Part shown: positions 1 through 64,000 of the stretch, piece by piece | How the letters are laid out: each line of letters begins with the position of its first letter | Position numbering within the stretch: position 1 is the first letter of the stretch | NCBI RefSeq assembly: GCF_028532485.1 | Contig: NZ_CP116942.1 | Span: 3,720,001 to 3,784,000, forward strand | DNA from: Iamia majanohamensis | GTDB lineage: Bacteria > Actinomycetota > Acidimicrobiia > Acidimicrobiales > Iamiaceae | Direction: 5' to 3' | Length of the DNA: 64,000 bases | Program-made: the position numbers and the translations under genes | The notes under the pieces: model-generated | The model's input: the letters and a program-made list of their open reading frames with translations, nothing else | Database searches by the model: none | What the model was told of the DNA's origin: nothing

Positions 1-972
1 CTTCTCCCCGACATCCTCAGCGGCCAGCAGGGCTGGTGCCAGCTGTTCTCCGAGCCCGGGGCCGGCTCCGACCTCGCCGGCCTGCAGTGCCGGGCCGAGC
101 GGGACGGTGACGAGTGGGTTGTGACCGGCCAGAAGGTGTGGACGTCCCTCGGCCAGTGGGCCGACTACGGCATGCTCATCGCCCGCACCGACCCCGACGC
201 ACCCAAGCACCGGGGCATCACCTACTTCGCGTTCCCCATGCTCCAGGACGGAGTGGAGGTGCGGCCACTGCGGGAGATGACCGGCAGGGCCCTGTTCAAC
301 GAGGTGTTCCTCGATGAGGCACGCGTCCCCCACGGCAACGTCGTCGGAGACGTCGGGGACGGTTGGCGAGTGGCGAACACCACGTTGATGGTGGAGCGCA
401 GCGGCATCGGCGGGAACAACGTCGCCGCCCCGAGCGCTGCCCTCCCCGGCACCATCGCCGGCCACCTCGCCCGACCCGCGGGTTCCTTCGAACATGAGGT
501 AGCCGTCCTCGGCGAGGGCGGGGTCGGGCCTGACTGCGTCGCAACGCTGATCAGGCTGGCGGAGGAGAACCACAAGCTCGCCGACCCCACGATCCGAGAC
601 GACCTCATGCGCCTGCACTCGATGGCGGAGATCACCGGTTGGCACCTGGGGCGCATGAAGTCCGGTAACGCAGCCACCGGCGGCGAAGGCAACCTGGCCA
701 AGCTCCGCAACAGCGAGGCGATTCGTCTAGCACGCGATCTCGGCTGCCGGATCCTCGGCGCCGACGCCACCCTGGTCGGACCCGACGCCGGCTCCGGAGG
801 CTCGATCCAGGAGATGACCGTGTTCTCGCCGTCCCCGTCGATCTACGGCGGCAGCGACCAGGTGCAGCGCAATATCATCGGCGAGCGGATCCTCGGCCTC
901 CCCAAGGAGCCGGGCCCCGACAAGGTCACGCCGTTCCGGGATCTGCCACAGAACACCTCGCCGTCGCGCTGA
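1..972 (+). CDS. acyl-CoA dehydrogenase, 5' end outside window
   Basis: FAD-dependent alpha,beta-dehydrogenation of an acyl-CoA thioester. The frame is open from base 1, so the N-terminal domain lies before the window. Visible are the flavin-contacting WCQLFSEPGAGSD segment, the middle-domain VTGQKVWTS motif and the C-terminal QVQRNIIGERILGLP segment. The place where medium-chain-type enzymes carry the catalytic Glu (YEGT) reads IYGGSDQ, so the base, if any, is elsewhere. It resembles the two other dehydrogenases at 2106 and 6371. It ends convergently to the esterase gene with about 200 bp between them. The substrate cannot be read from sequence. Confidence 0.93.
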   Translation, partial: LLPDILSGQQGWCQLFSEPGAGSDLAGLQCRAERDGDEWVVTGQKVWTSLGQWADYGMLIARTDPDAPKHRGITYFAFPMLQDGVEVRPLREMTGRALFNEVFLDEARVPHGNVVGDVGDGWRVANTTLMVERSGIGGNNVAAPSAALPGTIAGHLARPAGSFEHEVAVLGEGGVGPDCVATLIRLAEENHKLADPTIRDDLMRLHSMAEITGWHLGRMKSGNAATGGEGNLAKLRNSEAIRLARDLGCRILGADATLVGPDAGSGGSIQEMTVFSPSPSIYGGSDQVQRNIIGERILGLPKEPGPDKVTPFRDLPQNTSPSR

Positions 973-1177
973 TCCGGAATCCGTTCGGCCCGACAGGCGG
1001 GTGTGGAGTGAGGTCAGGCCGACGCCCTGCCACGACGCCCTACTGGTGCGAGACTCCTCGGGCTCGCATGGTCGGACCACACGCGACCGGCCGGCCAGAT
1101 GGTGGAGACGGGCGGCTGGGCCGACGACGCGTCAGCGACCTGGCGGCGGCTGGGGCGCGAGCGGATAGGAGGTGCGT

Positions 1178-2071
1178 TCAGCCCGCCCGCTCGCCGATGA
1201 AGCGGGCGACGCGCGCGACGCCCTCGTCAGCCTCGGGCACGGCGCCTGCGAAGAAGTGCCAGACGTGGATCAGGTCCTCGCCCTCGAACAGCGTCACGTT
1301 GACACCCGCAGCGCGGGCCCGTTCGGTCAGCCGGCGTGCGTCGTCGAGCAGCACCTCGGCGGTGCCGACCTCGACCAGCAGCGGAGGCAGGCCCACCAGG
1401 TCGGCGAACAGCGGGCTCAACCCCGGCGAACCGGGGTCCTCTTCGGAGCCAGCGTAGGCCGCTGCCCAGCGGCCCAGGTCCTCGGGGTGGACCATGGGGT
1501 CGGCGTGGGCCTTCTCCGAGATGGTCGCCCCCGCCTGCGTCAGGTCGACCCACGGCGAGAGGCACACGCCGGCCGCCGGCAGTGGGTCGTCGGCGTCGCG
1601 CAGGGCCACCAGCGTCGCCACAGCGTGGCCGCCCCCGGCCGAGTCACCGGCCACGACCACCCGTGCTGGGTCGGCATCGCCTGCGACCAGCCATCGGTAC
1701 GCTGCGCAGGCGTCGTCGAGGGCGGCTGGAAAGGGGTGCTCGGGCGCCAGCCGGTAGTCGACGGCCAGCACTCTGCCCTCGATGGCAGAGGCGAGGTGGG
1801 TGAGCATGCAGCGGTGGCTGTCCAGCGAGCCGATGCAGTAGCCGCCGCCGTGGAGGTAGAGCACGGTAGGTCCGCCGCCGGCTCCGATGCACTCGGCCCG
1901 CACACCGCCGGCGTCGACCTCCTCCACGCCGATGCCCTGTGCCGCAGGGAGCATGGCTCCGAGGCCGTCGTAGGCCTCGCGCCACTCATCGACGGTCATC
2001 CGGATGTCCCCGCGCCCGGCTGCTTGGGCCCGGAGCGCGGCCACGATGCCCTCTAAGGCTTCGCTGCGCAT
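1178..2071 (-). CDS. alpha/beta hydrolase, HSL-type esterase
   Basis: Carboxylic-ester hydrolase of the hormone-sensitive-lipase family, 297 residues, a usual length. The oxyanion-hole motif HGGG is at residues 74-77 and the nucleophile elbow GDSAGG at 142-147 (Ser144). An Asp/His pair fits the C-terminal third, with the likely His in DLIHVWHFF. The family YRLAPEHPFPAAL segment is present. ATG is preceded by an AGGTG ribosome site. It lies 34 bp downstream of an acyl-CoA dehydrogenase on the same strand and may be co-transcribed, releasing acids for CoA activation. The substrate is unknown. Confidence 0.9.
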   Translation of the reverse strand: MRSEALEGIVAALRAQAAGRGDIRMTVDEWREAYDGLGAMLPAAQGIGVEEVDAGGVRAECIGAGGGPTVLYLHGGGYCIGSLDSHRCMLTHLASAIEGRVLAVDYRLAPEHPFPAALDDACAAYRWLVAGDADPARVVVAGDSAGGGHAVATLVALRDADDPLPAAGVCLSPWVDLTQAGATISEKAHADPMVHPEDLGRWAAAYAGSEEDPGSPGLSPLFADLVGLPPLLVEVGTAEVLLDDARRLTERARAAGVNVTLFEGEDLIHVWHFFAGAVPEADEGVARVARFIGERAG

Positions 2072-2105
2072 CTGGCACCTCGCCGTGGTCGGACCGCGCG
2101 CATGG

Positions 2106-3398
2106 TCAGCGATCGGTGACTTGGGTCCCGACCTTCAGGTCACGGAACGCCACGTCCTTGTCCGGGCGCGGCTCGCGGGGCAGGCCAAGCACCCGCTCGC
2201 CGATGATGTTCCGCTGGATCTGGTCGGTTCCGCCCCCGATGGAGATGAGGTAGCTCGACAGCCCGACCTCGTGGACCCGTCCGCCGAATGGTGCATCGTC
2301 GCCCCAGAGGGTCGCATGGGCGCCGCAGAGGCGGAACAGCGTCTCCCGCATCGTCTGGAGCAGCTGCGAGGCGGCGAGCTTGCCGATCGACACCTCAGGC
2401 CCCGGCCTGCCGCCCCGCTCGACGGCAGCCCTTGCTCGCAGGTCCGTGTAGCGGGCGATCTCTATCAGGCTGTGGATGCGGGCGTACTCCTGGCGGGCGA
2501 TCGGATCGGCCGCATTGCCGTAGTGTTCGAGCACGGACCGCAACAGGTCGGCTGCGCCCGAGCCCGTGCGCCCCGCGGGACGCTCGTCGTCACGCACCAG
2601 CCGACCGGCCGGTGCATCGGGCTCGATCTCTCGGATGGAGGCACTCGAGCCCGAGCTGCCGAAGGACCCGGCGCCGAGCATCGTCCGCTCGTTGGCCAGG
2701 GTGGTGAGGGCAACCGACCAACCCTCGCCCTGTGCACCGATCTGGTTCGCCGCAGGCACTCGAGCATCGGTGAGGAACACCTCGTTGAAGATGGCCCGGC
2801 CGGTCATCTCCCGGATCGGCCGGATCTCGATGCCGGGCTGCTCCATCTCGATCACGAAGTAGGTGAGGCCCGCGTGCTTGGGCACCGATGCGTCGGTGCG
2901 GGCCACCAAGATCCCGCAACGGGCGATGTGGGCACCCGATGTCCACACCTTTTGGCCGTTCACCACCCACTCGTCACCGTCACGCTCGGCACGGGTCTGC
3001 AGGGATGCCAGGTCAGAGCCGGCGCCGGGTTCCGAGAACAGCTGGCACCAGATGTCACCGGCGACGATTCCCGGCAAGAACCGGCGTCGCTGCTCCTCGG
3101 TGCCGTGGGCGATGATGCTCGGCGCCGCGAGGTTCTGAGCGATGCCAGCAGGTGGGGGAGCCACACGGGCGTCGCGTCGTGCGTCCGCGACCCGCCGGGC
3201 GCCGTCGCCGGAGAGGCCGCGACCGTAGATCCCCTCCGGCCAGGATGGGAACCCCCACCCGCTATCAGCCAGCCGCCGCCACCACTCGCGCAGCGGCATC
3301 TTCGAGTCCCAGTTGGCATCGAACCAGGCTCGGGCCTCGACGTACACGTCCTGGGCTGGAGGCTGCTCCCCAGCGACGCCATATCCAACATGAGACAT
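2106..3398 (-). CDS. acyl-CoA dehydrogenase
   Basis: Full-length acyl-CoA dehydrogenase, 430 residues from the ATG at 3398. The frame could extend to a TTG at 3458, but homology-like sequence starts near the ATG. N-terminal helical domain, WCQLFSEPGAGSD flavin motif, VNGQKVWTSGAH middle domain, and C-terminal QIQRNIIGERVLGLP. The YEGT catalytic-Glu position reads SIGGGTDQ. The candidate operator GACA-N12-TGTC at 3394-3413 overlaps this start codon, so repression here would block transcription directly. The esterase follows on the same strand. Confidence 0.93.
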   Translation of the reverse strand: MSHVGYGVAGEQPPAQDVYVEARAWFDANWDSKMPLREWWRRLADSGWGFPSWPEGIYGRGLSGDGARRVADARRDARVAPPPAGIAQNLAAPSIIAHGTEEQRRRFLPGIVAGDIWCQLFSEPGAGSDLASLQTRAERDGDEWVVNGQKVWTSGAHIARCGILVARTDASVPKHAGLTYFVIEMEQPGIEIRPIREMTGRAIFNEVFLTDARVPAANQIGAQGEGWSVALTTLANERTMLGAGSFGSSGSSASIREIEPDAPAGRLVRDDERPAGRTGSGAADLLRSVLEHYGNAADPIARQEYARIHSLIEIARYTDLRARAAVERGGRPGPEVSIGKLAASQLLQTMRETLFRLCGAHATLWGDDAPFGGRVHEVGLSSYLISIGGGTDQIQRNIIGERVLGLPREPRPDKDVAFRDLKVGTQVTDR

Positions 3399-3413
3399 GA
3401 AAGGTAGTGTGTC
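3391..3413. promoter_or_regulatory. candidate operator, GACA-N12-TGTC site A
   Basis: TGAGACATGA is followed by a TGTC arm exactly 12 nt after GACA. The same ten bases recur at 8794 with the same arm spacing, and looser copies lie at 4160 and 7700. It overlaps the start of the acyl-CoA dehydrogenase gene. Likely bound by one of the two local TetR proteins; this is inference. Confidence 0.45.
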
Positions 3414-3503
3414 ATGCGCGAACCGCTGCGCGCTACAGCGGCGCCGCAGCGACGACAAGGAATCAGGGCCGACATGGATCCCGCCACCGCCGACCGGCGG
3501 AGC

Positions 3504-4124
3504 TCAGCTCCGCACGATCGCCCCGGCGCAGTACCGGCGCAGAAACTCCCGCTCCTTGGCCTGCGAGCGCTTGCGTGGACCAGCAACCGAGAGCAGGGAC
3601 AAGATCATCCGGAGGACGAACTCGGCGGCATCTTCTGAGTAGATGCCATCGCGCAGCTGGCCGGAGGTGCCGGCCTGCTCGAAGATGGGCCGCAGGAAGT
3701 CCTGGGTCAGCTCGTACAAGGCAGTGGACGCTCCGGCGATGCTCGTGGTGTGCCCAGCGACCTCCGGCGCGAACAGCAGAGCGAGGTGGTCGTTCTTCCG
3801 GACCGCTGCAACGGTGTACATCACGCCCTCGACGATGGCGTCTTCGAGCGTCTGCTCCCGCTGGACGCGCCGGTCGAGCGATGCAAGGAACTCCCGTCCC
3901 TCCCGAAGCACGACGCCGAGGATGATCTCGTCGCGGCCGCCCTCGAAGTATCGATAGACGGTGGCTCGTGACACCCCGGCCTCGGTCGCGATGTCCTCGA
4001 GGGTGGTCTTGGCCACACCGAACCGGGTGAAGCAGGCCTCTGCCGCGTCGACAAGGCGGTTGCGAGCATCGTCCACCGACGTCGGGGCCTCGCTGCGCCA
4101 AGAGTCTCTCACCATCCGAGCCAC
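3504..4124 (-). CDS. TetR family transcriptional regulator
   Basis: DNA-binding repressor, 206 residues. The N-terminal TetR helix-turn-helix is at about residues 20-65, including TTLEDIATEAGVSRATVYRYF, followed by a helical ligand-binding domain. I chose the GTG at 4124 because a TAGGGT box ends six bases upstream (4131-4136), the leaderless pattern seen at many genes here; an ATG at 4115 is the alternative. It is divergent from the thioesterase, with a perfect 5-bp-arm palindrome between them. An acyl-CoA-type effector is plausible from context but not shown. Confidence 0.9.
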   Translation of the reverse strand: MARMVRDSWRSEAPTSVDDARNRLVDAAEACFTRFGVAKTTLEDIATEAGVSRATVYRYFEGGRDEIILGVVLREGREFLASLDRRVQREQTLEDAIVEGVMYTVAAVRKNDHLALLFAPEVAGHTTSIAGASTALYELTQDFLRPIFEQAGTSGQLRDGIYSEDAAEFVLRMILSLLSVAGPRKRSQAKEREFLRRYCAGAIVRS

Positions 4125-4159
4125 CGCTGCACCCTACGTCATCGACTTCGACGGCCCGA

Positions 4160-4184
4160 TGAGACACGCGGTACGTTCTGTACC
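4160..4184. promoter_or_regulatory. leaderless promoter with overlapping palindromic operator
   Basis: GGTAC-GTTCT-GTACC (4170-4184) is a perfect inverted repeat ending at the thioesterase ATG. It contains TACGTT (4172-4177), a -10 candidate 7 nt before the ATG. TGAGACA at 4160 begins a looser GACA-N12-TGTA match. Binding here by the divergent TetR would cover both the -10 and the start. Confidence 0.5.
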
Positions 4185-4631
4185 ATGACTGATCTCGAAG
4201 ACCGGTACGACCCGGCAATCGCCGATGCGATGCTCAAGGCGGGCAACGGTGCCGCTGGCGGTCTCCCCGACCACCTCGGGATCCAACACGTGCGGTTCGA
4301 GCCCGGCCGCCTCTATTGCACGGCCACGATCGACCCGTCGCTGCTCACCCCCTTCGGGAACGCCCACGGGGGCGTGACGGCGGCGATCGTCGACCACGTG
4401 ACCGGGGTTGTGGTCTATCCCCTGATGGAGCGGGGCCAGTGGGCTGCGACGACCGAGATCAAGGTGAACTACCTGGCGCCGCTCAAAGCGGAGACAGTCG
4501 AGGCCGAGGCGTCCGTCCTCGCCATGACGAGGCGGTCAGCGGTGGTGCGCTGCGAGATCTACCGCCGGGACGCGGGTCGCAGGGTGCTCGCCGCTGCGCA
4601 GGCAACGCTGACCATCGTCGACCCGCGCTGA
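4185..4631 (+). CDS. PaaI-family hotdog thioesterase
   Basis: Predicted acyl-CoA thioesterase, 148 residues, a single hotdog domain. The segment around residues 56-68 (FGNAHGGVTAAIVDH) matches the PaaI active-site pattern with His-Gly-Gly and a downstream acidic residue. The mid region ATTEIKVNYLAPLK is typical of the family. No ribosome site is visible; the ATG follows a -10 box by 7 nt, so the transcript is probably leaderless. It is divergent from a TetR gene within the acyl-CoA cluster, and probably recycles CoA or clears dead-end thioesters. Confidence 0.9.
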   Translation: MTDLEDRYDPAIADAMLKAGNGAAGGLPDHLGIQHVRFEPGRLYCTATIDPSLLTPFGNAHGGVTAAIVDHVTGVVVYPLMERGQWAATTEIKVNYLAPLKAETVEAEASVLAMTRRSAVVRCEIYRRDAGRRVLAAAQATLTIVDPR

Positions 4632-4702
4632 GCGGAGACCTCCTGCACGGGCCAGGGAATCTCTCGACCGTCCCGTGCGGGAGGGTGAGACAAGGAGCGT
4701 CG

Positions 4703-5854
4703 TCAGGTGCGCTGGAGGATGTGAACGACGCACACGGAGCCCGCACCAGCCATGTGGCACAGGCCGGTCCGGGCTCCCCCGACCTGGCGCGGGCCAGCGG
4801 CCCCCCGGAGCTGCAGCACGGTCTCGTGGATCTGGGCGAGCCCGGTCGGGCCGCCCGGGTGGCCGCGGGCGGTGAGGCCGCCGTCGGTGCTGAACGGGAT
4901 CCCGCCACCGAGGCTTGTCTGACCGGTGGCGACGAGCCCGTCCCCCTCGCCATCGGCGCAGATCCCGAGCAGCTCGTAGTAGACGAGCTCCTCGATGGGG
5001 AACGCGTCATGGACCTGCACCAGGTCCAGGTCGCGAGGTCCGAGCCCGGCCTGCTCGTAGGCGTCAGAGGCGGTGTCGCGAGTCATCTGCGCGGGCCCGA
5101 TGACCGCCCCCAGGAACACATGCCCATCGGTGTACGTCTCCGAGCGTTGCTGGGACGCAACCACTTCGATCATCGGTCCGCCGAGCCGGCGGGCCACCCT
5201 CTCGGTGGCGACGATCGCGGCGGCGCCACCGCCGCCTGCCGCGCAGGCCATCTTGGACGTGTGGGGGTACGAGATCATGGTCGAGGCGAGCACCTCCCCG
5301 ACGGTCATCTCGTGATCGGCCCGGCGCTGGGCCATCGGGTTCTCCCGGGCGTGGTTCCAGTTCTTTGCAGCGATGGCCGCGAACGTCTCCACGGTCGTGC
5401 CGACTTCGTGCATCCGCCGAGTCGCCCACATGGCGAAGAAGGCAGCGGGGAGCATGACGTCCTCGGCTCCCAGGCTGCGCCTGCCGCCGCGACCCAGGCC
5501 AGCCATGCGGTTCATGTCATCGAACCCCAACGCCATCGCGACATCGACCCGGCCGCCGGCCACTGCGTGGACCGCCTCGCCGAAGGCCGACGACCCGGTG
5601 GCGGAGGCGTTCTCCACGTGGGTGACAGGCAGGCCCGTGAGGCCGAGGTCCTTGGCTATGTGGACGCCGGCGGTGATCCCCCCGCCGAGGTGGCCGTTGT
5701 AGAGGGCGCCGACTTCTGGGAAGTCGATGCCGGCGTCGTCGAGCGCAGCGGTCCCGGCGATGTAGCCCATGTCGCTGGCCGGCACGCCCTCGTTGCCGAA
5801 GGGGTGCATGCCCACCCCGACCACGAACACACGGCGGCTCAGCTTCGAGCTCAA
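4703..5854 (-). CDS. thiolase-fold protein (SCPx/Ltp2-like), catalytic Cys replaced
   Basis: 383-residue thiolase-superfamily protein of the lipid-transfer/SCPx group. The canonical ENACATG nucleophile motif reads ENASATG here, so Ser84 sits where the acyl-accepting Cys is expected. The C-terminal GHPGGPTG (His) and GAGSVCVVHIL motifs are kept. It starts with TTG overlapping the OB-fold gene's stop by 4 bp. Known Ltp2-type steroid aldolases also lack thiolase chemistry and pair with a DUF35 protein, so a retro-aldol lyase is a reasonable inference. A degenerate thiolase is the alternative. Confidence 0.85.
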   Translation of the reverse strand: MSSKLSRRVFVVGVGMHPFGNEGVPASDMGYIAGTAALDDAGIDFPEVGALYNGHLGGGITAGVHIAKDLGLTGLPVTHVENASATGSSAFGEAVHAVAGGRVDVAMALGFDDMNRMAGLGRGGRRSLGAEDVMLPAAFFAMWATRRMHEVGTTVETFAAIAAKNWNHARENPMAQRRADHEMTVGEVLASTMISYPHTSKMACAAGGGGAAAIVATERVARRLGGPMIEVVASQQRSETYTDGHVFLGAVIGPAQMTRDTASDAYEQAGLGPRDLDLVQVHDAFPIEELVYYELLGICADGEGDGLVATGQTSLGGGIPFSTDGGLTARGHPGGPTGLAQIHETVLQLRGAAGPRQVGGARTGLCHMAGAGSVCVVHILQRT

Positions 5855-6258
5855 CGCACGACCTCGAACCGGAAGGTGACGAGCTCGCGCCCCTCGTCGT
5901 CGGTGCCAACGGGGAACAGGGTGAGCGCCATCTCATCGCCGATGCGCCAGTCCAGCTGAGAGCCCACGAGTGGCGCCTGGACCCGCACACCCTCCGGGAG
6001 GTCGACCTGGCCAACCGCGTACCCACCGCTCTCACCGAAGGACACCGTGCCCATGCGAGGGACATGGAGGAACGTCCAGGCGTACAGGGTGCCCACCGGG
6101 CCGAGCTCGACGTCGTCGACGGGTGTCCGTGTGACCGGGCAGCGCTTGCGACGAGGCCAGAAGTAGAGCGCCGACTCGGGAGCGTAGGAGCCGAGCAACC
6201 GCGGGCGGTCTTCCCCGTCAGCCGGGAGTCGGAACAGGTGCGGGTCGGTGGCGAGCAT
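5851..6258 (-). CDS. OB-fold (DUF35-type) acyl-CoA-associated protein
   Basis: 135 residues. The C-terminal two thirds match the OB-fold that accompanies thiolases and Ltp2-type aldolases, with YAWTFLHVP, YAVGQVDLPEGVRVQAPL and IGDEMALTLFPV segments. The usual N-terminal rubredoxin-like zinc ribbon is degraded: only one Cys (RKRCPVT) remains of the expected four. The ATG shares its A with the upstream microgene's stop (TGATG), and its own stop overlaps the thiolase TTG by 4 bp, so translation is tightly coupled. Probable non-catalytic partner that shapes the active site. Confidence 0.85.
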   Translation of the reverse strand: MLATDPHLFRLPADGEDRPRLLGSYAPESALYFWPRRKRCPVTRTPVDDVELGPVGTLYAWTFLHVPRMGTVSFGESGGYAVGQVDLPEGVRVQAPLVGSQLDWRIGDEMALTLFPVGTDDEGRELVTFRFEVVR

Positions 6259-6374
6259 CAGCTGGCCAGCTTCTTATCGAGCTCGCCGAGCTGGACGACG
6301 AACCCGAGCACGAGGCCGGGCCCTGCCTTGGTGCGGATCCGCCAAACCTCGGAAACGGACGCGTCACCCATCAT
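6258..6374 (-). CDS. 38-codon microprotein, translationally coupled
   Basis: A short frame begins MMGDASVSEVWRIRTKAG and ends GELDKKLAS. Its ATG overlaps the dehydrogenase stop by 4 bp (ATGA at 6371-6374) and its TGA shares a base with the OB-fold ATG (TGATG). The frame thus exactly bridges two real genes with no gap, which is strong positional evidence for translation. The core is basic then hydrophobic (PGLVLGFVVQLGEL), too short for a recognised domain. I do not recognise a family. A regulatory or assembly subunit, or a spacer frame kept only for coupling, are both possible. Confidence 0.55.
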   Translation of the reverse strand: MMGDASVSEVWRIRTKAGPGLVLGFVVQLGELDKKLAS

Positions 6375-7633
6375 TGCGTTCCCACCTTCAGCTGACCGAA
6401 GGGCACGTCCTTGTCGAGACGTGGCTCGACAGGCAGCCCCAGGACCCGCTCGCCGATGATGTTGCGTTGGATCTGGTCCGACCCGCCGGCGATCGAGATG
6501 GCGGGGCTGAACAGGGCCAGCTGCTGGAGCATGCCCCCCAGCGGAGTGTCGTCGCCCATCAGCTGTCCATAGGGTCCGAGCGCCTCGAGTCCGACGTCTC
6601 GCAGATGGCGTACCAGCTCCGAAGCGACCAGCTTCCCGGTGGAGACCTCAGGCCCTGGACCTCGGCCCGCGGCCTTCGCGGCCTGGACGCGCAGGCTCGT
6701 GTAGCGCGTGATCTCCATCAGCGTGTAGAGGCGCATCACCTTGTCGCGCAGGACCATGTCATCGGCACGACCGACGAGTGCCGGCAGACCGGCGACCATC
6801 GAACCTCCGCCCCCGAATGCGGCGGCCATCCCGGCCATCTCTCCCCCGCCGCTGCGTCGGCGGCCTGCCGGGCGATCGAGGTCGTTGCGCCCGATCATCA
6901 CGCCGCCGGCGGCGCTGGCCATCCCAGACGCTCCGAGGGAGCTGCGCTCGTGGGCGAGCGTCGTCACCGCGACCCCCCAGCCGCGGTTCGGCTCCCCGAT
7001 GACGTTGCTGTGGGGTACGCGCGCATCGGTCATGAAGACCTCGTTGAAGGTGGTGCCTCCGGTCATCTCTCTGAGCGGTCGGACCTCGATGCCGGGCTGG
7101 TCCATGTCGATCACGAAGAACGTGATGCCCTCGTGCTTGGGGACGTCGACCGAGGTTCGGGCGATGAGGATGCCCCACTTCGAGAACTGGGCGCCGGAGG
7201 TCCACACCTTCTGACCGTTGACCACCCACTCGTCACCGTCGCGCTCGGCCCGAGCCTGGAGCCCCGCCAGGTCCGATCCCGTACCGGGCTCAGAGAAGAG
7301 CTGGCACCAGACGTCCTTGCCGGTGACCATGTTCGGGAGGAACTGCTGGCTCTGCTGTTCGGTGCCGTGGTCGATGATCGTCGGACCCGCCATCATGACG
7401 CCGATGCCACTCGGTGGGCCCACCGCACCGACCGCGGAACGCGCCGCGTCAACGGCCTTGGCCTGGTCGCTGCCCAGGCCGCGACCGAACCAGCGCTCTG
7501 GCCATGTGGGGAATCCCCAGCCACTCTCCGCCAACCGCTCCCACCAGTGGCCGAGGGGGATCTCGGGATCCCAGTTCTCGCGAAACCACGTCTCGGCCTC
7601 CTGACGCACGTCGGAGGGTGAGACCGTCTTCAT
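6371..7633 (-). CDS. acyl-CoA dehydrogenase
   Basis: 420 residues from the ATG at 7633, which follows an AGGTGG ribosome site; the frame extends 20 codons further without support. It carries WCQLFSEPGTGSD, VNGQKVWTSGAQ and QIQRNIIGERVLGLPVEP. The YEGT position reads SIAGGSDQ, as in its two relatives here. It is first in a coupled minus-strand run: dehydrogenase, microprotein, OB-fold protein, thiolase-fold protein. That order fits desaturation followed by later C-C cleavage of one substrate; the hydratase is encoded nearby at 8852. Confidence 0.93.
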   Translation of the reverse strand: MKTVSPSDVRQEAETWFRENWDPEIPLGHWWERLAESGWGFPTWPERWFGRGLGSDQAKAVDAARSAVGAVGPPSGIGVMMAGPTIIDHGTEQQSQQFLPNMVTGKDVWCQLFSEPGTGSDLAGLQARAERDGDEWVVNGQKVWTSGAQFSKWGILIARTSVDVPKHEGITFFVIDMDQPGIEVRPLREMTGGTTFNEVFMTDARVPHSNVIGEPNRGWGVAVTTLAHERSSLGASGMASAAGGVMIGRNDLDRPAGRRRSGGGEMAGMAAAFGGGGSMVAGLPALVGRADDMVLRDKVMRLYTLMEITRYTSLRVQAAKAAGRGPGPEVSTGKLVASELVRHLRDVGLEALGPYGQLMGDDTPLGGMLQQLALFSPAISIAGGSDQIQRNIIGERVLGLPVEPRLDKDVPFGQLKVGTQ

Positions 7634-7699
7634 CTCGTCCACCTGCTGGCCCTCTCGCTGTCCGCCCCGTGGGGCTCTCGGATCGCGGGGCAACCGTAG

Positions 7700-7719
7700 A
7701 ACATATGATTATCTCTGTC
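7700..7719. promoter_or_regulatory. divergent promoter region with GACA-like site D
   Basis: AACA-N12-TGTC between the divergent dehydrogenase (start 7633) and SDR (start 7757) matches the shared element with one mismatch. TATGAT at 7704-7709 inside it is a plausible -10 box. Weaker than the copies at 3391 and 8794. Confidence 0.35.
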
Positions 7720-7756
7720 ACATGTGCCGGGGAGGCGCTCCGGCAGGAAGGACGAG

Positions 7757-8650
7757 ATGACGGACATCGGATTCGACGGACAGGTGGCCATCGTGACCGG
7801 GGCCGGGCAAGGGCTGGGCCGCGAGCACGCGCTCCAGCTCGCCGCACGTGGAGCCCGCGTCGTGGTCAACGACGTCGGCGGTTCGGTCGACGGGACGGGC
7901 GCAGACGCTGGACCGGCCCAGCAGGTGGCCGACGAGATCAACACCGTCGGCGGCGAGGCTGTCGCCAACACGGACTCGGTGGCCAGCCAGGCCGGTGGTG
8001 AGGCCATCGTGCGGACCGCCCTCGACGCGTTCGGGCGGCTCGACATCGTCGTCAACAATGCCGGCATCCTGCGCGACAAGTCGTTCCACAACCTCACGCC
8101 CGACCTGCTCGATCCGGTCATGCAAGTGCACCTCTTCGGGGCCTTTTGGGTGACCCTGCCTGCTTGGAAGGTCATGCGTGAGCAGAGCTACGGGCGGATC
8201 ATCAACACGACCTCCGCCGCCGGGCTCTTCGGCAACTTCGGCCAAACCAACTACGGGGCGGCGAAGATGGGCCTTGTCGGCCTCACCAAGGCCCTGGCCC
8301 AGGAAGGCCGGAGGCGGAACGTGCTGGCCAACGTCATCGCCCCCGGTGCCCGGACCCGCATGACCAAGGAGCTGCTCGGGCCGCTGGCTGACTCCCTCGA
8401 CCCCGAGGCCGTCACCCCCGTGGTCGTCTACCTGGCGTCGGATCAGTGCGACGTCACGGGCCAGATCCTGTCCGTCGCCGGTGGACGGGTGAGCCGGGTC
8501 GTGGTCGCCGAGCCGCTCGGCTACTTCTCCGACAACCTCACGCCTGAGCAGGTACGGGACAACTGGGAGAGCATCGCATCGCTCGAAGGCCTCATCGTCC
8601 CCGAGAACGCCAACGAGGAGATCGGCCTCCTCCTGAAGGTCGCCCGGTAG
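7757..8650 (+). CDS. SDR-family dehydrogenase, MFE-2 type
   Basis: 297 residues from the ATG at 7757, which has a GGAAGGA ribosome site. The Rossmann motif GAGQGLGREHA starts near residue 14, NNAG near residue 95, and the catalytic YGAAK with its upstream Ser follows. The early VVNDVGGS segment and a C-terminal tail beyond a minimal SDR resemble the dehydrogenase unit of peroxisomal multifunctional enzyme 2, so oxidation of a 3-hydroxyacyl-CoA is the likely reaction. The tail contains LTPEQVRDNWESI. It sits between the dehydrogenases and the MaoC hydratase, consistent with a beta-oxidation set. Confidence 0.9.
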   Translation: MTDIGFDGQVAIVTGAGQGLGREHALQLAARGARVVVNDVGGSVDGTGADAGPAQQVADEINTVGGEAVANTDSVASQAGGEAIVRTALDAFGRLDIVVNNAGILRDKSFHNLTPDLLDPVMQVHLFGAFWVTLPAWKVMREQSYGRIINTTSAAGLFGNFGQTNYGAAKMGLVGLTKALAQEGRRRNVLANVIAPGARTRMTKELLGPLADSLDPEAVTPVVVYLASDQCDVTGQILSVAGGRVSRVVVAEPLGYFSDNLTPEQVRDNWESIASLEGLIVPENANEEIGLLLKVAR

Positions 8651-8793
8651 CCGCTATGGGCTGGTTCCCGTCCGACCTTCGGGCGTCCGCCCGTCGGTCA
8701 TGCGGGCTGGGTCTCGACCTGACCAGGTTCGCCGTAGGCGGCTGTCAGGTCGCCGGGGACCGCACACTGGTGGTCGGAGCACCGGGAGAGCAA

Positions 8794-8816
8794 TGAGACA
8801 TGATTTGTCACCTGTC
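8794..8816. promoter_or_regulatory. candidate operator, GACA-N12-TGTC site C
   Basis: TGAGACATGA followed by TGTCTTG, with GACA and TGTC arms 12 nt apart exactly as at 3391. It lies in the 200-bp gap before the MaoC gene; nothing else is evident in that gap. Confidence 0.45.
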
Positions 8817-8851
8817 TTGCGACTGCTCTGGGATCGGGCCAGACTGCGCGC

Positions 8852-9691
8852 ATGCCGCGACCTCTCTCTGCCGAGCTGGTGGGCCTCGAGCTCCCATCCG
8901 TCACTGCTTCCTGGGACGAGAAGGACGTCATGCTCTACGCCCTGGGCGTCGGTGCGCGGCCGCCGGAAGACCTGGACGTCATCTACGAAGGGCGAGGACC
9001 GGTGGTGCTGCCCACCTACGGCGTCATCCCCGGCCTCATGGCCATGGGCCGCGTGTTCAGCGAGGTGGAGGTGAACCCGGCGATGATCCTGCACGGGGAG
9101 CAGGCGATCACCTGCCACCGCACGCTGCCGCCGAAGGCGGAGGTCCAGATCCGAGGAAGGATCACCGAGGTGTGGGACAAGGGCAAGGCAGCGGTCATCG
9201 GCTTCGAGGGGATTGCGTCGGACGCCGACGGGGACATCTTCACCGCAGCGGCCACGCTCTTCGTCCGCGGCGCCGGCGGCTTCGGCGGCGAACGCGGGCC
9301 GTCCACCTCGGGGAAGAACCAGCCACCCACGCGTAAGCCCGACCTGGTCGTCGAACACCAGACGCGTCGGGAGCAGGCGGCCATCTACCGCCTCTCGGGC
9401 GACCGCAACCCGCTGCACATCGACCCCGACTTCGCCGAGATGGCTGGCTTCGAAGCACCGTTCAACCACGGCCTGTGCACCTTCGGGTTCGTCGGACGAG
9501 CCGTGCTGGCCAGCGTCTTCGCCGGCGACGTCGACTCGTTCGGCACACTCGAGGGCCGCTTCGCGGATCAGGTGTGGCCCGAGGACACCATCGTCACGAA
9601 GATGTGGAGCGAGGAAGACGGCGCCATCGTGGAGGCGTCGACGCAGAAGGGCAACGTCGTCCTCAGCCAAGCCCGGGCCACCCGCCGGTGA
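8852..9691 (+). CDS. MaoC-family enoyl-CoA hydratase
   Basis: 279 residues, a double-hotdog hydratase-2 type protein. The active-site signature is in the C-terminal half: SGDRNPLHIDPDFAEMAGF followed by HGLCTFGFVGRA, giving the Asp/His pair. The N-terminal half is a degenerate hotdog with a GEQAITCHRTLPP segment. It should hydrate a 2-enoyl-CoA to the 3R-hydroxyacyl-CoA, the substrate type for an MFE-2-like SDR such as its upstream neighbour. The length matches fused MaoC hydratases rather than the heteromeric steroid forms. Confidence 0.92.
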   Translation: MPRPLSAELVGLELPSVTASWDEKDVMLYALGVGARPPEDLDVIYEGRGPVVLPTYGVIPGLMAMGRVFSEVEVNPAMILHGEQAITCHRTLPPKAEVQIRGRITEVWDKGKAAVIGFEGIASDADGDIFTAAATLFVRGAGGFGGERGPSTSGKNQPPTRKPDLVVEHQTRREQAAIYRLSGDRNPLHIDPDFAEMAGFEAPFNHGLCTFGFVGRAVLASVFAGDVDSFGTLEGRFADQVWPEDTIVTKMWSEEDGAIVEASTQKGNVVLSQARATRR

Positions 9692-9814
9692 TCCGGTCGT
9701 CGAGACGATCGCTTCAACGACTGATCTAGACGTTACGTCCAAGGTGGTAGACCGGGTGCCGGCGGTCGACCATCGCATGCCGGCCGACCCGTTGACCGAC
9801 GACGAGGAGCGACC

Positions 9815-10879
9815 GTGAAGCTCGATCTCATGACCGGTGGCCTGGGCCTACGCGAGGTGCAGGCGCTGGCCTCCGCAGCGGAGGCATCGGGACACGACGG
9901 CCTGGTGATCACCGAGGCCGGGCGCACGGCCTACCTGTCATGTGCAGCCGCAGCGCTCGCCGCCGACATCGATCTCCTGACCGGCATCGCCGTTGCGTTC
10001 CCTCGCAGCCCGATGGTCACCGCCTCCACGGCGTGGGAGCTCGCCGACGTGAGCGGCGGGCGCTTCCGGCTCGGGCTCGGGACCCAGGTCCGGGCCCACA
10101 TCGAGCGCCGCTACAACGCAGACTTCGACCACCCGGGGCCCCGGCTCGAGGACTACGTCCGAGCGATCCGCGCCTGCTTCGCCGCGTTTCGCGGCGACGA
10201 ACGACTCGACCACCACGGCGAGTTCTACGACCTCACGCTCCTCCCGCCCATGTGGTCGCCCGGACCGATCGACCACCCGGACCCGCCCATCGACATCGCA
10301 GCCGTCAACCCGTGGATGCTGCGCCTGGCCGGACGTGTGGCCGACGGGGTCCACGTCCACCCGCTCAACACGTCGACCTACATGCGCGAGACGGTCGTCC
10401 CCAACCTCGCAGCAGGGGCCGAGGGCGCCGGCCGCCCCGTCCGAGACCTCCAGGTCATCGTGCCCGCCTTCATCGTCGTCGGCGATGACGACGCCGAGAA
10501 GCAGCCGTGGCGAGACATGGCCCGCATGCAGGTGGCGTTCTACGGCTCGACCCCGAACTACGCCTTCATCTTCGAACAGCTCGGCCGCGACGACGTCTCA
10601 CCCCAGCTGCGGACCCACCAGAAGGCAGGCGACCTCGCGCGCATGAGCGCCGTCATCGACGACGACCTCTTGCGCGAGTTCATCGTCGAAGCCACCTGGT
10701 CGACCGCCGCCGACGCCATCGCAGAGCGCTACGCCGGCGTCGCCACCCGCGTCGTGAACTACTTCGGCGCGACGGCATGGACCCGGGATCCGTCCAACAT
10801 CGAAGCCTGGGGCGCCGTCACCGAAGCCCTTCGATCCCGGGCCACCGACCCACAACGACCCGAGACCGCCACCCCGTAA
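9815..10879 (+). CDS. LLM-class F420-dependent oxidoreductase
   Basis: 354 residues, TIM-barrel luciferase-like fold. The N-terminus MKLDLMTGGLGLREVQALA and the segments SPMVTASTAWELADVSGGRFRLGLGTQ (in two parts) and PIDIAAVNPWMLRLAG match the actinobacterial F420 LLM group. A GTG start follows a GGAG ribosome site. Probably transfers hydride between F420 and a carbonyl or enoyl group of a catabolic intermediate; F420 use rather than FMN is inferred from subfamily. It follows the MaoC gene by 123 bp on the same strand. Confidence 0.88.
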   Translation: MKLDLMTGGLGLREVQALASAAEASGHDGLVITEAGRTAYLSCAAAALAADIDLLTGIAVAFPRSPMVTASTAWELADVSGGRFRLGLGTQVRAHIERRYNADFDHPGPRLEDYVRAIRACFAAFRGDERLDHHGEFYDLTLLPPMWSPGPIDHPDPPIDIAAVNPWMLRLAGRVADGVHVHPLNTSTYMRETVVPNLAAGAEGAGRPVRDLQVIVPAFIVVGDDDAEKQPWRDMARMQVAFYGSTPNYAFIFEQLGRDDVSPQLRTHQKAGDLARMSAVIDDDLLREFIVEATWSTAADAIAERYAGVATRVVNYFGATAWTRDPSNIEAWGAVTEALRSRATDPQRPETATP

Positions 10880-10894
10880 GCGTCGCCGGCCCCC

Positions 10895-11521
10895 TCACGC
10901 CTCGGCCGAGGGCCCCTGGAGCACCGGACGCAGGACCTCGCCCAAGAAGCCCTCCTGATCCTCCACCGGAGCCAGCAGCAGGGAGATCCCGATGCGGACC
11001 AACCAGCCCGACACGATCCGAGGGTCGCGCTGAGCGATGCGGCCGGCGGCGGCAAGGAGGTCGAGCAGCGGCGAGAGCACCGCCCCGGCCCGGTCGATGA
11101 TCTCCGGGAGCTCGGTGGCGAGCAACGGCCCGATGACCGCAGGCTCGTCGCGCAGCACCTTCTGCAGAACAGGGTGAGACCGAGCCGAGGTGATCAGCCC
11201 GCTCAGGATCCCGACAACGAGGTCAGGGTCCGCCTCCTCTCCGTCAAACGACGGGATCCCGTCGAGGAGGCGCTGCAGATCCCGAGAGATGAGCAACCCA
11301 AGGATCTGCTCGACCCCACCCGCCTGGCGGTACACCGTCACCCGACTGACGCCCATCTCCGCAGCGATGTCCGGCACGCGCGTGCGGGTGACGCCATGAC
11401 GCACGAAGCACGCCGTCGCCGCATCCAACAGCGGGTCGAGGGCAGACGACGGACGCCCCGGCAGGGCCTGAAGAGTCAGAGCAGCGGGCCCACCTCGTGC
11501 CTCCACCTCGCCATCGCCCAT
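10895..11521 (-). CDS. TetR family transcriptional regulator
   Basis: 208 residues from the second of two adjacent ATGs (11521). A TATCAT box (11528-11533) ends 6 nt before it, fitting a leaderless start. The helix-turn-helix includes RVPDIAAEMGVSRVTVYR at about residues 45-65; the rest is a helical effector domain. The gene is convergent with the LLM oxidoreductase 15 bp away and divergent from the cyclic-nucleotide-binding gene. The intergenic DNA has TACG-CTTT-CGTA (11532-11543), a small palindrome that could be its own operator. Confidence 0.88.
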   Translation of the reverse strand: MGDGEVEARGGPAALTLQALPGRPSSALDPLLDAATACFVRHGVTRTRVPDIAAEMGVSRVTVYRQAGGVEQILGLLISRDLQRLLDGIPSFDGEEADPDLVVGILSGLITSARSHPVLQKVLRDEPAVIGPLLATELPEIIDRAGAVLSPLLDLLAAAGRIAQRDPRIVSGWLVRIGISLLLAPVEDQEGFLGEVLRPVLQGPSAEA

Positions 11522-11580
11522 CATACGATGATACGCTTTCGTAAGATCGTTTCACCTTGTCTCATGGATCGAGGATCATC

Positions 11581-12060
11581 ATGGCCCACTCGAAGCAGGC
11601 GGAAATCGGACGATGCGATCTGCTCGCTGGCCTCCGCCGAGGACCGACACGACGGCTCCTCGCCGGCAGCGAGTCCTTCACCGTCCCGGCCGGAGGCCTC
11701 ATCCTCGTCGAAGGCGACCCGAGCAACGACGCCTATGTCTTGCTGCAAGGCGCCCTGGCAGTCGAGACCCGGCGCACCCACCTCGCCTACCTCACCGCCG
11801 GTGACCACTTCGGCGAGGTCGGCGTCCTGACCGGACGTGCTCGATCGGCAACCGTGGAAGCCATCGAGGCGAGCCAGGTGCTCCGCATCGACGGCACCCG
11901 ATTCCGGGCCACGTTCCGGCGATTTGGCTCGTTCCGAGCTGCAGTGGAGGACGAGTTCGCACGACGATCCCTCACCGTGCCGGAGGATCGCCACCCGTCC
12001 ACCACTGGGGCGCGACACCATCGCCTCCCCCGCCTTGACCTGGTTCCCGCATCGGCGTGA
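11581..12060 (+). CDS. stand-alone cyclic-nucleotide-binding domain protein
   Basis: 159 residues, essentially one cNMP-binding beta-roll (about residues 22-125), with PAGGLILVEGD, LLQGALAVE and GDHFGEVGVLTGRARSATVEA matching the phosphate-binding cassette. There is no Crp-type helix-turn-helix after the C-helix; the tail (VPEDRHPSTTG...) is short and basic. The ATG at 11581 has a GAGG ribosome site; a TTG at 11557 is the alternative. Divergent from a TetR gene. It may act as a sensor subunit for another protein; ligand and partner are unknown. Confidence 0.85.
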   Translation: MAHSKQAEIGRCDLLAGLRRGPTRRLLAGSESFTVPAGGLILVEGDPSNDAYVLLQGALAVETRRTHLAYLTAGDHFGEVGVLTGRARSATVEAIEASQVLRIDGTRFRATFRRFGSFRAAVEDEFARRSLTVPEDRHPSTTGARHHRLPRLDLVPASA

Positions 12061-12140
12061 TCCGCGCGTGACGAGCGCTCGGCCCGAACGCCATCTCGGG
12101 TTGCGAACCCCTCCGGCGCCACGATGGGCCAGCGGCCGGT

Positions 12141-15113
12141 TCACGTGGTCGACCCTGACTCCGCACGAAGGAGACGGTCGAAGGTGGCTTGGACGGAGTC
12201 CTCGACGTCGAGGTCGAGGCCGTCGAGGCCCTTGATGTACGCGGCGTAGGCGCTGCGGACGGCCTGGAGGTTGCCGGCCGCTGCGTGCGCGCGCATCAGG
12301 GCTTCGGCCAACCCGCTGTGGAGCGGCAAAGCAGCGGTGATCGAGTTGAGCACCTCGGCGGCGGTCTCCGGCTCGCCGAGGTCGATGTAGGTCTCGGCGC
12401 ACTGCTGGGCGACGCCCGCGATGCGGACCTCCCAGCGGTTCACCAGGTTCTCGACGTCGATCCAGGCGAACGACGCTCGAGCCCGGCTCGGGTAGCTGAA
12501 CACCTTGCCGGTCACGAGCCCGAGGGCGTCTCGGTACGCGTCCGCCGCTTCGGCTGGGGGCAGCCCTGCAGCCCGGGCGACGCGCCGCTCGAACAGCTCC
12601 GTGTCGGTCACGAGCCCCGGCCCGGCGCTGTATCGCCCGTCGTGCGAGGTCGGGAGGTGGTTCGTCCCGACACCGGCTCGGCACTGGGACATCAGGTCTC
12701 GTAGCCGCCGACGGTGGTCGGCCAGGCCCGGCTCGCTCCAACACGCGTCCTGGAGCTGCTCCGAGGACACCGAACGATGGATGGCGATGTAGGCGATCAC
12801 GGCCGTCGGCTTGGGCGCTATGCCCTTGCGGCCGCCCTCGATCGTGATGTCACCCAAGAGGCGAACGAGGACGTCGTACTCCGGCTCCGAGGTGTCCCCG
12901 AGCCTGTCGACATCGACGTCGACGTCTTCGGCCTGAGCGGGGTCCGGATCGGTCGACTCGTCGGGATCTGACCAGGGCAGCTCGACCTCTTCGGCGGGGT
13001 GCACGAGACGGGCAAGGTCCACAGTGCCCTGGGTGTCGACCGTCTGAGCTGTGCAGGTGAGTCCGAGGGCCGGGACGGTCACCAGGCCGGCTCGACACTC
13101 GACGGTCGTCACCGGAGCATCGACGCCGCCAACGATGACTACACAGACCGTCGAGGGCCGACAGGTCGTCAGGGCTTCGAGCACGTCCGGCGGTGGCGGT
13201 GTTGCGGCGACGACGGCAAGCGGAGCCAAAACGTCGTGAGCCGGGTCGGCACCTCGGCCGACGAACCCGTTGCCCCAGCCGTTGGTGTCGATCGCCCGGT
13301 GGGTCTGCTCGACCCACACCTCGAGGTCCGCTGCGATGGCATCCCAGTCGTCGACGACGGTGGCGTGGTCGAAGCCCTCGGTGACGCTCGGATCGAGCAG
13401 ATCGCCGACCACGAAGATCTCAGGGGCGTCCGCGGTCGGTCGGAGCAGAAGCTCCATGGCCATCGACCGCGCCAGATCCCGGCTGGCCTCGTCGTCGCCG
13501 ACCAGGCTGACCAGCCCCTCGGCCTCGAGGTCGACGTAGACCTGGCCGTCGTCGTCCGGCTGGCCCAGCGTGACGAGGAGTGGCACGGCGGACATGTCCC
13601 CGGGAGGGAGGTCGATGGTCTGGTCCAGCGTCCACACGCCCGGGTCCGTCGTCACCGTCCAGCCTGCCGGCGGGTGGGGGTACGCCTGGTCGAGCAGCAC
13701 GTCCAGATGAGACTCGGAGTGTTGGACGACCCTGGGGCGGCACGGCGCACGGAGGTCGGCGAGGGACAGGGCCAGGTGGTGGAGCGCCGAATGGAGCTGA
13801 TCGACGGCGCCCTCGTCGGCTTGGGCGATCACCTGGCGGTGGAGGGTTCGGTCGGCCTCGCTGGTCGACGGCGCCGCATGGCCGGGGTGGAGGACGCTGA
13901 AGCGGCGGCGGCCCGCTCGGACCGCCCTGGCGACCCCGGCTGCAAGGGCGGCGCTTGCGAGTCCTCCGATGACGATCGGAGCGACGGGCACACCTGAGGT
14001 GTCGTCTCGATCGCCTGCCGTTGCTCGTGGTGTCGCATCCTGAGTTGCGCCATCGTCGACCGGATCGGCCGGAGGATCGGGCTCCGGGTCGACCTGCGGC
14101 CCCGGCGGCGGAGGCGCAGGTGGCTGGGGAGGAGGAGCGGGCGGAGGAGGAGGTGGCGGCGGGACGGCCGGCGCGAAGGGGGTCGGTGGGACGAGGACCG
14201 TCTGGCCTGGGTGGACGAGGTTGGGATCCGGCAGCCGTTCGTCGTTCGCATCGACGAGGTCCCGCCAGTAGAGACCGACCTCCGTCGGCGTGGGGCGACG
14301 CCCGAGGTCCACCTCGGCGCGGTCGGCCGCGATCGACCAGAGGCTCTGCCCAAGCGAGACGTCGACCTCGGCACCCGCCGGAGGCGACGCTCCGGTCCCG
14401 GGCAGGCCCGCAGCATCCGATGGGAGGAGGAGCACCCACCCGGGCCGCAGGAGGTTGCCATCCGCCGAGATCGTGTGACCGTCGGGCATGGTCCGGCCGA
14501 CGTTCAGGTCGCGAATCTCAGCCCACCGGAGTCCGTCGCCGAGCGTCCGTTCGGCGATCGACCAGAGCGAGTCGTGACGTTCCACCGTGATCGTCGGTGC
14601 GCCCGGAGCCGACACGGCGACCCGCTCACCGTGCATCTGGCTCTCTGGCGACAGAACCGGCGGAACCTCGTCATCGATCGCCCAGGTGACCAGCTCGACC
14701 TGCGCGGCGGGCACGGGCTGGATCGGCGGCGGGGTGGCGCCAGCGGCCGAGGGATGGAGCGTTCCGGCCATCATCAGCATCCCCGAGACGAGCCGTGCCG
14801 CCGCCTGTTGCATCCCCGGCATGAGCGGGAGACGCGCCGTTGGGCGCCCGCGCAAGGTAGCGACGATCTCGGCGACGAGGGCGACGGCGAGCTGCGCCCA
14901 GGCGACCCAGATGACGACCGCGAGCCCGTTGACCAAGACCTCGTCCGGGATGCCGATCCGGATCGCCTGCTCGGCTCCCGAGAGGCTGGGGAGCCGGTGC
15001 GGCAGCGGCCAGCCGACGAACACGGCGAGGGCAACCGGCGGGCCGACGAGGAGACCGGCGGAAGCCGCCAACGACATCGACCCTCGCAGGATCCTCGAAC
15101 GACGCCGCATCAT
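12141..15113 (-). CDS. LysM / transmembrane / BTAD-domain regulator of the Tad locus
   Basis: 990 residues. Order: hydrophobic segments near residues 13-35, 58-85 and 105-123; LysM-like repeats near 175-230 (TITVERHDSLWSIAERTLG) and 250-310 (VDVSLGQSLWSIAADRAE); a poly-Pro linker near 313-350; a further membrane helix near 370-390 (IVIGGLASAALAAGVARAV); a long cytoplasmic part; and a C-terminal winged-helix plus TPR-like bacterial transcriptional activator domain (about 735-985). The topology would put LysM outside at the peptidoglycan and BTAD inside. It is last in the ATGA-linked Tad gene run. Role in coupling pilus assembly to the wall or to gene expression is inferred. Confidence 0.85.
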   Translation of the reverse strand: MMRRRSRILRGSMSLAASAGLLVGPPVALAVFVGWPLPHRLPSLSGAEQAIRIGIPDEVLVNGLAVVIWVAWAQLAVALVAEIVATLRGRPTARLPLMPGMQQAAARLVSGMLMMAGTLHPSAAGATPPPIQPVPAAQVELVTWAIDDEVPPVLSPESQMHGERVAVSAPGAPTITVERHDSLWSIAERTLGDGLRWAEIRDLNVGRTMPDGHTISADGNLLRPGWVLLLPSDAAGLPGTGASPPAGAEVDVSLGQSLWSIAADRAEVDLGRRPTPTEVGLYWRDLVDANDERLPDPNLVHPGQTVLVPPTPFAPAVPPPPPPPPAPPPQPPAPPPPGPQVDPEPDPPADPVDDGATQDATPRATAGDRDDTSGVPVAPIVIGGLASAALAAGVARAVRAGRRRFSVLHPGHAAPSTSEADRTLHRQVIAQADEGAVDQLHSALHHLALSLADLRAPCRPRVVQHSESHLDVLLDQAYPHPPAGWTVTTDPGVWTLDQTIDLPPGDMSAVPLLVTLGQPDDDGQVYVDLEAEGLVSLVGDDEASRDLARSMAMELLLRPTADAPEIFVVGDLLDPSVTEGFDHATVVDDWDAIAADLEVWVEQTHRAIDTNGWGNGFVGRGADPAHDVLAPLAVVAATPPPPDVLEALTTCRPSTVCVVIVGGVDAPVTTVECRAGLVTVPALGLTCTAQTVDTQGTVDLARLVHPAEEVELPWSDPDESTDPDPAQAEDVDVDVDRLGDTSEPEYDVLVRLLGDITIEGGRKGIAPKPTAVIAYIAIHRSVSSEQLQDACWSEPGLADHRRRLRDLMSQCRAGVGTNHLPTSHDGRYSAGPGLVTDTELFERRVARAAGLPPAEAADAYRDALGLVTGKVFSYPSRARASFAWIDVENLVNRWEVRIAGVAQQCAETYIDLGEPETAAEVLNSITAALPLHSGLAEALMRAHAAAGNLQAVRSAYAAYIKGLDGLDLDVEDSVQATFDRLLRAESGSTT

Positions 15114-15508
15114 GGTGCGGGCCCGGTCACGGCGGTGGCGGTCTCCGTGACGGTCAGGACCCGGTCCGGTCCCGGCAAGATGCGAAGTGGCTGCCGAAGG
15201 GTGACCGTGACCGTGATGTCGGCCCCGACGACGACCGCCTCGCCCGCAACACCCGATCGGTCGAGGTAGTCCTCGGCGGAAGCGGCCGCAGCGGCGGGGT
15301 CAAGGACGGCCTCTCCGGTGCTGCGGAGGTGGGTGATGTCGATCTCTTGGGCGCCAGCCCGGGCCGCACCATTCGCCGCTCCTCGGGCTTGCGCCTGCGC
15401 GGCGATAATCTCGCCGCCGTCGTAGGCCATGCCGGCGACGAGAACGAGAGCGACCGCGACGACCGTGACGAAGGCGGTGACGCTCCCCTGCTCGGGATCG
15501 CGTGTCAT
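15110..15508 (-). CDS. TadG/Rv3655c-like secreted pseudopilin
   Basis: 132 residues. Short charged N-terminus (MTRDPEQGSVTAF) followed by a hydrophobic helix (VVAVALVLVAGMAY), the layout of actinobacterial TadE/TadG-like minor pilins. The rest is an Ala-rich periplasmic part ending in beta-strand-like VTVTLRQPL. ATG overlaps the preceding gene's stop by 4 bp and its own stop overlaps the LysM/BTAD start by 4 bp. Confidence 0.82.
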   Translation of the reverse strand: MTRDPEQGSVTAFVTVVAVALVLVAGMAYDGGEIIAAQAQARGAANGAARAGAQEIDITHLRSTGEAVLDPAAAAASAEDYLDRSGVAGEAVVVGADITVTVTLRQPLRILPGPDRVLTVTETATAVTGPAP

Positions 15509-15939
15509 GGTCCGCTCCGATGGGTGTCGATGACCTCGACGGCCGTGGCGCTGAAGGTGCGTTGCCCTGGCACACCGAGCAGCGCGACATCGGCCATCGA
15601 GGCGGTGCACCGGAGGTCCACCGCGACGGTCCCGCCAGGCTCGAAGTCGCTCGTGTCCACCCGCACGTCGAGCGCGATGCACGGCACCCCCGATGCCGAC
15701 AGGTTCTCCCTCGCCACCCGCTTGGCGTCCTCGGCCGCATCGCCGGAGTGCTGGCGAAGTGAGGCGGCACGGGCCGCTTCGGACGCCGCACGGGTGACGT
15801 TGCCGTCTGCTTCGGACACCTTGCCGGCGAACACGACCAGGAGGAGCAAGAGGACCAGCGCCGGGGCGATGACCGCTGTCTCGACCGCGACGGATCCCCT
15901 CTCGTCGCGGAGGTCGAGGCGAGCGGCGGGCAAGGTCAT
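15505..15939 (-). CDS. TadE-like pilus assembly protein
   Basis: 144 residues with a TadE-type start: RDERGSVAVETAVIAPALVLLLLLVVF, where the Gly before SVAVE is a class III signal-type cleavage site with Glu at +5. Two Cys (PCIALDV, LRCTAS) may form a disulfide outside. ATGA overlaps link it to both neighbours. Minor pseudopilin of the Flp/Tad system. Confidence 0.87.
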   Translation of the reverse strand: MTLPAARLDLRDERGSVAVETAVIAPALVLLLLLVVFAGKVSEADGNVTRAASEAARAASLRQHSGDAAEDAKRVARENLSASGVPCIALDVRVDTSDFEPGGTVAVDLRCTASMADVALLGVPGQRTFSATAVEVIDTHRSGP

Positions 15940-16325
15940 CGTTCCGGCAGGGGGATGAAGCGCTCGATGGGCCCGTGGCTCCGGGAGGTCACCGACCAGC
16001 TGAATCCCGGGATGAGCTGGGGAGCCTGGCCCCGGACCTCGGCCGAGACCTCCTCGGGCCCGCGAGTCACGGTGACGGTGACGTCGGCGAGGTTGCCCGA
16101 TCCATCGACGAACCGCCGAGCCGCACGGGTGCCGTCCCCCTCGGTGCCGGCCGGCGCCTGGGCAGCGTCGATCGCCTCCGCCGCTGCGGCGTTCGCCACC
16201 TGCTTGGCGTGCCACCACAGCCCGTACTGGACGATGAGCATGAGCCAGAGCAGGACGGCGGGAAAGAGGATCGCCACCTGGACGGTCGTCATCCCATCCT
16301 CGCTGCGAAGCCTCCGGAGCGACAT
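15936..16325 (-). CDS. TadE-like pilus assembly protein
   Basis: 129 residues. N-terminal RRLRSEDGMTTVQVAILFPAVLL is a prepilin-like signal with cleavage expected after DG, followed by one membrane helix. The rest is a short extracytoplasmic domain with LADVTVTVTRGPEEV. Lies directly after the Flp pilin gene (3-bp gap) and overlaps the next TadE-like gene by 4 bp. In this protein +5 is Gln rather than Glu, an unusual feature for a processed pseudopilin. Confidence 0.86.
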   Translation of the reverse strand: MSLRRLRSEDGMTTVQVAILFPAVLLWLMLIVQYGLWWHAKQVANAAAAEAIDAAQAPAGTEGDGTRAARRFVDGSGNLADVTVTVTRGPEEVSAEVRGQAPQLIPGFSWSVTSRSHGPIERFIPLPER

Positions 16326-16328
16326 CTA

Positions 16329-16529
16329 TCAGGAGGGCTGCTGCGGGTTCGGGATGTTGTCGGCGTTGCCCTTGGCGGCGGCCACGATGATCCCGAGGAC
16401 GAGGATGGCGGCCCCGACCAACAGGAACGTGATGACTGCGACCTCCGTGGTCGTCATCCCGTCCTCGCTGTTGGGGGGCACGCGGAAGCGGGCACGCAAG
16501 TACTGCCAGATCAGGTCGACGTCGGACAT
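16329..16529 (-). CDS. Flp-type major pilin
   Basis: 66 residues. RVPPNSEDG is followed by MTTTEVAVITFLLVG, so a prepilin peptidase should cut after Gly, leaving Met1 and Glu5, the class IVb/Flp signature; one hydrophobic helix and a short polar tail (NADNIPNPQQPS) complete the mature pilin of about 40 residues. The ATG at 16529 has a strong GGAGGAA ribosome site. An ATG at 16568 that overlaps the tadC stop would add 13 residues. No prepilin peptidase gene is seen in the window, so it must be encoded elsewhere. Confidence 0.87.
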   Translation of the reverse strand: MSDVDLIWQYLRARFRVPPNSEDGMTTTEVAVITFLLVGAAILVLGIIVAAAKGNADNIPNPQQPS

Positions 16530-16564
16530 GGCGGGGTTCCTCCGTGGGTCAGGCGGGCGTGGCG

Positions 16565-17473
16565 TCATGGCTGTGGGCCTCCGACCGAGGTGATCTGCGC
16601 GACGGCCGGGTAGGCGATGAAGAGCAGGAAGCCGAGGAGGAGCACCGCCACCGGGATGGTCATCCGCTCTGTGGCGGCCTCGGCAGCGGCCTCGGTCTCT
16701 GCGACCTGGTGGCCCCTGAGCGTGTCGGCCTTGGCGGCGAGCGAGCCTCTGATGCGAGCACCGTGGGAACCGGCGAGGGACACGCTGGCGGCCAGCTCGG
16801 CCAGCTCGCTCACATCGAGCTGCTCGGCGAGGTCGGCGAAGGCCGCCCACGGGGACACGCGGGTGAGCCGAGCCCGCTGCAAGGCCCGGCGGATGGTGCG
16901 ATACCCCCACCCGTCGCCGGCGTCGGCGGCGGCGTGGAGCGCTGTCTCGATGCCGGCACCCCCAGCGAGCAGGACCACGACGAGATCGAGGTACGAGGAG
17001 AGGGAGTGCCTGAACGCACGTCGTCGACGCTCGGCCTCGTCGTGCAGGAGGTGGTCCGGGAGCAGGAACCCGCCGACCGCCGTGCCGAGGGATAGCAGCG
17101 CGACCAACGCCGGTGGCGGCCCGATGCCCAACAACAACAAGGCCATTGCGAGGCAGTTCGGCACCACGAGGCCCACGACGCCCCCAGCGAGCTTCTCGGT
17201 GGCATGACGCTCGGCCGTCCGGCCCACGATGTCGAGGTCGTGGCGATAGCGCTCGACGTCCACTCCAACGGACGACACGAGGGATCGAGCCCGAACGCCG
17301 AAGCGGTCGCCGGGGCGGGTGGGCGACCCCCTCTCGGCCATTGAACGACCGGGCCTGGCGAGATCGCGGAGGACCGCCTCGAGCGGCTTCGGTCGAGGGG
17401 CGAGGCCCCGCGCCGTGAGAACGACACCCGCCCCGGTCCCGGCGCCGAGGACAGCGAGCAGGAGCGGCGTCAT
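16565..17473 (-). CDS. tadC: TadC-like type II secretion F domain protein
   Basis: 302 residues, inner-membrane platform protein of the Tad machine. Hydrophobic segments occur at the N-terminus, around residues 95-140 (two helices) and at the C-terminus (TIPVAVLLLGFLLFIAYPAV). Between them is the cytoplasmic T2SSF domain with LSSYLDLVVVLLAGGAGIETAL. ATGA overlap with the upstream tadB-like gene. It works with TadB and the TadA ATPase to assemble Flp pili. Confidence 0.85.
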   Translation of the reverse strand: MTPLLLAVLGAGTGAGVVLTARGLAPRPKPLEAVLRDLARPGRSMAERGSPTRPGDRFGVRARSLVSSVGVDVERYRHDLDIVGRTAERHATEKLAGGVVGLVVPNCLAMALLLLGIGPPPALVALLSLGTAVGGFLLPDHLLHDEAERRRRAFRHSLSSYLDLVVVLLAGGAGIETALHAAADAGDGWGYRTIRRALQRARLTRVSPWAAFADLAEQLDVSELAELAASVSLAGSHGARIRGSLAAKADTLRGHQVAETEAAAEAATERMTIPVAVLLLGFLLFIAYPAVAQITSVGGPQP

Positions 17474-18321
17474 GACCCTGCTCCGGGGCTGACGACCCGT
17501 GCCGTGAAGCGCTCCGGCATCTCGATCGCAGCCATGCGGGTGAGCAGCCAGCCGCCGAGGAAGAAGACCCCACCGACGAGGCCGAGCACGAGCTGGCCGG
17601 CCGGCTCGTCGTACACGTCGAGGTAGCCGCGGTTGCCGATGGCGAGGAATGCGACCGCGGCGATCACGACACCGACGATGACCTTGGTCGCCGTCCTCAC
17701 CCGGGTGCGGCCGACGTCGACACGGATCCGCATGCGGGCCTCGCCCCGGGCCGCATCCGCGAGGCGCGACAGGAGGCTCGACAGGTCGCTCGCCTCGAGC
17801 CGGGACGCGATGACGAGGGCCGCCACCACCAGGTCCCCGGAGGGATGCTCCAGGTCGCCTCCGAACGCGACGAGGGCATCGGGCAGGCGCTGATGATCGA
17901 GCCGGCGGACGAGGCCGGCGACCTCGCCGCTGATGGGTGCCGGAGCCACGGACGCGGTCGCGATGATGGCCTCTTCGAGGCCGGACGCTGCGACGATGGA
18001 GTCGCGGATCATCTCCGTCCATGACGCGATCGCCTCGGTCTTGGCGATGGCATCCTGACGGACGGCCCGCCCTCCGAGCATCGACGGCAACGTCCAGCCG
18101 GCGACTCCAGCCAGGATGCCGCCCACCACCCACCCGGTGAACGCCACCACCGACAGCGCCACGGTGACGGCGACCGCGAGGCGGGTGAGCCCTCGGCCCG
18201 TGGGGACGCGGAGGACGGTGCCGGCATCGGAGAGCAGGTCCCGACCGCTCAGTCCAGCCACCATCAGAAGGACGCCGAGTCCGGCACCGGCCGCGAGGCC
18301 TGCGATCAGCAGCGCCGTCAT
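17470..18321 (-). CDS. tadB: TadB-like type II secretion F domain protein
   Basis: 283 residues. N-terminal two or three membrane helices, a T2SSF cytoplasmic domain with SWTEMIRDSIVAASGLEEAI and ARGEARMRIRVDVGRTRVRTA, then two C-terminal helices. ATG overlaps the tadA stop by 4 bp. Forms the membrane platform with TadC. Confidence 0.85.
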   Translation of the reverse strand: MTALLIAGLAAGAGLGVLLMVAGLSGRDLLSDAGTVLRVPTGRGLTRLAVAVTVALSVVAFTGWVVGGILAGVAGWTLPSMLGGRAVRQDAIAKTEAIASWTEMIRDSIVAASGLEEAIIATASVAPAPISGEVAGLVRRLDHQRLPDALVAFGGDLEHPSGDLVVAALVIASRLEASDLSSLLSRLADAARGEARMRIRVDVGRTRVRTATKVIVGVVIAAVAFLAIGNRGYLDVYDEPAGQLVLGLVGGVFFLGGWLLTRMAAIEMPERFTARVVSPGAGS

Positions 18322-19676
18322 CGCCACCACCCTTCGGCCAGGCCGTGGGCCCTCGGATCGAAGCCGTGCCGTTCGAGTCGGGCGGTCAGCGCGGAGGACG
18401 GCGGTGCTGCAGGGATCGCGACGCCTTCCTCGTCGGGTCGCCACAGTTCGTTGCTGACGACCTGGCCGACCTCGACCGTTCCGGTGACCTCCCTCACGCT
18501 GGTGACCTGCCGTCGACCGCCGACCCAGCCGAGGTGGACGATCACATCGACGGCGTTGGCGACGAGCAGGTGAGTGACCTCGGGGGCCAGACGCTCCCGC
18601 GTCATGGCCGCGTACATGGCCAGCCGGCTGAACACCCCACGGGAGGAGTCGGAGTGCACCGAGCACATCGACCCGTCGTTGCCCTGCGACATGGCCAGCA
18701 GCATCGGGAGCACCTCTGCGCCCCGAACCTCGCCGACGATCACACGGTCCGGGTCCATGCGGAGCGCCGAGCGGACGAGCTCCGCCATGGTGAACGCGCC
18801 CGCCCCTTCGGTGTTGGCCTCCCGCGCTTCGAGTGTGGTGTGGTCGGGGTGCAAGGCGTCGAACCGCTCCAACCCGATCTCCAGCGAGTCCTCGATCGTG
18901 ATGAGGCGCTCACGGGATGGGATCTCGTTGATCAAGCACCTCAACGTGGTGGTCTTGCCGGTCCCCGTGCCCCCGGCGACGATCAGGTTCGCCCGGGCCC
19001 GAACACAAGCTCCGAGGAAGGAAGCCATCAACGGGTCGCACACGCCGAGCTCGACCAGCTGGTCGAGCCGACAGATGCCGAAGTCGTGTCGCCGGATGGT
19101 GATGGTGGGCCGGCCCGAGACCGACATCAGAGCGTGGAGCCGATCGCCGCTTGGGAGCTGGAGGTCCAGCTCCGGATGGGCATGATCCCACCGGCGCTCG
19201 CTACGGCCGAGCCGTCGGGCCGCGGTGGCGATGATGTCGACCAGCTCGTCGTCGGTGGCGGCCACCGGGGGCCCGGCGACCTTCGTGCCGTCCCGCATGT
19301 GGAGCCACACCCGCTGGCAGCCGGACACGTGGATGTCCCGGACGGCCGGGTCGTCGAGCAGGGGCTGCAACCGAGCCATGCCGAGCAGACGATCGAGCAC
19401 CGCTCCGCCGATCGCCTCCTCCTCGGTCTCGCTCAGCGCCTGCCCCCCGTCCGCGTAGGCGTGGCGTGCGAGCGCCCGCAAGGCGTCGGCCACCAGCCTG
19501 CTCGCCAAGGCACGCTCGTCTTCGGGACCGAGCCGTCGACCTCCGTCCTCCTCCCGCTGCTCGTGAGCGCGGGCCAGCGCCTCACCGACCTCGCGGTGCA
19601 GCCTGGCCACCAGCTCGGCGTCGACCTGCGGGTCCTCATCACCCACCAGGTGGCGTGAACGCATCGTCGCAGTCAT
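18318..19676 (-). CDS. tadA: TadA/CpaF secretion ATPase
   Basis: 452 residues, hexameric motor ATPase of the Tad pilus. N-terminal domain with LLDDPAVRDIHVSG (about residue 95-110); Walker A GGTGTGKTT near residue 235; Asp box and Walker B region with RMDPDRVIVGEVRGAE; His box VHSDSSRG. Length and motifs are complete. ATG overlaps the CpaE-like stop by 4 bp. Powers pilin extraction and polymerisation. Confidence 0.95.
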   Translation of the reverse strand: MTATMRSRHLVGDEDPQVDAELVARLHREVGEALARAHEQREEDGGRRLGPEDERALASRLVADALRALARHAYADGGQALSETEEEAIGGAVLDRLLGMARLQPLLDDPAVRDIHVSGCQRVWLHMRDGTKVAGPPVAATDDELVDIIATAARRLGRSERRWDHAHPELDLQLPSGDRLHALMSVSGRPTITIRRHDFGICRLDQLVELGVCDPLMASFLGACVRARANLIVAGGTGTGKTTTLRCLINEIPSRERLITIEDSLEIGLERFDALHPDHTTLEAREANTEGAGAFTMAELVRSALRMDPDRVIVGEVRGAEVLPMLLAMSQGNDGSMCSVHSDSSRGVFSRLAMYAAMTRERLAPEVTHLLVANAVDVIVHLGWVGGRRQVTSVREVTGTVEVGQVVSNELWRPDEEGVAIPAAPPSSALTARLERHGFDPRAHGLAEGWWR

Positions 19677-20395
19677 GGCGTGACGACCTCGGGTGAAGCG
19701 AAGGTCCGTTGGACGCGCGCCGAGCGAGCGACGGTGTCGGCGAGGCCCACTGACGCGCGGGCCAGCCGGCTGCGGGACCAGCCTGACGAACGAGCCCCGC
19801 TCAGCGCCTCGGCGGCGGCCGGATCGTCGGGCAGGTCGCCCACGACCTCCACCTCGAGGGCATCGGCCACCTCTTCCGCGCGGTACGGCCCTCCGCCGGC
19901 CAGGACGATCCCGACACGTGCCCGCGAGGAGCCTCGGAGCCGGGGCATGTGATGCGAGAGGGTGACGAGGTGCTCGATCGTCGGCCGGGCGACGAGCAGG
20001 ATCAAATCAGCGGTGCCCACGAGAGGACTGCGGCGCCCGAGCCGGCCGAGATCCGCCACGACGAGATCGGCGTCGCAGCGCGTCAGGACGGTCCCGAGCC
20101 GTTCGCCAGCGCTGCGCCACAGTGCCTCCGCAGTGTCGGGTGCGTCGGGCCCGACGAGCACGGCCACGCCGCCGGCCGACTGCGCATGCTCCTGCCAGCG
20201 ATGCTCGTCCGACGGCTCGGCCGCCAAGGTCGTCAGGCTGGGTTCGCGACCGAGGCCGTACCTGGCCGCCAGCACACCGCCGGAGACGTCCGCCTCGACG
20301 AGGAGGGAACGCTCGATCGCGCCTGCGATGAGCAACGACGCGGTCGTGACGCCCGGAGCGCCACGCACCGATCCAAGGGCGACGAGGGCGCTCAC
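19673..20395 (-). CDS. CpaE/TadZ-like MinD-fold protein with degenerate P-loop
   Basis: 240 residues. The N-terminus VALGSVRGAPGVTTASLLIAG sits where MinD-type proteins carry the deviant Walker A KGGxGKT; both conserved Lys are absent. Later segments (LLVEADVSGG, DLVVADLGRLGRRSP, ILLVARPTIEHLVTL) match the family's switch and strand pattern. It starts with GTG in a GTGA overlap with the SAF gene. Likely a polar localisation or scaffold factor that has lost ATP hydrolysis. Confidence 0.8.
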   Translation of the reverse strand: MSALVALGSVRGAPGVTTASLLIAGAIERSLLVEADVSGGVLAARYGLGREPSLTTLAAEPSDEHRWQEHAQSAGGVAVLVGPDAPDTAEALWRSAGERLGTVLTRCDADLVVADLGRLGRRSPLVGTADLILLVARPTIEHLVTLSHHMPRLRGSSRARVGIVLAGGGPYRAEEVADALEVEVVGDLPDDPAAAEALSGARSSGWSRSRLARASVGLADTVARSARVQRTFASPEVVTP

Positions 20396-21075
20396 CGCGA
20401 CACCATCACCAGGCGCAACGATCCGGCTCCCGCAGCCGCAGCGACCGATGCGGCATCGGCCTCGTCGGTCACGATCGAGACGAGTCGTTGATCGCCGCCC
20501 AGCTCCTCGACCGCCGAGACGGTCGCATTCCGGGCGATCACCGGGTCCGTCGGGGCGGTCTCGGCCTCGGGAACATCGGTGGCCGAACGCACCACGTGGA
20601 CCGTGTCACCCGGCGTGATGCCGGAGGCCGGGTACTGGCCGGGATCGAGGAGCAGGCCGACGATGCCCTGGCCCTCTTCGAGCACAGCTCCCTCGGCCAC
20701 GACGTCTGTGGTCAGCAGGGTGCCCGCGCGCAGATCGACGAGCGCCGTCTGCCCAACGACGCGGCCGAGATCGCTCTGGCCGAGATGGGTGAAGCCACCC
20801 TCGCTGGCGATGTGGACCACGGAGATGTCCGACTCGGTGATGACGTCGCCCCGATCGACGTCGCCGGCCACGGCCAACGCCGGCACGCGGCTGGCCGACC
20901 CGAGGTGGACGAGGAGGGCAGCCAGTGCGAACCCGAGGGTGACCAGAAGGCCGATCGCCACCTGCGGCACCCGGACCCGCCGACGAGGGGGCACGACACC
21001 GGGGGCTCTCGGTGCGTGCCCGTTGCCCGCCACGCGAGCTGCGGCACCAGGGGGGAACGGCGCGGTGCTCGTCAT
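20392..21075 (-). CDS. SAF-domain (CpaB-like) pilus assembly protein
   Basis: 227 residues. Basic N-terminus, one membrane helix near residues 39-62 (VAIGLLVTLGFALAALLVHLG), then an SAF domain (VAGDVDRGDVITESDISVVHI...) and a RcpC/CpaB-like beta region (VGLLLDPGQYPASGITPGDTVHVV). In other Tad systems this protein anchors the channel or links to the envelope. Begins one base after the stop of the secreted protein gene and overlaps the CpaE-like gene by 4 bp. Confidence 0.85.
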   Translation of the reverse strand: MTSTAPFPPGAAARVAGNGHAPRAPGVVPPRRRVRVPQVAIGLLVTLGFALAALLVHLGSASRVPALAVAGDVDRGDVITESDISVVHIASEGGFTHLGQSDLGRVVGQTALVDLRAGTLLTTDVVAEGAVLEEGQGIVGLLLDPGQYPASGITPGDTVHVVRSATDVPEAETAPTDPVIARNATVSAVEELGGDQRLVSIVTDEADAASVAAAAGAGSLRLVMVSR

Positions 21076-21076
21076 C

Positions 21077-21904
21077 TCAGTCCTCCCCGATCGCCTGGAT
21101 CTCGCCGACGACCACCTCGATCGACGAGGTGCGGCTGATGGCAGGAAGCGAGCCTCCGGCGCCGATGTTCGAGGTCCACGCCACCTCCAGGCTCACGGCG
21201 GCCGACAGCTCGAGTCCGCCGGACGCTGTCCGGTAGGAGTGGGAGCAGTCCGTCGCCGACTCGGGCAGGCCGGGCTGCCACGGTCGGCCGGTGCCGCAGC
21301 GGAGTGCTGCTCCATCGCCCACGGACCAGGAGGTCGATGTCGGGCGTGCCGTCACCGTGACCGTCACCCGTCCTGCGGTCGCCGTCGCCTCGTACGTCTG
21401 CCACCACCCTTGGTCGACCCACAGCCATGTCGGCACGTTGACGACGAGGTCACCCGCATCCGGGCTCGTGCGGATCGCCGGTCCCTGGATGCCGATCGAC
21501 GACAGCGCCTCGATGGCGAGCGCGGCGGGGTCGACGAGCCCACCTTCTGGGATGACGAACGCTCCATCGACGGCGACGGGACCGACGCCCGGGCAGACGT
21601 ACTGGAGCCACCGGCCGGTGTTCGAGTGCATCGTGTCGAGGGTGTCGACGTCGTAGATGGACATCTGGAAGTCGTCCTCGATCACGACCTCCCAGACACA
21701 GGGGTCCGGGTCCCCGCCCGATCCGGTCGAGGCGGTGTCGGGCGTGCCGGAGCCTCCGTCCTCAGCGGTGGCGGTCGGAGAACCGCTGCCGTCGACATAG
21801 GCCCCTCCTCCTGGTCCGGGAGGACGGTTGTCGGCGAGAGCCGGTGAGGCGAGGCAGAGCGTGATCAGCCCCGCCAGGGCGGCTGTCAGGAGACCAGCGC
21901 GCAT
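21077..21904 (-). CDS. secreted protein of the Tad locus
   Basis: 275 residues from the ATG at 21904, chosen for its GGAGGGGG ribosome site and because it begins a clean Sec signal (MRAGLLTAALAGLITLCLASPALA, cleavage after ALA). The mature part is Gly/Ser/Thr-rich, has three or four Cys, and ends in repeated beta-strand-like segments (GRVTVTVTARP, LSAAVSLEVAW). No family recognised. It overlaps the lipoprotein gene's end by 19 bp and precedes the SAF gene, so it may be an envelope component of the pilus. Confidence 0.75.
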   Translation of the reverse strand: MRAGLLTAALAGLITLCLASPALADNRPPGPGGGAYVDGSGSPTATAEDGGSGTPDTASTGSGGDPDPCVWEVVIEDDFQMSIYDVDTLDTMHSNTGRWLQYVCPGVGPVAVDGAFVIPEGGLVDPAALAIEALSSIGIQGPAIRTSPDAGDLVVNVPTWLWVDQGWWQTYEATATAGRVTVTVTARPTSTSWSVGDGAALRCGTGRPWQPGLPESATDCSHSYRTASGGLELSAAVSLEVAWTSNIGAGGSLPAISRTSSIEVVVGEIQAIGED

Positions 21905-22569
21905 CCTGCCACCCCCTCCCAGACCTGGATCGCTCGCACCGCTGAGACCCGCCATGGCCCACCGTGCTCTCGGACGAGGTCGCCGCGGACGTTGTGGGTG
22001 CTGATGTCGTCATCGACCACGTCACCGGTGTCCTGACGCACGACGAGGCCGTCATCGACGTAGCACTCCTGCACCACGGCGACGTCGCCATCGATCGACA
22101 CCACCTCGACCCGTTGGATGGCGGCGGGGTCCTCCCGTTGGCGGTAGGCGAGACCCGCTTCGAGGTTGCTCTGCGCCTCGGACATCGCCGCCTCGAGCTG
22201 AGCGCCGGTGGCGAACTCGGCCAGGCCCGGGTGAGCGGGGTCGGGAACGCCCGAGTTGGCCTCGAGCCGAGCGGCCCAGTACCCGAGGTAGCGATCGATC
22301 ACCTCCTGCTCGGCGGCATCGGCGCCCGTTGGACCGGTCGTCACGGGCGGAGCCGAGGTGGTCGAGGTGGTGGACGACGACGTCGGCGAGGTGGAGCTGG
22401 TCGCCGGCCGCGACGAGGGGCTCTGGGCGTCTGTTGTGCTGCTCGTGCGCGGTCCCGGGTCGGTTCGACCATCGTCACCACCGCATCCGACGGCGAATGC
22501 ACCGACCACCAGCACCACGGCCCATGGATGCCTCCACCTGCGTTGGCGCTTCTGGTGCTTGAGAACCAT
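21886..22569 (-). CDS. putative lipoprotein upstream of the Tad genes
   Basis: 227 residues. N-terminal MVLKHQKRQRRWRHPWAV basic region, hydrophobic stretch, then AFAVGCGGDD with Cys as lipidation site. A long Ser/Thr-rich linker follows, then a domain with EVIDRYLGYWAARLEA that resembles small NTF2-like or SnoaL-like folds, though I cannot assign it. ATG has a GGAGAGGA ribosome site. First gene of the pilus run. Confidence 0.75.
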   Translation of the reverse strand: MVLKHQKRQRRWRHPWAVVLVVGAFAVGCGGDDGRTDPGPRTSSTTDAQSPSSRPATSSTSPTSSSTTSTTSAPPVTTGPTGADAAEQEVIDRYLGYWAARLEANSGVPDPAHPGLAEFATGAQLEAAMSEAQSNLEAGLAYRQREDPAAIQRVEVVSIDGDVAVVQECYVDDGLVVRQDTGDVVDDDISTHNVRGDLVREHGGPWRVSAVRAIQVWEGVAGCALVS

Positions 22570-22721
22570 GGTCCTCTCCCCGTTCGCCCGAGCGGTCAGG
22601 CGCCGGCCGTGCCGTGGACGGGAGGACGGGGCTGGGGGCATCGACCACGGGGCATCCGACGTGTCGGCCCGCACCGAGGAGGCGGACCGAATCCTGCCGA
22701 GGCAGGACACGCCAGAACTAC

Positions 22722-22780
22722 CCAGATGTGTGCTGGAACATGCATGAGATATTATGAAAGGGCAGGACCTACACATCTGG
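22722..22780. promoter_or_regulatory. promoter region with 10-bp inverted repeats
   Basis: CCAGATGTGT (22722-22731) and ACACATCTGG (22771-22780) are perfect inverted repeats 39 bp apart. Between them, on the minus strand, CATAATAT (22749-22756) could be a -10 box for the lipoprotein/Tad transcript. GGCAGGAC also occurs twice (from 22701 and 22761). A regulator binding both arms is plausible. Confidence 0.35.
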
Positions 22781-22805
22781 AACCTCGTGAGAGGGGGACG
22801 AGGAG

Positions 22806-23474
22806 TCATTGGTGCTCCACCGTCAGGAGCGAGCCCCGCACCGCGACAGGTGAACCCCCGGCGTCCTCCACAGCGACCACCGGGACCACCGTGTAGGTCC
22901 CGCCATCGAGGATCTCGCCGGAGCAGGACCGGGGCGGGAGCGCCGCGGAGAGCTCGACCACCTCCGACGGTTCCAGGGTCACCGTGGATGGCATGAGAAC
23001 GGGAGTGGCCATCTCTGTGTCGACGAAGGCGTCGTCGCTGAGACCGACGACGCCGGCTGGGTTCGAGATGGTCAGCGACCTGCTCCCGACGTTGCGGGCG
23101 ACGACGACGACTTGCTGGAGCGCACCGAAAGGCGCTTCGAGCGTCCGCCACTCGACCGGCTCTTGGATGGCCAGCTCGAGGCCGAACACCCCAGCGGGAG
23201 CGAGCGCATGACCGCAGGTCCCGGTCTGTTCAGGTGCCACCGCACCCGTTTGCGGTCCGCCTGGCTCCATGGCGTCGATGCCGAAGCGGGCGTCGGCCTC
23301 TGGTCCTTGAGGTCGGGTCGCGACCCCCACACCGAGAAGGGCGACGCATGCCAGCGCGGCTGCACCCGCACCCCGAAGGCGGTTGCGGCGGCGACGGAGG
23401 CGACCGTGGACCCGGCCAAGGGCCATGGACACCTGATCGTCCAAGACGGGGGCGGTCCGGGGGATCTCGCTCAC
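22806..23474 (-). CDS. putative membrane partner of the ECF sigma factor
   Basis: 222 residues. Cytoplasmic N-terminus with basic GRLRRRRNRLRG, one membrane helix near residues 35-53 (GAAALACVALLGVGVATR), and an extracytoplasmic part of beta-sandwich character. GTG in a GTGA overlap with the sigma gene, the usual layout for a sigma/anti-sigma pair. The HxxxCxxC zinc anti-sigma motif is absent, so the anti-sigma role is inferred from position only. Confidence 0.65.
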   Translation of the reverse strand: MSEIPRTAPVLDDQVSMALGRVHGRLRRRRNRLRGAGAAALACVALLGVGVATRPQGPEADARFGIDAMEPGGPQTGAVAPEQTGTCGHALAPAGVFGLELAIQEPVEWRTLEAPFGALQQVVVVARNVGSRSLTISNPAGVVGLSDDAFVDTEMATPVLMPSTVTLEPSEVVELSAALPPRSCSGEILDGGTYTVVPVVAVEDAGGSPVAVRGSLLTVEHQ

Positions 23475-23959
23475 GATGCGGCCTCCAGGTCGACGGGGCC
23501 GAGGTGGGCCCGCAGTGCGGCGAGACCACGGTGGGCGTGGATCTTGACGGTGCCGGGAGCGATCCCGAGCGCTTGCGCGGTCTCGCTCTCGCTCAGGTCG
23601 GCGAGGTACCTCAGCGCGACCACCTCTCGTTGGCGCTTCGGCAGCCGCCGAAGCGCGTCGACCAGGTCGAGGCGATCGGAGGACGTAGCAGGCGACGTGC
23701 GGGCTCGCTCTCGGAACCTCGAGCGCCGGCCCGAGCGCCGAGCGGTGTCGATCGCCAGGTTGGAGGCGACGCGCACGGTCCAGGGGCCGGCGTAGGTCGA
23801 GACCTGATCCCAGTGCCTAGCCGCTCGGTAGCAGGCATCGACGGCGACGTCGTCGGCTGCGTGCTCGTCCCGCAAGATCCGTCGGGCGGCCGAGAAGGCG
23901 GCCCGGTAGATGGCCGGGAACGCCTGGTCGAAGCCATCCGGGGCGGGCGACGCCGTCAT
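23471..23959 (-). CDS. ECF RNA polymerase sigma factor
   Basis: 162 residues from the ATG at 23959 with AGGGG ribosome site. Region 2 lies near residues 12-80 (DEHAADDVAVDACYRAARHW) and region 4 near 105-155 (LPKRQREVVALRYLADLSESETAQALGIAPGTVKIHAHRG in two parts). SigE/SigJ-like size. Upstream of it an AAACC / CGTAT pair with 17-nt spacing could be an autoregulated ECF promoter. May control the adjacent pilus genes. Confidence 0.92.
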   Translation of the reverse strand: MTASPAPDGFDQAFPAIYRAAFSAARRILRDEHAADDVAVDACYRAARHWDQVSTYAGPWTVRVASNLAIDTARRSGRRSRFRERARTSPATSSDRLDLVDALRRLPKRQREVVALRYLADLSESETAQALGIAPGTVKIHAHRGLAALRAHLGPVDLEAAS

Positions 23960-23968
23960 GCACCCCTC

Positions 23969-23995
23969 ATACGAGTTGGACGCCGGTGGGGGTTT
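23969..23995 (-). promoter_or_regulatory. candidate ECF-type promoter
   Basis: On the minus strand AAACC (23995-23991) and CGTAT (23973-23969) are 17 nt apart, close to ECF -35/-10 spacing, and lie just before the sigma gene's ribosome site. Confidence 0.4.
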
Positions 23996-24060
23996 ACATA
24001 CCCAAGCGGATTCCTGACACGACCTGAAGCGCGCCGCCACCGACGACATGGCTGAGCGGC

Positions 24061-24753
24061 TCACCCGACCAGGCGCAAGTCGCGGAGGCGGCGCTCGGCT
24101 CGCCAGCGGCGCTGGCCAATGGCGGCAGCCGTGGTCCCCTGCTCGCGAGCGAGCTCCACGAGTGTCTCGCCGTGAACCCGCGTGCGGACGATCATCGAGG
24201 CTGCCCTAGGCATGACGTGGCCCTCGAGCTCGGCGTCGCGGAGCTGCTCGAAGACCGAGTGGGAGATCACCTCGTCCTCCGGCGTCCAGCCGGACGAGGG
24301 CGGATCGGTCACCATCTCCGCCCACTCACCGGGAGCCTCGATCCGGCGATGTGCCCGGTAGCGCTTCTTCACGTCCAGCAGGACGTTGCCGGCGACCCGC
24401 CCGTCCCGGTCGACGGGGTAGGTCCGGATCCGCTCCCAGGCGATCGAGATCAGCTCCTCGACGGCGTTGTGATCGTCGTTCCCCGTCGTGCGGGCGAGGT
24501 GGACGAGGCCCGGCAGGAGGGCCTGGAGGAGCGTCCGGGCGGCGAGGTCATCGTCGGCAGCCATGGTCACCAGCGCCCGGAGGACGGGATCCGCCCGCCC
24601 AGCGTCGCGACGGGCGGCGAGGACGTCGTCGAGGTCGACGAGCCCGGCCAACGCCTCGTGGGTGTTCGCCCACCGGATGACGGTGCGGCGCGCCAGCGGG
24701 CCCGTGGCGATGCGGTCCCACTCTCGGTCCAGGTCCTGTGCGACTCGTGCCAT
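24061..24753 (-). CDS. sigma-factor-like protein
   Basis: 230 residues from the ATG at 24753 (AGGAGG ribosome site). The central helical part NAVEELISIAWERIRTYP resembles sigma region 2 and the C-terminal part TLVELAREQGTTAAAIGQRR looks like a region 4 helix-turn-helix. I cannot place it in a defined sigma class. The gene is divergent from the winged-helix-like gene at 24902 and sits at the edge of the relaxase island, so it may be an element-borne regulator. Confidence 0.65.
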   Translation of the reverse strand: MARVAQDLDREWDRIATGPLARRTVIRWANTHEALAGLVDLDDVLAARRDAGRADPVLRALVTMAADDDLAARTLLQALLPGLVHLARTTGNDDHNAVEELISIAWERIRTYPVDRDGRVAGNVLLDVKKRYRAHRRIEAPGEWAEMVTDPPSSGWTPEDEVISHSVFEQLRDAELEGHVMPRAASMIVRTRVHGETLVELAREQGTTAAAIGQRRWRAERRLRDLRLVG

Positions 24754-24800
24754 CGGAGGCCTCCTCGTGTCGATGAGCACGGGGAGGATCTGATGGAGGG

Positions 24801-24851
24801 GTCGTGCGAACTGTCGTGAGGGGAGTCGTGCTCGCGAAGGTTCCCGCACGA
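24801..24851. repeat. TCGTG repeat cluster
   Basis: TCGTG occurs at 24802, 24813 and 24826, with an inverted CACGA at 24847, in the divergent promoter region of the relaxase island. AGTCGTGCTCGCGA (24824-24837) is repeated exactly inside the relaxase gene at 26061-26074. Iteron-like sites for an element protein are possible. Confidence 0.45.
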
Positions 24852-24901
24852 TCACCTCCCTCCGACGAGGGATCGGCGGGGGGTCGGCGGCCTAGCGAGC
24901 C

Positions 24902-25435
24902 GTGGAACGGCATCACCTGATCACCATCTCGCCGGCAGGTCACCCCGATCCTCGGGTCGCGAACGCCGGCTTCGACCTCGAGCACGCCTACATCGAGCGG
25001 TGCTGGGCACCGGTGCTCGGACCGACCTCGACGGCCTTGCTCCGTCGACTACCGGCGCTCTGGGCCGAAGCCGAGCCGGCGCGCATGAACTTCGCCGAGC
25101 TGTCGCGCTCCCTCGGCGTCGGTACGGGGCGTGGCGCCCACAGCCCGCTCTCGCGAACGCTGGATCGCCTCGTCCGCTACCGCTTCGCCCGCCAGGCGGC
25201 GGATGGGCAATGGGAGGTCTTCCGCCAGGTGCGCCCCCTAGAGGTCCACGAGCTCCGCCGGCTGCCGGACTGGTCCCGTCGGATGCACACCGAGCTGCTC
25301 GACCGGCACATCGCCGGCCTCACCAGCACGACTCCGACCGCACAGCTCACCGCCCGACTCGACCGCATCCAAACCCGCCGACAACCAGACCACCGACCCA
25401 TCACCACCACCCCATCCAGGCACATCGAACCATGA
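24902..25435 (+). CDS. winged-helix-like protein of the relaxase island
   Basis: 177 residues, GTG start. The segment FAELSRSLGVGTGRGAHSPLSRTLDRLVRYRF (in two parts) reads as a helix-turn-helix with a wing, followed by WEVFRQVRPLEVHELRRLP. The C-terminus is Thr/Pro/Arg-rich and low complexity. Family not recognised. Located 130 bp before the relaxase on the same strand, as accessory DNA-binding proteins often are. Confidence 0.65.
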   Translation: MERHHLITISPAGHPDPRVANAGFDLEHAYIERCWAPVLGPTSTALLRRLPALWAEAEPARMNFAELSRSLGVGTGRGAHSPLSRTLDRLVRYRFARQAADGQWEVFRQVRPLEVHELRRLPDWSRRMHTELLDRHIAGLTSTTPTAQLTARLDRIQTRRQPDHRPITTTPSRHIEP

Positions 25436-25565
25436 CCCCACCACGACCCGACAGCCACCCAAGCACCCACCCATCCACCTCCCCACCGACCCAGCAGATA
25501 CGACAGGCACACATTTGCGGGTTCCCCTCCGGGGAACCCGCCGCCCGCCGTCGCCGAGCCGTCCC

Positions 25566-28500
25566 GTGAAGTTCACCGTCACCCCGCTGGGCGGCGGCCG
25601 GAGCGCTGTGGCGCAGGTGGTCGATGGCATCGTCCGCTACCTCCAGCCCCGGGCGGCGAGCGCCGAACGCCCGTCGAGCGGGGCCGACGGTCCGTCGAGG
25701 TACTACGCCGACAGCGGTGAGGAGCCGGGGCGCTGGTCCGGGCGGGCGGCCGAGCTTGCCGGTCTTCGAGGCCGGGTGCGCACGGACGAGTTCGCTGCGG
25801 TGCTGTCGGGACGTGATCCCCGGACCGGCGAACGTCTGATCACGGCTCAGGGCTCGGCGGGCCGCCGCCATGACCTCGGTTCAGGCCGCCACACCGTGAC
25901 CACGCCGGAAGGGGTGCGCCTGTACGACGAAGCGGATGCGGCCGCCGCCCTCGGGTTGACCCGGTCGGAGGTGGGTCGGATGTTGGATGTCGGGGCCGCG
26001 CTCGCCGTGGCTCAGCTCGCCGCACCACCCGAAGACGATCGTGCGGAGGATCGTGCGCACAGTCGTGCTCGCGATCGTGCGCGCACGATGTCCCAGGTCA
26101 GGGGCTCGTACCTGGTGCCGATCCTCATGGACGGGCACCGATGGGTGACCGAGGAGGAGCTGGCCTCGTGCGATGCCGCTCGCAGCGTCGGGACCGATCC
26201 CGACGCAGTCCGGGCACTCGGCGACGACGGCGACCAGCTACCGATTGCCGAGGCTGCCCGCCTCGCCGGGGTCACGACCCGTTACCTCCGCCAGGTGGCC
26301 CGCCGCTACGAGGACGAGCGACCGGAGATCGAGCGACGCCTGGCCGCCGGCCGCCGGCCGCGTCGTGCCTACTTGGTCGCGCACAGGGGCACGAAGGGTC
26401 GCTGGCTGGTCACGCGCCAGGAGCTGGCCGCCTTCCTCGAACGCCGGAGGCCGCCGTCGGTACGAGTGGCATACGACGTGACGGCGACGACCGAGAAGTC
26501 CCTCGGCGTGCTCGCACTCCTCGGCGACACCGCAGCGCGAGACGCGGTGCTCTGCTCGATCGAGGCCGGCAACGACTGGGCCATCGGCTGGCTCGAGGAG
26601 CACGCCGCCTATGGCCGCGTGGGCGGCAACCCGGTGAAGGCCGAGGGTTGGATGGTGGCCTCGTTCCGGCACCTGACGTCCCGCTCCTTGGACCCCTTCC
26701 CCCACCACCACAACGTCGTGGCCAACACCGTCACCCTCTCCGACGGCAGTCGCCGCGGGCTCGACGCCCGCGGCCTCTATCGCCATGCTCAGGCCGCGTC
26801 CGCACTCGCCACGGCCGAGATGCGCCACCAGCTGTCCGCCCGTCTCGGCGTGCGGTGGCGGCCAGGGAGTCGCGGAGGATGGGAGATCGCCGGCATCGAC
26901 GACCGCGTCGTGCGCGAGTTCTCGAAGCGGCGCAACGAGATCGACGACGCCCTCCGCGAGCTGAAACAGGAGATCGGCCGGGGCGCCCACCCGGGAGAGA
27001 TCGAGACCATCGTCCTCCGCACCCGCCCGGCCAAGAGTCACACGCCGGTCGCAGAGCTCACGGCCGAGTGGAGGGCGCGCGCCGCCGCCCTGGGCCTCGA
27101 CCTCGATGCCCTGTCGCGGCTGGGAGGTCGGCCGCCTCAGGACGTCGAGCCCGACGCCGACGAGGTGTTCGTCCTCCTGGCCGCGCCGGATGGGGTCTGC
27201 GAAGGGGGCTCGGTGTTCACCCGGTCCGCCGCACTCGCAGCGCTCGTCGACCTTGCGGTTCCCGATGAGGACGGCACCCCGCAGCCACTGCTCGTCGGAG
27301 CCGCCCGTCTTGAGCGTCTGATCGACGACTTCCTCGCGTCCGAGCACGTCGTGTGCCTCGTCGGCGCGGGCGAGCCGCTCTACACGACCGTCGAGGCCCT
27401 CGGCATCCAGGAGCGCATTGCCGGCCGCTACGACCGAGGCCGCCATGGCGGCGGTCATCTTGTGCCCGCTCCGACGCTCAACGCAGCCCTGGGCGGACAC
27501 CCGCACCTGACGGACGAGCAGTGCGCGCTCGTCCGCTCCTGGTGCGCGGGCGGTCACCGCTTCCAGGCCGCCATCGGCCGTGCCGGCGCAGGCAAGACCA
27601 CATCGGTGGCCGCCTGCGCCGACGCCTGGGCGGCCGCCGGCCACCGGGTCCTCGGCGCAGCGGTGAAGGGCGAGGCCGCCCGCACGTTGGCAGCGGCGAC
27701 CGGCATCAGGTGCGAGACGCTCGCCTGGTATCTCGCTCACGACGACCCCGACGACCTTCCCATCGACTCGCGGACGGTGCTCGTGGTCGACGAGGCCTCC
27801 ACCATCGGCGACCGCGACCTCGACGCCATCATGGCCATGGCCGCCCGCACCGGGGCCTCGCTCCGGCTCATCGGCGACCCCGCTCAACACGGCGCGGTGC
27901 CCGCCGGAGGCATGTTCCGCGTCCTGTGCGAACGACACCCCGCCATGACCCCCGAGCTGCGCACGACCCACCGGGTCCAGCATCCGGACGACCGAGCCGC
28001 AGCCGAGGCGCTCCGCGACGGCCGCATCGCCGACGCCCTCGACCACCTCGAAGCCGCCGGACACCTCCACATCGCCCATGACGACCTTGCCATGTACCGC
28101 CAGATCCTCGGCCGCTGGTGGGACGCCCACCAGGCGGGGCTCGGCCACCCGATGGTCGATCGTCGCAACGCGACCCGACGTCAGCTCAACCGTCTCGCCC
28201 ACCACCTCCTTCGAGCCCATGGCCAGGTCGCGGCCGAGGAGGTCCCCGCCAGTGACGACCGCCGGTTCTCCATCGGCGATCGAGTCACCGCACGGGCCCC
28301 CGATCGAGGCCTCCACGTCCCCGGCGATCGGCGTGCCTACGTCCGCAACGGTGCCCTCGGCACCATCACGGCGGCTCGACACAACCCGGCCGACCCTGGA
28401 AGCGACACGCTGACCGTCGCCTTCGAAGGCATCGGCACCATCGACATCCCCCGGAGGTTCTTCGACCATCACGACCGAGGCGGCCGTGTCGAGGTGGGCC

Positions 28501-28832
28501 TGGACCACGCCTACGCGCTGACGAGCTACGCCGTCCAAGGCTCGACCCACGCCGTGTCGACGAGTCGCATCGACCCCACAGCGACCCGCGCCGAGACCTA
28601 CGTCGACATCACCCGGGGCCGCTCCGCCAACCACCTCTACCTCACGGCAGCAGCCAACCAGATCGACGACGAGGCCCTCCCGCGAGCGCCCGGCCTCTCG
28701 GCGGACGAAGCCGTGGAGCGCCGCCTCGAACGCTCCACCGGCGAGCTGACCGCCTACGAGCTGGCCCATCGGGACGGAACAGCACCCACCCGAAGCCCAC
28801 GAGCGACTGAGGTAAGCGGGCCAGCCCTGTGA
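25566..28832 (+). CDS. MobF-family relaxase with helicase domain (TraA/TrwC-like)
   Basis: 1088 residues from GTG 25566 (start uncertain; the frame opens at 25515). Conjugative relaxase that nicks and unwinds transfer DNA. The N-terminus has the YYADSGEEPGRWSGRAAEL segment with Tyr candidates; the metal-binding His cluster reads DPFPHHHNVVAN near residue 380; the RecD-like helicase has Walker A GRAGAGKTTS near residue 670 and Walker B LVVDEAST. A 12-bp tandem repeat encodes an Asp/Ser-Arg-Ala-x peptide repeat near residues 158-174. No coupling protein, T4SS or integrase is found nearby, so the element is partial or mobilised in trans. Confidence 0.88.
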   Translation: MKFTVTPLGGGRSAVAQVVDGIVRYLQPRAASAERPSSGADGPSRYYADSGEEPGRWSGRAAELAGLRGRVRTDEFAAVLSGRDPRTGERLITAQGSAGRRHDLGSGRHTVTTPEGVRLYDEADAAAALGLTRSEVGRMLDVGAALAVAQLAAPPEDDRAEDRAHSRARDRARTMSQVRGSYLVPILMDGHRWVTEEELASCDAARSVGTDPDAVRALGDDGDQLPIAEAARLAGVTTRYLRQVARRYEDERPEIERRLAAGRRPRRAYLVAHRGTKGRWLVTRQELAAFLERRRPPSVRVAYDVTATTEKSLGVLALLGDTAARDAVLCSIEAGNDWAIGWLEEHAAYGRVGGNPVKAEGWMVASFRHLTSRSLDPFPHHHNVVANTVTLSDGSRRGLDARGLYRHAQAASALATAEMRHQLSARLGVRWRPGSRGGWEIAGIDDRVVREFSKRRNEIDDALRELKQEIGRGAHPGEIETIVLRTRPAKSHTPVAELTAEWRARAAALGLDLDALSRLGGRPPQDVEPDADEVFVLLAAPDGVCEGGSVFTRSAALAALVDLAVPDEDGTPQPLLVGAARLERLIDDFLASEHVVCLVGAGEPLYTTVEALGIQERIAGRYDRGRHGGGHLVPAPTLNAALGGHPHLTDEQCALVRSWCAGGHRFQAAIGRAGAGKTTSVAACADAWAAAGHRVLGAAVKGEAARTLAAATGIRCETLAWYLAHDDPDDLPIDSRTVLVVDEASTIGDRDLDAIMAMAARTGASLRLIGDPAQHGAVPAGGMFRVLCERHPAMTPELRTTHRVQHPDDRAAAEALRDGRIADALDHLEAAGHLHIAHDDLAMYRQILGRWWDAHQAGLGHPMVDRRNATRRQLNRLAHHLLRAHGQVAAEEVPASDDRRFSIGDRVTARAPDRGLHVPGDRRAYVRNGALGTITAARHNPADPGSDTLTVAFEGIGTIDIPRRFFDHHDRGGRVEVGLDHAYALTSYAVQGSTHAVSTSRIDPTATRAETYVDITRGRSANHLYLTAAANQIDDEALPRAPGLSADEAVERRLERSTGELTAYELAHRDGTAPTRSPRATEVSGPAL
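26039..26088 (+). repeat. 12-bp tandem repeats inside the relaxase gene
   Basis: TCGTG recurs at 26039, 26051, 26063 and 26075, exactly 12 bp apart, with an inverted CACGA at 26084. It encodes DRAE-DRAH-SRAR-DRAR. The third unit shares 14 bases with the upstream intergenic cluster at 24824. Confidence 0.7.
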
Positions 28833-28889
28833 GGTTCGCGGCACCATTCGGGCCTAGGGCAGCTGATCGGCCACTCCGTGAGGCAGCCC

Positions 28890-29090
28890 ATGAGCACGAA
28901 CGACACCGAGGTCCTGACCATCGAGGAGGCGGCTGAGGTTCTCCGCATCAGCCGCGGCGCGGCCTATGCCCTAGCTCGCCGGTGGCTGGAGACCGACGGT
29001 GGCGAAGGCCTCCCCTGCATCCGACTTGGTCGCACCATGCGCGTGCCACGAGCGGCGCTCGCAAGCCTGTTGGCCGCCGGGCCGACCTGA
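28890..29090 (+). CDS. excisionase-like helix-turn-helix protein
   Basis: 66 residues from the ATG at 28890 with a GAGG site (a GTG at 28878 would add four). TIEEAAEVLRISRGAAYALARRWL and CIRLGRTMRVPRAAL are the MerR/Xis-like DNA-binding domain used by excisionases and small element regulators. Follows the relaxase by 57 bp. Without an integrase in view its excision role is uncertain. Confidence 0.8.
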   Translation: MSTNDTEVLTIEEAAEVLRISRGAAYALARRWLETDGGEGLPCIRLGRTMRVPRAALASLLAAGPT

Positions 29091-29243
29091 ACGTCCGCGT
29101 CGATCGGACGCACCCTCGGTCTCAGTCTGTGGTCGTGCCGCCTGGTCCCGACGCTACGAGGTGAGCGAGCGGGCGAACCCTTGGTTCAAGCGGCGGACCA
29201 GGGCGAGTACTTCCTGCGCACGACCTCAGCCCCGGGAGAAGAC

Positions 29244-29777
29244 ATGGCCACGGCAACAGCTCGTCAGACCGAGAGCACCGGGGTGGCCGATCCCTCTCTG
29301 CGGAAGCGCTACACCGTCGCGCTCGTGAGCCTCGGGCTCGGCCTCGGTGGCTTCGTCGACGGGATCGTGCTCCACCAGATCCTGCAGTGGCATCACATGT
29401 TGACCGACTACGGCGACGCATCGTTCCCGAGATCGACCGTCTCTTCGCTGGAAGAGAACACCTTCTGGGATGGCCTGTTCCATGCCAGCACCTGGGTCTT
29501 CGTCCTGTTCGGACTCTTCCTCCTGTGGCGTGTGGCGATGAGCGGCTATCGGGCGTCGTTCTGGAGCGTGACGGGCCTGTTGCTCGCCGGATGGGGCATC
29601 TTCAACCTGGTGGAGGGCATCGTCGACCACCACATCCTGACCGTCCACCACGTGCGGGATGACGTGGCCGACCCCATGCCCTGGGACCTCGGGTTCCTCG
29701 CGTTCGGCTTGGCGCTTCTCGTCATCGGTCTGCTGATGCACCGGCGGGCGGAGAGTCGAGATCCAGTCGACCGATGA
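29244..29777 (+). CDS. DUF2243 membrane protein
   Basis: 177 residues from the ATG at 29244 (GGGAGAAG site). Four predicted membrane helices. Conserved His-rich motifs FVDGIVLHQILQWHHM and VEGIVDHHILTVHHV match DUF2243, suggesting metal or heme binding in the membrane. It overlaps the convergent methyltransferase-like gene by 56 bp. Function unknown. Confidence 0.85.
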   Translation: MATATARQTESTGVADPSLRKRYTVALVSLGLGLGGFVDGIVLHQILQWHHMLTDYGDASFPRSTVSSLEENTFWDGLFHASTWVFVLFGLFLLWRVAMSGYRASFWSVTGLLLAGWGIFNLVEGIVDHHILTVHHVRDDVADPMPWDLGFLAFGLALLVIGLLMHRRAESRDPVDR

Positions 29778-30243
29778 GGGGGACGAGTCGTCCGACGCGG
29801 GCGGCGTAGTCGGCGTAGCCATCGAAGTGGCGGAGGAGGCGCTGCTCCTCCCAGCGGGCCTTGTGGTCCAGGAGGAGGGCCAGCGCGCTGGCCACGGTGA
29901 CCGTGAAGAGCGAGCCGGAGGTCGCCGCCCACACCGCAGCGAGCAGGATCAGTCCAGAGTAGATCGGGTGGCGGACGAGAGCGTAGGCGCCTCGTGTCTT
30001 GAGGACGGCGAGCTGGCTGGGCGCGGGGAACGGGCTGAGTGAGCGGCCGAGGCTGACGAGCCCGGCGGCGAGGAGGACCAGGCCGGCGAGGCGTGCGACA
30101 TCGCCCAGCGCGCTCGCCGATGGTGGGACCGACCACGTGTCGCCCCCGGGCAGGGTTGCGAGGAGGATCAGCAGCGCGAGCTGGGCGATCACATAGGCCC
30201 ACGACCGGGCGCGCTCGGGCGCGGTGGTCGAGGTCGCGAACAT
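29722..30243 (-). CDS. isoprenylcysteine methyltransferase-like membrane protein
   Basis: 173 residues, three or four membrane helices. The signature RGAYALVRHPIYSG with a later Glu-Glu (ARWEEQRLLRHF) and YAARVGRLVP is the ICMT/PEMT fold, an S-adenosylmethionine-binding membrane methyltransferase type; the substrate is unknown. Lies last in the minus-strand sulfur gene run. Confidence 0.85.
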   Translation of the reverse strand: MFATSTTAPERARSWAYVIAQLALLILLATLPGGDTWSVPPSASALGDVARLAGLVLLAAGLVSLGRSLSPFPAPSQLAVLKTRGAYALVRHPIYSGLILLAAVWAATSGSLFTVTVASALALLLDHKARWEEQRLLRHFDGYADYAARVGRLVPLIGRLDLDSPPAGASADR

Positions 30244-30292
30244 GCCCGAGCCTCTCAGGCGGGTGATGCGCGACGTGCGGCTCGGTCGGCGC

Positions 30293-30520
30293 TCACGTGT
30301 GCGACGCCTGGCGGCGGAACGCCCGGCCGGAGAAGGGCATGTGTCCGAGTGGGGCGAAGAGGCAGACGTCGAAGACGCCGGCGGCGAGCGGGACGAGGCC
30401 GATCACGCTGAGGGCGAGGAATCCGCCGCCGAGGGCGATGCCGGCGATGACGAGCGCCAGGCCGGCCACGATGCGCACGGCGCGCCCGGCGGGGCTGGAC
30501 ATGAAGGTGAGGAAGGTCAT
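30293..30520 (-). CDS. DUF2892 membrane protein
   Basis: 75 residues, two membrane helices. Matches the DUF2892/YgaP transmembrane module (GRAVRIVAGLALVIAG, GLVPLAAGVFDVCLFAPLG), with a conserved Cys in the second helix. ATG has a GGAGAC site. Often found with rhodaneses, as here. Confidence 0.85.
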   Translation of the reverse strand: MTFLTFMSSPAGRAVRIVAGLALVIAGIALGGGFLALSVIGLVPLAAGVFDVCLFAPLGHMPFSGRAFRRQASHT

Positions 30521-30566
30521 CGAGGTCTCCTGGGGTGGATGCCGGCCGGGTGGTCGGCGGGTCAGG

Positions 30567-31019
30567 TCATGGTGAGGTGGGCCATCCGGCGTCGGTCATG
30601 TCGTCGAGGCCGCCTCCGCTGAGGACGTCGAGGCCTGCGGCCCGCATCTGCTCGGCGGCTGTGGCGGCGCGGGCGCCGGAGCGGCAGTAAACGACGTAGT
30701 CGTCGTCGGTGGGCAGGTCGGCGATCTGGTCGGCGAAGGACGGGTCTTGGACGTCGATCAGCTGTGCGTCGGCGACGTGGCCTTCGGCGTACTCCTCGGG
30801 CGTGCGGACGTCGATGACGGTGCGCTGCTCGTCGAGGGAGGCCAGGGCGGAGTCGGGTCCCGGCTCGGGCCCGTCGGAGCTCGTGGCGCCCGGGTCGTCG
30901 CTGGCCTCGGCGTCGTCCGAGTCGCCACACCCGGTCATGGCCAAGCCGAGGAGCGCCAAGACGGGTACGAGGAGGATCCCTCGGAGGTGGCGGCGGGGGC
31001 GGGGGTGCTTGGCGTTCAT
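30567..31019 (-). CDS. rhodanese-domain lipoprotein
   Basis: 150 residues. A basic start and hydrophobic stretch end in LAMTGCGDSD, a lipobox-like site (the -3 residue is atypical). The rhodanese domain spans about residues 60-148, with TVIDVRTPEEYAEGHV and catalytic Cys in VVYCRSGARA. Would transfer sulfane sulfur at the outer face of the membrane. Sits between the TSUP exporter and DUF2892 genes. Confidence 0.88.
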   Translation of the reverse strand: MNAKHPRPRRHLRGILLVPVLALLGLAMTGCGDSDDAEASDDPGATSSDGPEPGPDSALASLDEQRTVIDVRTPEEYAEGHVADAQLIDVQDPSFADQIADLPTDDDYVVYCRSGARAATAAEQMRAAGLDVLSGGGLDDMTDAGWPTSP

Positions 31020-31063
31020 GGGGGTCCCTTCGACGGAGCGGAGTAGGTCGTCGGCCTGCACCG

Positions 31064-31942
31064 TCAGGTGAGGGCGACGGTGGAGCTGGCGGCGGTGTAG
31101 ATGGCGACGAGCACCAGGAGGCCGACGAAGCCTCGGGTGAGGGTGACGGGGTTGAGGCGGTCGGCGAGGCGGCGGCCGAGGAGGGTGCCGATGACGGCGA
31201 GGATGACGAACGGGAGGGCGTCGTCCCACTGGATGTCGACGGACCCGGCGCGCAGGGCCAAGGCCATGGCGGCGTTGAGGGCGATGACCACCAGTGAGGT
31301 CCCCACGGCGTCGGGCATCGTGAAGCCGAGGGTCAGGACGAGGGCGGGGACGATGACGAAGCCGCCGCCGACGCCGAAGAAGCCGGTCATGAGGCCGACG
31401 ATGGTCCCGGCGAGGAGGATCTTGGGGATCGTGCGGGCATCGAGGTGGATGCGCGTTGGCCTCTCGGTGCGGGGCGGGTCGGCAACGGCCACGTTCCCGG
31501 TCGAGCCGGGGCCGCCGGTCGAGGTGAGGCTGGGACCCGGTCCGTCGATGGTCTCGGGGTTCTCGTCGTCGATGCAGTCCGGGGAGCCGCCGCGCTTCCA
31601 CATCCCGGCGGCGGCGATCACCATCACGACGCTGAAGGTGAGGAGCAGGACGTCGGGGTCGACGTGGCGGTTGAGGGCGGTGCCGATGGCGCTGCCGCCG
31701 AGGCCGGTAACCCCGAAGACGAGGCCGGGGCCGAGTCGGACGCGTCCTGCCTTCCAGTGTGAGCCCATGCCGAGCAGGGAGGCGACGCCGACGACGAGGA
31801 GGCTCGTCGTGGTGGCTGCGGTGGCGTTCTCGCCGGCGCCGTAGACGAGGGCGGGGACGGCGAGGATGGATCCGCCGCCTCCGAGGGCGCCGAGGCTCAG
31901 GCCGATGAGGAGGCCGAGGGGGCTGGCTAGGAGGCCACGCAC
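31064..31942 (-). CDS. TSUP/TauE-SafE family sulfur-compound exporter
   Basis: 292 residues, about eight membrane helices in two halves. LSLGALGGGGSILAVPALVY and MTGFFGVGGGFVIVPALV are the paired TSUP motifs. GTG start 1 bp from the stop of the rhodanese/DUF2892 gene, hence co-transcribed. Probably exports sulfite, thiosulfate or a similar product of persulfide oxidation; substrate inferred from context. Confidence 0.9.
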   Translation of the reverse strand: MRGLLASPLGLLIGLSLGALGGGGSILAVPALVYGAGENATAATTTSLLVVGVASLLGMGSHWKAGRVRLGPGLVFGVTGLGGSAIGTALNRHVDPDVLLLTFSVVMVIAAAGMWKRGGSPDCIDDENPETIDGPGPSLTSTGGPGSTGNVAVADPPRTERPTRIHLDARTIPKILLAGTIVGLMTGFFGVGGGFVIVPALVLTLGFTMPDAVGTSLVVIALNAAMALALRAGSVDIQWDDALPFVILAVIGTLLGRRLADRLNPVTLTRGFVGLLVLVAIYTAASSTVALT

Positions 31943-31943
31943 C

Positions 31944-32540
31944 TCAGGCTGCCGTCGCCTCGGCGGTGGTCAGCTCGCGGACGACCTGGTCGATGTCACA
32001 GGTCGCACCCTGGTTGTAGGGCAGCCTGGACAGGAGGGCGCCCATGGTGCAGGTGTTGGACACGGCTGCGAAGGTCAAGCCGGCGCCGATGGCGCCCGAG
32101 AGGTACTTCAGGCGGGGGGCCTTGGTGCTGCCGACGATCCCGGCCAGGACGAGCGAGCCGGCCACGAGGCGCACCTGGCGCTCGAGGTCCCAGCGGGAGG
32201 CTCCCCGGCGGACGGGTCGCTGGCCGTCGTCCCAGCGCTGCATGCCACCGTCGAGGACGTGGACCTGCGCCATCCCTGCCGCGGCGAGGGTGCGACCGGC
32301 GTTGCCGGCCCGGGTGCCGGACCGGCACACGAGGACGACGGGGACGTCGAGGTTGCGGGAGAGCTCAGCGGCGTGCTCGTCCAGGGCGCCGAGCGGGACG
32401 TTGTAGGAGCCGGGGATGTGGGCGGCTTCAAACTCCGCGGGGCTGCGGACGTCGATGAGCCGGCAGTCGCGGTCGGTGTCGAGCCAGGTGGCGAGCTCGG
32501 CGGAGTCGATGGCGTCGTCGATGGTCGTGGTGGGGGGCAT
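31944..32540 (-). CDS. rhodanese fused to DUF2892 membrane module
   Basis: 198 residues. Rhodanese domain at about residues 12-105 with CRLIDVRSPAEFEAAHI and active-site VCRSGTRA; then a YgaP-like DUF2892 hairpin of two helices (VRLVAGSLVLAGIVG and LSGAIGAGLTFAAVSNTC). Ends with a Cys-bearing tail (GATCDIDQVV). YgaP-type membrane sulfurtransferase that can carry persulfide at the inner face. Confidence 0.9.
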   Translation of the reverse strand: MPPTTTIDDAIDSAELATWLDTDRDCRLIDVRSPAEFEAAHIPGSYNVPLGALDEHAAELSRNLDVPVVLVCRSGTRAGNAGRTLAAAGMAQVHVLDGGMQRWDDGQRPVRRGASRWDLERQVRLVAGSLVLAGIVGSTKAPRLKYLSGAIGAGLTFAAVSNTCTMGALLSRLPYNQGATCDIDQVVRELTTAEATAA

Positions 32541-32572
32541 TGTCGGGTGCTCCGGTCGTCGGTCGAGAGGGT

Positions 32573-33949
32573 TCAGGCGGGGGCGTGCTGGTCGGCCCAG
32601 GCGCCATAGCCACCGAGGAGATCCGACACGTCGTCGGCTCCGTGGGCGCGCAGCCAGCTGGCGGCGATCGAGGAGCGGTAGCCGCCGGCGCAGTGGACGA
32701 CGATCGGGACCTCGGGATCGATCTCGTCGGCGCGGGAGCGCAGCTCGGCCATGGGGATGTGGAGTGAGCCGTCGATGGCGCCTTCGAGGCGTTCTCCGGG
32801 GCCGCGGACGTCGAGGATCTGGAGTGGCTGGTCCGCCGCTCGCAGCTGATCGAGCTCGGCCGCCGTGACCCGGGAGGCCCGGCGTGACACCTCGGAGCGG
32901 GCGGCGAGCCCTGCTTCTGGACCTTCGATGACGCCGACGACGTTGTCGAAGCCGATGCGACCGAGACGGACCCTGGCCTCGGCGCCCTGGCCCTCGTCGG
33001 CCACGAGGGCGATCTGATCGGTGGGCGCCACGACGTTGCCAACCGCCTCGGCGAAGCGCCCGTCGAGGCCGACGTTGACCGAGCCGGCCAGGTGGCCGCA
33101 GGCGAAGTCAGTCGGGCCGCGGACGTCGAGGACGACGGCACCGTCGGCCTGGGCGGCGAGAACGGCGTCGAGGTCGAGGACCGTCGGTGCCTGGTCGTCG
33201 AGCAGATCGTGTGGGGTGCGGTTGGCCTCGGCGTCGTAGGAGAAGTACGCCGGTGCCGACGGCTGGCCCTCGGTCACGACCTCGACGAAGCGGTCCTTCG
33301 TCATCGGGGCGAGGGCGTAGTTGGTCCGCCGCTGGATGCCGATGGTCGAGCTGGTCTCGGTCGAGAGGTTCTTGCCGCACGCCGACCCGGCTCCGTGGGC
33401 GGGGAACACCCGGGTGTCGTCGGGGAGCGTCAACAGCTTGTCGTGGAGCGACTCGTACAGGCGCCCGGCCAAGTCCTCGGCGGTGACCCCCACCGACGAG
33501 AGGAGGTCGGGCCGGCCGACGTCGCCGATGAACAGCGTGTCGCCGGTGAGGACGCCGTAGGGGACCTCGTCGTCGGGCCGCTCCCACACGACGATCGAGA
33601 TGGACTCGGGGGTGTGACCGGGGGTGGCGAGGACCTCGAGCGTCACCTCGCCCAGCTCGATCCGCTCGCCGTCGACGGCCCGCCGGACGGGGATCTCGGT
33701 GTCCACGGCCTCGCCGTAGACGATGTCTGCCCCCGTCTTGGACGCCAGCTCGAGGTGGCCCGAGAGGAAGTCGGCGTGGACGTGGGTCTCGATCACGTAG
33801 GCGATGCGCAGACCGGCCGCCTCGGCGTCTCGCACGTACTCGCCAACATCGCGACGGGGGTCGACGACCACGGCCAGGCCACTGGTCTCGTCACCGACGA
33901 GGTAGCTCGCCTGCGACAGGCACTCCAGGTAGTACTGCGTGAAGACCAT
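32573..33949 (-). CDS. persulfide dioxygenase-like metallo-beta-lactamase with two rhodanese domains
   Basis: 458 residues. N-terminal metallo-beta-lactamase domain with THVHADFLSGH iron/zinc ligands, GHTPESIS and FPAHGAG; then a first rhodanese lacking Cys (IALVADEGQG) and a second with VHCAGGYRSS (active Cys). Known relatives oxidise glutathione or similar persulfides to sulfite. ATG directly follows GGAGG; a TAGGGT -10 six bases upstream implies leaderless initiation. First gene of the minus-strand operon, under the GAATGT element. Confidence 0.92.
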   Translation of the reverse strand: MVFTQYYLECLSQASYLVGDETSGLAVVVDPRRDVGEYVRDAEAAGLRIAYVIETHVHADFLSGHLELASKTGADIVYGEAVDTEIPVRRAVDGERIELGEVTLEVLATPGHTPESISIVVWERPDDEVPYGVLTGDTLFIGDVGRPDLLSSVGVTAEDLAGRLYESLHDKLLTLPDDTRVFPAHGAGSACGKNLSTETSSTIGIQRRTNYALAPMTKDRFVEVVTEGQPSAPAYFSYDAEANRTPHDLLDDQAPTVLDLDAVLAAQADGAVVLDVRGPTDFACGHLAGSVNVGLDGRFAEAVGNVVAPTDQIALVADEGQGAEARVRLGRIGFDNVVGVIEGPEAGLAARSEVSRRASRVTAAELDQLRAADQPLQILDVRGPGERLEGAIDGSLHIPMAELRSRADEIDPEVPIVVHCAGGYRSSIAASWLRAHGADDVSDLLGGYGAWADQHAPA

Positions 33950-33955
33950 CCTCCG

Positions 33956-33990
33956 ACCCTATCCGATCAAATCCGAATGTCCGTACATTT
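33956..33990 (-). promoter_or_regulatory. leaderless promoter with GAATGT operator (sulfur regulon)
   Basis: TAGGGT (33961-33956) ends 6 nt before the ATG at 33949. GAATGTCCGTACATTT at 33975-33990 (plus-strand sense) sits over the expected -35 and matches the 35230 palindrome at 14 of 16 positions. Repressor binding here would block RNA polymerase. Confidence 0.6.
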
Positions 33991-34004
33991 GAGCCGGGAC
34001 GCCG

Positions 34005-35207
34005 TCAGGCGCGGCCGCGGAGCATGAGGTTCCAGTACAGGAACGGCAGCCCGTAGCGTTTGAGTAGCCACATGTCGTAGCGCTCCTTCTTGGTGTCGAT
34101 CACCGGGATCGTCGGGTGCGGCTTCATCGTGTAGTCGAACTCGGCCAGCAGCATCCGGTTGCGCGCGGTCGTCAGAGGGCAGGAGGCGTAGCCGTCGTAG
34201 GAGGCCTCCACCGCAGAGCCGGCCATGACCGCCAGCAGGTTCTCGACCACGACCGGGGCCTGCTTGCGAATCGCCGCACCCGTCTTGGAGTTGGGGGTGG
34301 AGCCGGCGTCACCGAGGGCGAACACGTTGGGGAAGCGGGCGTGCTGCATCGTGTGCTTGTCGACCTCGACGTAGCCGGCCGGGTTGGTGGGATCGGCGAG
34401 CGGAGAGCGCTTCACCCAGTCCGGTGCCGACTGCGGGGGAACCACGTGGAGGAGGTCGTAGCCGAGCGTGGCCTTGGCGCCACCCTCGCCCACGTCGGAG
34501 ATGACCACCTCACGGGCGTCGGGGTCGACCTCGGTGACCTCATGGCTCAGGCGGACGTCGATGCCGTAGCGCTCGACGACCTTCTCGAGCACGGCGGAGA
34601 ACTCCGGGACGCCGAACATCTTGGGGGTGGGCAAGACGAGCACGACATCGATGTCGTCGAGTACGCCTTCGCGCCGCCAGTGATCCGCCGCCAGGTAGGC
34701 GATCTTCTGGGGTGCGCCGGCGCACTTGATCGGTCCGGAGGGCATGGTGAACACGGCCGTGCCGGAGCGCATCTCGCGGACGAAGTCCCAGGTCCGGGGC
34801 GCGTGCTCGGCGATGTAGTTGGTCGACACCCCGTTCTTGCCCAAGGTCTCCTCTGCACCAGGGAGACGGTCCCAGTCGAGCTGGATGCCCGGGCACACGA
34901 CGAGGTGGTCGTAGCCGACCTCGTCGCCTGACCCGAGGGCCACCGTCCCAGCCTCGGGGTCGATCGCCTCGGCCCGCTCCCGGATCCACGTGACGCCCTT
35001 GGGCATCACGTCGGCCTGGTCACGGAAGGACTTCGCCAGCGAGGCCCTGCCTCCGCCCACCAGCGTCCACAGCGGCTGGTAGGCGTGCTGGGTGGCGGGA
35101 TCGATCACCGCGACGCTCGTCTCGCCCGCCCGTCGCAGGCGAGCGGCCACCGAGACGCCCGCGGACCCGCCCCCGACGATCACCGTGCGATGCGAGGTCT
35201 TGGCCAT
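34005..35207 (-). CDS. sqr: sulfide:quinone reductase-like flavoprotein
   Basis: 400 residues from the ATG at 35207 (TAGGAG site). FAD-binding VIVGGGSAGVSVAARL at the N-terminus; second dinucleotide segment; Cys in PIKCAGAPQKIAYLA near residue 160 and in YASCPLTT near 345 are candidate redox Cys; FALGDAGSTPNSKTGAAIRKQ is the C-terminal FAD motif. It would oxidise sulfide to a persulfide or polysulfide, passing electrons to quinone. Divergent from the GntR gene, with the perfect GAATGT palindrome between. Confidence 0.87.
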   Translation of the reverse strand: MAKTSHRTVIVGGGSAGVSVAARLRRAGETSVAVIDPATQHAYQPLWTLVGGGRASLAKSFRDQADVMPKGVTWIRERAEAIDPEAGTVALGSGDEVGYDHLVVCPGIQLDWDRLPGAEETLGKNGVSTNYIAEHAPRTWDFVREMRSGTAVFTMPSGPIKCAGAPQKIAYLAADHWRREGVLDDIDVVLVLPTPKMFGVPEFSAVLEKVVERYGIDVRLSHEVTEVDPDAREVVISDVGEGGAKATLGYDLLHVVPPQSAPDWVKRSPLADPTNPAGYVEVDKHTMQHARFPNVFALGDAGSTPNSKTGAAIRKQAPVVVENLLAVMAGSAVEASYDGYASCPLTTARNRMLLAEFDYTMKPHPTIPVIDTKKERYDMWLLKRYGLPFLYWNLMLRGRA

Positions 35208-35229
35208 GCGAGGGCTCCTACGGTCGTCT

Positions 35230-35245
35230 GAATGTCCGAACATTC
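35230..35245. promoter_or_regulatory. GAATGTCCGAACATTC operator
   Basis: Perfect inverted repeat with 6-bp arms and 4-nt centre, 23 bp upstream of the sqr-like start and 88 bp upstream of the GntR start. The best copy of the element that recurs at 33975, 35312 and 36162. Confidence 0.7.
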
Positions 35246-35311
35246 TGACTTGACGTGTGACGTCGGTCAACCCCGAGGACAAAGGGGGCACGTTTTCTTG
35301 TCGATAGGCAC

Positions 35312-35327
35312 GAATGTCCGTAGGTTC
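35312..35327 (+). promoter_or_regulatory. operator half-site and leaderless promoter of the GntR gene
   Basis: GAATGTCCGTAGGTTC keeps the left arm and centre and part of the right arm. TAGGTT (35321-35326) inside it is a -10 box ending 7 nt before GTG 35334, so binding would repress the regulator's own transcription. Confidence 0.55.
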
Positions 35328-35333
35328 GTCACG

Positions 35334-36107
35334 GTGAAGCCCGCAATCGACCGCCGGAGCCCCATGCCGCTGTGGAGCCAGGTGAGCGACGACCTGCGCC
35401 GGCGGCTCGACGCCGGCGAGTTCGCCGAACGCTTCCCCAACGACAACGAGCTCATGAACCACTACGGGGTGAGTCGCCACACCGCACGAGACGCCGTGCG
35501 CCGTCTCCAGGACGCGGGCCTGGTGGTGCGGGAGCGCGGCCGAGGCACCCACGTGGTGACGCCCGGGCTCGAACAGCCCCTCGGCACGCTCTACAGCCTG
35601 TACCGCTCGATCGAGGACCAGGGCTTCGAGCAGCGCAGCACCGTCCGCTTCCTCGAGGAGCGGACCGATGCCGAGGCCGCTGGGGTCCTCGGCCTCTCGT
35701 CCCGCGCCCGGCTCGTCTACCTCGAGCGCGTGCGCTTCGCCGATGGCGAGCCCGTCGCCGTCGACTGCTCGTGGCTCCCCGCCGAGGTCGCCCGCCCCTT
35801 GCTGGACGTCGACTTCACCCGAACCGCTCTTTACACAGAGCTGCAGGCGCTCTGCGGCGTGCGCCCGGTGTCGGGCTGGGAACGACTCCGGCCCGAGCTC
35901 CCCAGCCCCGAGCAGCGCCGGTTGCTCGGCCTGCCCGCCCGCCAGCCGGTCTTCGCCATCGAACGCGTGACGAGCAGCGCCGACGGCCCGCTGGAGTGGC
36001 GCCACTCAGTCATCCGCGGCGACACCTTCGCCTTCGTCGCCCGCTGGAGCGGCACCGCCACCTCGGCAGTCAGCGGCATGGAGTCCCTGAGCGTCGCGCT
36101 GCCCTGA
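35334..36107 (+). CDS. GntR-family regulator with UTRA domain
   Basis: 257 residues from GTG 35334, chosen because a -10 box ends 7 nt upstream; ATG 35364 is possible. N-terminal winged helix at about residues 12-78 (PLWSQVSDDLRRRLDAGEF, DNELMNHYGVSRHTARDAV), then a UTRA/HutC effector domain (GEPVAVDCSWLP, FAIERVTSSADGPLEWRHSVIRGD). Its own promoter and three neighbouring promoters carry the GAATGT element, so it is the likely regulator of the sulfur island. The ligand is unknown. Confidence 0.9.
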   Translation: MKPAIDRRSPMPLWSQVSDDLRRRLDAGEFAERFPNDNELMNHYGVSRHTARDAVRRLQDAGLVVRERGRGTHVVTPGLEQPLGTLYSLYRSIEDQGFEQRSTVRFLEERTDAEAAGVLGLSSRARLVYLERVRFADGEPVAVDCSWLPAEVARPLLDVDFTRTALYTELQALCGVRPVSGWERLRPELPSPEQRRLLGLPARQPVFAIERVTSSADGPLEWRHSVIRGDTFAFVARWSGTATSAVSGMESLSVALP

Positions 36108-36161
36108 CCGCGCCGCGCCGTCTCGGGCCGTCTCCCGGCCGCATGCGGCCCGACTCAGATC

Positions 36162-36186
36162 CGGACATTCGGAGGAGCGGTACCCT
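36162..36186 (+). promoter_or_regulatory. GAATGT half-site and leaderless promoter of the MshC-like gene
   Basis: CGGACATTC (36162-36170), the right arm with part of the centre, lies between the -35 region and TACCCT (36181-36186), which ends 6 nt before the ATG at 36193. The left arm is degenerate. Confidence 0.45.
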
Positions 36187-36192
36187 TTCGCC

Positions 36193-37332
36193 ATGACGAT
36201 CAGGCTCGGCCGACAGGACATCTCCCTGGTGGGACCGGTCCGGGTCTACATCTGCGGGATCACGCCGTACGACACGACCCACGTCGGTCACGCCGCGACG
36301 TTCGTCTGGAGCGATGTGGCGGTGCGATTCCTCCGGTTGCTCGGCCACGAGGTCCGCGTCGCCCGCAACATCACCGACGTCGACGACGGGCTGCTCCGAA
36401 GGGCCGAGGCAGACGGGGCGTCGTGGCGGTCGCTCGCCACCCAGCAGACCTACCGGTTCGAGGACGACATGGCTCGCCTCGGCGTCTCCACACCCACCGT
36501 CGAGCCGCAGGCCCACAACTTCGTGGACGAGGTCATCCAGCTCGCCCAGGCACTGCTCGATCGAGACCAGGCCTACGAGGTCGGTGGAACGGTGTACTCC
36601 CAGCACGACGGAGTCCACGACAGCGCAGGGCTATCGGTCGACGAGGCGATGGTACTGGCAGCCGAACGAGGCGAGGACCCTGACGACCCGTCGAAGCAAG
36701 ACCCCCTGGACACTGTCGTCTGGCAAGGCATCGGTGACGACGACCCCGGCCCTGGATGGGACAGCCCCTGGGGTCGCGGCCGGCCGGGCTGGCACGCCGA
36801 GTGCGCCGCCATGGCCCTCGCGACGCTCGGGCCTGGCCTCGACCTCCACTGCGGGGATGCGGACCTCGCCTATCCGCACCACGCCTTCGAGACGGCCCAC
36901 GCCGAGGCCGCAACGGGCGTCACGCCGTTCGCTCGGGCCTGGCTGCGGGCCGGGACCGTCCACCTCGACGGGGCCAAGATGGCCAAGTCGACCGGCAACC
37001 TCGTCCTCCTCGACGACCTCCTCGGCCGCTGCTCGCCGGCTGCCCTCCGCCTCATCATCTGTGACCGCCGCTGGTGGGACGAGTGGGAGCTCGTGGAGGG
37101 TGACATCGCCCATGCGGAGGATCGAGTCCGTGCCCTACGCGCCGCGGCTGGTCCTGGCCACGATGCAGCCCACGACGAAGTCATCGCCGCCCTGTCCGAC
37201 GATCTCGACGTGCCCACCGCACTCGGCATCGCCGAGGGGGCCGGCGGTCGAGCCGCCGAGGCCGTTCTCACCGTCCTCGGCTTGCACCACACCGAGCCGA
37301 CGCGGCGGACCTCGATCCTCCCGTCACCGTGA
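36193..37332 (+). CDS. mshC: MshC-like cysteine ligase (mycothiol-synthesis type)
   Basis: 379 residues, class I aminoacyl-tRNA-synthetase fold. YICGITPYDTTHVGHAAT holds the zinc Cys and HIGH motif; NITDVDDGLL, EDPDDPSKQDPLDTVVW, PGWHAECAAMAL (zinc Cys), YPHHAFETAHAEA and KMAKSTGNL (KMSKS) follow. ITPYD and the PSKQDPLD segment fit MshC, which joins Cys to glucosaminyl-inositol, better than CysRS, and no long anticodon-binding tail is present. Regulated with the sulfur genes by the GAATGT element, so it may supply a thiol acceptor for persulfides. A specialised paralogue is possible. Confidence 0.75.
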   Translation: MTIRLGRQDISLVGPVRVYICGITPYDTTHVGHAATFVWSDVAVRFLRLLGHEVRVARNITDVDDGLLRRAEADGASWRSLATQQTYRFEDDMARLGVSTPTVEPQAHNFVDEVIQLAQALLDRDQAYEVGGTVYSQHDGVHDSAGLSVDEAMVLAAERGEDPDDPSKQDPLDTVVWQGIGDDDPGPGWDSPWGRGRPGWHAECAAMALATLGPGLDLHCGDADLAYPHHAFETAHAEAATGVTPFARAWLRAGTVHLDGAKMAKSTGNLVLLDDLLGRCSPAALRLIICDRRWWDEWELVEGDIAHAEDRVRALRAAAGPGHDAAHDEVIAALSDDLDVPTALGIAEGAGGRAAEAVLTVLGLHHTEPTRRTSILPSP

Positions 37333-37413
37333 CCTGACGCCGACGGCGGCCACGTCCGAGTGCACCAGGGTTGCGTCGTCGGTGGTGGTCCGCGCAGTCG
37401 TCGTCGTCGATGA

Positions 37414-37857
37414 TCAGCGCGAGAGGGTGGCGAAGTCGCCTCGCAGCGCCTTCAACGCGTAGCGCTCGGCATCGATCTCCTGGCGGGACCGAACCCCCAG
37501 CCGGCGGAACAGCGGGAGAGGCGGGCACCACCCCTGCACTGCGTGCTGGAGGAGGAACGTGAGCACGACCAACGGCACGAGGAAGAGACGGCGGTTGACG
37601 AAGAGTCCGCCGAGCACACCGAGGAGGGCGAGCGTCGAGGCGTTCGCCGCGAGGATCCGTTCCATGTCGGACTCGCACTCGAGCTCGCGGATGCGAGCTG
37701 TGATCGCCTCCTCCGGCTTCCCCAAGTAGCCGGCCACCCGTTCCCGGAGCTCTGCGTCCTCGTGATGGACCCGATCTCGGTCGGTGTGCTCACGAACTCG
37801 ATCACCCCCAGGCACCTCCTGCGGTGTGGGCTCCTGGGTCGTTGCGCTCGTCGTCAT
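37414..37857 (-). CDS. DUF2892 membrane protein with long N-terminus
   Basis: 147 residues from the ATG at 37857 (GGAGG site, spacing 8). The first 65 residues are charged and probably helical (REHTDRDRVHHEDAEL). Then a DUF2892 hairpin (STLALLGVLGGLFVNRRLFLVP and LVVLTFLLQHAVQGWCPPLPLFRRLG in the known Cys position). The C-terminus is basic. Lies 79 bp downstream of the second MBL-rhodanese gene on the same strand. Confidence 0.82.
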   Translation of the reverse strand: MTTSATTQEPTPQEVPGGDRVREHTDRDRVHHEDAELRERVAGYLGKPEEAITARIRELECESDMERILAANASTLALLGVLGGLFVNRRLFLVPLVVLTFLLQHAVQGWCPPLPLFRRLGVRSRQEIDAERYALKALRGDFATLSR

Positions 37858-37936
37858 GGATGTCGCCTCCGTCCTCGTGGCGGCCCCGCTACCCAGGGAC
37901 CGATGGGTCACGCTCGAGGCCCACTCAGCCCGAGGC

Positions 37937-39292
37937 TCAGTCGTCGATGGACACCCCGGCGTCGGCGGCGTTGTCGTAAGCGTCGTCGATGAGCACGACA
38001 TCGCGGCCGGCCCGATGCAAGAGGCTGGCGGCGATGCTGGCCCGGAAGCCACTGGCGCAGTGGACCAGCGCACGCCCGGCCGGCACGTCGTCGAAGCGAG
38101 ACAGGAGCTCGTGCATCGGCACGTGCACTGCACCGGCGATGTGGCCCTCGTCCCACTCGTCCTCGCGACGGACATCGAGCACAAACGTGTCGTCTTCCTC
38201 CACCATCTTCGGGACCTGCCCGAACTCGACGGCGGCGTATCCGGCACGGTCGTGGCCCTCGCCGTAGGCATCGGGCCCGCCGTCGGCTGCACCCGACGGC
38301 CGATCGATGCCGACGCGCACGAGCTGGCGCTGCGCCTCGGCGATCTCGTCCTCGGTGTCGGCGAGAAGCGTGACCGCAGTGCCCCAGGGGATCAGCCAAC
38401 CGAGGTAGGTCGCGAACGGATCCGCTAGCTCGATGCCGATGGTCCCGACCACGTGGTCGCCTGCGAAGGCGCGGCGTTGACGGAGATCGACGACCCACTC
38501 GCCGCGGTGGATGCGCCGAGCAAGCTCGGCCGGGTCGACCGGCGCCGGCGGGGACAGGTCGATCGGCTGAGGACCGGCTGCGTTCAAGGGCGCCATGTGG
38601 GCGTAGTAGGCGGGATGGGCCGAGAGCCCGGAGATCAGCTGCTCGACGAAGTCGTCCTCAGACGCCGCGGTGAAGGCGACGTTGACCTTCTTCTCGGTCC
38701 CCACCGTCCCGTCGGACTCGCCCGTCGACTTCGCCGAGGAGCAGAAGCTGCCGAAGCCATGGGTGGGGTAGACGCAGGCGTCATCAGGCAGCAGCGAGAC
38801 GATGCGGTGAGCGGAGTGGAACTGCGCCCTCGTCAGCTCATCCGTGGGCACCGCGTCGACGAGGTCGGTCCGACCGACCGAGCCCAGCAGCAACGACCCG
38901 CCGGTGAAGGCCGCCGGCGGACCGTCCTCGTCGCGCACGATGTAGCTGAGGTGATGGAGCGTGTGCCCCGGGGTGGCCAGCACCTCCACCCGAAGGTCCC
39001 CCACCTCGACGATGTCGCCGCCCACGACAGGGTCGTGATCGAAGGCGAGGTCCTCCGCTGCGGCGTGCAGGTAGCGAGCACCGACCCGGCGGGCCAGGGC
39101 CAGCCCGCCCGAGACGTAGTCGTTGTGCAGGTGCGTCTCGGCGATGTGGGTGATCTCGACCCCGGCCGCCTCCGCGGCGTCGAGGATCCGGTCCAGGTCT
39201 CGCTGCGGATCCACGACCAGCGCTGCCGCCCCATCGTGGACGAGGTAGCTGCGATCGCCGAGCGACGGCGTCTCGATGATGACGACCTCCAT
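37937..39292 (-). CDS. persulfide dioxygenase-like metallo-beta-lactamase with rhodanese domains (second copy)
   Basis: 451 residues from the ATG at 39292 (a 4-codon longer start at 39304 exists). MBL domain with ETHLHNDYVSGG, GHTLHHLSYI and YPTHGFGSFCSS; a degenerate middle rhodanese (VTLLADTEDE, no Cys) and a C-terminal active one (LVHCASGFRAS). Same layout as the protein at 32573 but clearly diverged, with Asn-Asp in place of Ala-Asp in the metal motif. Probably also acts on low-molecular-weight persulfides, perhaps on a different thiol. Confidence 0.9.
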   Translation of the reverse strand: MEVVIIETPSLGDRSYLVHDGAAALVVDPQRDLDRILDAAEAAGVEITHIAETHLHNDYVSGGLALARRVGARYLHAAAEDLAFDHDPVVGGDIVEVGDLRVEVLATPGHTLHHLSYIVRDEDGPPAAFTGGSLLLGSVGRTDLVDAVPTDELTRAQFHSAHRIVSLLPDDACVYPTHGFGSFCSSAKSTGESDGTVGTEKKVNVAFTAASEDDFVEQLISGLSAHPAYYAHMAPLNAAGPQPIDLSPPAPVDPAELARRIHRGEWVVDLRQRRAFAGDHVVGTIGIELADPFATYLGWLIPWGTAVTLLADTEDEIAEAQRQLVRVGIDRPSGAADGGPDAYGEGHDRAGYAAVEFGQVPKMVEEDDTFVLDVRREDEWDEGHIAGAVHVPMHELLSRFDDVPAGRALVHCASGFRASIAASLLHRAGRDVVLIDDAYDNAADAGVSIDD

Positions 39293-39408
39293 GCGACCGG
39301 CCATCAGCGCGTCCGATCTTCCGGAGCAGCGTGGCGTTCGCGGACGAGGCCCTCGTTCAACATGGACCGTTCCCTACCCGCCTGCGGCGGTCAGACCCGG
39401 CAAAGGTT

Positions 39409-39418
39409 CGAACGTTCG
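39409..39418. promoter_or_regulatory. palindrome CGAACGTTCG in intergenic region
   Basis: A perfect 10-bp palindrome about 115 bp upstream of the second MBL-rhodanese gene and 50 bp before the DUF202 reading frame. Unrelated in sequence to the GAATGT element. Operator role is speculative. Confidence 0.25.
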
Positions 39419-39484
39419 CATCTGCGCTGGCGACAACCGTCCGCACGGGGCTGGTGCCGACTGACGCGGCGTACCATCCGAGCC

Positions 39485-39885
39485 ATCGACCAGAGCGAGC
39501 GTCCCACCGAGCCACCGCCGAACCGGTCGTCCGGCTGGTGGCTTGGCGATGAGGCGGCGAGGAGCCCGACTATCGGTTCACGCTGGCCAACGAGCGGACG
39601 TTCCTGGCATGGGTCAGCACCTCGCTCGCCCTCATGGCGGGGGGCGTGGCTCTGCACGAGTTCGTCGAACCCTTCTCGGTCGAAGGAGGGCGCCGCGCCC
39701 TCGCACTGGTCGCCATCGCCACCAGCGCCGCGTCAGTCGTGCTGGCCTATCGGCGGTGGGTGGCAGCCCAGCGCGCCATGCGCCTGCACCTCGCCTTGCC
39801 TCGGCACCTCGGCGTCCCCCTCGTGGCCGCCCTGATCGCAGTCCTCGCCACAGGCGCAGCGGTCTTGGTGCTGGCGTCGTCGTGA
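39485..39885 (+). pseudogene. DUF202 membrane protein, apparent frameshift near its start
   Basis: The frame containing YRFTLANERTFLAWVSTSLAL and three membrane helices runs to 39885, but is closed upstream by TGA at 39550-39552 with no ATG or GTG before the conserved motif. The expected N-terminus (IDQSERPTEPPPNRSSGWWLGDE) lies in another frame from 39485, preceded by TACCAT 7 nt before an ATC codon. So a frame change of one or two bases near 39545-39560 and a non-standard start codon both separate it from an intact gene. It could be a true lesion, programmed shifting, or a sequencing error. An internal ATG at 39634 would give only 83 residues. Confidence 0.6.
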
Positions 39886-40175
39886 ACCCCACCCAGCAGG
39901 CTCGGACTGCGCAGGCCCGGTCGCGGACCTGCAGCGCCATGATCGCCATGCTCGTCGTGGGGGTCCGTCTCGCCGCCGAACGGGGTGCCGGTCCGGTCGC
40001 GTTGTCCCTCGTCGCGCTCGTGCCCGCGTTCGCCATCGTCGGACTGAGCCGCCGGCGCGCCGCGCTCATCCTCACCTCGGAGTTCCCGCCACCTCTCGAG
40101 GAGCGGACGGCCGCCGTGATGGTCGCCGCCGTCGTACTCGCCGACCTGCTGGGTCTGGTGCTGTTGTTCAGGTAG
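39882..40175 (+). CDS. second DUF202 membrane protein
   Basis: 97 residues. GTG in a GTGA overlap with the upstream DUF202 stop. Begins NPTQQARTAQARSRTCSAM, which is a divergent form of the ANERTFLAW start, and has three membrane helices. DUF202 genes are commonly paired like this; function unknown. Confidence 0.75.
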   Translation: MNPTQQARTAQARSRTCSAMIAMLVVGVRLAAERGAGPVALSLVALVPAFAIVGLSRRRAALILTSEFPPPLEERTAAVMVAAVVLADLLGLVLLFR

Positions 40176-40460
40176 GGGGGGCCCGGACACCCTCTCCCAT
40201 CGCGCCTCGCCGCCGTCACCCGCCCTGGGTCTCCGTCCGGTCCTCATCACACCCTGGGTGAGCCCCTCCCGGCTCGATCTTGGGATCAGACGTTCCCCAT
40301 GCGACGAGACAGGCCGGGCTGCGGCGCTCCTCGGCCAGATTTCTTCGACACGCGGCTCCGCCCCGGACACAAATGGGACACAAACGGCGCGTCACGGGGC
40401 CGATCTGGACGTGACGGAACGACACGAGATGGACGAGGGCGTCTGAGCCTGGGAACGACG
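40176..40460. other. intergenic region, no gene supported
   Basis: Between the DUF202 pair and the tRNA terminator. The sequence is less GC-rich in parts (ATTTCTTCGACA, GGACACAAATGGGACACAAA). Reading frames here are short and unconvincing. It marks the junction between the accessory-looking left part and the core-looking right part, but I see no att repeat. Confidence 0.4.
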
Positions 40461-40504
40461 AAGCCCCTGGTCGGAGGGCATTTCTGCCTTCCTTCCAGGG
40501 GCTT
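40461..40504 (-). terminator. intrinsic terminator after tRNA-Glu
   Basis: AAGCCCCTGG and CCAGGGGCTT close a long hairpin with an inner stem and a small loop, directly downstream of tRNA-Glu on the minus strand. The tail is CGTCGTTCC, only weakly T-rich. Confidence 0.65.
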
Positions 40505-40513
40505 GGTGCTGAG

Positions 40514-40586
40514 CACCCCCAACGGGATTCGAACCCGTGCCGCCACCTTGAGAGGGTGGTGTCCTAGGCCGCTAGACGATGGGGGC
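40514..40586 (-). tRNA. tRNA-Glu (anticodon CTC)
   Basis: 73-nt cloverleaf without encoded CCA. Acceptor 5' arm GCCCCCA pairs with TGGGGGT; anticodon stem CCACC/GGTGG encloses loop CTCTCAA, giving anticodon CTC; T-arm GGGTTCGAATCCC is intact. First acceptor pair is G-T. Confidence 0.95.
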
Positions 40587-40646
40587 CTGTGTGCGGCTCC
40601 GGCCGGGGCCGGGGCCTATGTCGACGCTGCGCCAGGCGCAGGTCCG

Positions 40647-40718
40647 CTCGGGGGGGAGGACTCGAACCCCCAACGACTGGACCAGAACCAGCTGTGTTAC
40701 CGATTACACCACCCCCGA
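40647..40718 (-). tRNA. tRNA-Gln (anticodon CTG)
   Basis: 72-nt cloverleaf without CCA. Acceptor TCGGGGG/CCCCCGA, D-arm GTGTAATCGGTAACAC, anticodon loop TTCTGGT giving CTG, and T-loop GGTTCGAGTCC. Same strand as tRNA-Glu, 60 bp upstream of it. Confidence 0.95.
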
Positions 40719-40794
40719 AAGGTGGAGGTCGGAACCCTAGACGACACCCCCCGGATGTCGCACACCGGATGGCCCCGCGGCTCCCCGATCCGGC

Positions 40795-41493
40795 TCAGCC
40801 GGTGATGTTGGTGAGGCGCCGGTAGCCGGTGACGCGCCCGACCGACACGGCGACGGTCTCCCGGCCCAGCTGGGCCACCGAGCCGCCGTCGTGGTCGACC
40901 GTCGAGAGGTGGGGGTCGAGGCCGACCTCGTCGGCGATGCCGGCCACCCGGAGGGCGTGGTAGTCGTCGGTCACCAGCACCACCTCGTCGGCGCCCTCGT
41001 CCTTCAGGAACCGCGACGTGGCGGCCAGGGACTCGAAGGTGTTGGTGCCCTGGACCTCCTTCTCGATGGCCTCGTCGGGCACACCCCGCTCGCGGAGCCA
41101 GTTGTAGCCCGCGGTGGCCTCGGTGAAGGTGTCGCCGGCCTGGCGTCCGCCGGTGACCACGATGGTGGGGGCCACGCCCCGGCGGTAGAGGTCGAGGGCG
41201 TGGCGCAGCCGGGCCTCGAGCACCGGCGAGGGCCGGCCGTCGTACTGCGCCGCACCGAGGACGACGATGGCGTCCGACGGCGGTGCGCTGTCCTGGCTGG
41301 AGGCCCGCCACACCTGCAGGAAGGTGACGGTGAGGTACCCGAGGCCCACCACCAGGAGGATGCCGAGGATGCGCACGACCCGGCCGGGCCAGACCCGCCG
41401 GGGCGGGGGTGGGTCGGCCTCCAGCGCCTGGTGCTCGCCCGAGCTGATGAGCCCGGCGGGCAGCCGATCGGTGGTGGAGACCGGGGGGACCAT
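40795..41493 (-). CDS. DUF218/YdcF-family membrane-anchored protein
   Basis: 232 residues. One membrane helix near residues 38-60 (VVRILGILLVVGLGYLTVTFL), then the DUF218 domain: DAIVVLGAAQYDGRPSPVLEARL, IVVTGGRQAGDTFTEA and VVLVTDDYHALRV. The family includes SanA/YdcF-like envelope proteins. ATG shares a base with the gltX stop (TGATG), so translation is coupled. Substrate unknown. Confidence 0.88.
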   Translation of the reverse strand: MVPPVSTTDRLPAGLISSGEHQALEADPPPPRRVWPGRVVRILGILLVVGLGYLTVTFLQVWRASSQDSAPPSDAIVVLGAAQYDGRPSPVLEARLRHALDLYRRGVAPTIVVTGGRQAGDTFTEATAGYNWLRERGVPDEAIEKEVQGTNTFESLAATSRFLKDEGADEVVLVTDDYHALRVAGIADEVGLDPHLSTVDHDGGSVAQLGRETVAVSVGRVTGYRRLTNITG

Positions 41494-42917
41494 CAGCCGA
41501 GCCGCTCCCGGGCCGCGCCGAGGCGGGCGAGGGTCCGCTCGGGGCCGAGCACGGCCAGCGACTCCCACAGCGGCGGCCCCACCGAGCGGCCGGTGGTGGC
41601 GACCCGGATCGGGGCCTGGGCCTTGGCCATCTGGGGCCGGCCCTCGGCGTTGACCAGGCCGGCGGTGGCCGCCACCCGCTCCACCGCGTCGGAGACGTCG
41701 GACGCCGACCACGACCCGCCGGCCGCCGCCGCCAGGCGACCCAGCTCGTCGAGGCTGGCGTCGAGCACCTCGCGCGCCGCCTTGCCCCGCACCAGCGCCT
41801 TGTCCCAGGCGGCCTCGTCGACGGGCGGCTCGTCCATCCAGAGGAAGTCCACCATGTCCGGCACCTCGGACAGCGTCTTCACCCGCTCCTGGACGAGGGG
41901 GGCCATCGCGGTGAGCGCCGCGGCCGGCCCCTCCCCCGGGGGCAGGAAGGGCGTGGCCCGGGCCAGGAAGTCGTCGACGGCCAGGGATCGGATCCAGTCG
42001 CCGTTGATGTGGAGGAGCTTGTCGCGGTCGAAGTAGGCGGGCGAGGGGGTGACCTCGCGGAGGTCGTAGAGCTCGACGATCTCGGCCAGGGGTCGCACCT
42101 CGACCCCGTCGGGCGGGCCCCAGCCGAGGAGGGCCAGGTGGTTGAGGATCGCCTCGGGCAGCAGGCCCTGCGCCCGGTAGTCGGCCACCGAGACGTCGTC
42201 GCGGCGCTTGGAGAGCTTCTTGCGACCCTCGTTGACCAGGAGGGGCATGTGGGCGAAGGCGGTGGGCTCGTCGAGGCCGAGGGCCCGCAGCACCATCAGG
42301 TACTTGGGCGTGCCGTTGACGTGGTCCTCGCCCCGGATCACGTGGGTGATGCCCATGTGGGCGTCGTCGAGGGCGTTGGCCAGCAGGAACATGGGCGCCC
42401 CGTTGGAGCGCAGCAGCACGAAGTCCTCGAGGGCGGCGTTGTCGAAGGACACCTCGCCCCGCACCAGGTCGGTCCACCCGGTGGTGCCCGGCGGGACCCG
42501 GAAGCGCAGCGCGGTGTCGTCGGACCGGGGCAGGCCGCGGTCGCGGCAGTGGCCGTCGTAGCCCGGGGGGCCGCCCCGCTCCTTGGCCCGGGCCTGGACC
42601 GCCTCCGCGGTGCAGTCGCACCAGTAGGCGCCCCCCTGGTCGGCCAGGCCGAGGGCGGCCTCGCGGTGGGCCTCGGTGCGGTCGCTCTGGTGGACCGGCT
42701 CGTCGTCCCAGTGCAGGCCGAGCCAGTCGAGCATCTCGAGGACGTTGTCGATCAGCTCGGGGCGGTTGCGCGACGCGTCGGTGTCCTCGATGCGGAGCAG
42801 GAACCGCCCGCCCGACTGCCGGGCCACCAGCCAGTTCGCCAGGGCCGAGTGGGCCGAACCCACGTGCAGGAAGCCCGTGGGCGACGGGGCGAAGCGGACG
42901 ACGGGAGCATCGGACAC
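41493..42917 (-). CDS. gltX: glutamate--tRNA ligase
   Basis: 474 residues from GTG 42917. RFAPSPTGFLHVGSAHSAL contains the HIGH-type motif, LLRIEDTD follows, YWCDCTAEAV carries zinc-type Cys, and KKLSKRRDDVSV is the KMSKS loop. The C-terminal helical anticodon-binding half is intact (to RLG). A TACGCT box ends 7 nt before the GTG, implying a leaderless mRNA. Charges tRNA-Glu, encoded nearby with tRNA-Gln; with no GlnRS seen here, tRNA-Gln may be charged via Glu-tRNA-Gln and amidation, but the discriminating type cannot be read by eye. Confidence 0.95.
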   Translation of the reverse strand: MSDAPVVRFAPSPTGFLHVGSAHSALANWLVARQSGGRFLLRIEDTDASRNRPELIDNVLEMLDWLGLHWDDEPVHQSDRTEAHREAALGLADQGGAYWCDCTAEAVQARAKERGGPPGYDGHCRDRGLPRSDDTALRFRVPPGTTGWTDLVRGEVSFDNAALEDFVLLRSNGAPMFLLANALDDAHMGITHVIRGEDHVNGTPKYLMVLRALGLDEPTAFAHMPLLVNEGRKKLSKRRDDVSVADYRAQGLLPEAILNHLALLGWGPPDGVEVRPLAEIVELYDLREVTPSPAYFDRDKLLHINGDWIRSLAVDDFLARATPFLPPGEGPAAALTAMAPLVQERVKTLSEVPDMVDFLWMDEPPVDEAAWDKALVRGKAAREVLDASLDELGRLAAAAGGSWSASDVSDAVERVAATAGLVNAEGRPQMAKAQAPIRVATTGRSVGPPLWESLAVLGPERTLARLGAARERLG

Positions 42918-42924
42918 CGCGCCG

Positions 42925-42930
42925 AGCGTA
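42925..42930 (-). promoter_or_regulatory. -10 box of gltX, leaderless pattern
   Basis: TACGCT on the minus strand ends 7 nt before GTG 42917; no ribosome site is visible. Confidence 0.5.
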
Positions 42931-42996
42931 CCCACCGGCCACCGCCTCACCCGGACGGGTCCGCGGGCCCCGCCGTGCCCCCGCCGGGGGAGGGTC

Positions 42997-43530
42997 TCAG
43001 GCCGGGGGCAGGTCGAAGAGGCTGCGCCAGTCGGCCGCGTGGGCCTCGGCGACGCGGGCCGGGGTGAGGCGCAGGGTCGTCTCGGGGACGGCGTCGACCA
43101 GGGCGCGGAGCTCGACGTAGTGGTGGGCCGCGTGGCCCACCCCCTCGAACACCTTGCGGCGCAGGGCCACCAGGTCCTCGGCCGGGTCGTCGTCGAGGAA
43201 GCCCCAGAGGGTGTAGGCGACGGTCAGGTCGTGGACCACCGGGGCCCGGCCGAACAGCGAGGCCCGGCGCATGGCCACGGCCACGCAGCCGCCGACCACG
43301 TCGTGGTGGTCCTCCCCCTCGGCCAGGTGGAGGCGGTCGTCGAAGGTGCGGGCGATCTTGAGGGCGAAGCCGAGGTCGGGCCCGGGGGCGCCGAAGCGCT
43401 CGCCCCGGGGCTGGCCCCGGTCGAGGTCACCGGGTCGGTCGGCCGTCCACGACTCGGGGCGGCGGGGGCTCGACGAGTAGGCCCGCAGCCGGGCCAGGGG
43501 GTCGCTGGGCACGTACTCGGGGGCAGCCAT
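42997..43530 (-). CDS. conserved hypothetical protein
   Basis: 177 residues, mostly helical, with LAEGEDHHDVVGGCVAVAMRR and VGHAAHHYVELRALVDAV. No family recognised. The paired His residues suggest a metal site. A TAGCGT box ends 8 nt before the ATG, so leaderless. Lies between gltX and the TM2 gene on the same strand. Confidence 0.7.
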   Translation of the reverse strand: MAAPEYVPSDPLARLRAYSSSPRRPESWTADRPGDLDRGQPRGERFGAPGPDLGFALKIARTFDDRLHLAEGEDHHDVVGGCVAVAMRRASLFGRAPVVHDLTVAYTLWGFLDDDPAEDLVALRRKVFEGVGHAAHHYVELRALVDAVPETTLRLTPARVAEAHAADWRSLFDLPPA

Positions 43531-43538
43531 CGACGGCG

Positions 43539-43544
43539 ACGCTA
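43539..43544 (-). promoter_or_regulatory. -10 box, leaderless pattern
   Basis: TAGCGT on the minus strand ends 8 nt before the ATG at 43530. Confidence 0.45.
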
Positions 43545-43632
43545 GTGCCGGCCGGTCGCGAGCCGCATCCCGGGACGGGCGGACAGGTCGTGCCGGGCAC
43601 GACGTGTCCGGACGGTCGCGCCGGGGGTCCGG

Positions 43633-44232
43633 TCAGACCAGCTCGCGCCCGTACTGGTCGGACACCCCGCCGCTCAGGATCATGATGAAGTCGACGAGGA
43701 GCCACACGAAGAGACCGATCGCCCATGGGATGTACAGGATGCTGAGGATCCCGAGGGAGATCACCGAGAGGAAGAACAGCACGATCCAACCGACGACGCT
43801 CGTCAGCAGGAAGGCCAGGCCCAAGCCGTTCTGACCGGTGTAGAAGCGGTGGATGCCCAGGCCGCCGAGGAAGAAGCAGAGGAGGGCGGCGACCGCCTTG
43901 CTCTTCTGGGGCGCGGCCACGGGGACGGCGTAGGCCGTCGGCACGGCGTAGGCGTAGGCCGGCGCCGGGGGCGCGGCGTAGGCCGGCGGGTACCCCTGCA
44001 TCGGGGTGCCGCCGTACCCGTAGGGCGCCGGGGGCGCGCCGTGGCCGTGGGCGGGCGGAGCGGGCAGGGGCGCCGGGGTGCCGTACCCCGGCGGCGGAGC
44101 CACCGGGGCGACCTCCTGGCTCGGCGGGGCCACGAGCGTCGGGTCGGGGCGCGTCGGCTGGGCCGCGTCGCAGACCTTGCAGTGGCTCCGTCCGGGTTCG
44201 ACGGCCGCCTGGCACGACCAGCACAGGTCCAT
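43633..44232 (-). CDS. TM2-domain protein with zinc-ribbon start and Pro/Tyr-rich linker
   Basis: 199 residues. CWSCQAAVEPGRSHCKVCDA at the N-terminus is a C-x2-C...C-x2-C ribbon. A Pro/Ala/Tyr/Gly-rich linker follows (about residues 30-105), then the TM2 domain with two helices (KAVAALLCFFLGGLGIHRFYTG and a second hydrophobic hairpin). ATG follows GGGAGGGGAG. Divergent from the DUF4190 gene, which has a similar low-complexity head. Confidence 0.85.
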   Translation of the reverse strand: MDLCWSCQAAVEPGRSHCKVCDAAQPTRPDPTLVAPPSQEVAPVAPPPGYGTPAPLPAPPAHGHGAPPAPYGYGGTPMQGYPPAYAAPPAPAYAYAVPTAYAVPVAAPQKSKAVAALLCFFLGGLGIHRFYTGQNGLGLAFLLTSVVGWIVLFFLSVISLGILSILYIPWAIGLFVWLLVDFIMILSGGVSDQYGRELV

Positions 44233-44435
44233 GGGGACTCCCCTCCCTCGTCCGGGTCGGAGCGTACGCCACCCGACCGGACCTCGTCGCCCCGCCGCCG
44301 GCCGTGGCGCAGCCGTCGAGGCCGTCGCGCCGGAGCGCCGTCGGTGGTCCGCGGCCCCGGGTCCGACCACGGGCTACCGTCCCCCCGTCGGGTGGCAGCA
44401 CGTGGTCTCCCGACCCCTTCGGAGGAGGTCGCCCC

Positions 44436-44999
44436 ATGTCGTCCCAAGGCCCGTCGGACCCGAGCCCCTTCGGCTCGCCGCCCCCCGGTGGCACGCCGCC
44501 TCCGCCACCCTCGGGGGGCACGCCCCCTCCCCCGCCCCCGGGCGGCAGCTCCCTGCCCCCGCCCCCGGGCGGCGGTGCGCCGCCGCCTCCCCCCTCCGGC
44601 GGGTTCGGGGCCCCTCCGCCCTCGGGCGGCTACCCGTCGGCCGGCGGCTACGGCGCGCCCGGCTACGCCCCCCCGGCGGCCAAGCCGTCCAACGGCATGG
44701 CCATCGGCTCGCTCGTCTGCGGGATCCTGTCCTTCTTCACCTGCGGCGTGCTCGGCCTGGTCGCCATCGTCCTCGGCGTCCTCGGCCTCGGGAAGGCCAA
44801 GGAGCAGGACGGCAACGGCAAGGGCCTGGCCATCGGCGGCATCGTCACCGGCGTCCTCGGCATCCTGCTCGGGGTCTTCCTGACCTTCGCCGTCTTCCTG
44901 GCCGCCGACAGCGTCGACAACGACTTCGACGAGATCAACTCCGACCCCCCCGACGGGGTCTGCGACGAGGACCGCTTCCTCCAGGACCCGGACTGCTGA
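44436..44999 (+). CDS. DUF4190 membrane protein with Pro/Gly-rich head
   Basis: 187 residues from the ATG at 44436 (GGAGGAGG site). Residues 1-85 are Pro/Gly/Ser repeats. Then two membrane helices with the DUF4190 pattern GMAIGSLVCGILSFFTCG and GLAIGGIVTGVLGILLG, and an acidic tail with two Cys. Function unknown; such proteins may help envelope organisation. A TACCGT box lies about 55 nt upstream (44375-44380). Confidence 0.83.
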   Translation: MSSQGPSDPSPFGSPPPGGTPPPPPSGGTPPPPPPGGSSLPPPPGGGAPPPPPSGGFGAPPPSGGYPSAGGYGAPGYAPPAAKPSNGMAIGSLVCGILSFFTCGVLGLVAIVLGVLGLGKAKEQDGNGKGLAIGGIVTGVLGILLGVFLTFAVFLAADSVDNDFDEINSDPPDGVCDEDRFLQDPDC

Positions 45000-45032
45000 G
45001 CGCGGCCTGGCCGGCCCCGGAGACGGGGCCGA

Positions 45033-46676
45033 TCAGGCGCCGGCGTGCACCAGGCCGTAGACGATCGAGTCGACGAGGGCCTGCCACGACGCCTCGATGA
45101 TGTTGCTGTCGACCCCGATGGTGGTCCAGGTGTGCTCGCCGTCGGTGGAGTCGACCAGCACCCGCACCACTGCGCCGGTGGTCGACGACGAGTCGAGCAC
45201 GCGCACCCGGAAGTCGATGAGGTGGATCCGGGCCAGGGCCGGGTAGCGGCCGTTCAGGGCGGTGCGCAGGGCGTGGTCGAGGGCGTTGACCGGGCCGTTG
45301 CCCTCGCCGATGGCCACCAGGCGCTCGTCGCCGACCCAGACCTTCACCGAGGCCTCGGTGTCGACCATGGCCTCGTCGTCGTCGTCGATCGGCGTGCCGC
45401 CCCGGGTGGCGTGGCGGTGGTAGGTGGTGACCCGGTAGCCCTCCAGCGAGAACAGGTCCTGGCGCCAGCCGCCGGCCTCGCGCATGAGCAGCTCGAGCGA
45501 CGCGTCGGCCGCCTCGTAGACGAAGCCGAGGGCCTCGCGCCGCTTGAGCTCGTCGGTGAGGGCCGCGGCCGCGGCCCCGTCGAGCTCGACGCCCAGCTCG
45601 GCGGCCTTCATGGCCATGCCGGCCCGACCGCCGAGGTCGCTGACGAGCACCCGGGTGTGGTTGCCCACCACCGCGGGGTCGATGTGCTCGTAGGTCGCGC
45701 CGCCGGCCTTGCCCAGCCCCGAGGTGTGGAGCCCGCCCTTGTGGGCGAAGGCGGAGGACCCGACGTAGGGGTCGGCCGGGTGGGGCGGCAGGTTGACCAG
45801 CTCGGCCACGTGGCGGCTGACCGAGGTGAGGCGCTCGATGCGCCCCTCGGGCAGGCAGGTGATCCCCAGCTTGAGCTCGAGGTCGGGGATGGCGGTCATG
45901 AGGTTGGCGTTGCCGGTGCGCTCCCCGTAGCCGTTGACCGTGCCCTGGAGGTGGGTGGCCCCGCCGAGCACGGCGGCGACGGAGTTGGCCACCGCGCAGC
46001 CGCCGTCGTTCTGGGTGTGGATGCCGACCTGGACGTCGAGGTGGGCGACCACGTCGGCCGTGGCCGCCTGCACCTCGTGGGGCAGGGCGCCGCCGTTGGT
46101 GTCGCACAGCACGACGCACTCGGCGCCGCCCATGGCCGCGGCCTCGAGGACGCGCAGGGCGAACTCGGGGTTGGTCCGGTAGCCGTCGAAGAAGTGCTCG
46201 GCGTCGAAGAACACCCGCAGGCCCTCGCCCCGCAGGAAGGCCACCGAGTCGCCGACCATGGCCACGCCCTCGTCGAGGGTGGTGCCGAGGGCCTGGGTGA
46301 CGTGGAAGTCCCAGCTCTTGCCGACGATGCAGGCGGTGCCCACGCCCGCGTCGACCAGGGCCCGCAGGGTGGTGTCGTCGTCGACCTTCCCCGCCGGGCG
46401 GCGGGTGGAGCCGAAGGCGACGAGCTCGGCGGTCTCGAGCGACAGCTCGGACGGGGCGCGCTGGAAGAACTCGGCGTCGCGGGGGTTGGCCTGCGGGTAG
46501 CCGCCCTCGATCCAGCGCACGCCGAGGCGGTCGAGCTGCTCGGCCACGCGCAGCTTGTCGTCGACGGTGAGCGAGATCCCCTCGAACTGCGCCCCGTCCC
46601 GCAGCGTGGTGTCGAACACGTCGATCGCGGACGGAGCCCCCGCCGGCCGCCGCGGGTGCGCGTCGCCGTCACTCAC
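45033..46676 (-). CDS. cimA: (R)-citramalate synthase
   Basis: 547 residues, DRE-TIM lyase. FDTTLRDGAQFEGISLT is the metal/catalytic motif, followed by GGYPQANPRD, CDTNGGALPHE, GIHTQNDGGCAVANS and HLQGTVNGYGERTGNANL. A C-terminal LeuA-type regulatory domain occupies the last 120 residues or so. The length and HTQND motif fit the CimA group rather than 2-isopropylmalate synthase. It condenses pyruvate and acetyl-CoA for the threonine-independent route to isoleucine; LeuBCD-type enzymes, encoded here, then act. GTG start. Confidence 0.93.
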   Translation of the reverse strand: MSDGDAHPRRPAGAPSAIDVFDTTLRDGAQFEGISLTVDDKLRVAEQLDRLGVRWIEGGYPQANPRDAEFFQRAPSELSLETAELVAFGSTRRPAGKVDDDTTLRALVDAGVGTACIVGKSWDFHVTQALGTTLDEGVAMVGDSVAFLRGEGLRVFFDAEHFFDGYRTNPEFALRVLEAAAMGGAECVVLCDTNGGALPHEVQAATADVVAHLDVQVGIHTQNDGGCAVANSVAAVLGGATHLQGTVNGYGERTGNANLMTAIPDLELKLGITCLPEGRIERLTSVSRHVAELVNLPPHPADPYVGSSAFAHKGGLHTSGLGKAGGATYEHIDPAVVGNHTRVLVSDLGGRAGMAMKAAELGVELDGAAAAALTDELKRREALGFVYEAADASLELLMREAGGWRQDLFSLEGYRVTTYHRHATRGGTPIDDDDEAMVDTEASVKVWVGDERLVAIGEGNGPVNALDHALRTALNGRYPALARIHLIDFRVRVLDSSSTTGAVVRVLVDSTDGEHTWTTIGVDSNIIEASWQALVDSIVYGLVHAGA

Positions 46677-46953
46677 GTCGGACCCCGCAGGGAACCCATG
46701 GCACCGATGGAGAGAGCCGCGCCGGACCCCGTACGGCCGGCGCAGCCGCCGCGAACCGATGGCACCGACGGACGGCTCATCGCCGACGAGGCGGTGGCCG
46801 GCGCAGCCGCTGGGGGTGTGGGGGTCTCCTCCACATGAGGCGGTCGGCTGCGAGGGACGAGCCGTCGACCGCCGGGATCCTTCGGCGCGAGCGCAGCGAG
46901 CCCGATCAGGTTCGTCGGAACGGAGCGAGCGCAGCGAGCGGGTGACGACGAGA
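46677..46953. other. cimA-ilvE intergenic region with short repeats
   Basis: No gene supported. GCGAGCGCAGCGAGC occurs twice (46887-46901 and 46925-46939), a common high-GC intergenic word. GATGGCACCGA-like words repeat near 46700 and 46760. A promoter for cimA is likely here but I cannot place it. Confidence 0.5.
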
Positions 46954-47865
46954 TCACACGACCTCCACCCAGTCCTTGTAGCGGTCGACCTCGCCGCGGA
47001 CGGTGCGGGCGTACTCGCGGCCGATGGCGAGGGTCATGGGCCCGATGGGGATGTCGCGGTCGTCGACCGACGCGACGGAGGACACCTCGGCCGCGGTGCC
47101 GCAGACGAAGGCCTCCTCGGCGATGTAGAGGTCGGAGCGGGCGAGGACGCCCTCGGCCACCTCGAAGCCCAGGTCCCGGGCGATGCTGGTGACCGTGCTC
47201 TGGGTGATGCCCTCGAGCGCGCCCGACGACAGGGGCGGGGTGAGGAAGCGGCCGTTGCGGGCCACGAAGATGTTCTCGCCGGTGCACTCCGAGACGAAGC
47301 CCTGCGGGTTGAGCATGATCGCCTCGTCGTAGCCCGCGTTGAGGGCCTCGACCTTGGCGAGCGAGGAGTTGACGTAGTTGCCGGTGGTCTTGGCCGCCGG
47401 CGGCATGGCGTTGTGGTCGTGGCGGCTCCAGGACGACACCTTCATGCGGACGCCCTTGGTGAGGGCGTCGTCACCCAGGTACGCACCCCAGGGCCAGCAG
47501 GCGATGGCCACCTCGGTGGTGCAGGGCAGGGTGTTGAGGCCCATCTCGCCGTAGCCGTAGTAGGCGATGGGGCGGATGTAGCAGGACGGCAGGCCCGAGG
47601 CGGCGACGACGGCCTTGGTGGCCTCGACCAGCTCGTCGACGGCGTAGGGCATGGGCATGCCCATGATCCGGGCCGACTCGTGGAGGCGCCGCATGTGGTC
47701 GGTGAGGCGGAAGATGCCGGGGCCGGCGGCGGTCTCGTAGGCGCGGATGCCCTCGAACACGCCCATCCCGTAGTGCAGCGAGTGGGTGAGGATGTGGATC
47801 TGGGCCTGGTCCCAGGGGACCAGCTCACCGTTCATCCAGATCTTCTCGGTGGGGGTGATGGGCAT
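46954..47865 (-). CDS. ilvE: branched-chain amino-acid aminotransferase
   Basis: 303 residues, fold-type IV PLP enzyme. MNGELVPWDQAQIHILTHSLHYGMGVFEGIRAY (in two parts) is the class IV N-terminus, the PLP Lys is in AAKTTGNYVNS near residue 157, and GFVSECTGENIF plus EGITQSTV complete the motifs. Last step of Val, Leu and Ile synthesis. Starts 15 bp after leuB, so leuB-ilvE are co-transcribed and share the attenuator leader. Confidence 0.95.
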   Translation of the reverse strand: MPITPTEKIWMNGELVPWDQAQIHILTHSLHYGMGVFEGIRAYETAAGPGIFRLTDHMRRLHESARIMGMPMPYAVDELVEATKAVVAASGLPSCYIRPIAYYGYGEMGLNTLPCTTEVAIACWPWGAYLGDDALTKGVRMKVSSWSRHDHNAMPPAAKTTGNYVNSSLAKVEALNAGYDEAIMLNPQGFVSECTGENIFVARNGRFLTPPLSSGALEGITQSTVTSIARDLGFEVAEGVLARSDLYIAEEAFVCGTAAEVSSVASVDDRDIPIGPMTLAIGREYARTVRGEVDRYKDWVEVV

Positions 47866-47880
47866 CGGGGCGGTTCTCCT

Positions 47881-48891
47881 TCAGAGGAGGTCGGCGACGG
47901 CGTCGCCGATCTCGGGCGTGGTGGTGGGGCGGGGGCCGTCGGAGGCCCCGGACGGGTCGAGCTGGGCCGCCACGGCGGCGCAGGCGGTGCGGATGCGGTC
48001 GGCGGCCGCACCCTCGTCGAGCAGGTCGAGCATGAGGGCGGCCGAGAGGATGGCGGCCAGGGGGTTGGCCTTCTTCTGGCCGGCGATGTCGGGGGCGGAG
48101 CCGTGGACGGGCTCGAACATCGACGGCGAGGTGCGGTCCGGGTTGAGGTTCCCGGACGACGCCAGGCCGATCCCGCCCGATACGGCGCCGCCGAGGTCGG
48201 TGAGGATGTCGCCGAAGAGGTTGTCGGTGACGATGACGTCGTAGCGGCCGGGGTCCTGCACGAAGTAGATGCAGGCCGCGTCGACGTGGTTGTAGGCCGT
48301 CTCCACGTCGGGGAACTCGGCCGCGACCTCGTCGAAGGTGCGCTGCCACAGGTCGCCGGCGTAGGTGAGCACGTTGGTCTTGTGGACCAGCGTGAGGTGC
48401 CCGCGGCGCTGCTGGGCCAGGTCGAAGGCGTAGCGGACGCAGCGCTCGACGCCCATGCGGGTGTTGACCGACCCCTGGGTGGCGACCTCGTGGGGGGTGC
48501 CGTGGCGGAGGAAGCCGCCCTCGCCGGCGTAGGTGCCCTCGGTGTTCTCGCGGATGACGACCATGTCGATGCCCTTGGCCGGCTCGGTGAAGGGCCGCTG
48601 GTTCACGTACTGGTCGAGGGCGAAGCGCATCTTGAGCAGCAGGCCCCGCTCGATCACCCCCGGGGGCACCTCGGGGGTGCCCACCGCGCCGAGGAGGATG
48701 GCGTCGAAGGCGCGCAGCTCGTCGAGCACCTCGTCGGGCAGGACGGTGCCGTCGCGCAGGTAGCGGGCACCGCCCAGCTCGAAGTCGGTGGTGGCCAGCT
48801 CCACCCCCGCGGCCGCCACGACCTTCAGGGCCTCGGCGACCACCTCGGGGCCGATGCCGTCTCCTCCGATGACTGCCACCTGGTGGGCCAC
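47881..48891 (-). CDS. leuB: 3-isopropylmalate dehydrogenase
   Basis: 336 residues from GTG 48891, with an AGGAGAAGGA site. [13 protein letters not shown], the [10 protein letters not shown] motif, [44 protein letters not shown] (in two parts) and the [14 protein letters not shown] loop are present. It oxidises 3-isopropylmalate and, in the citramalate route, 3-methylmalate. Preceded by a leader with a Val/Ile peptide and a terminator hairpin. Confidence 0.95.
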
Positions 48892-48935
48892 GTCGTTCCT
48901 TCTCCTCCGATCGGGGGGACGGTCCACCCGCCCCC

Positions 48936-48973
48936 GGAAAACACGACGACCGCCCACCGGAGGTGGACGGTCG
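48936..48973 (-). terminator. attenuator hairpin in the leuB leader
   Basis: On the minus strand a 12-bp stem with one mismatch (GACCGTCCACC / GGTGGGCGGTC, loop TCC) is followed five bases later by TTTT (48941-48938), an intrinsic terminator inside the untranslated leader, 45 bp before the leuB GTG. Confidence 0.6.
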
Positions 48974-48976
48974 GGG

Positions 48977-49002
48977 GCGCACGCCGGGATGTCGACGTGC
49001 GC
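48977..49002 (-). promoter_or_regulatory. upstream hairpin after leader peptide
   Basis: GCGCACG/CGTGCGC 7-bp stem directly after the leader peptide's TAG. It fits the pause or 1:2 stem of a ribosome-mediated attenuator; the competing antiterminator pairing is not clear by eye. Confidence 0.4.
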
Positions 49003-49037
49003 TAGGCGATGATCGCTACGGGGGCCGACGGACGCAT
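49002..49037 (-). CDS. leuB leader peptide (attenuation)
   Basis: Eleven codons read [11 protein letters not shown] then TAG (an in-frame GTG precedes the ATG). Val-Ala-Ile-Ile-Ala near the end gives three branched-chain codons just before the first hairpin. TATGCT (49054-49049) ends 8 nt before that GTG, so the peptide would begin at the transcript's 5' end. Ribosome stalling when Ile or Val tRNA is short would relieve the downstream terminator; this is inference from architecture. Confidence 0.55.
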
Positions 49038-49048
49038 CACGGTCCGGG

Positions 49049-49054
49049 AGCATA
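49049..49054 (-). promoter_or_regulatory. -10 box of the leuB-ilvE transcript
   Basis: TATGCT on the minus strand, the best -10 match in the region, 8 nt from the leader-peptide GTG. Confidence 0.5.
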
Positions 49055-49127
49055 CGCCACCCGGCGTGCCCCGTCGCCCCGATCCGTGCGTGGCGGTCGG
49101 CCCGGGGTCGGTCCGGCCCGCCGTCGC

Positions 49128-49133
49128 TAGCCT
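49128..49133 (+). promoter_or_regulatory. -10 box of greA, leaderless pattern
   Basis: TAGCCT ends 7 nt before the greA ATG at 49141; no ribosome site between them. Confidence 0.5.
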
Positions 49134-49140
49134 TCCGGGG

Positions 49141-49608
49141 ATGCCCGAGACCACGCAGCTCTCCCAGGCCGCCTACGACCGGCTCAAGGCCGAGCACTCG
49201 GACCTCACCACCCGGGGTCGGGTCGAGATCGCCCGCAAGATCGAGACCGCCCGCGAGCTGGGTGACCTCTCCGAGAACGGCGACTACCACGCGGCCAAGG
49301 AGGAGCAGGGGAAGATGGAGGGCCGCATCGCCCACCTCTCCCAGATCCTGGAGGACGCCGAGATCGTCGAGGCGGAGAAGGGCGGCGAGGTGCGCTCGGG
49401 GTCGGTGGTCACCGTCCGCTTCGAGGGCGACGACGACACCGAGCGCTACCTGCTGGGCTCCATCGAGGAGCGCCACGACGACCTCGACGTCATGTCGCCC
49501 GGCTCGCCCATGGGCGCCGCCCTGCTCGGCCACGTCCCCGGCGACACGGTCTCGTACGAGACCCCCACCGGCGCAACCGTCTCCGTCGAGCTCGTCGACG
49601 TCGACTGA
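49141..49608 (+). CDS. greA: transcription elongation factor GreA
   Basis: 155 residues. N-terminal coiled coil with the acidic tip motif [22 protein letters not shown], then a C-terminal FKBP-like domain ([36 protein letters not shown]). Rescues backtracked RNA polymerase by stimulating transcript cleavage. Divergent from the leuB leader. Confidence 0.95.
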
Positions 49609-49645
49609 GGTCCCCTCTCGGCTCCCGGCGGCGGACGGCGGCGGT

Positions 49646-49900
49646 GTGAGGATCTCGTCGCACCTCGGGGTGCAGCCGAGGGAGCTCGCGGTGCCCCGCC
49701 GGAAGGCGGCGGCGAGGACCGATCCGTCCGGCCGCCACCCCTGGCGCATGTGGAGCGGCATGCGGTGGACCGCCGAGGTGCAGACCGACACGGGTGAGGT
49801 CATCGAGGATCCCGGTCCCGTCCCGGCCGTGACGCTGCCCACGTCGCCGCGCCCCGGTGGCGACGGTGAGGTCCTGGCCGTGCTCGTCCGCTCGGTCTGA
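49646..49900 (+). CDS. small hypothetical protein
   Basis: 84 residues from a GTG at 49646 with no clear ribosome site. Has [31 protein letters not shown], which reads as a plausible protein rather than a shadow, followed by a 13-bp inverted repeat. No family recognised; could be non-coding. Confidence 0.35.
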
Positions 49901-49916
49901 CCCGACGTCTCCGGTT

Positions 49917-49959
49917 CCTGCGACGCTCGTCAGCGGTCTTGCTCGGCGAGCGTCGCAGG
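49917..49959. repeat. 13-bp perfect inverted repeat
   Basis: CCTGCGACGCTCG (49917-49929) and its exact complement (49947-49959), loop 17 nt, after the small hypothetical gene. A terminator-like or structured element without a T tract. Confidence 0.5.
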
Positions 49960-50186
49960 TCGCGGTCCAGGCGGGGCGGTCGAGGACCAGCGGCGCGGGG
50001 CCCCTGCCATGCGCCGAGGACGCACCGAGGCGGTCGGGGTCGTGCCCGGCGTCACGGGCCGGGGGCGCCGGGGAGGGTGCACCTCCGGGCAGACTCGGGG
50101 TGTCCGGCGACCGAGCCGGACCCCGCCCGGGTCCGAACCGGGCCCGGTCCGCCGACCGGGCACCCGTGCCGGCGGCCGAGGTGACC

Positions 50187-51167
50187 ATGAGCGACCAGCT
50201 GGTCCAGCCCGACGACGACGCCACCACGCCTCCCGCCGCGCCCGCTCCGGCCGACGAGGAGGCGATGGACACCACGACCTCCGTCGACCGGGACACGTCC
50301 GCCGGCGACTCCCCGGACGACGGCGTCGCCGCCCCGCCCGGGCTGCCGCCGGGCCGCATGGTCGACCTGGCCGGGCGCGGCCCCTCCTGGGTGCGGGCCG
50401 ACGACGACGCCGGCGGGCGCACCGACGTGCTCGTCGTCCACGGCTGGACCGTCACCGCCGACACCACCTTCGCCCCCAGCTACCCGGCCCTGGCCGACCG
50501 GTACCGGGTGATCGCCCCCGACCTGCGGGGCCACGGGCGAGGCCTGCGGACCGCGGGTCGGGTGCGCCTGGAAGACCTGGCCGACGACCTGGCCCAAGTC
50601 CTCGACGGGGTCGGCTCGGATCGGGCCGTCGTCGTCGGCTACTCCCTCGGCGGCGCGGTGGCCCAGCTGCTCTGGCGCCGGCACCCCGAGCGGGTGGCCG
50701 GGCTGGTGCTGTGCTCCACGGCCCGCAACTTCCAGTCGGGCCCGGTGGGCGACCTCTGGTACCGGGGCCAGGGCTGGCTCGCCCCGGCGGTGCGGGCCTG
50801 GCCGGGCCCGGCCCGCAACCGGATGGTCCAGGCGGTCAACGGCAAGGTCAGCGACGGGCCCTACGCCGAGTGGTACCGACGGGAGCTGCTGCGCAGCGAC
50901 CCCGCCACCCTCCTGCGGGTGGGCGCCGCCCTCGGGCGGTTCCGGTCGAACGCCTGGATCGGCGAGGTCGACGTGCCCGCCGCCGTGGTCATCACCACCG
51001 AGGACCGCACGGTGCCCACCCGGCGCCAGCGGGGCCTGGCCCGGGCCCTCCCCGACGCCGCCGTGCACGAGGTCGCCGGCCCCCACAACAGCGCCGTCAC
51101 CCAGGCCGCCGAGTGGGTCCCCGCCCTGCGCCGGGCCCTCGACGGCCTCGAGCTCGACCCGGCCTGA
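50187..51167 (+). CDS. alpha/beta hydrolase
   Basis: 326 residues from ATG 50187. The first 65 residues are Asp/Pro/Ala-rich and probably disordered. The hydrolase domain has VLVVHGWTVTADTTF (oxyanion region), DLRGHGRG, nucleophile VVGYSLGGAVAQ (Ser), Asp in TTEDRTVPTRRQ and His in AGPHNSAV. Substrate unknown. A nested hairpin lies downstream at 51272. Confidence 0.88.
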   Translation: MSDQLVQPDDDATTPPAAPAPADEEAMDTTTSVDRDTSAGDSPDDGVAAPPGLPPGRMVDLAGRGPSWVRADDDAGGRTDVLVVHGWTVTADTTFAPSYPALADRYRVIAPDLRGHGRGLRTAGRVRLEDLADDLAQVLDGVGSDRAVVVGYSLGGAVAQLLWRRHPERVAGLVLCSTARNFQSGPVGDLWYRGQGWLAPAVRAWPGPARNRMVQAVNGKVSDGPYAEWYRRELLRSDPATLLRVGAALGRFRSNAWIGEVDVPAAVVITTEDRTVPTRRQRGLARALPDAAVHEVAGPHNSAVTQAAEWVPALRRALDGLELDPA

Positions 51168-51271
51168 CCCGGGCCCCTCCGGCGGCGCCGCGCCACACCC
51201 CCCCCGAACCGGGACGGACGACGGTCGCCAGCACGACCACATCCCGCGCCGGTACGCCACAGCTCCTGGAC

Positions 51272-51313
51272 TGGTGTCGATATCCGGTGCCCCGGCACCG
51301 GGGATCCACACCA
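51272..51313. repeat. nested hairpin (terminator-like)
   Basis: TGGTGT pairs with ACACCA outside, and CCGGTGCC with GGCACCGG inside, both perfect, separated by 6-nt internal loops. It lies after the hydrolase gene; the rest of 51168-51435 shows nothing else apart from a TAGGTT box near 51400 likely serving the next gene. Confidence 0.45.
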
Positions 51314-51435
51314 CTTCGAGCCGGGCCAGGGTGACGGGTCGGTGAGCAGCGCGCGAACACCGGGGCGGAGGCGGGACCCGGTCGGCGCGCCCGGGGTAGG
51401 TTCGCCGCCGGCAACCGGCCGAAGGGGGACCGAGG

Positions 51436-53331
51436 ATGAGGACGCTGCGGAGGGTCGCGGCCGCGCTGGTGGGGGTGGCGGTGGCCGGCGTGCTGCTGGC
51501 CGTGCCCACCTCGCCCGCCGGGGCCGCAGGGGTGACCACCCACGCCTGGATGGGCCTCACGGCCATCGAGCGGGTGTCTGCGCCCGAGCTGGCCGCCCTC
51601 CTCGACGCCCACCGCGACCAGGTGCGGGCCGGGGCGATGTTCCCCGACGGGGGCTACATCCCCGGCAACGTCCACGGCGAGGAGGCCCACTGGTCGCGCT
51701 TCACCGACGCCTACGCCGCCCGCCTGATGGCCCGCACCGACTGCGGCGACCTCACCCGGCCGGACGGGCCCTGCGCGGCCGAGGTCGCCCACCTGATGGG
51801 CGTGATCGCCCACGGCGCCGGCGACGAGGTGTGGGACTGGCTGTTCGAGCCGGTGTCGCCCGACCTCGACGAGTACTACCTGCCCGAGGCGCTGTCGGCC
51901 GTGCAGGACGGCGGCGGCCAGGAGCTGACGATGGACATCGTGGCCATCGGCCTCCACGACCGCCCCGTCGGCCCTCTGCCGGCCCTGCCCTCGAAGCCCG
52001 ACATCATGGGCGCCTTCGCCGACGTGGGCCGGACCGACATCACCGAGGCCATGGTCGACACCGGCCAGGCCGGGCTCGGGATCATCTCCGAGGCCGAGGC
52101 CGGCTTCGTGGCCGAGCACCTGGCCGGGGTGCGGCGCGAGATGCCCTGGATGACCACCAACCTGGTCAGCGCGCCCGGCGGGGTGAGCTACGCCGCCGAC
52201 GCCATCGCCGGGCAGTGGGACTCGATGTGGGGCCGGCTCCTCGGCGACCAGCCGCCCACCCGGGTCTCGGTCACCTACCCGGCCGACGGCCAGCGTCGCA
52301 TCCCCGCCGCCGGGTGGGTCCGCTCCTACCAGCCGGGCTCGGCGCCGGGACGGGGCGGGGCCCGCACCCGCATCGCCGCCTCCCTCACCTGGTCGCTCCC
52401 CTACGTGCCCCGCAGCGGGCCGTCGGTGTCGGCCCAGCTGCCCCCGGGCGCCATGACCCTCACCCCCGTCGACGGCACCGACCCGCTGCCCCTCCTGTCC
52501 GGCTACCCCCGGGCCGTGCCCTACGGCCCCGACGCCGGCGAGCACACCATCGACCTCCAGCCCGCGGCCGACCTCCAGCCCTGCGCCTGGTACCGGGTCG
52601 ACGTCACCGACGCGCTCCTCGACGCCGACGGCGAGCCGGTGGTCCCCACGTCGTGGACCTTCCGCACGGGCCTCGACGCGGCCGGAAGCCGCTGCCCCGA
52701 CGACCCCTACACACCGGTCGAGAACCACGTGCGGGCCCTGTACCAGGACCTCCTGGGCCGCACCCCGTCGGACCCCGAGGTCGGCGGCTGGACGGCCCAG
52801 GTCGAGCGGGGCCTGTCCCGGCCCGCCCTGGTGGCGGCCCTGGTCGGGTCGGGCGAGGCCCGGCGCAGGCTGGTCGACGCGGCCTACGCCTCGGACCTGG
52901 ACCGGACGCCGGACCCCGACGGCCGGGCATTCTGGACCGAGTACCTCCGCACCCACCCGGTGACCATGCTGCGCACCCGTCTCCTGGCCTCACCCGAGGT
53001 CTACGCCCAGGGCGGCGGCACCGACGAGGGCTACGTGGCCCACCTCTACGACGTCGTCCTCCAGCGCCCGGTCGACACGACGGGCTCGGACTTCTGGACC
53101 GCGCAGCTGGCCGGGGGCCTGTCGCGCGCCGCGGTGGCCCGACGCCTGCTGGTGAGCGCCGAGGTCACCCGCCGGGCCGTGCGCACGACCTACGAAGACC
53201 TGGTGGACCGCACCCCTGGCACCGCCGAGGTCGACTTCTGGGCCCCGCGGGTCGCGTCCACCGACACCCGGACCCTCGTGCGGGCCCTGCTGCGCACCGA
53301 CGCCTACGTGGCCCAGGCCCAGGTGCCCTGA
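51436..53331 (+). CDS. secreted zinc-phospholipase-C-like protein with DUF4214 repeats
   Basis: 631 residues. Sec signal (MRTLRRVAAALVGVAVAGVL ... SPAGAAG). Residues 32-270 resemble the zinc-dependent phospholipase C / GPI-PLD N-terminal fold: THAWMGLTAIERV, AGAMFPDGGYIPG, HGEEAHWSRF, MGVIAHGAGDEVWDWLFEP. Then an Ig-like Big_5-type domain (TYPADGQRRIP ... TSWTFRTG). The C-terminus has three DUF4214 repeats, each with a F/Y-x-x-LLGR-type start such as LYQDLLGRTPSDPEVGGW. Probably attacks or binds extracellular lipid or surface polymer; activity not certain. Confidence 0.75.
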   Translation: MRTLRRVAAALVGVAVAGVLLAVPTSPAGAAGVTTHAWMGLTAIERVSAPELAALLDAHRDQVRAGAMFPDGGYIPGNVHGEEAHWSRFTDAYAARLMARTDCGDLTRPDGPCAAEVAHLMGVIAHGAGDEVWDWLFEPVSPDLDEYYLPEALSAVQDGGGQELTMDIVAIGLHDRPVGPLPALPSKPDIMGAFADVGRTDITEAMVDTGQAGLGIISEAEAGFVAEHLAGVRREMPWMTTNLVSAPGGVSYAADAIAGQWDSMWGRLLGDQPPTRVSVTYPADGQRRIPAAGWVRSYQPGSAPGRGGARTRIAASLTWSLPYVPRSGPSVSAQLPPGAMTLTPVDGTDPLPLLSGYPRAVPYGPDAGEHTIDLQPAADLQPCAWYRVDVTDALLDADGEPVVPTSWTFRTGLDAAGSRCPDDPYTPVENHVRALYQDLLGRTPSDPEVGGWTAQVERGLSRPALVAALVGSGEARRRLVDAAYASDLDRTPDPDGRAFWTEYLRTHPVTMLRTRLLASPEVYAQGGGTDEGYVAHLYDVVLQRPVDTTGSDFWTAQLAGGLSRAAVARRLLVSAEVTRRAVRTTYEDLVDRTPGTAEVDFWAPRVASTDTRTLVRALLRTDAYVAQAQVP

Positions 53332-53370
53332 CCGGCCCGCGGTCGGCCACCCCACCCCGCCCTCCCGGCG

Positions 53371-53420
53371 ACCAGCGACCAGACGCGTCGCTCCGACGAC
53401 GCGCCTGGTCGCCGGTTCGT
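53371..53420. repeat. intergenic hairpin repeat, copy 1
   Basis: ACCAGCGACCAGACGCGTCG followed by a short loop and an imperfect complement. Closely related to the copy at 56037. Located just downstream of the secreted phospholipase-like gene. Confidence 0.65.
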
Positions 53421-53513
53421 CGACCGCCATTTCGCCGGTTCGCCGGTTCGCCGGGACGCCGGTTCGCCGCGACGCGCGCGGCGGGGAGGCGGGCGCGGGG
53501 CCGTCGACGTCGG

Positions 53514-53519
53514 TACCGT
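53514..53519 (+). promoter_or_regulatory. -10 box, leaderless pattern
   Basis: TACCGT ends 8 nt before the ATG at 53528. Confidence 0.45.
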
Positions 53520-53527
53520 CGCCCGCC

Positions 53528-54487
<960 letters not shown>

Positions 54488-54575
54488 GGCTCGGCGGCGC
54501 ACCCGGGCGACGAACCGGTGTGCGCGGACCGGGAGGCAGCGGGCACCCTGAGGACCCCCGACCCGGAGGCCGACG

Positions 54576-55028
54576 ATGCTCGCCGACCAGATCCAGACCG
54601 ACCTCACCACGGCCATGAAGGCCCGTGACGAGCTCACCACCACGGTGCTGCGCTCCGCCCTCGCTGCGGTGAAGGAGGCCCGGGTCTCGGGCTCCGAGGC
54701 CCACGACCTGAGCGACGACGACGTCGTGGCCCTGCTGGGCAAGGAGGCCAAGAAGCGCGAGGAGGCGGCCGCGGCCTACGACGACGCCGGCCGCGACGAG
54801 CAGGCCGCCCGGGAGCGGGCCGAGGCCGAGGTGCTGGCCCGCTACCTCCCGGCCCCGCTCACCGACGACGAGCTGGCCGCCCTGGTCGACCGGGTCCTGG
54901 CCGACGGCGGCTTCTCCACCCCGAAGGACATGGGCCCGGCCATGAAGGCCACCCAGGCCGAGGTCGCGGGCCGGGCCGACGGCAAGGCCGTCAGCGCCCT
55001 CGTGAAGGCCCGCCTCACCGGCTCCTGA
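54576..55028 (+). CDS. GatB/YqeY domain protein
   Basis: 150 residues. LADQIQTDLTTAMKARDELTTTVLRSALAAVKEA and YLPAPLTDDELAALVDRVL match YqeY; it resembles the tail of GatB of the tRNA amidotransferase. ATG follows a GGAGG site. Role may be in tRNA-dependent amidation or related RNA binding. Confidence 0.9.
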   Translation: MLADQIQTDLTTAMKARDELTTTVLRSALAAVKEARVSGSEAHDLSDDDVVALLGKEAKKREEAAAAYDDAGRDEQAARERAEAEVLARYLPAPLTDDELAALVDRVLADGGFSTPKDMGPAMKATQAEVAGRADGKAVSALVKARLTGS

Positions 55029-55040
55029 CCCGCCGGCGAC

Positions 55041-55182
55041 CCACGACCCCCGGGAACCGCCACCCTCCTGGGCGCCGGGCGCCCACCAGCCCCGCAGCCT
55101 CCGAGGACGCTCCACGACCCCCGGAGACCGCGACCCTCCTGGGCGCTGGACGCCCACCAGCACCGCAGCTCCGGGGGTCGCG
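55041..55182. repeat. imperfect 71-bp tandem duplication with hairpin
   Basis: Units at about 55041-55111 and 55112-55182 share CCACGACCCCCGG, CACCCTCCTGGGCGC-like and GCCCACCAGC words with scattered changes. Unit 2 is framed by a perfect 12-bp inverted repeat, CGACCCCCGGAG (55115-55126) and CTCCGGGGGTCG (55169-55180). It lies between YqeY and the VOC gene. Confidence 0.6.
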
Positions 55183-55248
55183 ATGAGTGCGAGGTCGGAG
55201 CAGCGTCTCCTCGGCAGCGCACACACCTGCCGACCGAGGAGACCCGCC

Positions 55249-56013
55249 ATGCCCCGCCGCGACACCACCCCCGCCGGACACCCCTGCTGGATCGACCTGT
55301 TCACCTCCGACCCCGACCGCTCGATCGCCTTCTACGGCGAGCTCATGGGCTGGGAGGCCGAGCGGGCCGGGGAGGAGTACGGCGGCTACATCACCTTCCG
55401 GGCCGACGGCGACCTGGTGGCCGGGGCCATGGGCAACGACGGGAGCGAGGGCGAGCCCGACACCTGGTCGGTGTACCTGGCCGTCGAGGACGCCACCGCC
55501 ACCGTCGAGGCGGCCACCGCCGCCGGCGCCCAGGTGGTCGTCCCCCCGATGGCCGTGCCCGACAAGGGCACCATGGCCGTGGTCGTCGACGTCGGCGGAG
55601 CCGCCGTCGGGCTCTGGCAGGCCGCCGGCCACGACGGCTTCGACCGCCTGGCCGAGCCCGGCACGCCGGGCTGGTTCGAGCTCCACACCCGGGCCTACGC
55701 CGAGAGCCTCGACTTCTACCGTGACGTCTTCGGCTGGGACGTCCACACCGCCAGCGACGCCGACGACTTCCGCTACAGCACGCTCGGGCGGGAGGAGGAG
55801 GGCGCCGCCGGGGTCATGGACGACACCGTGATGGGCCCCGACGGGCCGCCCGCCCACTGGGCCGTGTACCTCCAGGTCGACGACACCGACAAGGCCGTGG
55901 CCCGGGTGGAGGAGCTGGGCGGGTCGATCGAGATGCCGCCCGAGGACACCCCCCACGGCCGCCTCGCCGCCTGCACCGACCCCACCGGCGCCCGCTTCAT
56001 GCTCGTGGGCTGA
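55249..56013 (+). CDS. two-domain VOC-family protein
   Basis: 254 residues from ATG 55249 (GAGGAG site). Two glyoxalase/bleomycin-resistance-like VOC domains, each beginning with a similar pattern ([46 protein letters not shown]). Metal-binding His/Glu residues fit (e.g. ELHTRA). Reaction unknown; the group is annotated only as VOC. Confidence 0.88.
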
Positions 56014-56036
56014 CCCGCACGACCTCGCCCGTGCTC

Positions 56037-56088
56037 CGAACCAGCGACCAGACGCGTCGTCCCGGCAACGCGTCTGGTCGCTGGTTCG
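56037..56088. repeat. intergenic hairpin repeat, copy 2 (perfect 21-bp stem)
   Basis: The stem at 56037-56057 is exactly complementary to 56068-56088, loop of 10 nt; the arm contains GACCAGACGCGT. Same family as the copy at 53371. Located between the VOC gene and the IclR gene, convergent direction. Confidence 0.75.
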
Positions 56089-56152
56089 TCGTGGCGGCGG
56101 GTCGCCGGGCGCGCCGCCCGGCAGCACGCCCGGTCGCGGGACGGGCGCGCGG

Positions 56153-56809
56153 TCACCGGGGGAGGGCGGAGGCGATGCGGGTGGCGGCGGCGACGACGGC
56201 AGGGCCGTGGCGCGGGCCCGGGGTGGGGCCGAGGCGGTCGACGGGCCCGCTGATGCCCACCGCTGCGACCACCGTGCCGTCGGCGGCGCGCACCGGGGCG
56301 CTGACCGAGGCCACGCCGGGCGCCCGCTCCTCGACCGAGGCCACCCACCCGTCCCCGCCGGCCGCCGCCGGGTCCCGCAGCACCCGGCCGGCCGAGCCGA
56401 CCTCCAACGGCAGCCGGGCCCCCTCCACGACGACGCTGCGCAGCTCGTGGGCCGAGTCCCGCGACAGCAGGCACCGCCGGGCGTCGCCCTCGCGCACGTA
56501 GAGCTGGGCGCTCTCCCCCGTCGCCTCGACGAGCGCAGCGAGGGCCGGACCGGCGGCCTCGCCCCAGGGCCACCCGGCGGCGGCCGCCCGGCCCAGGCCG
56601 ACCAGCTCGGCGCCGAGGGCGAAGCGGCCGTCGTCGGTGCGGCGCACCAGGCCGTGGTCGACCAGGGCCGAGGCCAGGCGGTGGGCGGTGGCTCGCGACA
56701 GCCCCGTCGCCCCGACCAGGTCGGCCAGGGCGAGGGGCCCGTCGGCCAGGGCCCGGAGCACGGCCACCGACTTGTCGAGCACGCCGACGGTGCGTACGCT
56801 CTGTTCCAC
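56153..56809 (-). CDS. IclR-family regulator of leuCD
   Basis: 218 residues. N-terminal winged helix ([40 protein letters not shown] in parts) and IclR effector domain ([55 protein letters not shown]). GTG with a TAGTCT box ending 6 nt upstream, so leaderless. Divergent from leuC, as are the known actinomycete leucine regulators of this family. Likely controls leuCD in response to amino-acid state. Confidence 0.9.
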
Positions 56810-56815
56810 GAGGCA

Positions 56816-56840
56816 AGACTAACGTCCCACATGGTGAGAC
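56816..56840. promoter_or_regulatory. overlapping divergent promoters with IclR-type operator
   Basis: AGACTA (56816-56821) serves the minus-strand IclR gene and TAACGT (56820-56825) is a -10 box for leuC. GTCCCAC-ATG-GTGAGAC (56824-56840) is an inverted repeat with one mismatch covering the leuC transcription start. Confidence 0.5.
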
Positions 56841-56875
56841 AGTCAAGCCACGACACGCGACACCGAGGAGGCGCC

Positions 56876-58294
56876 GTGACCCGGCCCAGGACCCTGAGCG
56901 AGAAGGTGTGGGACGCCCACGTCGTCCAGCGCGGCGACGGCGAGCCCGACCTGCTCTACATCGACCTCCACCTCGTCCACGAGGTCACCAGCCCCCAGGC
57001 CTTCGACGGCCTCCGCCTCCAGGGGCGCACGGTGCGACGGCCCGACCTCACCATCGCGACCGAGGACCACAACGTCCCCACCGCCGACACCCACCTCCAG
57101 ATCGCGGACCCGGTCTCGCGCACCCAGGTCGACACCCTGCGCGCCAACGCGGCCGAGTTCGGCATCACCCACCACCCCATGGGCAGCGACGGCCAGGGGA
57201 TCGTCCACATCATCGGCCCCGAGCAGGGCCTCACCCTGCCGGGCATGACCATCGTCTGCGGCGACAGCCACACCTCCACCCACGGGGCCTTCGGCGCCCT
57301 GGCCTTCGGCATCGGCACCAGCGAGGTCGAGCACGTCCTGGCCACCCAGACCCTCCCCCAGAGCCCGGCCCGGACCCTCGCCATCACCGTCGACGGCGAG
57401 CTGCCGGCGGGCAGCACGGCCAAGGACGTGATCCTCGCCATCCTGGGCCGCATCGGCACCGGCGGCGGCATGGGCCACATCGCCGAGTACCGGGGCTCGG
57501 TCATCGAGGCGCTGTCGATGGAGGGCCGCATGACCGTCTGCAACATGTCGATCGAGGCCGGGGCCAAGGCGGGGATGATCGCCCCCGACGAGACCACCTT
57601 CCGCTACCTCGAGGGCCGGGCCCACGCCCCGGCGGGCGAGACCTGGGCCGAGGCCGAGGCCCACTGGCGCACGCTCGCCACCGACCCCGACGCCACCTTC
57701 GACAAGGAGGTCCGCCTCGACGGGGCCGAGATCCTCCCCCACGTCTCGTGGGGCACCAACCCCGGCCAGGTCGCCCCCCTCGACGGCCGGGTCCCCCGCC
57801 CCGAGGACCTGGCCGACGCGGGCGAGCGCCAGGCCGCCGAGCGGGCCCTCGAGTACATGGGCCTGGCCGGCGGCACGCCCCTCCGCGAGGTCGGCGTCGA
57901 CACCGTCTTCATCGGCTCCTGCACCAACGGACGCATCGAGGACCTGCGGGCGGTCGCCGACGTGGCCCGCGGCCGGCGGGTCGCCTCCGGGCTGCGCACC
58001 CTCGTGGTGCCGGGCTCGTGGAAGGTCAAGGCCCAGGCCGAGGAGGAGGGCCTCGACCGGGTGCTCGTCGAGGCCGGCTTCGACTGGCGCGACCCCGGCT
58101 GCTCCATGTGCCTGGCCATGAACCCCGACAAGCTGGAGCCGGGTGAGCGCTGCGCCAGCACCAGCAACCGCAACTTCGAGGGCCGCCAGGGCCGGGGGGG
58201 GCGCACCCACCTGGTGTCCCCCGCCGTCGCCGCCGCCACCGCGGTGGCCGGCCACCTCGCCGCCCCGTCCGACCTCGCCCCGGCAGGAGCCTGA
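56876..58294 (+). CDS. leuC: 3-isopropylmalate dehydratase large subunit
   Basis: 472 residues from GTG 56876 (GAGGAG site). Aconitase-type with [13 protein letters not shown], the cluster Cys in GSCTNGR and [10 protein letters not shown], and the RNFEGRQG loop. With LeuD it isomerises isopropylmalate and, in the citramalate route, methylmalate. Next to leuD with a 3-bp gap. Confidence 0.95.
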
Positions 58295-58297
58295 CCC

Positions 58298-58891
58298 ATG
58301 GACCCCGTCCACATCGTCACCGGCACCGCGGTCCCCCTCGACCGCTCCGACGTCGACACCGACCAGATCATCCCCTCGGACTGGCTCAAGCAGGTCAGCC
58401 GCACCGGGTTCGAGAAGGGCCTCTTCTCGGAGTGGCGCGACGACCGCGACTTCGTGCTCAACAAGCAGGAGCACGCGGGCGCCACCATCCTCCTGGCCGG
58501 GTCCAACTTCGGCACCGGCTCGTCGCGCGAGCACGCCGTCTGGGCCATCCAGCAGTACGGCTTCCAGGCCGTCGTGAGCCCCCGCTTCGGCGACATCTTC
58601 CGCAACAACGCCACCAAGAACGGCCTGGTGCCGGTGGTGGTCGAGCCCGAGGTGGGCGAGCGGCTCCTGCGGGCGGTCGAGGCCGACCCCGACCTGGAGA
58701 TCACCATCGACGTGGACCGGCGCACCATCGAGGCCCCCGCCATCGGCCTGGTCGCCGAGTTCCCCCTCGACGACTCGGTCCGGCACCGCTTCCTCGAGGG
58801 CCTCGACGACGTGGCCCTCACCCTGCAGCACGACGCCCGCATCGGCACCTTCGAGGACGGCCGGCCCACCTGGCTGCCCACCACCGCCTGA
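58298..58891 (+). CDS. leuD: 3-isopropylmalate dehydratase small subunit
   Basis: 197 residues. DVDTDQIIPSDWLKQ, the GSNFGTGSSREHA swivel-domain motif and FGDIFRNNATKNGLVP are present. Partner of LeuC, co-transcribed. Confidence 0.95.
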   Translation: MDPVHIVTGTAVPLDRSDVDTDQIIPSDWLKQVSRTGFEKGLFSEWRDDRDFVLNKQEHAGATILLAGSNFGTGSSREHAVWAIQQYGFQAVVSPRFGDIFRNNATKNGLVPVVVEPEVGERLLRAVEADPDLEITIDVDRRTIEAPAIGLVAEFPLDDSVRHRFLEGLDDVALTLQHDARIGTFEDGRPTWLPTTA

Positions 58892-58996
58892 CCGTCCCGC
58901 CCGCCCCCGGCTCCCGACGCGGGCGCCGCTGGGGATGGTGCGGACCCGGTCCGCTCCGAGGCGCTTCCGGGCCCCGGTGTGGGGTAGAGCAGGGTC

Positions 58997-60493
58997 GTGC
59001 CCACGTCGCAGACCGTCCTCGTCACCGGTGCCACCGGCTACATCGGCGGCCGCCTGGTGCCCGAGCTCCTCGCCGCCGGCCACCGGGTCCGCTGCCTGGT
59101 CCGCACCCCGGCCAAGCTGGCCGACGCCGAGTGGCACGACCGCGTCGAGGTGGTCGAGGGCGACCTGGGCGACGGGGCGTCGGTGGGCGAGGCCATGGAG
59201 GGCGTCGACAGCGCCTACTTCCTCGTCCACTCCATGGGCGGGGCCAAGGACTTCGCGGCCCAGGACCGGGAGTTCGCCAGCACCTTCCGCGACGCCGCGG
59301 CCAAGGCGGGCGTGTCCCGCCTCGTCTACCTCGGCGGGCTGGGCGACGACGACGACCCGGACCTGAGCGACCACCTGAAGAGCCGCCACGAGGTGGGCCG
59401 CGTCCTCGCCGACGGGCCCGTGCCGGTCACCGAGCTGCGCGCCGCGGTGATCATCGGCTCCGGCTCGGCCAGCTTCGAGATGCTGCGCTCGCTGGTCGAG
59501 GTCCTCCCGGCCATGGTCACCCCCCGCTGGGTGCGCAACCGCTGCCAGCCCATCGCCATCCGCGACGTGCTCTTCTACCTCGTCACCGTCATCTCCACCC
59601 CCGAGGCCGAGGGGCGGGTCCTGGAGGTGGGCGGGGCCGACGTCCTCTCCTACGCCGACATGATGCGGACCTACGCCGAGGTCGCCGGGCTCAAGCGGCG
59701 CATCATCCGGCCCGTGCCGGTGCTGACCCCCACCCTGTCGTCGCGCTGGGTGGGCCTGGTCACCCCCCTCCCGGCGGCGCTGGCCCGGCCCCTGGTGGAG
59801 AGCCTGATCAGCGAGGTCTACGTCACCGACCGGCCCATCGGCGAGGTGATCCCGCACGACCCGGTGGGCTTCGAGCGGGCCCTCGAGCTGGCCCTCCGCC
59901 GCATCAGCGACCTCGAGGTCACCACCCGCTGGTCCGACGCCGCCCTCCCCGGCCGCACGCCGGCCGACCCCCTGCCCACCGACCCCGACTGGTCGGGCGG
60001 CCGCCTGCTCCTCGACGAGCAGGAGGTCACGACCGAGGCCCCGCCCGAGGCCGTGTTCGCCACCGTCGAGGGCATCGGTGGCGACCGGGGCTGGTACGTC
60101 ACCCCGTTCCTCTGGAGCGCGCGCGGCGTGATCGACAAGCTGGTCGGGGGCGTGGGGATGCGCCGGGGCCGGCGCCACCCCGACCGCATGGGCGTCGGCG
60201 ACGCCGTCGACTTCTGGCGGGTGGAGGCGGTCGAGCCGCCCTCCCTCGTGCGCCTCCGGGCCGAGATGCGCCTGCCCGGCGAGGCCTGGCTGGAGTGGCG
60301 GATCGACCGCGACGACGGCCGGACCCGGGTGCGCCAGCGGGCCCTGTTCCACCCCCGGGGCCTGCTCGGCCGGGCCTACTGGTACGTCCTCGTGCCCTTC
60401 CACGTGCTCATCTTCAAGCGCATGTGCCACAAGATCGTCGACGCCTCGGGACCGGCCCCCGACCACGTCCCGGAGACCACCTCGGTCAGCTGA
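58997..60493 (+). CDS. SDR/NAD(P)H-binding protein with DUF2867
   Basis: 498 residues. N-terminal Rossmann motif TGATGYIGGRLVPELLAAGH (residues ~8-28) of the atypical NAD(P)-binding SDR group, then a DUF2867 C-terminal domain (EVTTEAPPEAVFATVEGIGGDRGWY, PGEAWLEWRIDRDDGRTRVRQRALF). Such fusions often act on sugar or lipid nucleotides, but the substrate is unknown. Convergent with the TSUP gene with 8 bp overlap. Confidence 0.87.
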   Translation: MPTSQTVLVTGATGYIGGRLVPELLAAGHRVRCLVRTPAKLADAEWHDRVEVVEGDLGDGASVGEAMEGVDSAYFLVHSMGGAKDFAAQDREFASTFRDAAAKAGVSRLVYLGGLGDDDDPDLSDHLKSRHEVGRVLADGPVPVTELRAAVIIGSGSASFEMLRSLVEVLPAMVTPRWVRNRCQPIAIRDVLFYLVTVISTPEAEGRVLEVGGADVLSYADMMRTYAEVAGLKRRIIRPVPVLTPTLSSRWVGLVTPLPAALARPLVESLISEVYVTDRPIGEVIPHDPVGFERALELALRRISDLEVTTRWSDAALPGRTPADPLPTDPDWSGGRLLLDEQEVTTEAPPEAVFATVEGIGGDRGWYVTPFLWSARGVIDKLVGGVGMRRGRRHPDRMGVGDAVDFWRVEAVEPPSLVRLRAEMRLPGEAWLEWRIDRDDGRTRVRQRALFHPRGLLGRAYWYVLVPFHVLIFKRMCHKIVDASGPAPDHVPETTSVS

Positions 60494-61403
60494 CCAGGAC
60501 GGGCTCGGCCTCCTCGTCGCGGCCGGCGCCCTCCCGGGCCTCGGCCCGGTCCCGGAGGACGGTCCGCGCCGACCAGGCCACGGCGGCCGCCCACAGCAGG
60601 ACGATGCCGAGGTAGATCGCAGCGGAGCCGAGGCCCTCGATGCCGGCCTGGCGGACGAGGGTCCGGGAGTTGGTGAGGACGATGATCCCCCCGACCATGG
60701 AGCCGAGCATCTGGGCCGGGATCACCCGCACCAGGTAGGCCGCGAACGGCGCGGCCAGCACGCCGCCGGCCAGCAGGGCCAGCACGTAGCCGGCGCGGAC
60801 GCCCTCGCCGCCGATGCCGATGAGGAACCCGAGGCTGGCGGCCAGGGCGACGAGGAGCTCGCTGGTGTCGACCGAGCCGATCACCTTCCGGGGCTCGACC
60901 CGGCCCGACACCAGCAGCGTCGGGGTGGCCACCGGGCCCCAGCCACCGCCCCCGCTGGCATCGACGAACCCGGCCAGCAGGCCGAGGGGGGCGAGGAACC
61001 GGGAGCGCAGCGGCGGCGCGCCCTCGACGGTGCGCAGGCGGCCGAGGGTGAAGCGGCCCAGGACGTAGAGGCCGAGGCCGAGGAGGATGGCCGCCATCCA
61101 GGGCGCCGCCACCTCGGTCGAGAGGTTCGACAGGAGGGTGGCGCCGGCGAAGGCGCCGACCGCCCCGGGCACGCCCAGCCGGGCCACGACCCTCCAGTCG
61201 ACGTTGCCGAAGCGCCAGTGGGAGGCGCCCGACACGAGCGTGGTGCCGATCTCCGAGAGGTGCACCGACGCCGAGGCCGCAGCCGGGGCCAGCCCCACCG
61301 CCAGCATCAGCGAGGACGAGGTGACCCCGTAGGCCATCCCCAGGGCACCGTCGACCAGCTGGGCCGCCAAGCCCACCACGGCGAGCACGATCAGTCGTCT
61401 CAC
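60486..61403 (-). CDS. TSUP/TauE-SafE family transporter
   Basis: 305 residues, about eight helices. LVDGALGMAYGVTSSSLMLAVGL and LLAGFVDASGGGGWGPVATPTLL are the TSUP motifs. GTG with a GGGAGGGG site. Distinct from the sulfur-island copy at 31064. CTACC-N5-GGTAG and a TATTCC region lie upstream. Substrate unknown. Confidence 0.87.
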   Translation of the reverse strand: MRRLIVLAVVGLAAQLVDGALGMAYGVTSSSLMLAVGLAPAAASASVHLSEIGTTLVSGASHWRFGNVDWRVVARLGVPGAVGAFAGATLLSNLSTEVAAPWMAAILLGLGLYVLGRFTLGRLRTVEGAPPLRSRFLAPLGLLAGFVDASGGGGWGPVATPTLLVSGRVEPRKVIGSVDTSELLVALAASLGFLIGIGGEGVRAGYVLALLAGGVLAAPFAAYLVRVIPAQMLGSMVGGIIVLTNSRTLVRQAGIEGLGSAAIYLGIVLLWAAAVAWSARTVLRDRAEAREGAGRDEEAEPVLVS

Positions 61404-61436
61404 GACCCCTCCCGGAGCGTCATTGCCGGAGTATTC

Positions 61437-61451
61437 CTACCGGACAGGTAG
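61437..61451. promoter_or_regulatory. inverted repeat CTACC-N5-GGTAG
   Basis: Perfect 5-bp arms, 34 bp upstream of the transporter GTG. AATACTCC lies beside it. Resembles the spacing of Rrf2-type operators; speculative. Confidence 0.35.
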
Positions 61452-61542
61452 AGATTATGGGGATGACGGGCTCGGCGCAAGGGGCGGTCGCGCCCGGGGT
61501 CGAGGACGGGGGCCGCTGACCACCGGGACCGGTCGGGACACC

Positions 61543-61548
61543 TAGCCT
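61543..61548 (+). promoter_or_regulatory. -10 box, leaderless pattern
   Basis: TAGCCT ends 7 nt before the ATG at 61556. Confidence 0.45.
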
Positions 61549-61555
61549 CGGGGCC

Positions 61556-62086
61556 ATGCGCCGCCCGGTCCGCAACGCCTTCCTGCTCGGCCTCGTCGTC
61601 GGCCTGGTGGTCGCGATCGTCCGCGCCCTGCGGGTCGAGGGCTCGGGGCCCGACGCGGTCGGCGCCGGGGCCCCTCCCCTCCCCCGGCCCACCCCTGCAC
61701 CCCAGCCGGTGGAGGACCGGGTCACGCCCACCTCGGTCGCCAGCCCGCCCCCGGAGCCGTCGCCGGCCCCCTCGGGTCCCGCCGGGCCGAGCCCGGCCTC
61801 GTCGCCCACCCCGGACGAGCCGCTGCCCGACGTGGTGGCCCCGGTGGCCGCCGACCCCGTCCCCGACGAGGCCGCCACCGCCGACCCTGCAGCCGGCACC
61901 GAGGCCGCGACCTGGGAGGAGCCGGTCGACGGCGCCTGCCCGGCCGGGTTCCCGGTGAAGGTGAAGGAGAGCAGCGGGATCTACCACGTGCCCGAGGGCG
62001 CCTTCTACGGGCGGACCACGCCCGACCGCTGCTACCCCACCGTCGCCGCGGCCGAGGCCGACGGCTTCCGCCCCTCCAAGCGCTGA
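61556..62086 (+). CDS. membrane-anchored protein with C-terminal YHVP...CY motif
   Basis: 176 residues. One N-terminal membrane helix (AFLLGLVVGLVVAIVRAL), a long Pro/Ala/Ser-rich linker, then a compact C-terminus: GIYHVPEGAFYGRTTPDRCY followed by TVAAAEADGFRPSKR. This last part resembles the short 'sunset'/Ada-like metal-site motif of actinomycete envelope proteins. Function unknown. Convergent with the next gene. Confidence 0.72.
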   Translation: MRRPVRNAFLLGLVVGLVVAIVRALRVEGSGPDAVGAGAPPLPRPTPAPQPVEDRVTPTSVASPPPEPSPAPSGPAGPSPASSPTPDEPLPDVVAPVAADPVPDEAATADPAAGTEAATWEEPVDGACPAGFPVKVKESSGIYHVPEGAFYGRTTPDRCYPTVAAAEADGFRPSKR

Positions 62087-62110
62087 TCCCCGGCCCCGTC
62101 CCGGACGGCG

Positions 62111-63067
62111 CTAGCCGGCCTCGGGGTCGAGGGCCTGGGGCGGCGACGCCGCCTCGGGACCGCCCACCTCGCCGGCGGCGCGCTCGTGGGTGGCGAACCA
62201 GAGCCCGGCCGCCGCGCCCACCAGGGGCACGAGCAGGCCGAGGGGCAGGAGCTCCACGGTGACCAGGTCGACGTCGAGGCCCACGTCGTAGGAGCCGGGC
62301 ACCAGGTCCTCGGCCGGCATCAGGCCCCGGCGGGTGGACTCGCCCACCAGCAGGGCGGCCAGGGCGGCGCCGCCCCACCGCCGGGTCGCGCCGGTCGAGG
62401 CCGCGACGAGCACCAGCGCGCCCACCGCCGGCACCAGGCCCACGACGCCGCCCCGCCCGGCCCAGGTCGAGAGGCCGAGGAGCCCGCCCTGGGGCGAGGT
62501 GTCGAGGACGAGGCCGAAGACGCTCGGCAGGTCCACCTGGCCCTCGGTGGCGTCCACCAGGCGGTACCAGCCCACCCCCACGGTCGCCACCAGCCCGGTG
62601 ACGGCGGCGGCCAGGGCCAGGCCGTCGCCCGTGGCACCCGGCCCGGCGGGGGCCCGGGCCACGCGGGCGGCCAGCACCAGGGCGGAGGTCCCTGCCGCCG
62701 CCAGCACCACCACCAGCCCGGCCACGACCAGCAGGCCGGGACCGGCGTCGGGCTCCAGGGCGAGGGCCGCGGTCGAGGCCAGCCAGGGCAGCGTCAGCAG
62801 CGAGGCCGCGACGGGCCCGGGGCCGACGGCCGGGCGCGCGGCCACGGCGAGGCCGAGGACGGCGACGAGCGCGCACTGCACGGCGACGGCGACGTCGTCG
62901 GTGGCGAGCGACAGGTCGGCGAGCGTCGGCGACGGGATGCCGGGCAGGTCGACGACCGGCACGGTCCAGTGGGCCACCAGCACGCCGATGGCGGCGGCCG
63001 CGGCCGTCAGGCCCAGGGCGCGAGCGGTGACCACCCCGGGGGTGGTGTCCCGCTCGGGGGCGGTCAC
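62111..63067 (-). CDS. polytopic membrane protein
   Basis: 318 residues, eight or so hydrophobic segments, Ala/Val/Leu/Gly-rich. No conserved motif recognised. GTGA overlap with the serA stop links its translation to serA. Possibly a transporter or scaffold. Confidence 0.72.
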   Translation of the reverse strand: MTAPERDTTPGVVTARALGLTAAAAAIGVLVAHWTVPVVDLPGIPSPTLADLSLATDDVAVAVQCALVAVLGLAVAARPAVGPGPVAASLLTLPWLASTAALALEPDAGPGLLVVAGLVVVLAAAGTSALVLAARVARAPAGPGATGDGLALAAAVTGLVATVGVGWYRLVDATEGQVDLPSVFGLVLDTSPQGGLLGLSTWAGRGGVVGLVPAVGALVLVAASTGATRRWGGAALAALLVGESTRRGLMPAEDLVPGSYDVGLDVDLVTVELLPLGLLVPLVGAAAGLWFATHERAAGEVGGPEAASPPQALDPEAG

Positions 63068-64000
63068 ACCCGGTCGACCACCGCCACCGACGCCACCCCG
63101 TCGGATGCCTCGAGGGCGGCCACCACCTCGCCGGGCACGGCCTGGCTGGTGGAGATCACCATGAGGGCGGAGGAGCCCTCGTCGGAGCGGCCCACGTCCA
63201 TGTCGGCGATGTTCACCCCGGCGTCGCCGAGCACGCTGCCGACCCGCCCGATGACCCCGGGCCGGTCGTCGTTGCGGACGATCACCATGTGGGCCGACGG
63301 GGGGACGTCGACGGTGTGGCCGTCGACCAGCACGAGGCGGGGGTCGGCGCGCAGGCCGACGAGGGTGCCCGACACGGTGTGGCCGCCGCCGGCCACGGTG
63401 ACCAGGTTGACCCAGTCCCGGGTGGTGACGGTGGTGGTGTCGCGCACCTCGATGCCGCGCTCGGCGGCCACCTGGGGGGCGTTCACGTAGCTCACCGGCT
63501 CCTCGGTGGTGCCGGCGAAGGCGCCCTTCAGGATCGACAGGGTGAGGATGCGGGTGTCGTAGCCGGCCAGCTCGCCCTGGTACTCGATGTCGAGCACCGG
63601 GGGGACGCCGCCGGAGAGGCCGGCGAAGATGCCGCCCAGCTGCTCGGCCACGCCGAGGAAGGGCCGCACCGTCTCGGACGCCTCGGCCGCGGCGACGTTG
63701 ACCGCGAAGGGCACGAACTCGCCGGCCAGGGCCAGGCGGACCTGCTCGGCGATGGTGTCGCCCGCCTTGTCCTGGGCCTCCCGGGTGCTGGCCCCCAGGT
63801 GGGGGGTGCCGACGAAGCCGGGCAGCCCGAGCAGGGGCGAGTCGGTGGGCGGCTCCTCGGCGTAGACGTCGAGGGCGGCGCCGCCGCAGCGGCCGTCCTC
63901 CAGGGCGGCGGCCAGCGCGGCCTCGTCGATGACGCCGCCGCGGGACACGTTCACGATCCGGATGCCGGGACGGGCCCGGTCGAAGAAGTCCTCGCCGATC
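63064..64000 (-). CDS. serA: D-3-phosphoglycerate dehydrogenase, 5' end outside window
   Basis: Open to the window's end; an internal Met/Val at 63954 is not the start. VNVSRGGVIDEAALAAALEDG is the catalytic-domain motif, GTPHLGASTREAQDKAGDTIAEQVRLAL (in parts) contains the His. The C-terminus has the intervening domain and an ACT-like domain (HMVIVRNDDRPGVIGRVGSVLGDAGVNIADMDVGR in two parts). First step of serine synthesis; often feedback inhibited through ACT. The N-terminal Rossmann half is not visible. Confidence 0.93.
   Translation of the reverse strand, partial: IGEDFFDRARPGIRIVNVSRGGVIDEAALAAALEDGRCGGAALDVYAEEPPTDSPLLGLPGFVGTPHLGASTREAQDKAGDTIAEQVRLALAGEFVPFAVNVAAAEASETVRPFLGVAEQLGGIFAGLSGGVPPVLDIEYQGELAGYDTRILTLSILKGAFAGTTEEPVSYVNAPQVAAERGIEVRDTTTVTTRDWVNLVTVAGGGHTVSGTLVGLRADPRLVLVDGHTVDVPPSAHMVIVRNDDRPGVIGRVGSVLGDAGVNIADMDVGRSDEGSSALMVISTSQAVPGEVVAALEASDGVASVAVVDRV

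Follow-up and report, generated by a model that had tools for sequence, protein, structure and literature searches.

A predicted isoleucine-responsive leader-peptide attenuator upstream of leuB-ilvE-cimA in Iamia majanohamensis and related actinobacteria

Introduction

Which signal, if any, is read by the short region that precedes leuB in Iamia majanohamensis? An initial annotation, made from the letters of a 64,000-nt stretch of contig NZ_CP116942.1 (hereafter the window; all coordinates refer to it unless stated otherwise), placed a leader-peptide attenuator there and assigned it to a leuB-ilvE operon. In this study, we asked whether the element is conserved, which amino acid its leader peptide would sense, and how a ribosome on the leader could influence transcription of the operon.

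Materials and methods

A LeuB search covered 198 genomes of the order to which the source belongs (Acidimicrobiales), and 190 of them had a hit with E no higher than 1e-40. The upstream regions of the best-scoring 110 of these 190 leuB loci, including that of the source genome, were read. A covariance model was built from an alignment of 49 elements found in these regions. Codon positions are counted backward from the stop codon of the leader, so that -2 is the second codon before the stop. Codon tables were compiled from 114 leuB, 17 cimA, and 21 ilvB elements; L066, nine loci found by the model only, the leuB loci L161, L169, and L180, and the ilvB loci L162, L167, L168, L170, L172, L174, and L175 were omitted.

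Results

Organization of the locus

Two genes that point away from each other flank the intergenic region. On the plus strand lies a greA-like gene (49141-49608), to which the best GreA model gave 155.8 bits, below the cut-off of 161; leuB occupies the minus strand, as do the leader elements and the other operon genes described below. leuB (47881-48891; 3-isopropylmalate dehydrogenase; NCBIfam NF002898, 499 bits against a cut-off of 393) starts with GTG at 48891 and is preceded by a purine-rich, RBS-like stretch, GGAGGAGAAGG (48898-48908). It is followed by ilvE (46954-47865; branched-chain aminotransferase; TIGR01122, 389 bits against 246) and, after a gap of 277 nt, by cimA (45033-46676; citramalate synthase; TIGR00977, 643 bits against 450). 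The family models confirmed the annotated identities of leuB and ilvE, and the operon of the initial annotation probably has to be extended by cimA. We infer that the three genes form one operon and that cimA is co-transcribed. A threonine dehydratase-type gene, above its cut-off, is also present in the source genome; hence, a second route to isoleucine is possible, and cimA is not necessarily the sole one. Upstream of leuB, every part that the initial annotation had ordered before the gene was found on the minus strand.

Promoter and start of the leader ORF

The TATGCT box of the initial annotation is present as a putative -10 box at 49049-49054, and a -35-like hexamer, GCGACG (49072-49077), lies at a spacing of 17 nt from it. 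The promoter of the source copy appears weak by consensus: no TTGAC occupies its -35 place, where the hexamer is GCGACG, and a promoter scan of this copy at 9/12 consensus matches found none. In relatives, -10-like hexamers are conserved and TTGAC occurs near the -35 place in 26 of 47. In 47 of the 49 leaders, an in-frame start that would give a peptide of 10-16 residues is preceded, at a distance of 6-11 nt, by a -10-like hexamer; such a pair arose in 7.7% of shuffles. The box scored was the best among those 3-12 nt 5' of a start codon. With a stricter box (at least five of six matches to TACACT), the counts were 28/49 and 0.4%, and with the box plus an upstream TTGAC they were 26/49 and 0.0 in 9800 shuffles. 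The shuffle control strengthens the promoter spacing in relatives, not in the source copy.

The leader ORF (49002-49040) reads GTG ATG CGT CCG TCG GCC CCC GTA GCG ATC ATC GCC TAG. Its in-frame GTG (49040-49038) lies 8 nt past the -10 box and would give 12 residues; ATG at 49037 opens an 11-residue ORF, and the TAG stop codon is at 49004-49002. Among relatives, a gap of 8 nt between the -10 box and the start is the commonest (14/47) and gaps of 7-9 nt account for 38/47, in a tally that scored the source copy itself from its ATG, with a gap of 11. The commonest leader length is 12 residues (18/47). Because both this gap and this length are the commonest in relatives, the GTG start and a 12-residue peptide are more likely. 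The Val-Ala-Ile-Ile-Ala ORF that had been annotated was confirmed, whereas its proposed length of eleven residues probably has to be extended by one, from the upstream GTG.

The promoter spacing suggests that transcription starts at or beside the start codon, which would make the leader peptide leaderless. For the leaderless leader of Corynebacterium glutamicum ilvBNC, the cited source is reportedly the work of Morbach et al. in 2000. In this system, the available text of a later report gives a distance of one nucleotide between +1 and the start codon (PMC11857589). Judging from the parts of two reports at hand, the initial annotation's remark that a leaderless leader peptide is unusual does not hold for actinobacteria (PMC11857589, PMC8079986). 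The divergent greA-like gene, with TAGCCT at 49128-49133 (+), 7 nt 5' of its ATG at 49141, also looks leaderless by sequence.

Hairpin 1 and the predicted terminator

A hairpin had been annotated directly after the stop codon of the peptide, and it was found there. Hairpin 1 (48977-49002) spans 26 nt, from the G of the TAG stop codon, which forms the first pair, to 48977. In 107 of 114 leuB, 16 of 17 cimA, and 20 of 21 ilvB elements, the hairpin begins within the stop. In the alignment of 49 elements, six of its nine pairs changed on both sides, and 96.4% of the cells were paired.

The predicted intrinsic terminator (48947-48973) forms a stem-loop of 12 pairs, in which two nested terminator-like sites were detected, against a mean of 0.0 in shuffles. 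The hairpin and the TTTT of the initial annotation are both present, although the TTTT (48938-48941) is displaced from the stem: in the source copy, the U run begins 5 nt past it. In the 49-element alignment, three of the ten terminator pairs covary and six never vary. In hairpin 1 as in this part of the terminator, covariation was higher than in any of the 500 shuffles or any slid version, in a comparison whose shuffles ignore relatedness and whose structure was taken from the same sequences. The terminator stem pattern occurs once in the whole genome; a control pattern likewise occurred once, so that the single copy shows uniqueness rather than enrichment, and a generic genome repeat was ruled out. 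A U-G wobble in the terminator stem is seen as U-G in 99 and as U-A in nine of the 114 leuB elements, the remaining six giving no pattern match. Stability alone would not preserve this wobble.

Both hairpins appear in the minimum-energy RNA fold of a 158-nt stretch reaching the leuB start, the stability of which had a z of -2.2, with 5 of 200 shuffles folding equally well. Rfam covariance models, including T-box, assigned no family to the interval 48700-49300 or to eight loci; two hits were obtained, one in each of these searches and both far below the gathering scores.

Conservation and spread of the element

A terminator was recognized by pattern in 50 of the 110 leuB upstream regions of the order. 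In 49 of these 50, an Ile codon at -2 was followed by a stop codon 22-46 nt 5' of the terminator; the 49-element order set was chosen by a pattern requiring Ile at -2, and L066 (Ile at -3) was dropped from it. Shuffled leaders contained this arrangement of an Ile codon, one arbitrary codon, and a suitably placed stop in 1.5% of cases. The stop codon is TAG in 47 of the 49 leaders. V occupies -5 in 30 of 47 peptides, and I or V occupies -4 in 32 and -3 in 30, the first half of the peptide being variable. The conservation check proposed in the initial annotation, an alignment of leaders from relatives, thus came out in favor of an Ile-rich peptide and hairpins, with Ile at -2 in 49/50 and covariation in hairpin 1.

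Within the 110 regions read, many relatives lack the element before leuB. In the only same-genus genome examined (L003, G185), it is absent from a greA-leuB interval of about 100 nt. Among the 60 pattern-negative loci, the covariance model identified nine more elements at E below 0.001, two of which (L042 and L060) precede cimA rather than leuB; L026, at a contig end (0.0043), and L108 (0.013) were weaker hits. With an E threshold of 0.01 and irrespective of the downstream gene, the model matched 243 of the 395 class genomes. In a phylum sample searched with a threshold of 0.001, 38 of 396 genomes were matched, and 13 of these lie outside the class.

The downstream gene was checked in 70 loci, comprising the 30 best class hits and 40 hand-chosen further hits in the class and phylum: leuB in 33, ilvB in 27, cimA in six, leuA in one, and unassigned in three. 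The 70 loci include ten of the 13 phylum hits from beyond the class: five before ilvB, one before leuA, one before leuB, and the three unassigned cases. Of 80 loci of named genomes with a LeuB relative, the model matched 21 at an E threshold of 0.01. The closest named LeuB records were mostly Ilumatobacteraceae, Microthrixaceae, and Acidimicrobiales, with a few unlikely names such as Bifidobacterium breve. Records of Geodermatophilaceae (L304), Modestobacter (L297), and Kribbella (L327) have a match just before cimA, with hairpin and terminator, and their leader peptides end in TIIIS or VIIP. These three records are not labelled as metagenome assemblies, and they may supply strains for tests. 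Similar model matches in Actinomadura, Nonomuraea, and Acrocarpospora records have no stop codon at the usual place.

Control could also act at leuB translation or through a trans-acting peptide instead of termination. In the minimum-energy fold of the source copy, a portion of the leader ORF is paired with bases near the leuB start, and a trans-acting leader peptide, peTrpL, is reported for S. meliloti in the accessible portion of its source (PMC7298713). We consider control of this kind improbable, because a terminator with a U run belongs to the element before leuB, cimA, and ilvB.

Regulatory codons and the downstream gene

At -2, leuB leaders have I in 112 and V in two cases (n = 114), and cimA leaders have I in 16 and T in one (n = 17); these class elements were found by a model trained on the set with Ile at -2, which leans the counts toward agreement. 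The same model also recovered ilvB leaders that lack Ile at -2, and their residues there are V in nine, L in seven, I in four, and G in one (n = 21). Over codons -2 to -5, leuB leaders contain 235 I, 151 V, and two L (n = 456), cimA leaders 64 I, one V, and no L (n = 68), and ilvB leaders 11 I, 42 V, and 27 L (n = 84). The single leuA-linked element has a peptide ending in LLLT, with Leu codons. The source genome itself carries a Leu/Val version, MTAGTLLVLGP, before its ilvB (locus L183, upstream of 3802141 and outside the window), with a hairpin after the stop codon and a GACCTCCC/GGGAGGTC terminator.

Codon choice also differs between leaders and genes. Among the Val codons of the 49 order leaders, 29 of 55 are GTA, as against 45 of 1421 in the leuB genes that these leaders precede, and ATT at -2 is found in 36 of 49 leaders, compared with 46 of 743 in those genes. 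In the wider leuB set (-2 to -6), ATT accounts for 101 of 240 Ile codons and GTA for 62 of 157 Val codons, a weaker preference for GTA. Codons seldom used in the accompanying leuB genes are favored in the leaders.

LeuB works in leucine synthesis and in the citramalate route to isoleucine. Since Leu codons are nearly absent from leuB leaders although LeuB serves both pathways, isoleucine is the probable signal. The Ile/Val-rich end that the initial annotation took as the signal is kept in relatives, but the codon distribution (-2 is Ile in 49/50) indicates that the signal would be mainly Ile, with Val second. We regard the switch of codons with the downstream gene as the strongest evidence, albeit from sequence comparison, for ribosome-mediated attenuation.

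The same codon data bear on the idea that the hairpins terminate transcription early and constitutively, or mark the end of a small RNA, alongside an incidental ORF. A terminator that is strong by sequence and highly conserved would fit that idea. Nevertheless, the codons vary with the gene that follows, leuB and cimA leaders almost always have Ile at -2, and rare codons are preferred in leaders, all of which make an incidental ORF very improbable indeed.

Search for an antiterminator

In classical three-hairpin attenuation, a stalled ribosome would free the 3' arm of hairpin 1, which would pair with the 5' arm of the terminator before the terminator's 3' arm is made. Such a helix can be drawn in a number of the listed leuB-type sequences when the base of hairpin 1 is masked and the polymerase is at the terminator loop. 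Moreover, 85.4% of the cells in the candidate register were pairable in the 49-sequence alignment, against at most 66.5% in slid versions. However, this value equals the shuffled mean (85.3%), and no covariation was found. The leuB candidate pairing had an energy of -7.57 kcal/mol, compared with -7.93 for a shuffled arm and -7.46 for a shuffled leader, and the ilvB pairing had -5.01, compared with -7.05 and -6.87, respectively. The candidate energy was not above that of cross-pairings with other element classes, and the motif was missing from 47 of 110 leuB elements. An antiterminator formed by these two arms is thus unsupported by shuffles, cross-pairing, covariation, and wider sampling, and we regard the classical scheme as rather unlikely here.

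No consistent partner was found when both terminator arms were compared with upstream windows in up to 40 of 113 leuB, 21 ilvB, and 17 cimA elements. In several windows, leuB elements paired better with their own 3' arm than with a swapped ilvB arm (-8.4 versus -5.6 at the stop codon). The ilvB leaders paired equally well with the leuB terminator arm (-9.3); therefore, the 3'-arm pairing is read as an effect of composition.

Discussion

Leader-peptide attenuation, the proposal of the initial annotation, gains support from the wide conservation of the element and from regulatory codons that change with the downstream gene. We consider it highly likely that the element is a ribosome-mediated attenuator of leuB-ilvE-cimA that senses charged tRNA-Ile and probably tRNA-Val, and very probably it is a genuine isoleucine-responsive switch. 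Transcription would begin at or beside the start codon, and the leader would be translated as a leaderless message. With ample isoleucine, the ribosome would clear the Val/Ile codons, end at UAG, and depart. The stop-anchored hairpin and the terminator could then form, and transcription would mostly halt before leuB. When charged Ile-tRNA is scarce, the ribosome would wait at the Ile codon at -2 and, from an estimate of its footprint, cover the base of hairpin 1. Termination would thereby be reduced, and the operon would be transcribed. Several observations speak against this reading: no antiterminator was found, many relatives lack the element before leuB, the source copy has a weak promoter and a displaced U run, ilvE and cimA are 277 nt apart, and the genome has a threonine dehydratase-type gene.

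A ribosome is estimated to cover approximately 12 nt ahead of its A site. When waiting at -2, it would just touch the base of hairpin 1, and this would account for the constancy of the -2 position. The link from ribosome position to the terminator is itself inferred. One tentative and, in our estimate, doubtful proposal is an attenuator that needs no antiterminator: the stop-anchored hairpin would sense a ribosome on the last codons and act by a route other than strand exchange, e.g., ribosome-polymerase coupling. A single module would then serve Ile (leuB, cimA), Val/Leu (ilvB), or, in one case, Leu (leuA), in the class and elsewhere in the phylum, through exchange of the codons that precede the stop.

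The leaders described here form a natural codon-swap series, in which one stop-anchored architecture carries Ile, Val/Leu, or Leu codons depending on the operon downstream. The series extends over many families and includes some actinomycete strains. It makes the sensing position at -2 and the missing antiterminator directly testable. The data further suggest that the citramalate route to isoleucine may have its own RNA-level isoleucine feedback in this class.

Leaders of this general type are known for other operons. In the partial texts available to us, ilvB leaders with terminators are reported from Corynebacterium, Mycobacterium, and Streptomyces (PMC1262725, PMC10272879, PMC13236596). Like the present element, the C. 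glutamicum ilvBNC attenuator (IlvL), or ilvB-II motif, has a leader peptide rich in branched-chain amino acids, hairpins, and an intrinsic terminator, and its start codon lies beside the transcription start, as is predicted here (PMC11857589, PMC10272879). As reported there, it differs in lying before ilvB, in using Val and Leu codons, in having an antiterminator model with mutational support, and in a uORF that is usually of 15-17 residues and spans most of hairpin P1. The present element instead precedes leuB-ilvE-cimA, has Ile at -2, and its hairpin begins at the stop codon. The M. tuberculosis ilvB1 attenuator shares regulatory codons (LVVI), marked GUA, and a terminator with a U tract, but, according to the excerpt at hand, it has a 166-nt leader before ilvB1NC and a proposed antiterminator (PMC13236596). 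In Streptomyces lividans, leuL, ilvL, and trpL are likewise described as leaderless leader peptides followed by hairpins; the genes and codons differ, and no leuB-ilvE-cimA leader was found in the available part of that report (PMC8079986).

Seliverstov et al. (2005) surveyed actinobacterial RNA elements, including ilvB leaders, the LEU element, which is a conserved pseudoknot before leuA, and the ileS T-box (PMC1262725). In the portion of that survey accessible to us, ilvB leaders with candidate terminators are given for three genera, as in the present case, but no leader before leuB-ilvE-cimA or cimA was found. One further match, PMC12452182, concerns Bacillota T-boxes in its visible part and is not relevant to the present leader. 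A leader before leuB-ilvE-cimA or cimA was not described among the literature matches listed, which is weak evidence of absence. As in the leaderless branched-chain amino acid attenuators of actinobacteria, codons for the pathway product are enriched here (Ile at -2, with the codon switch), and a predicted terminator lies between the ORF and the gene. The leader before leuB-ilvE-cimA would thus be a new, widespread, and isoleucine-specific member of an attenuator type that is itself already known in actinobacteria.
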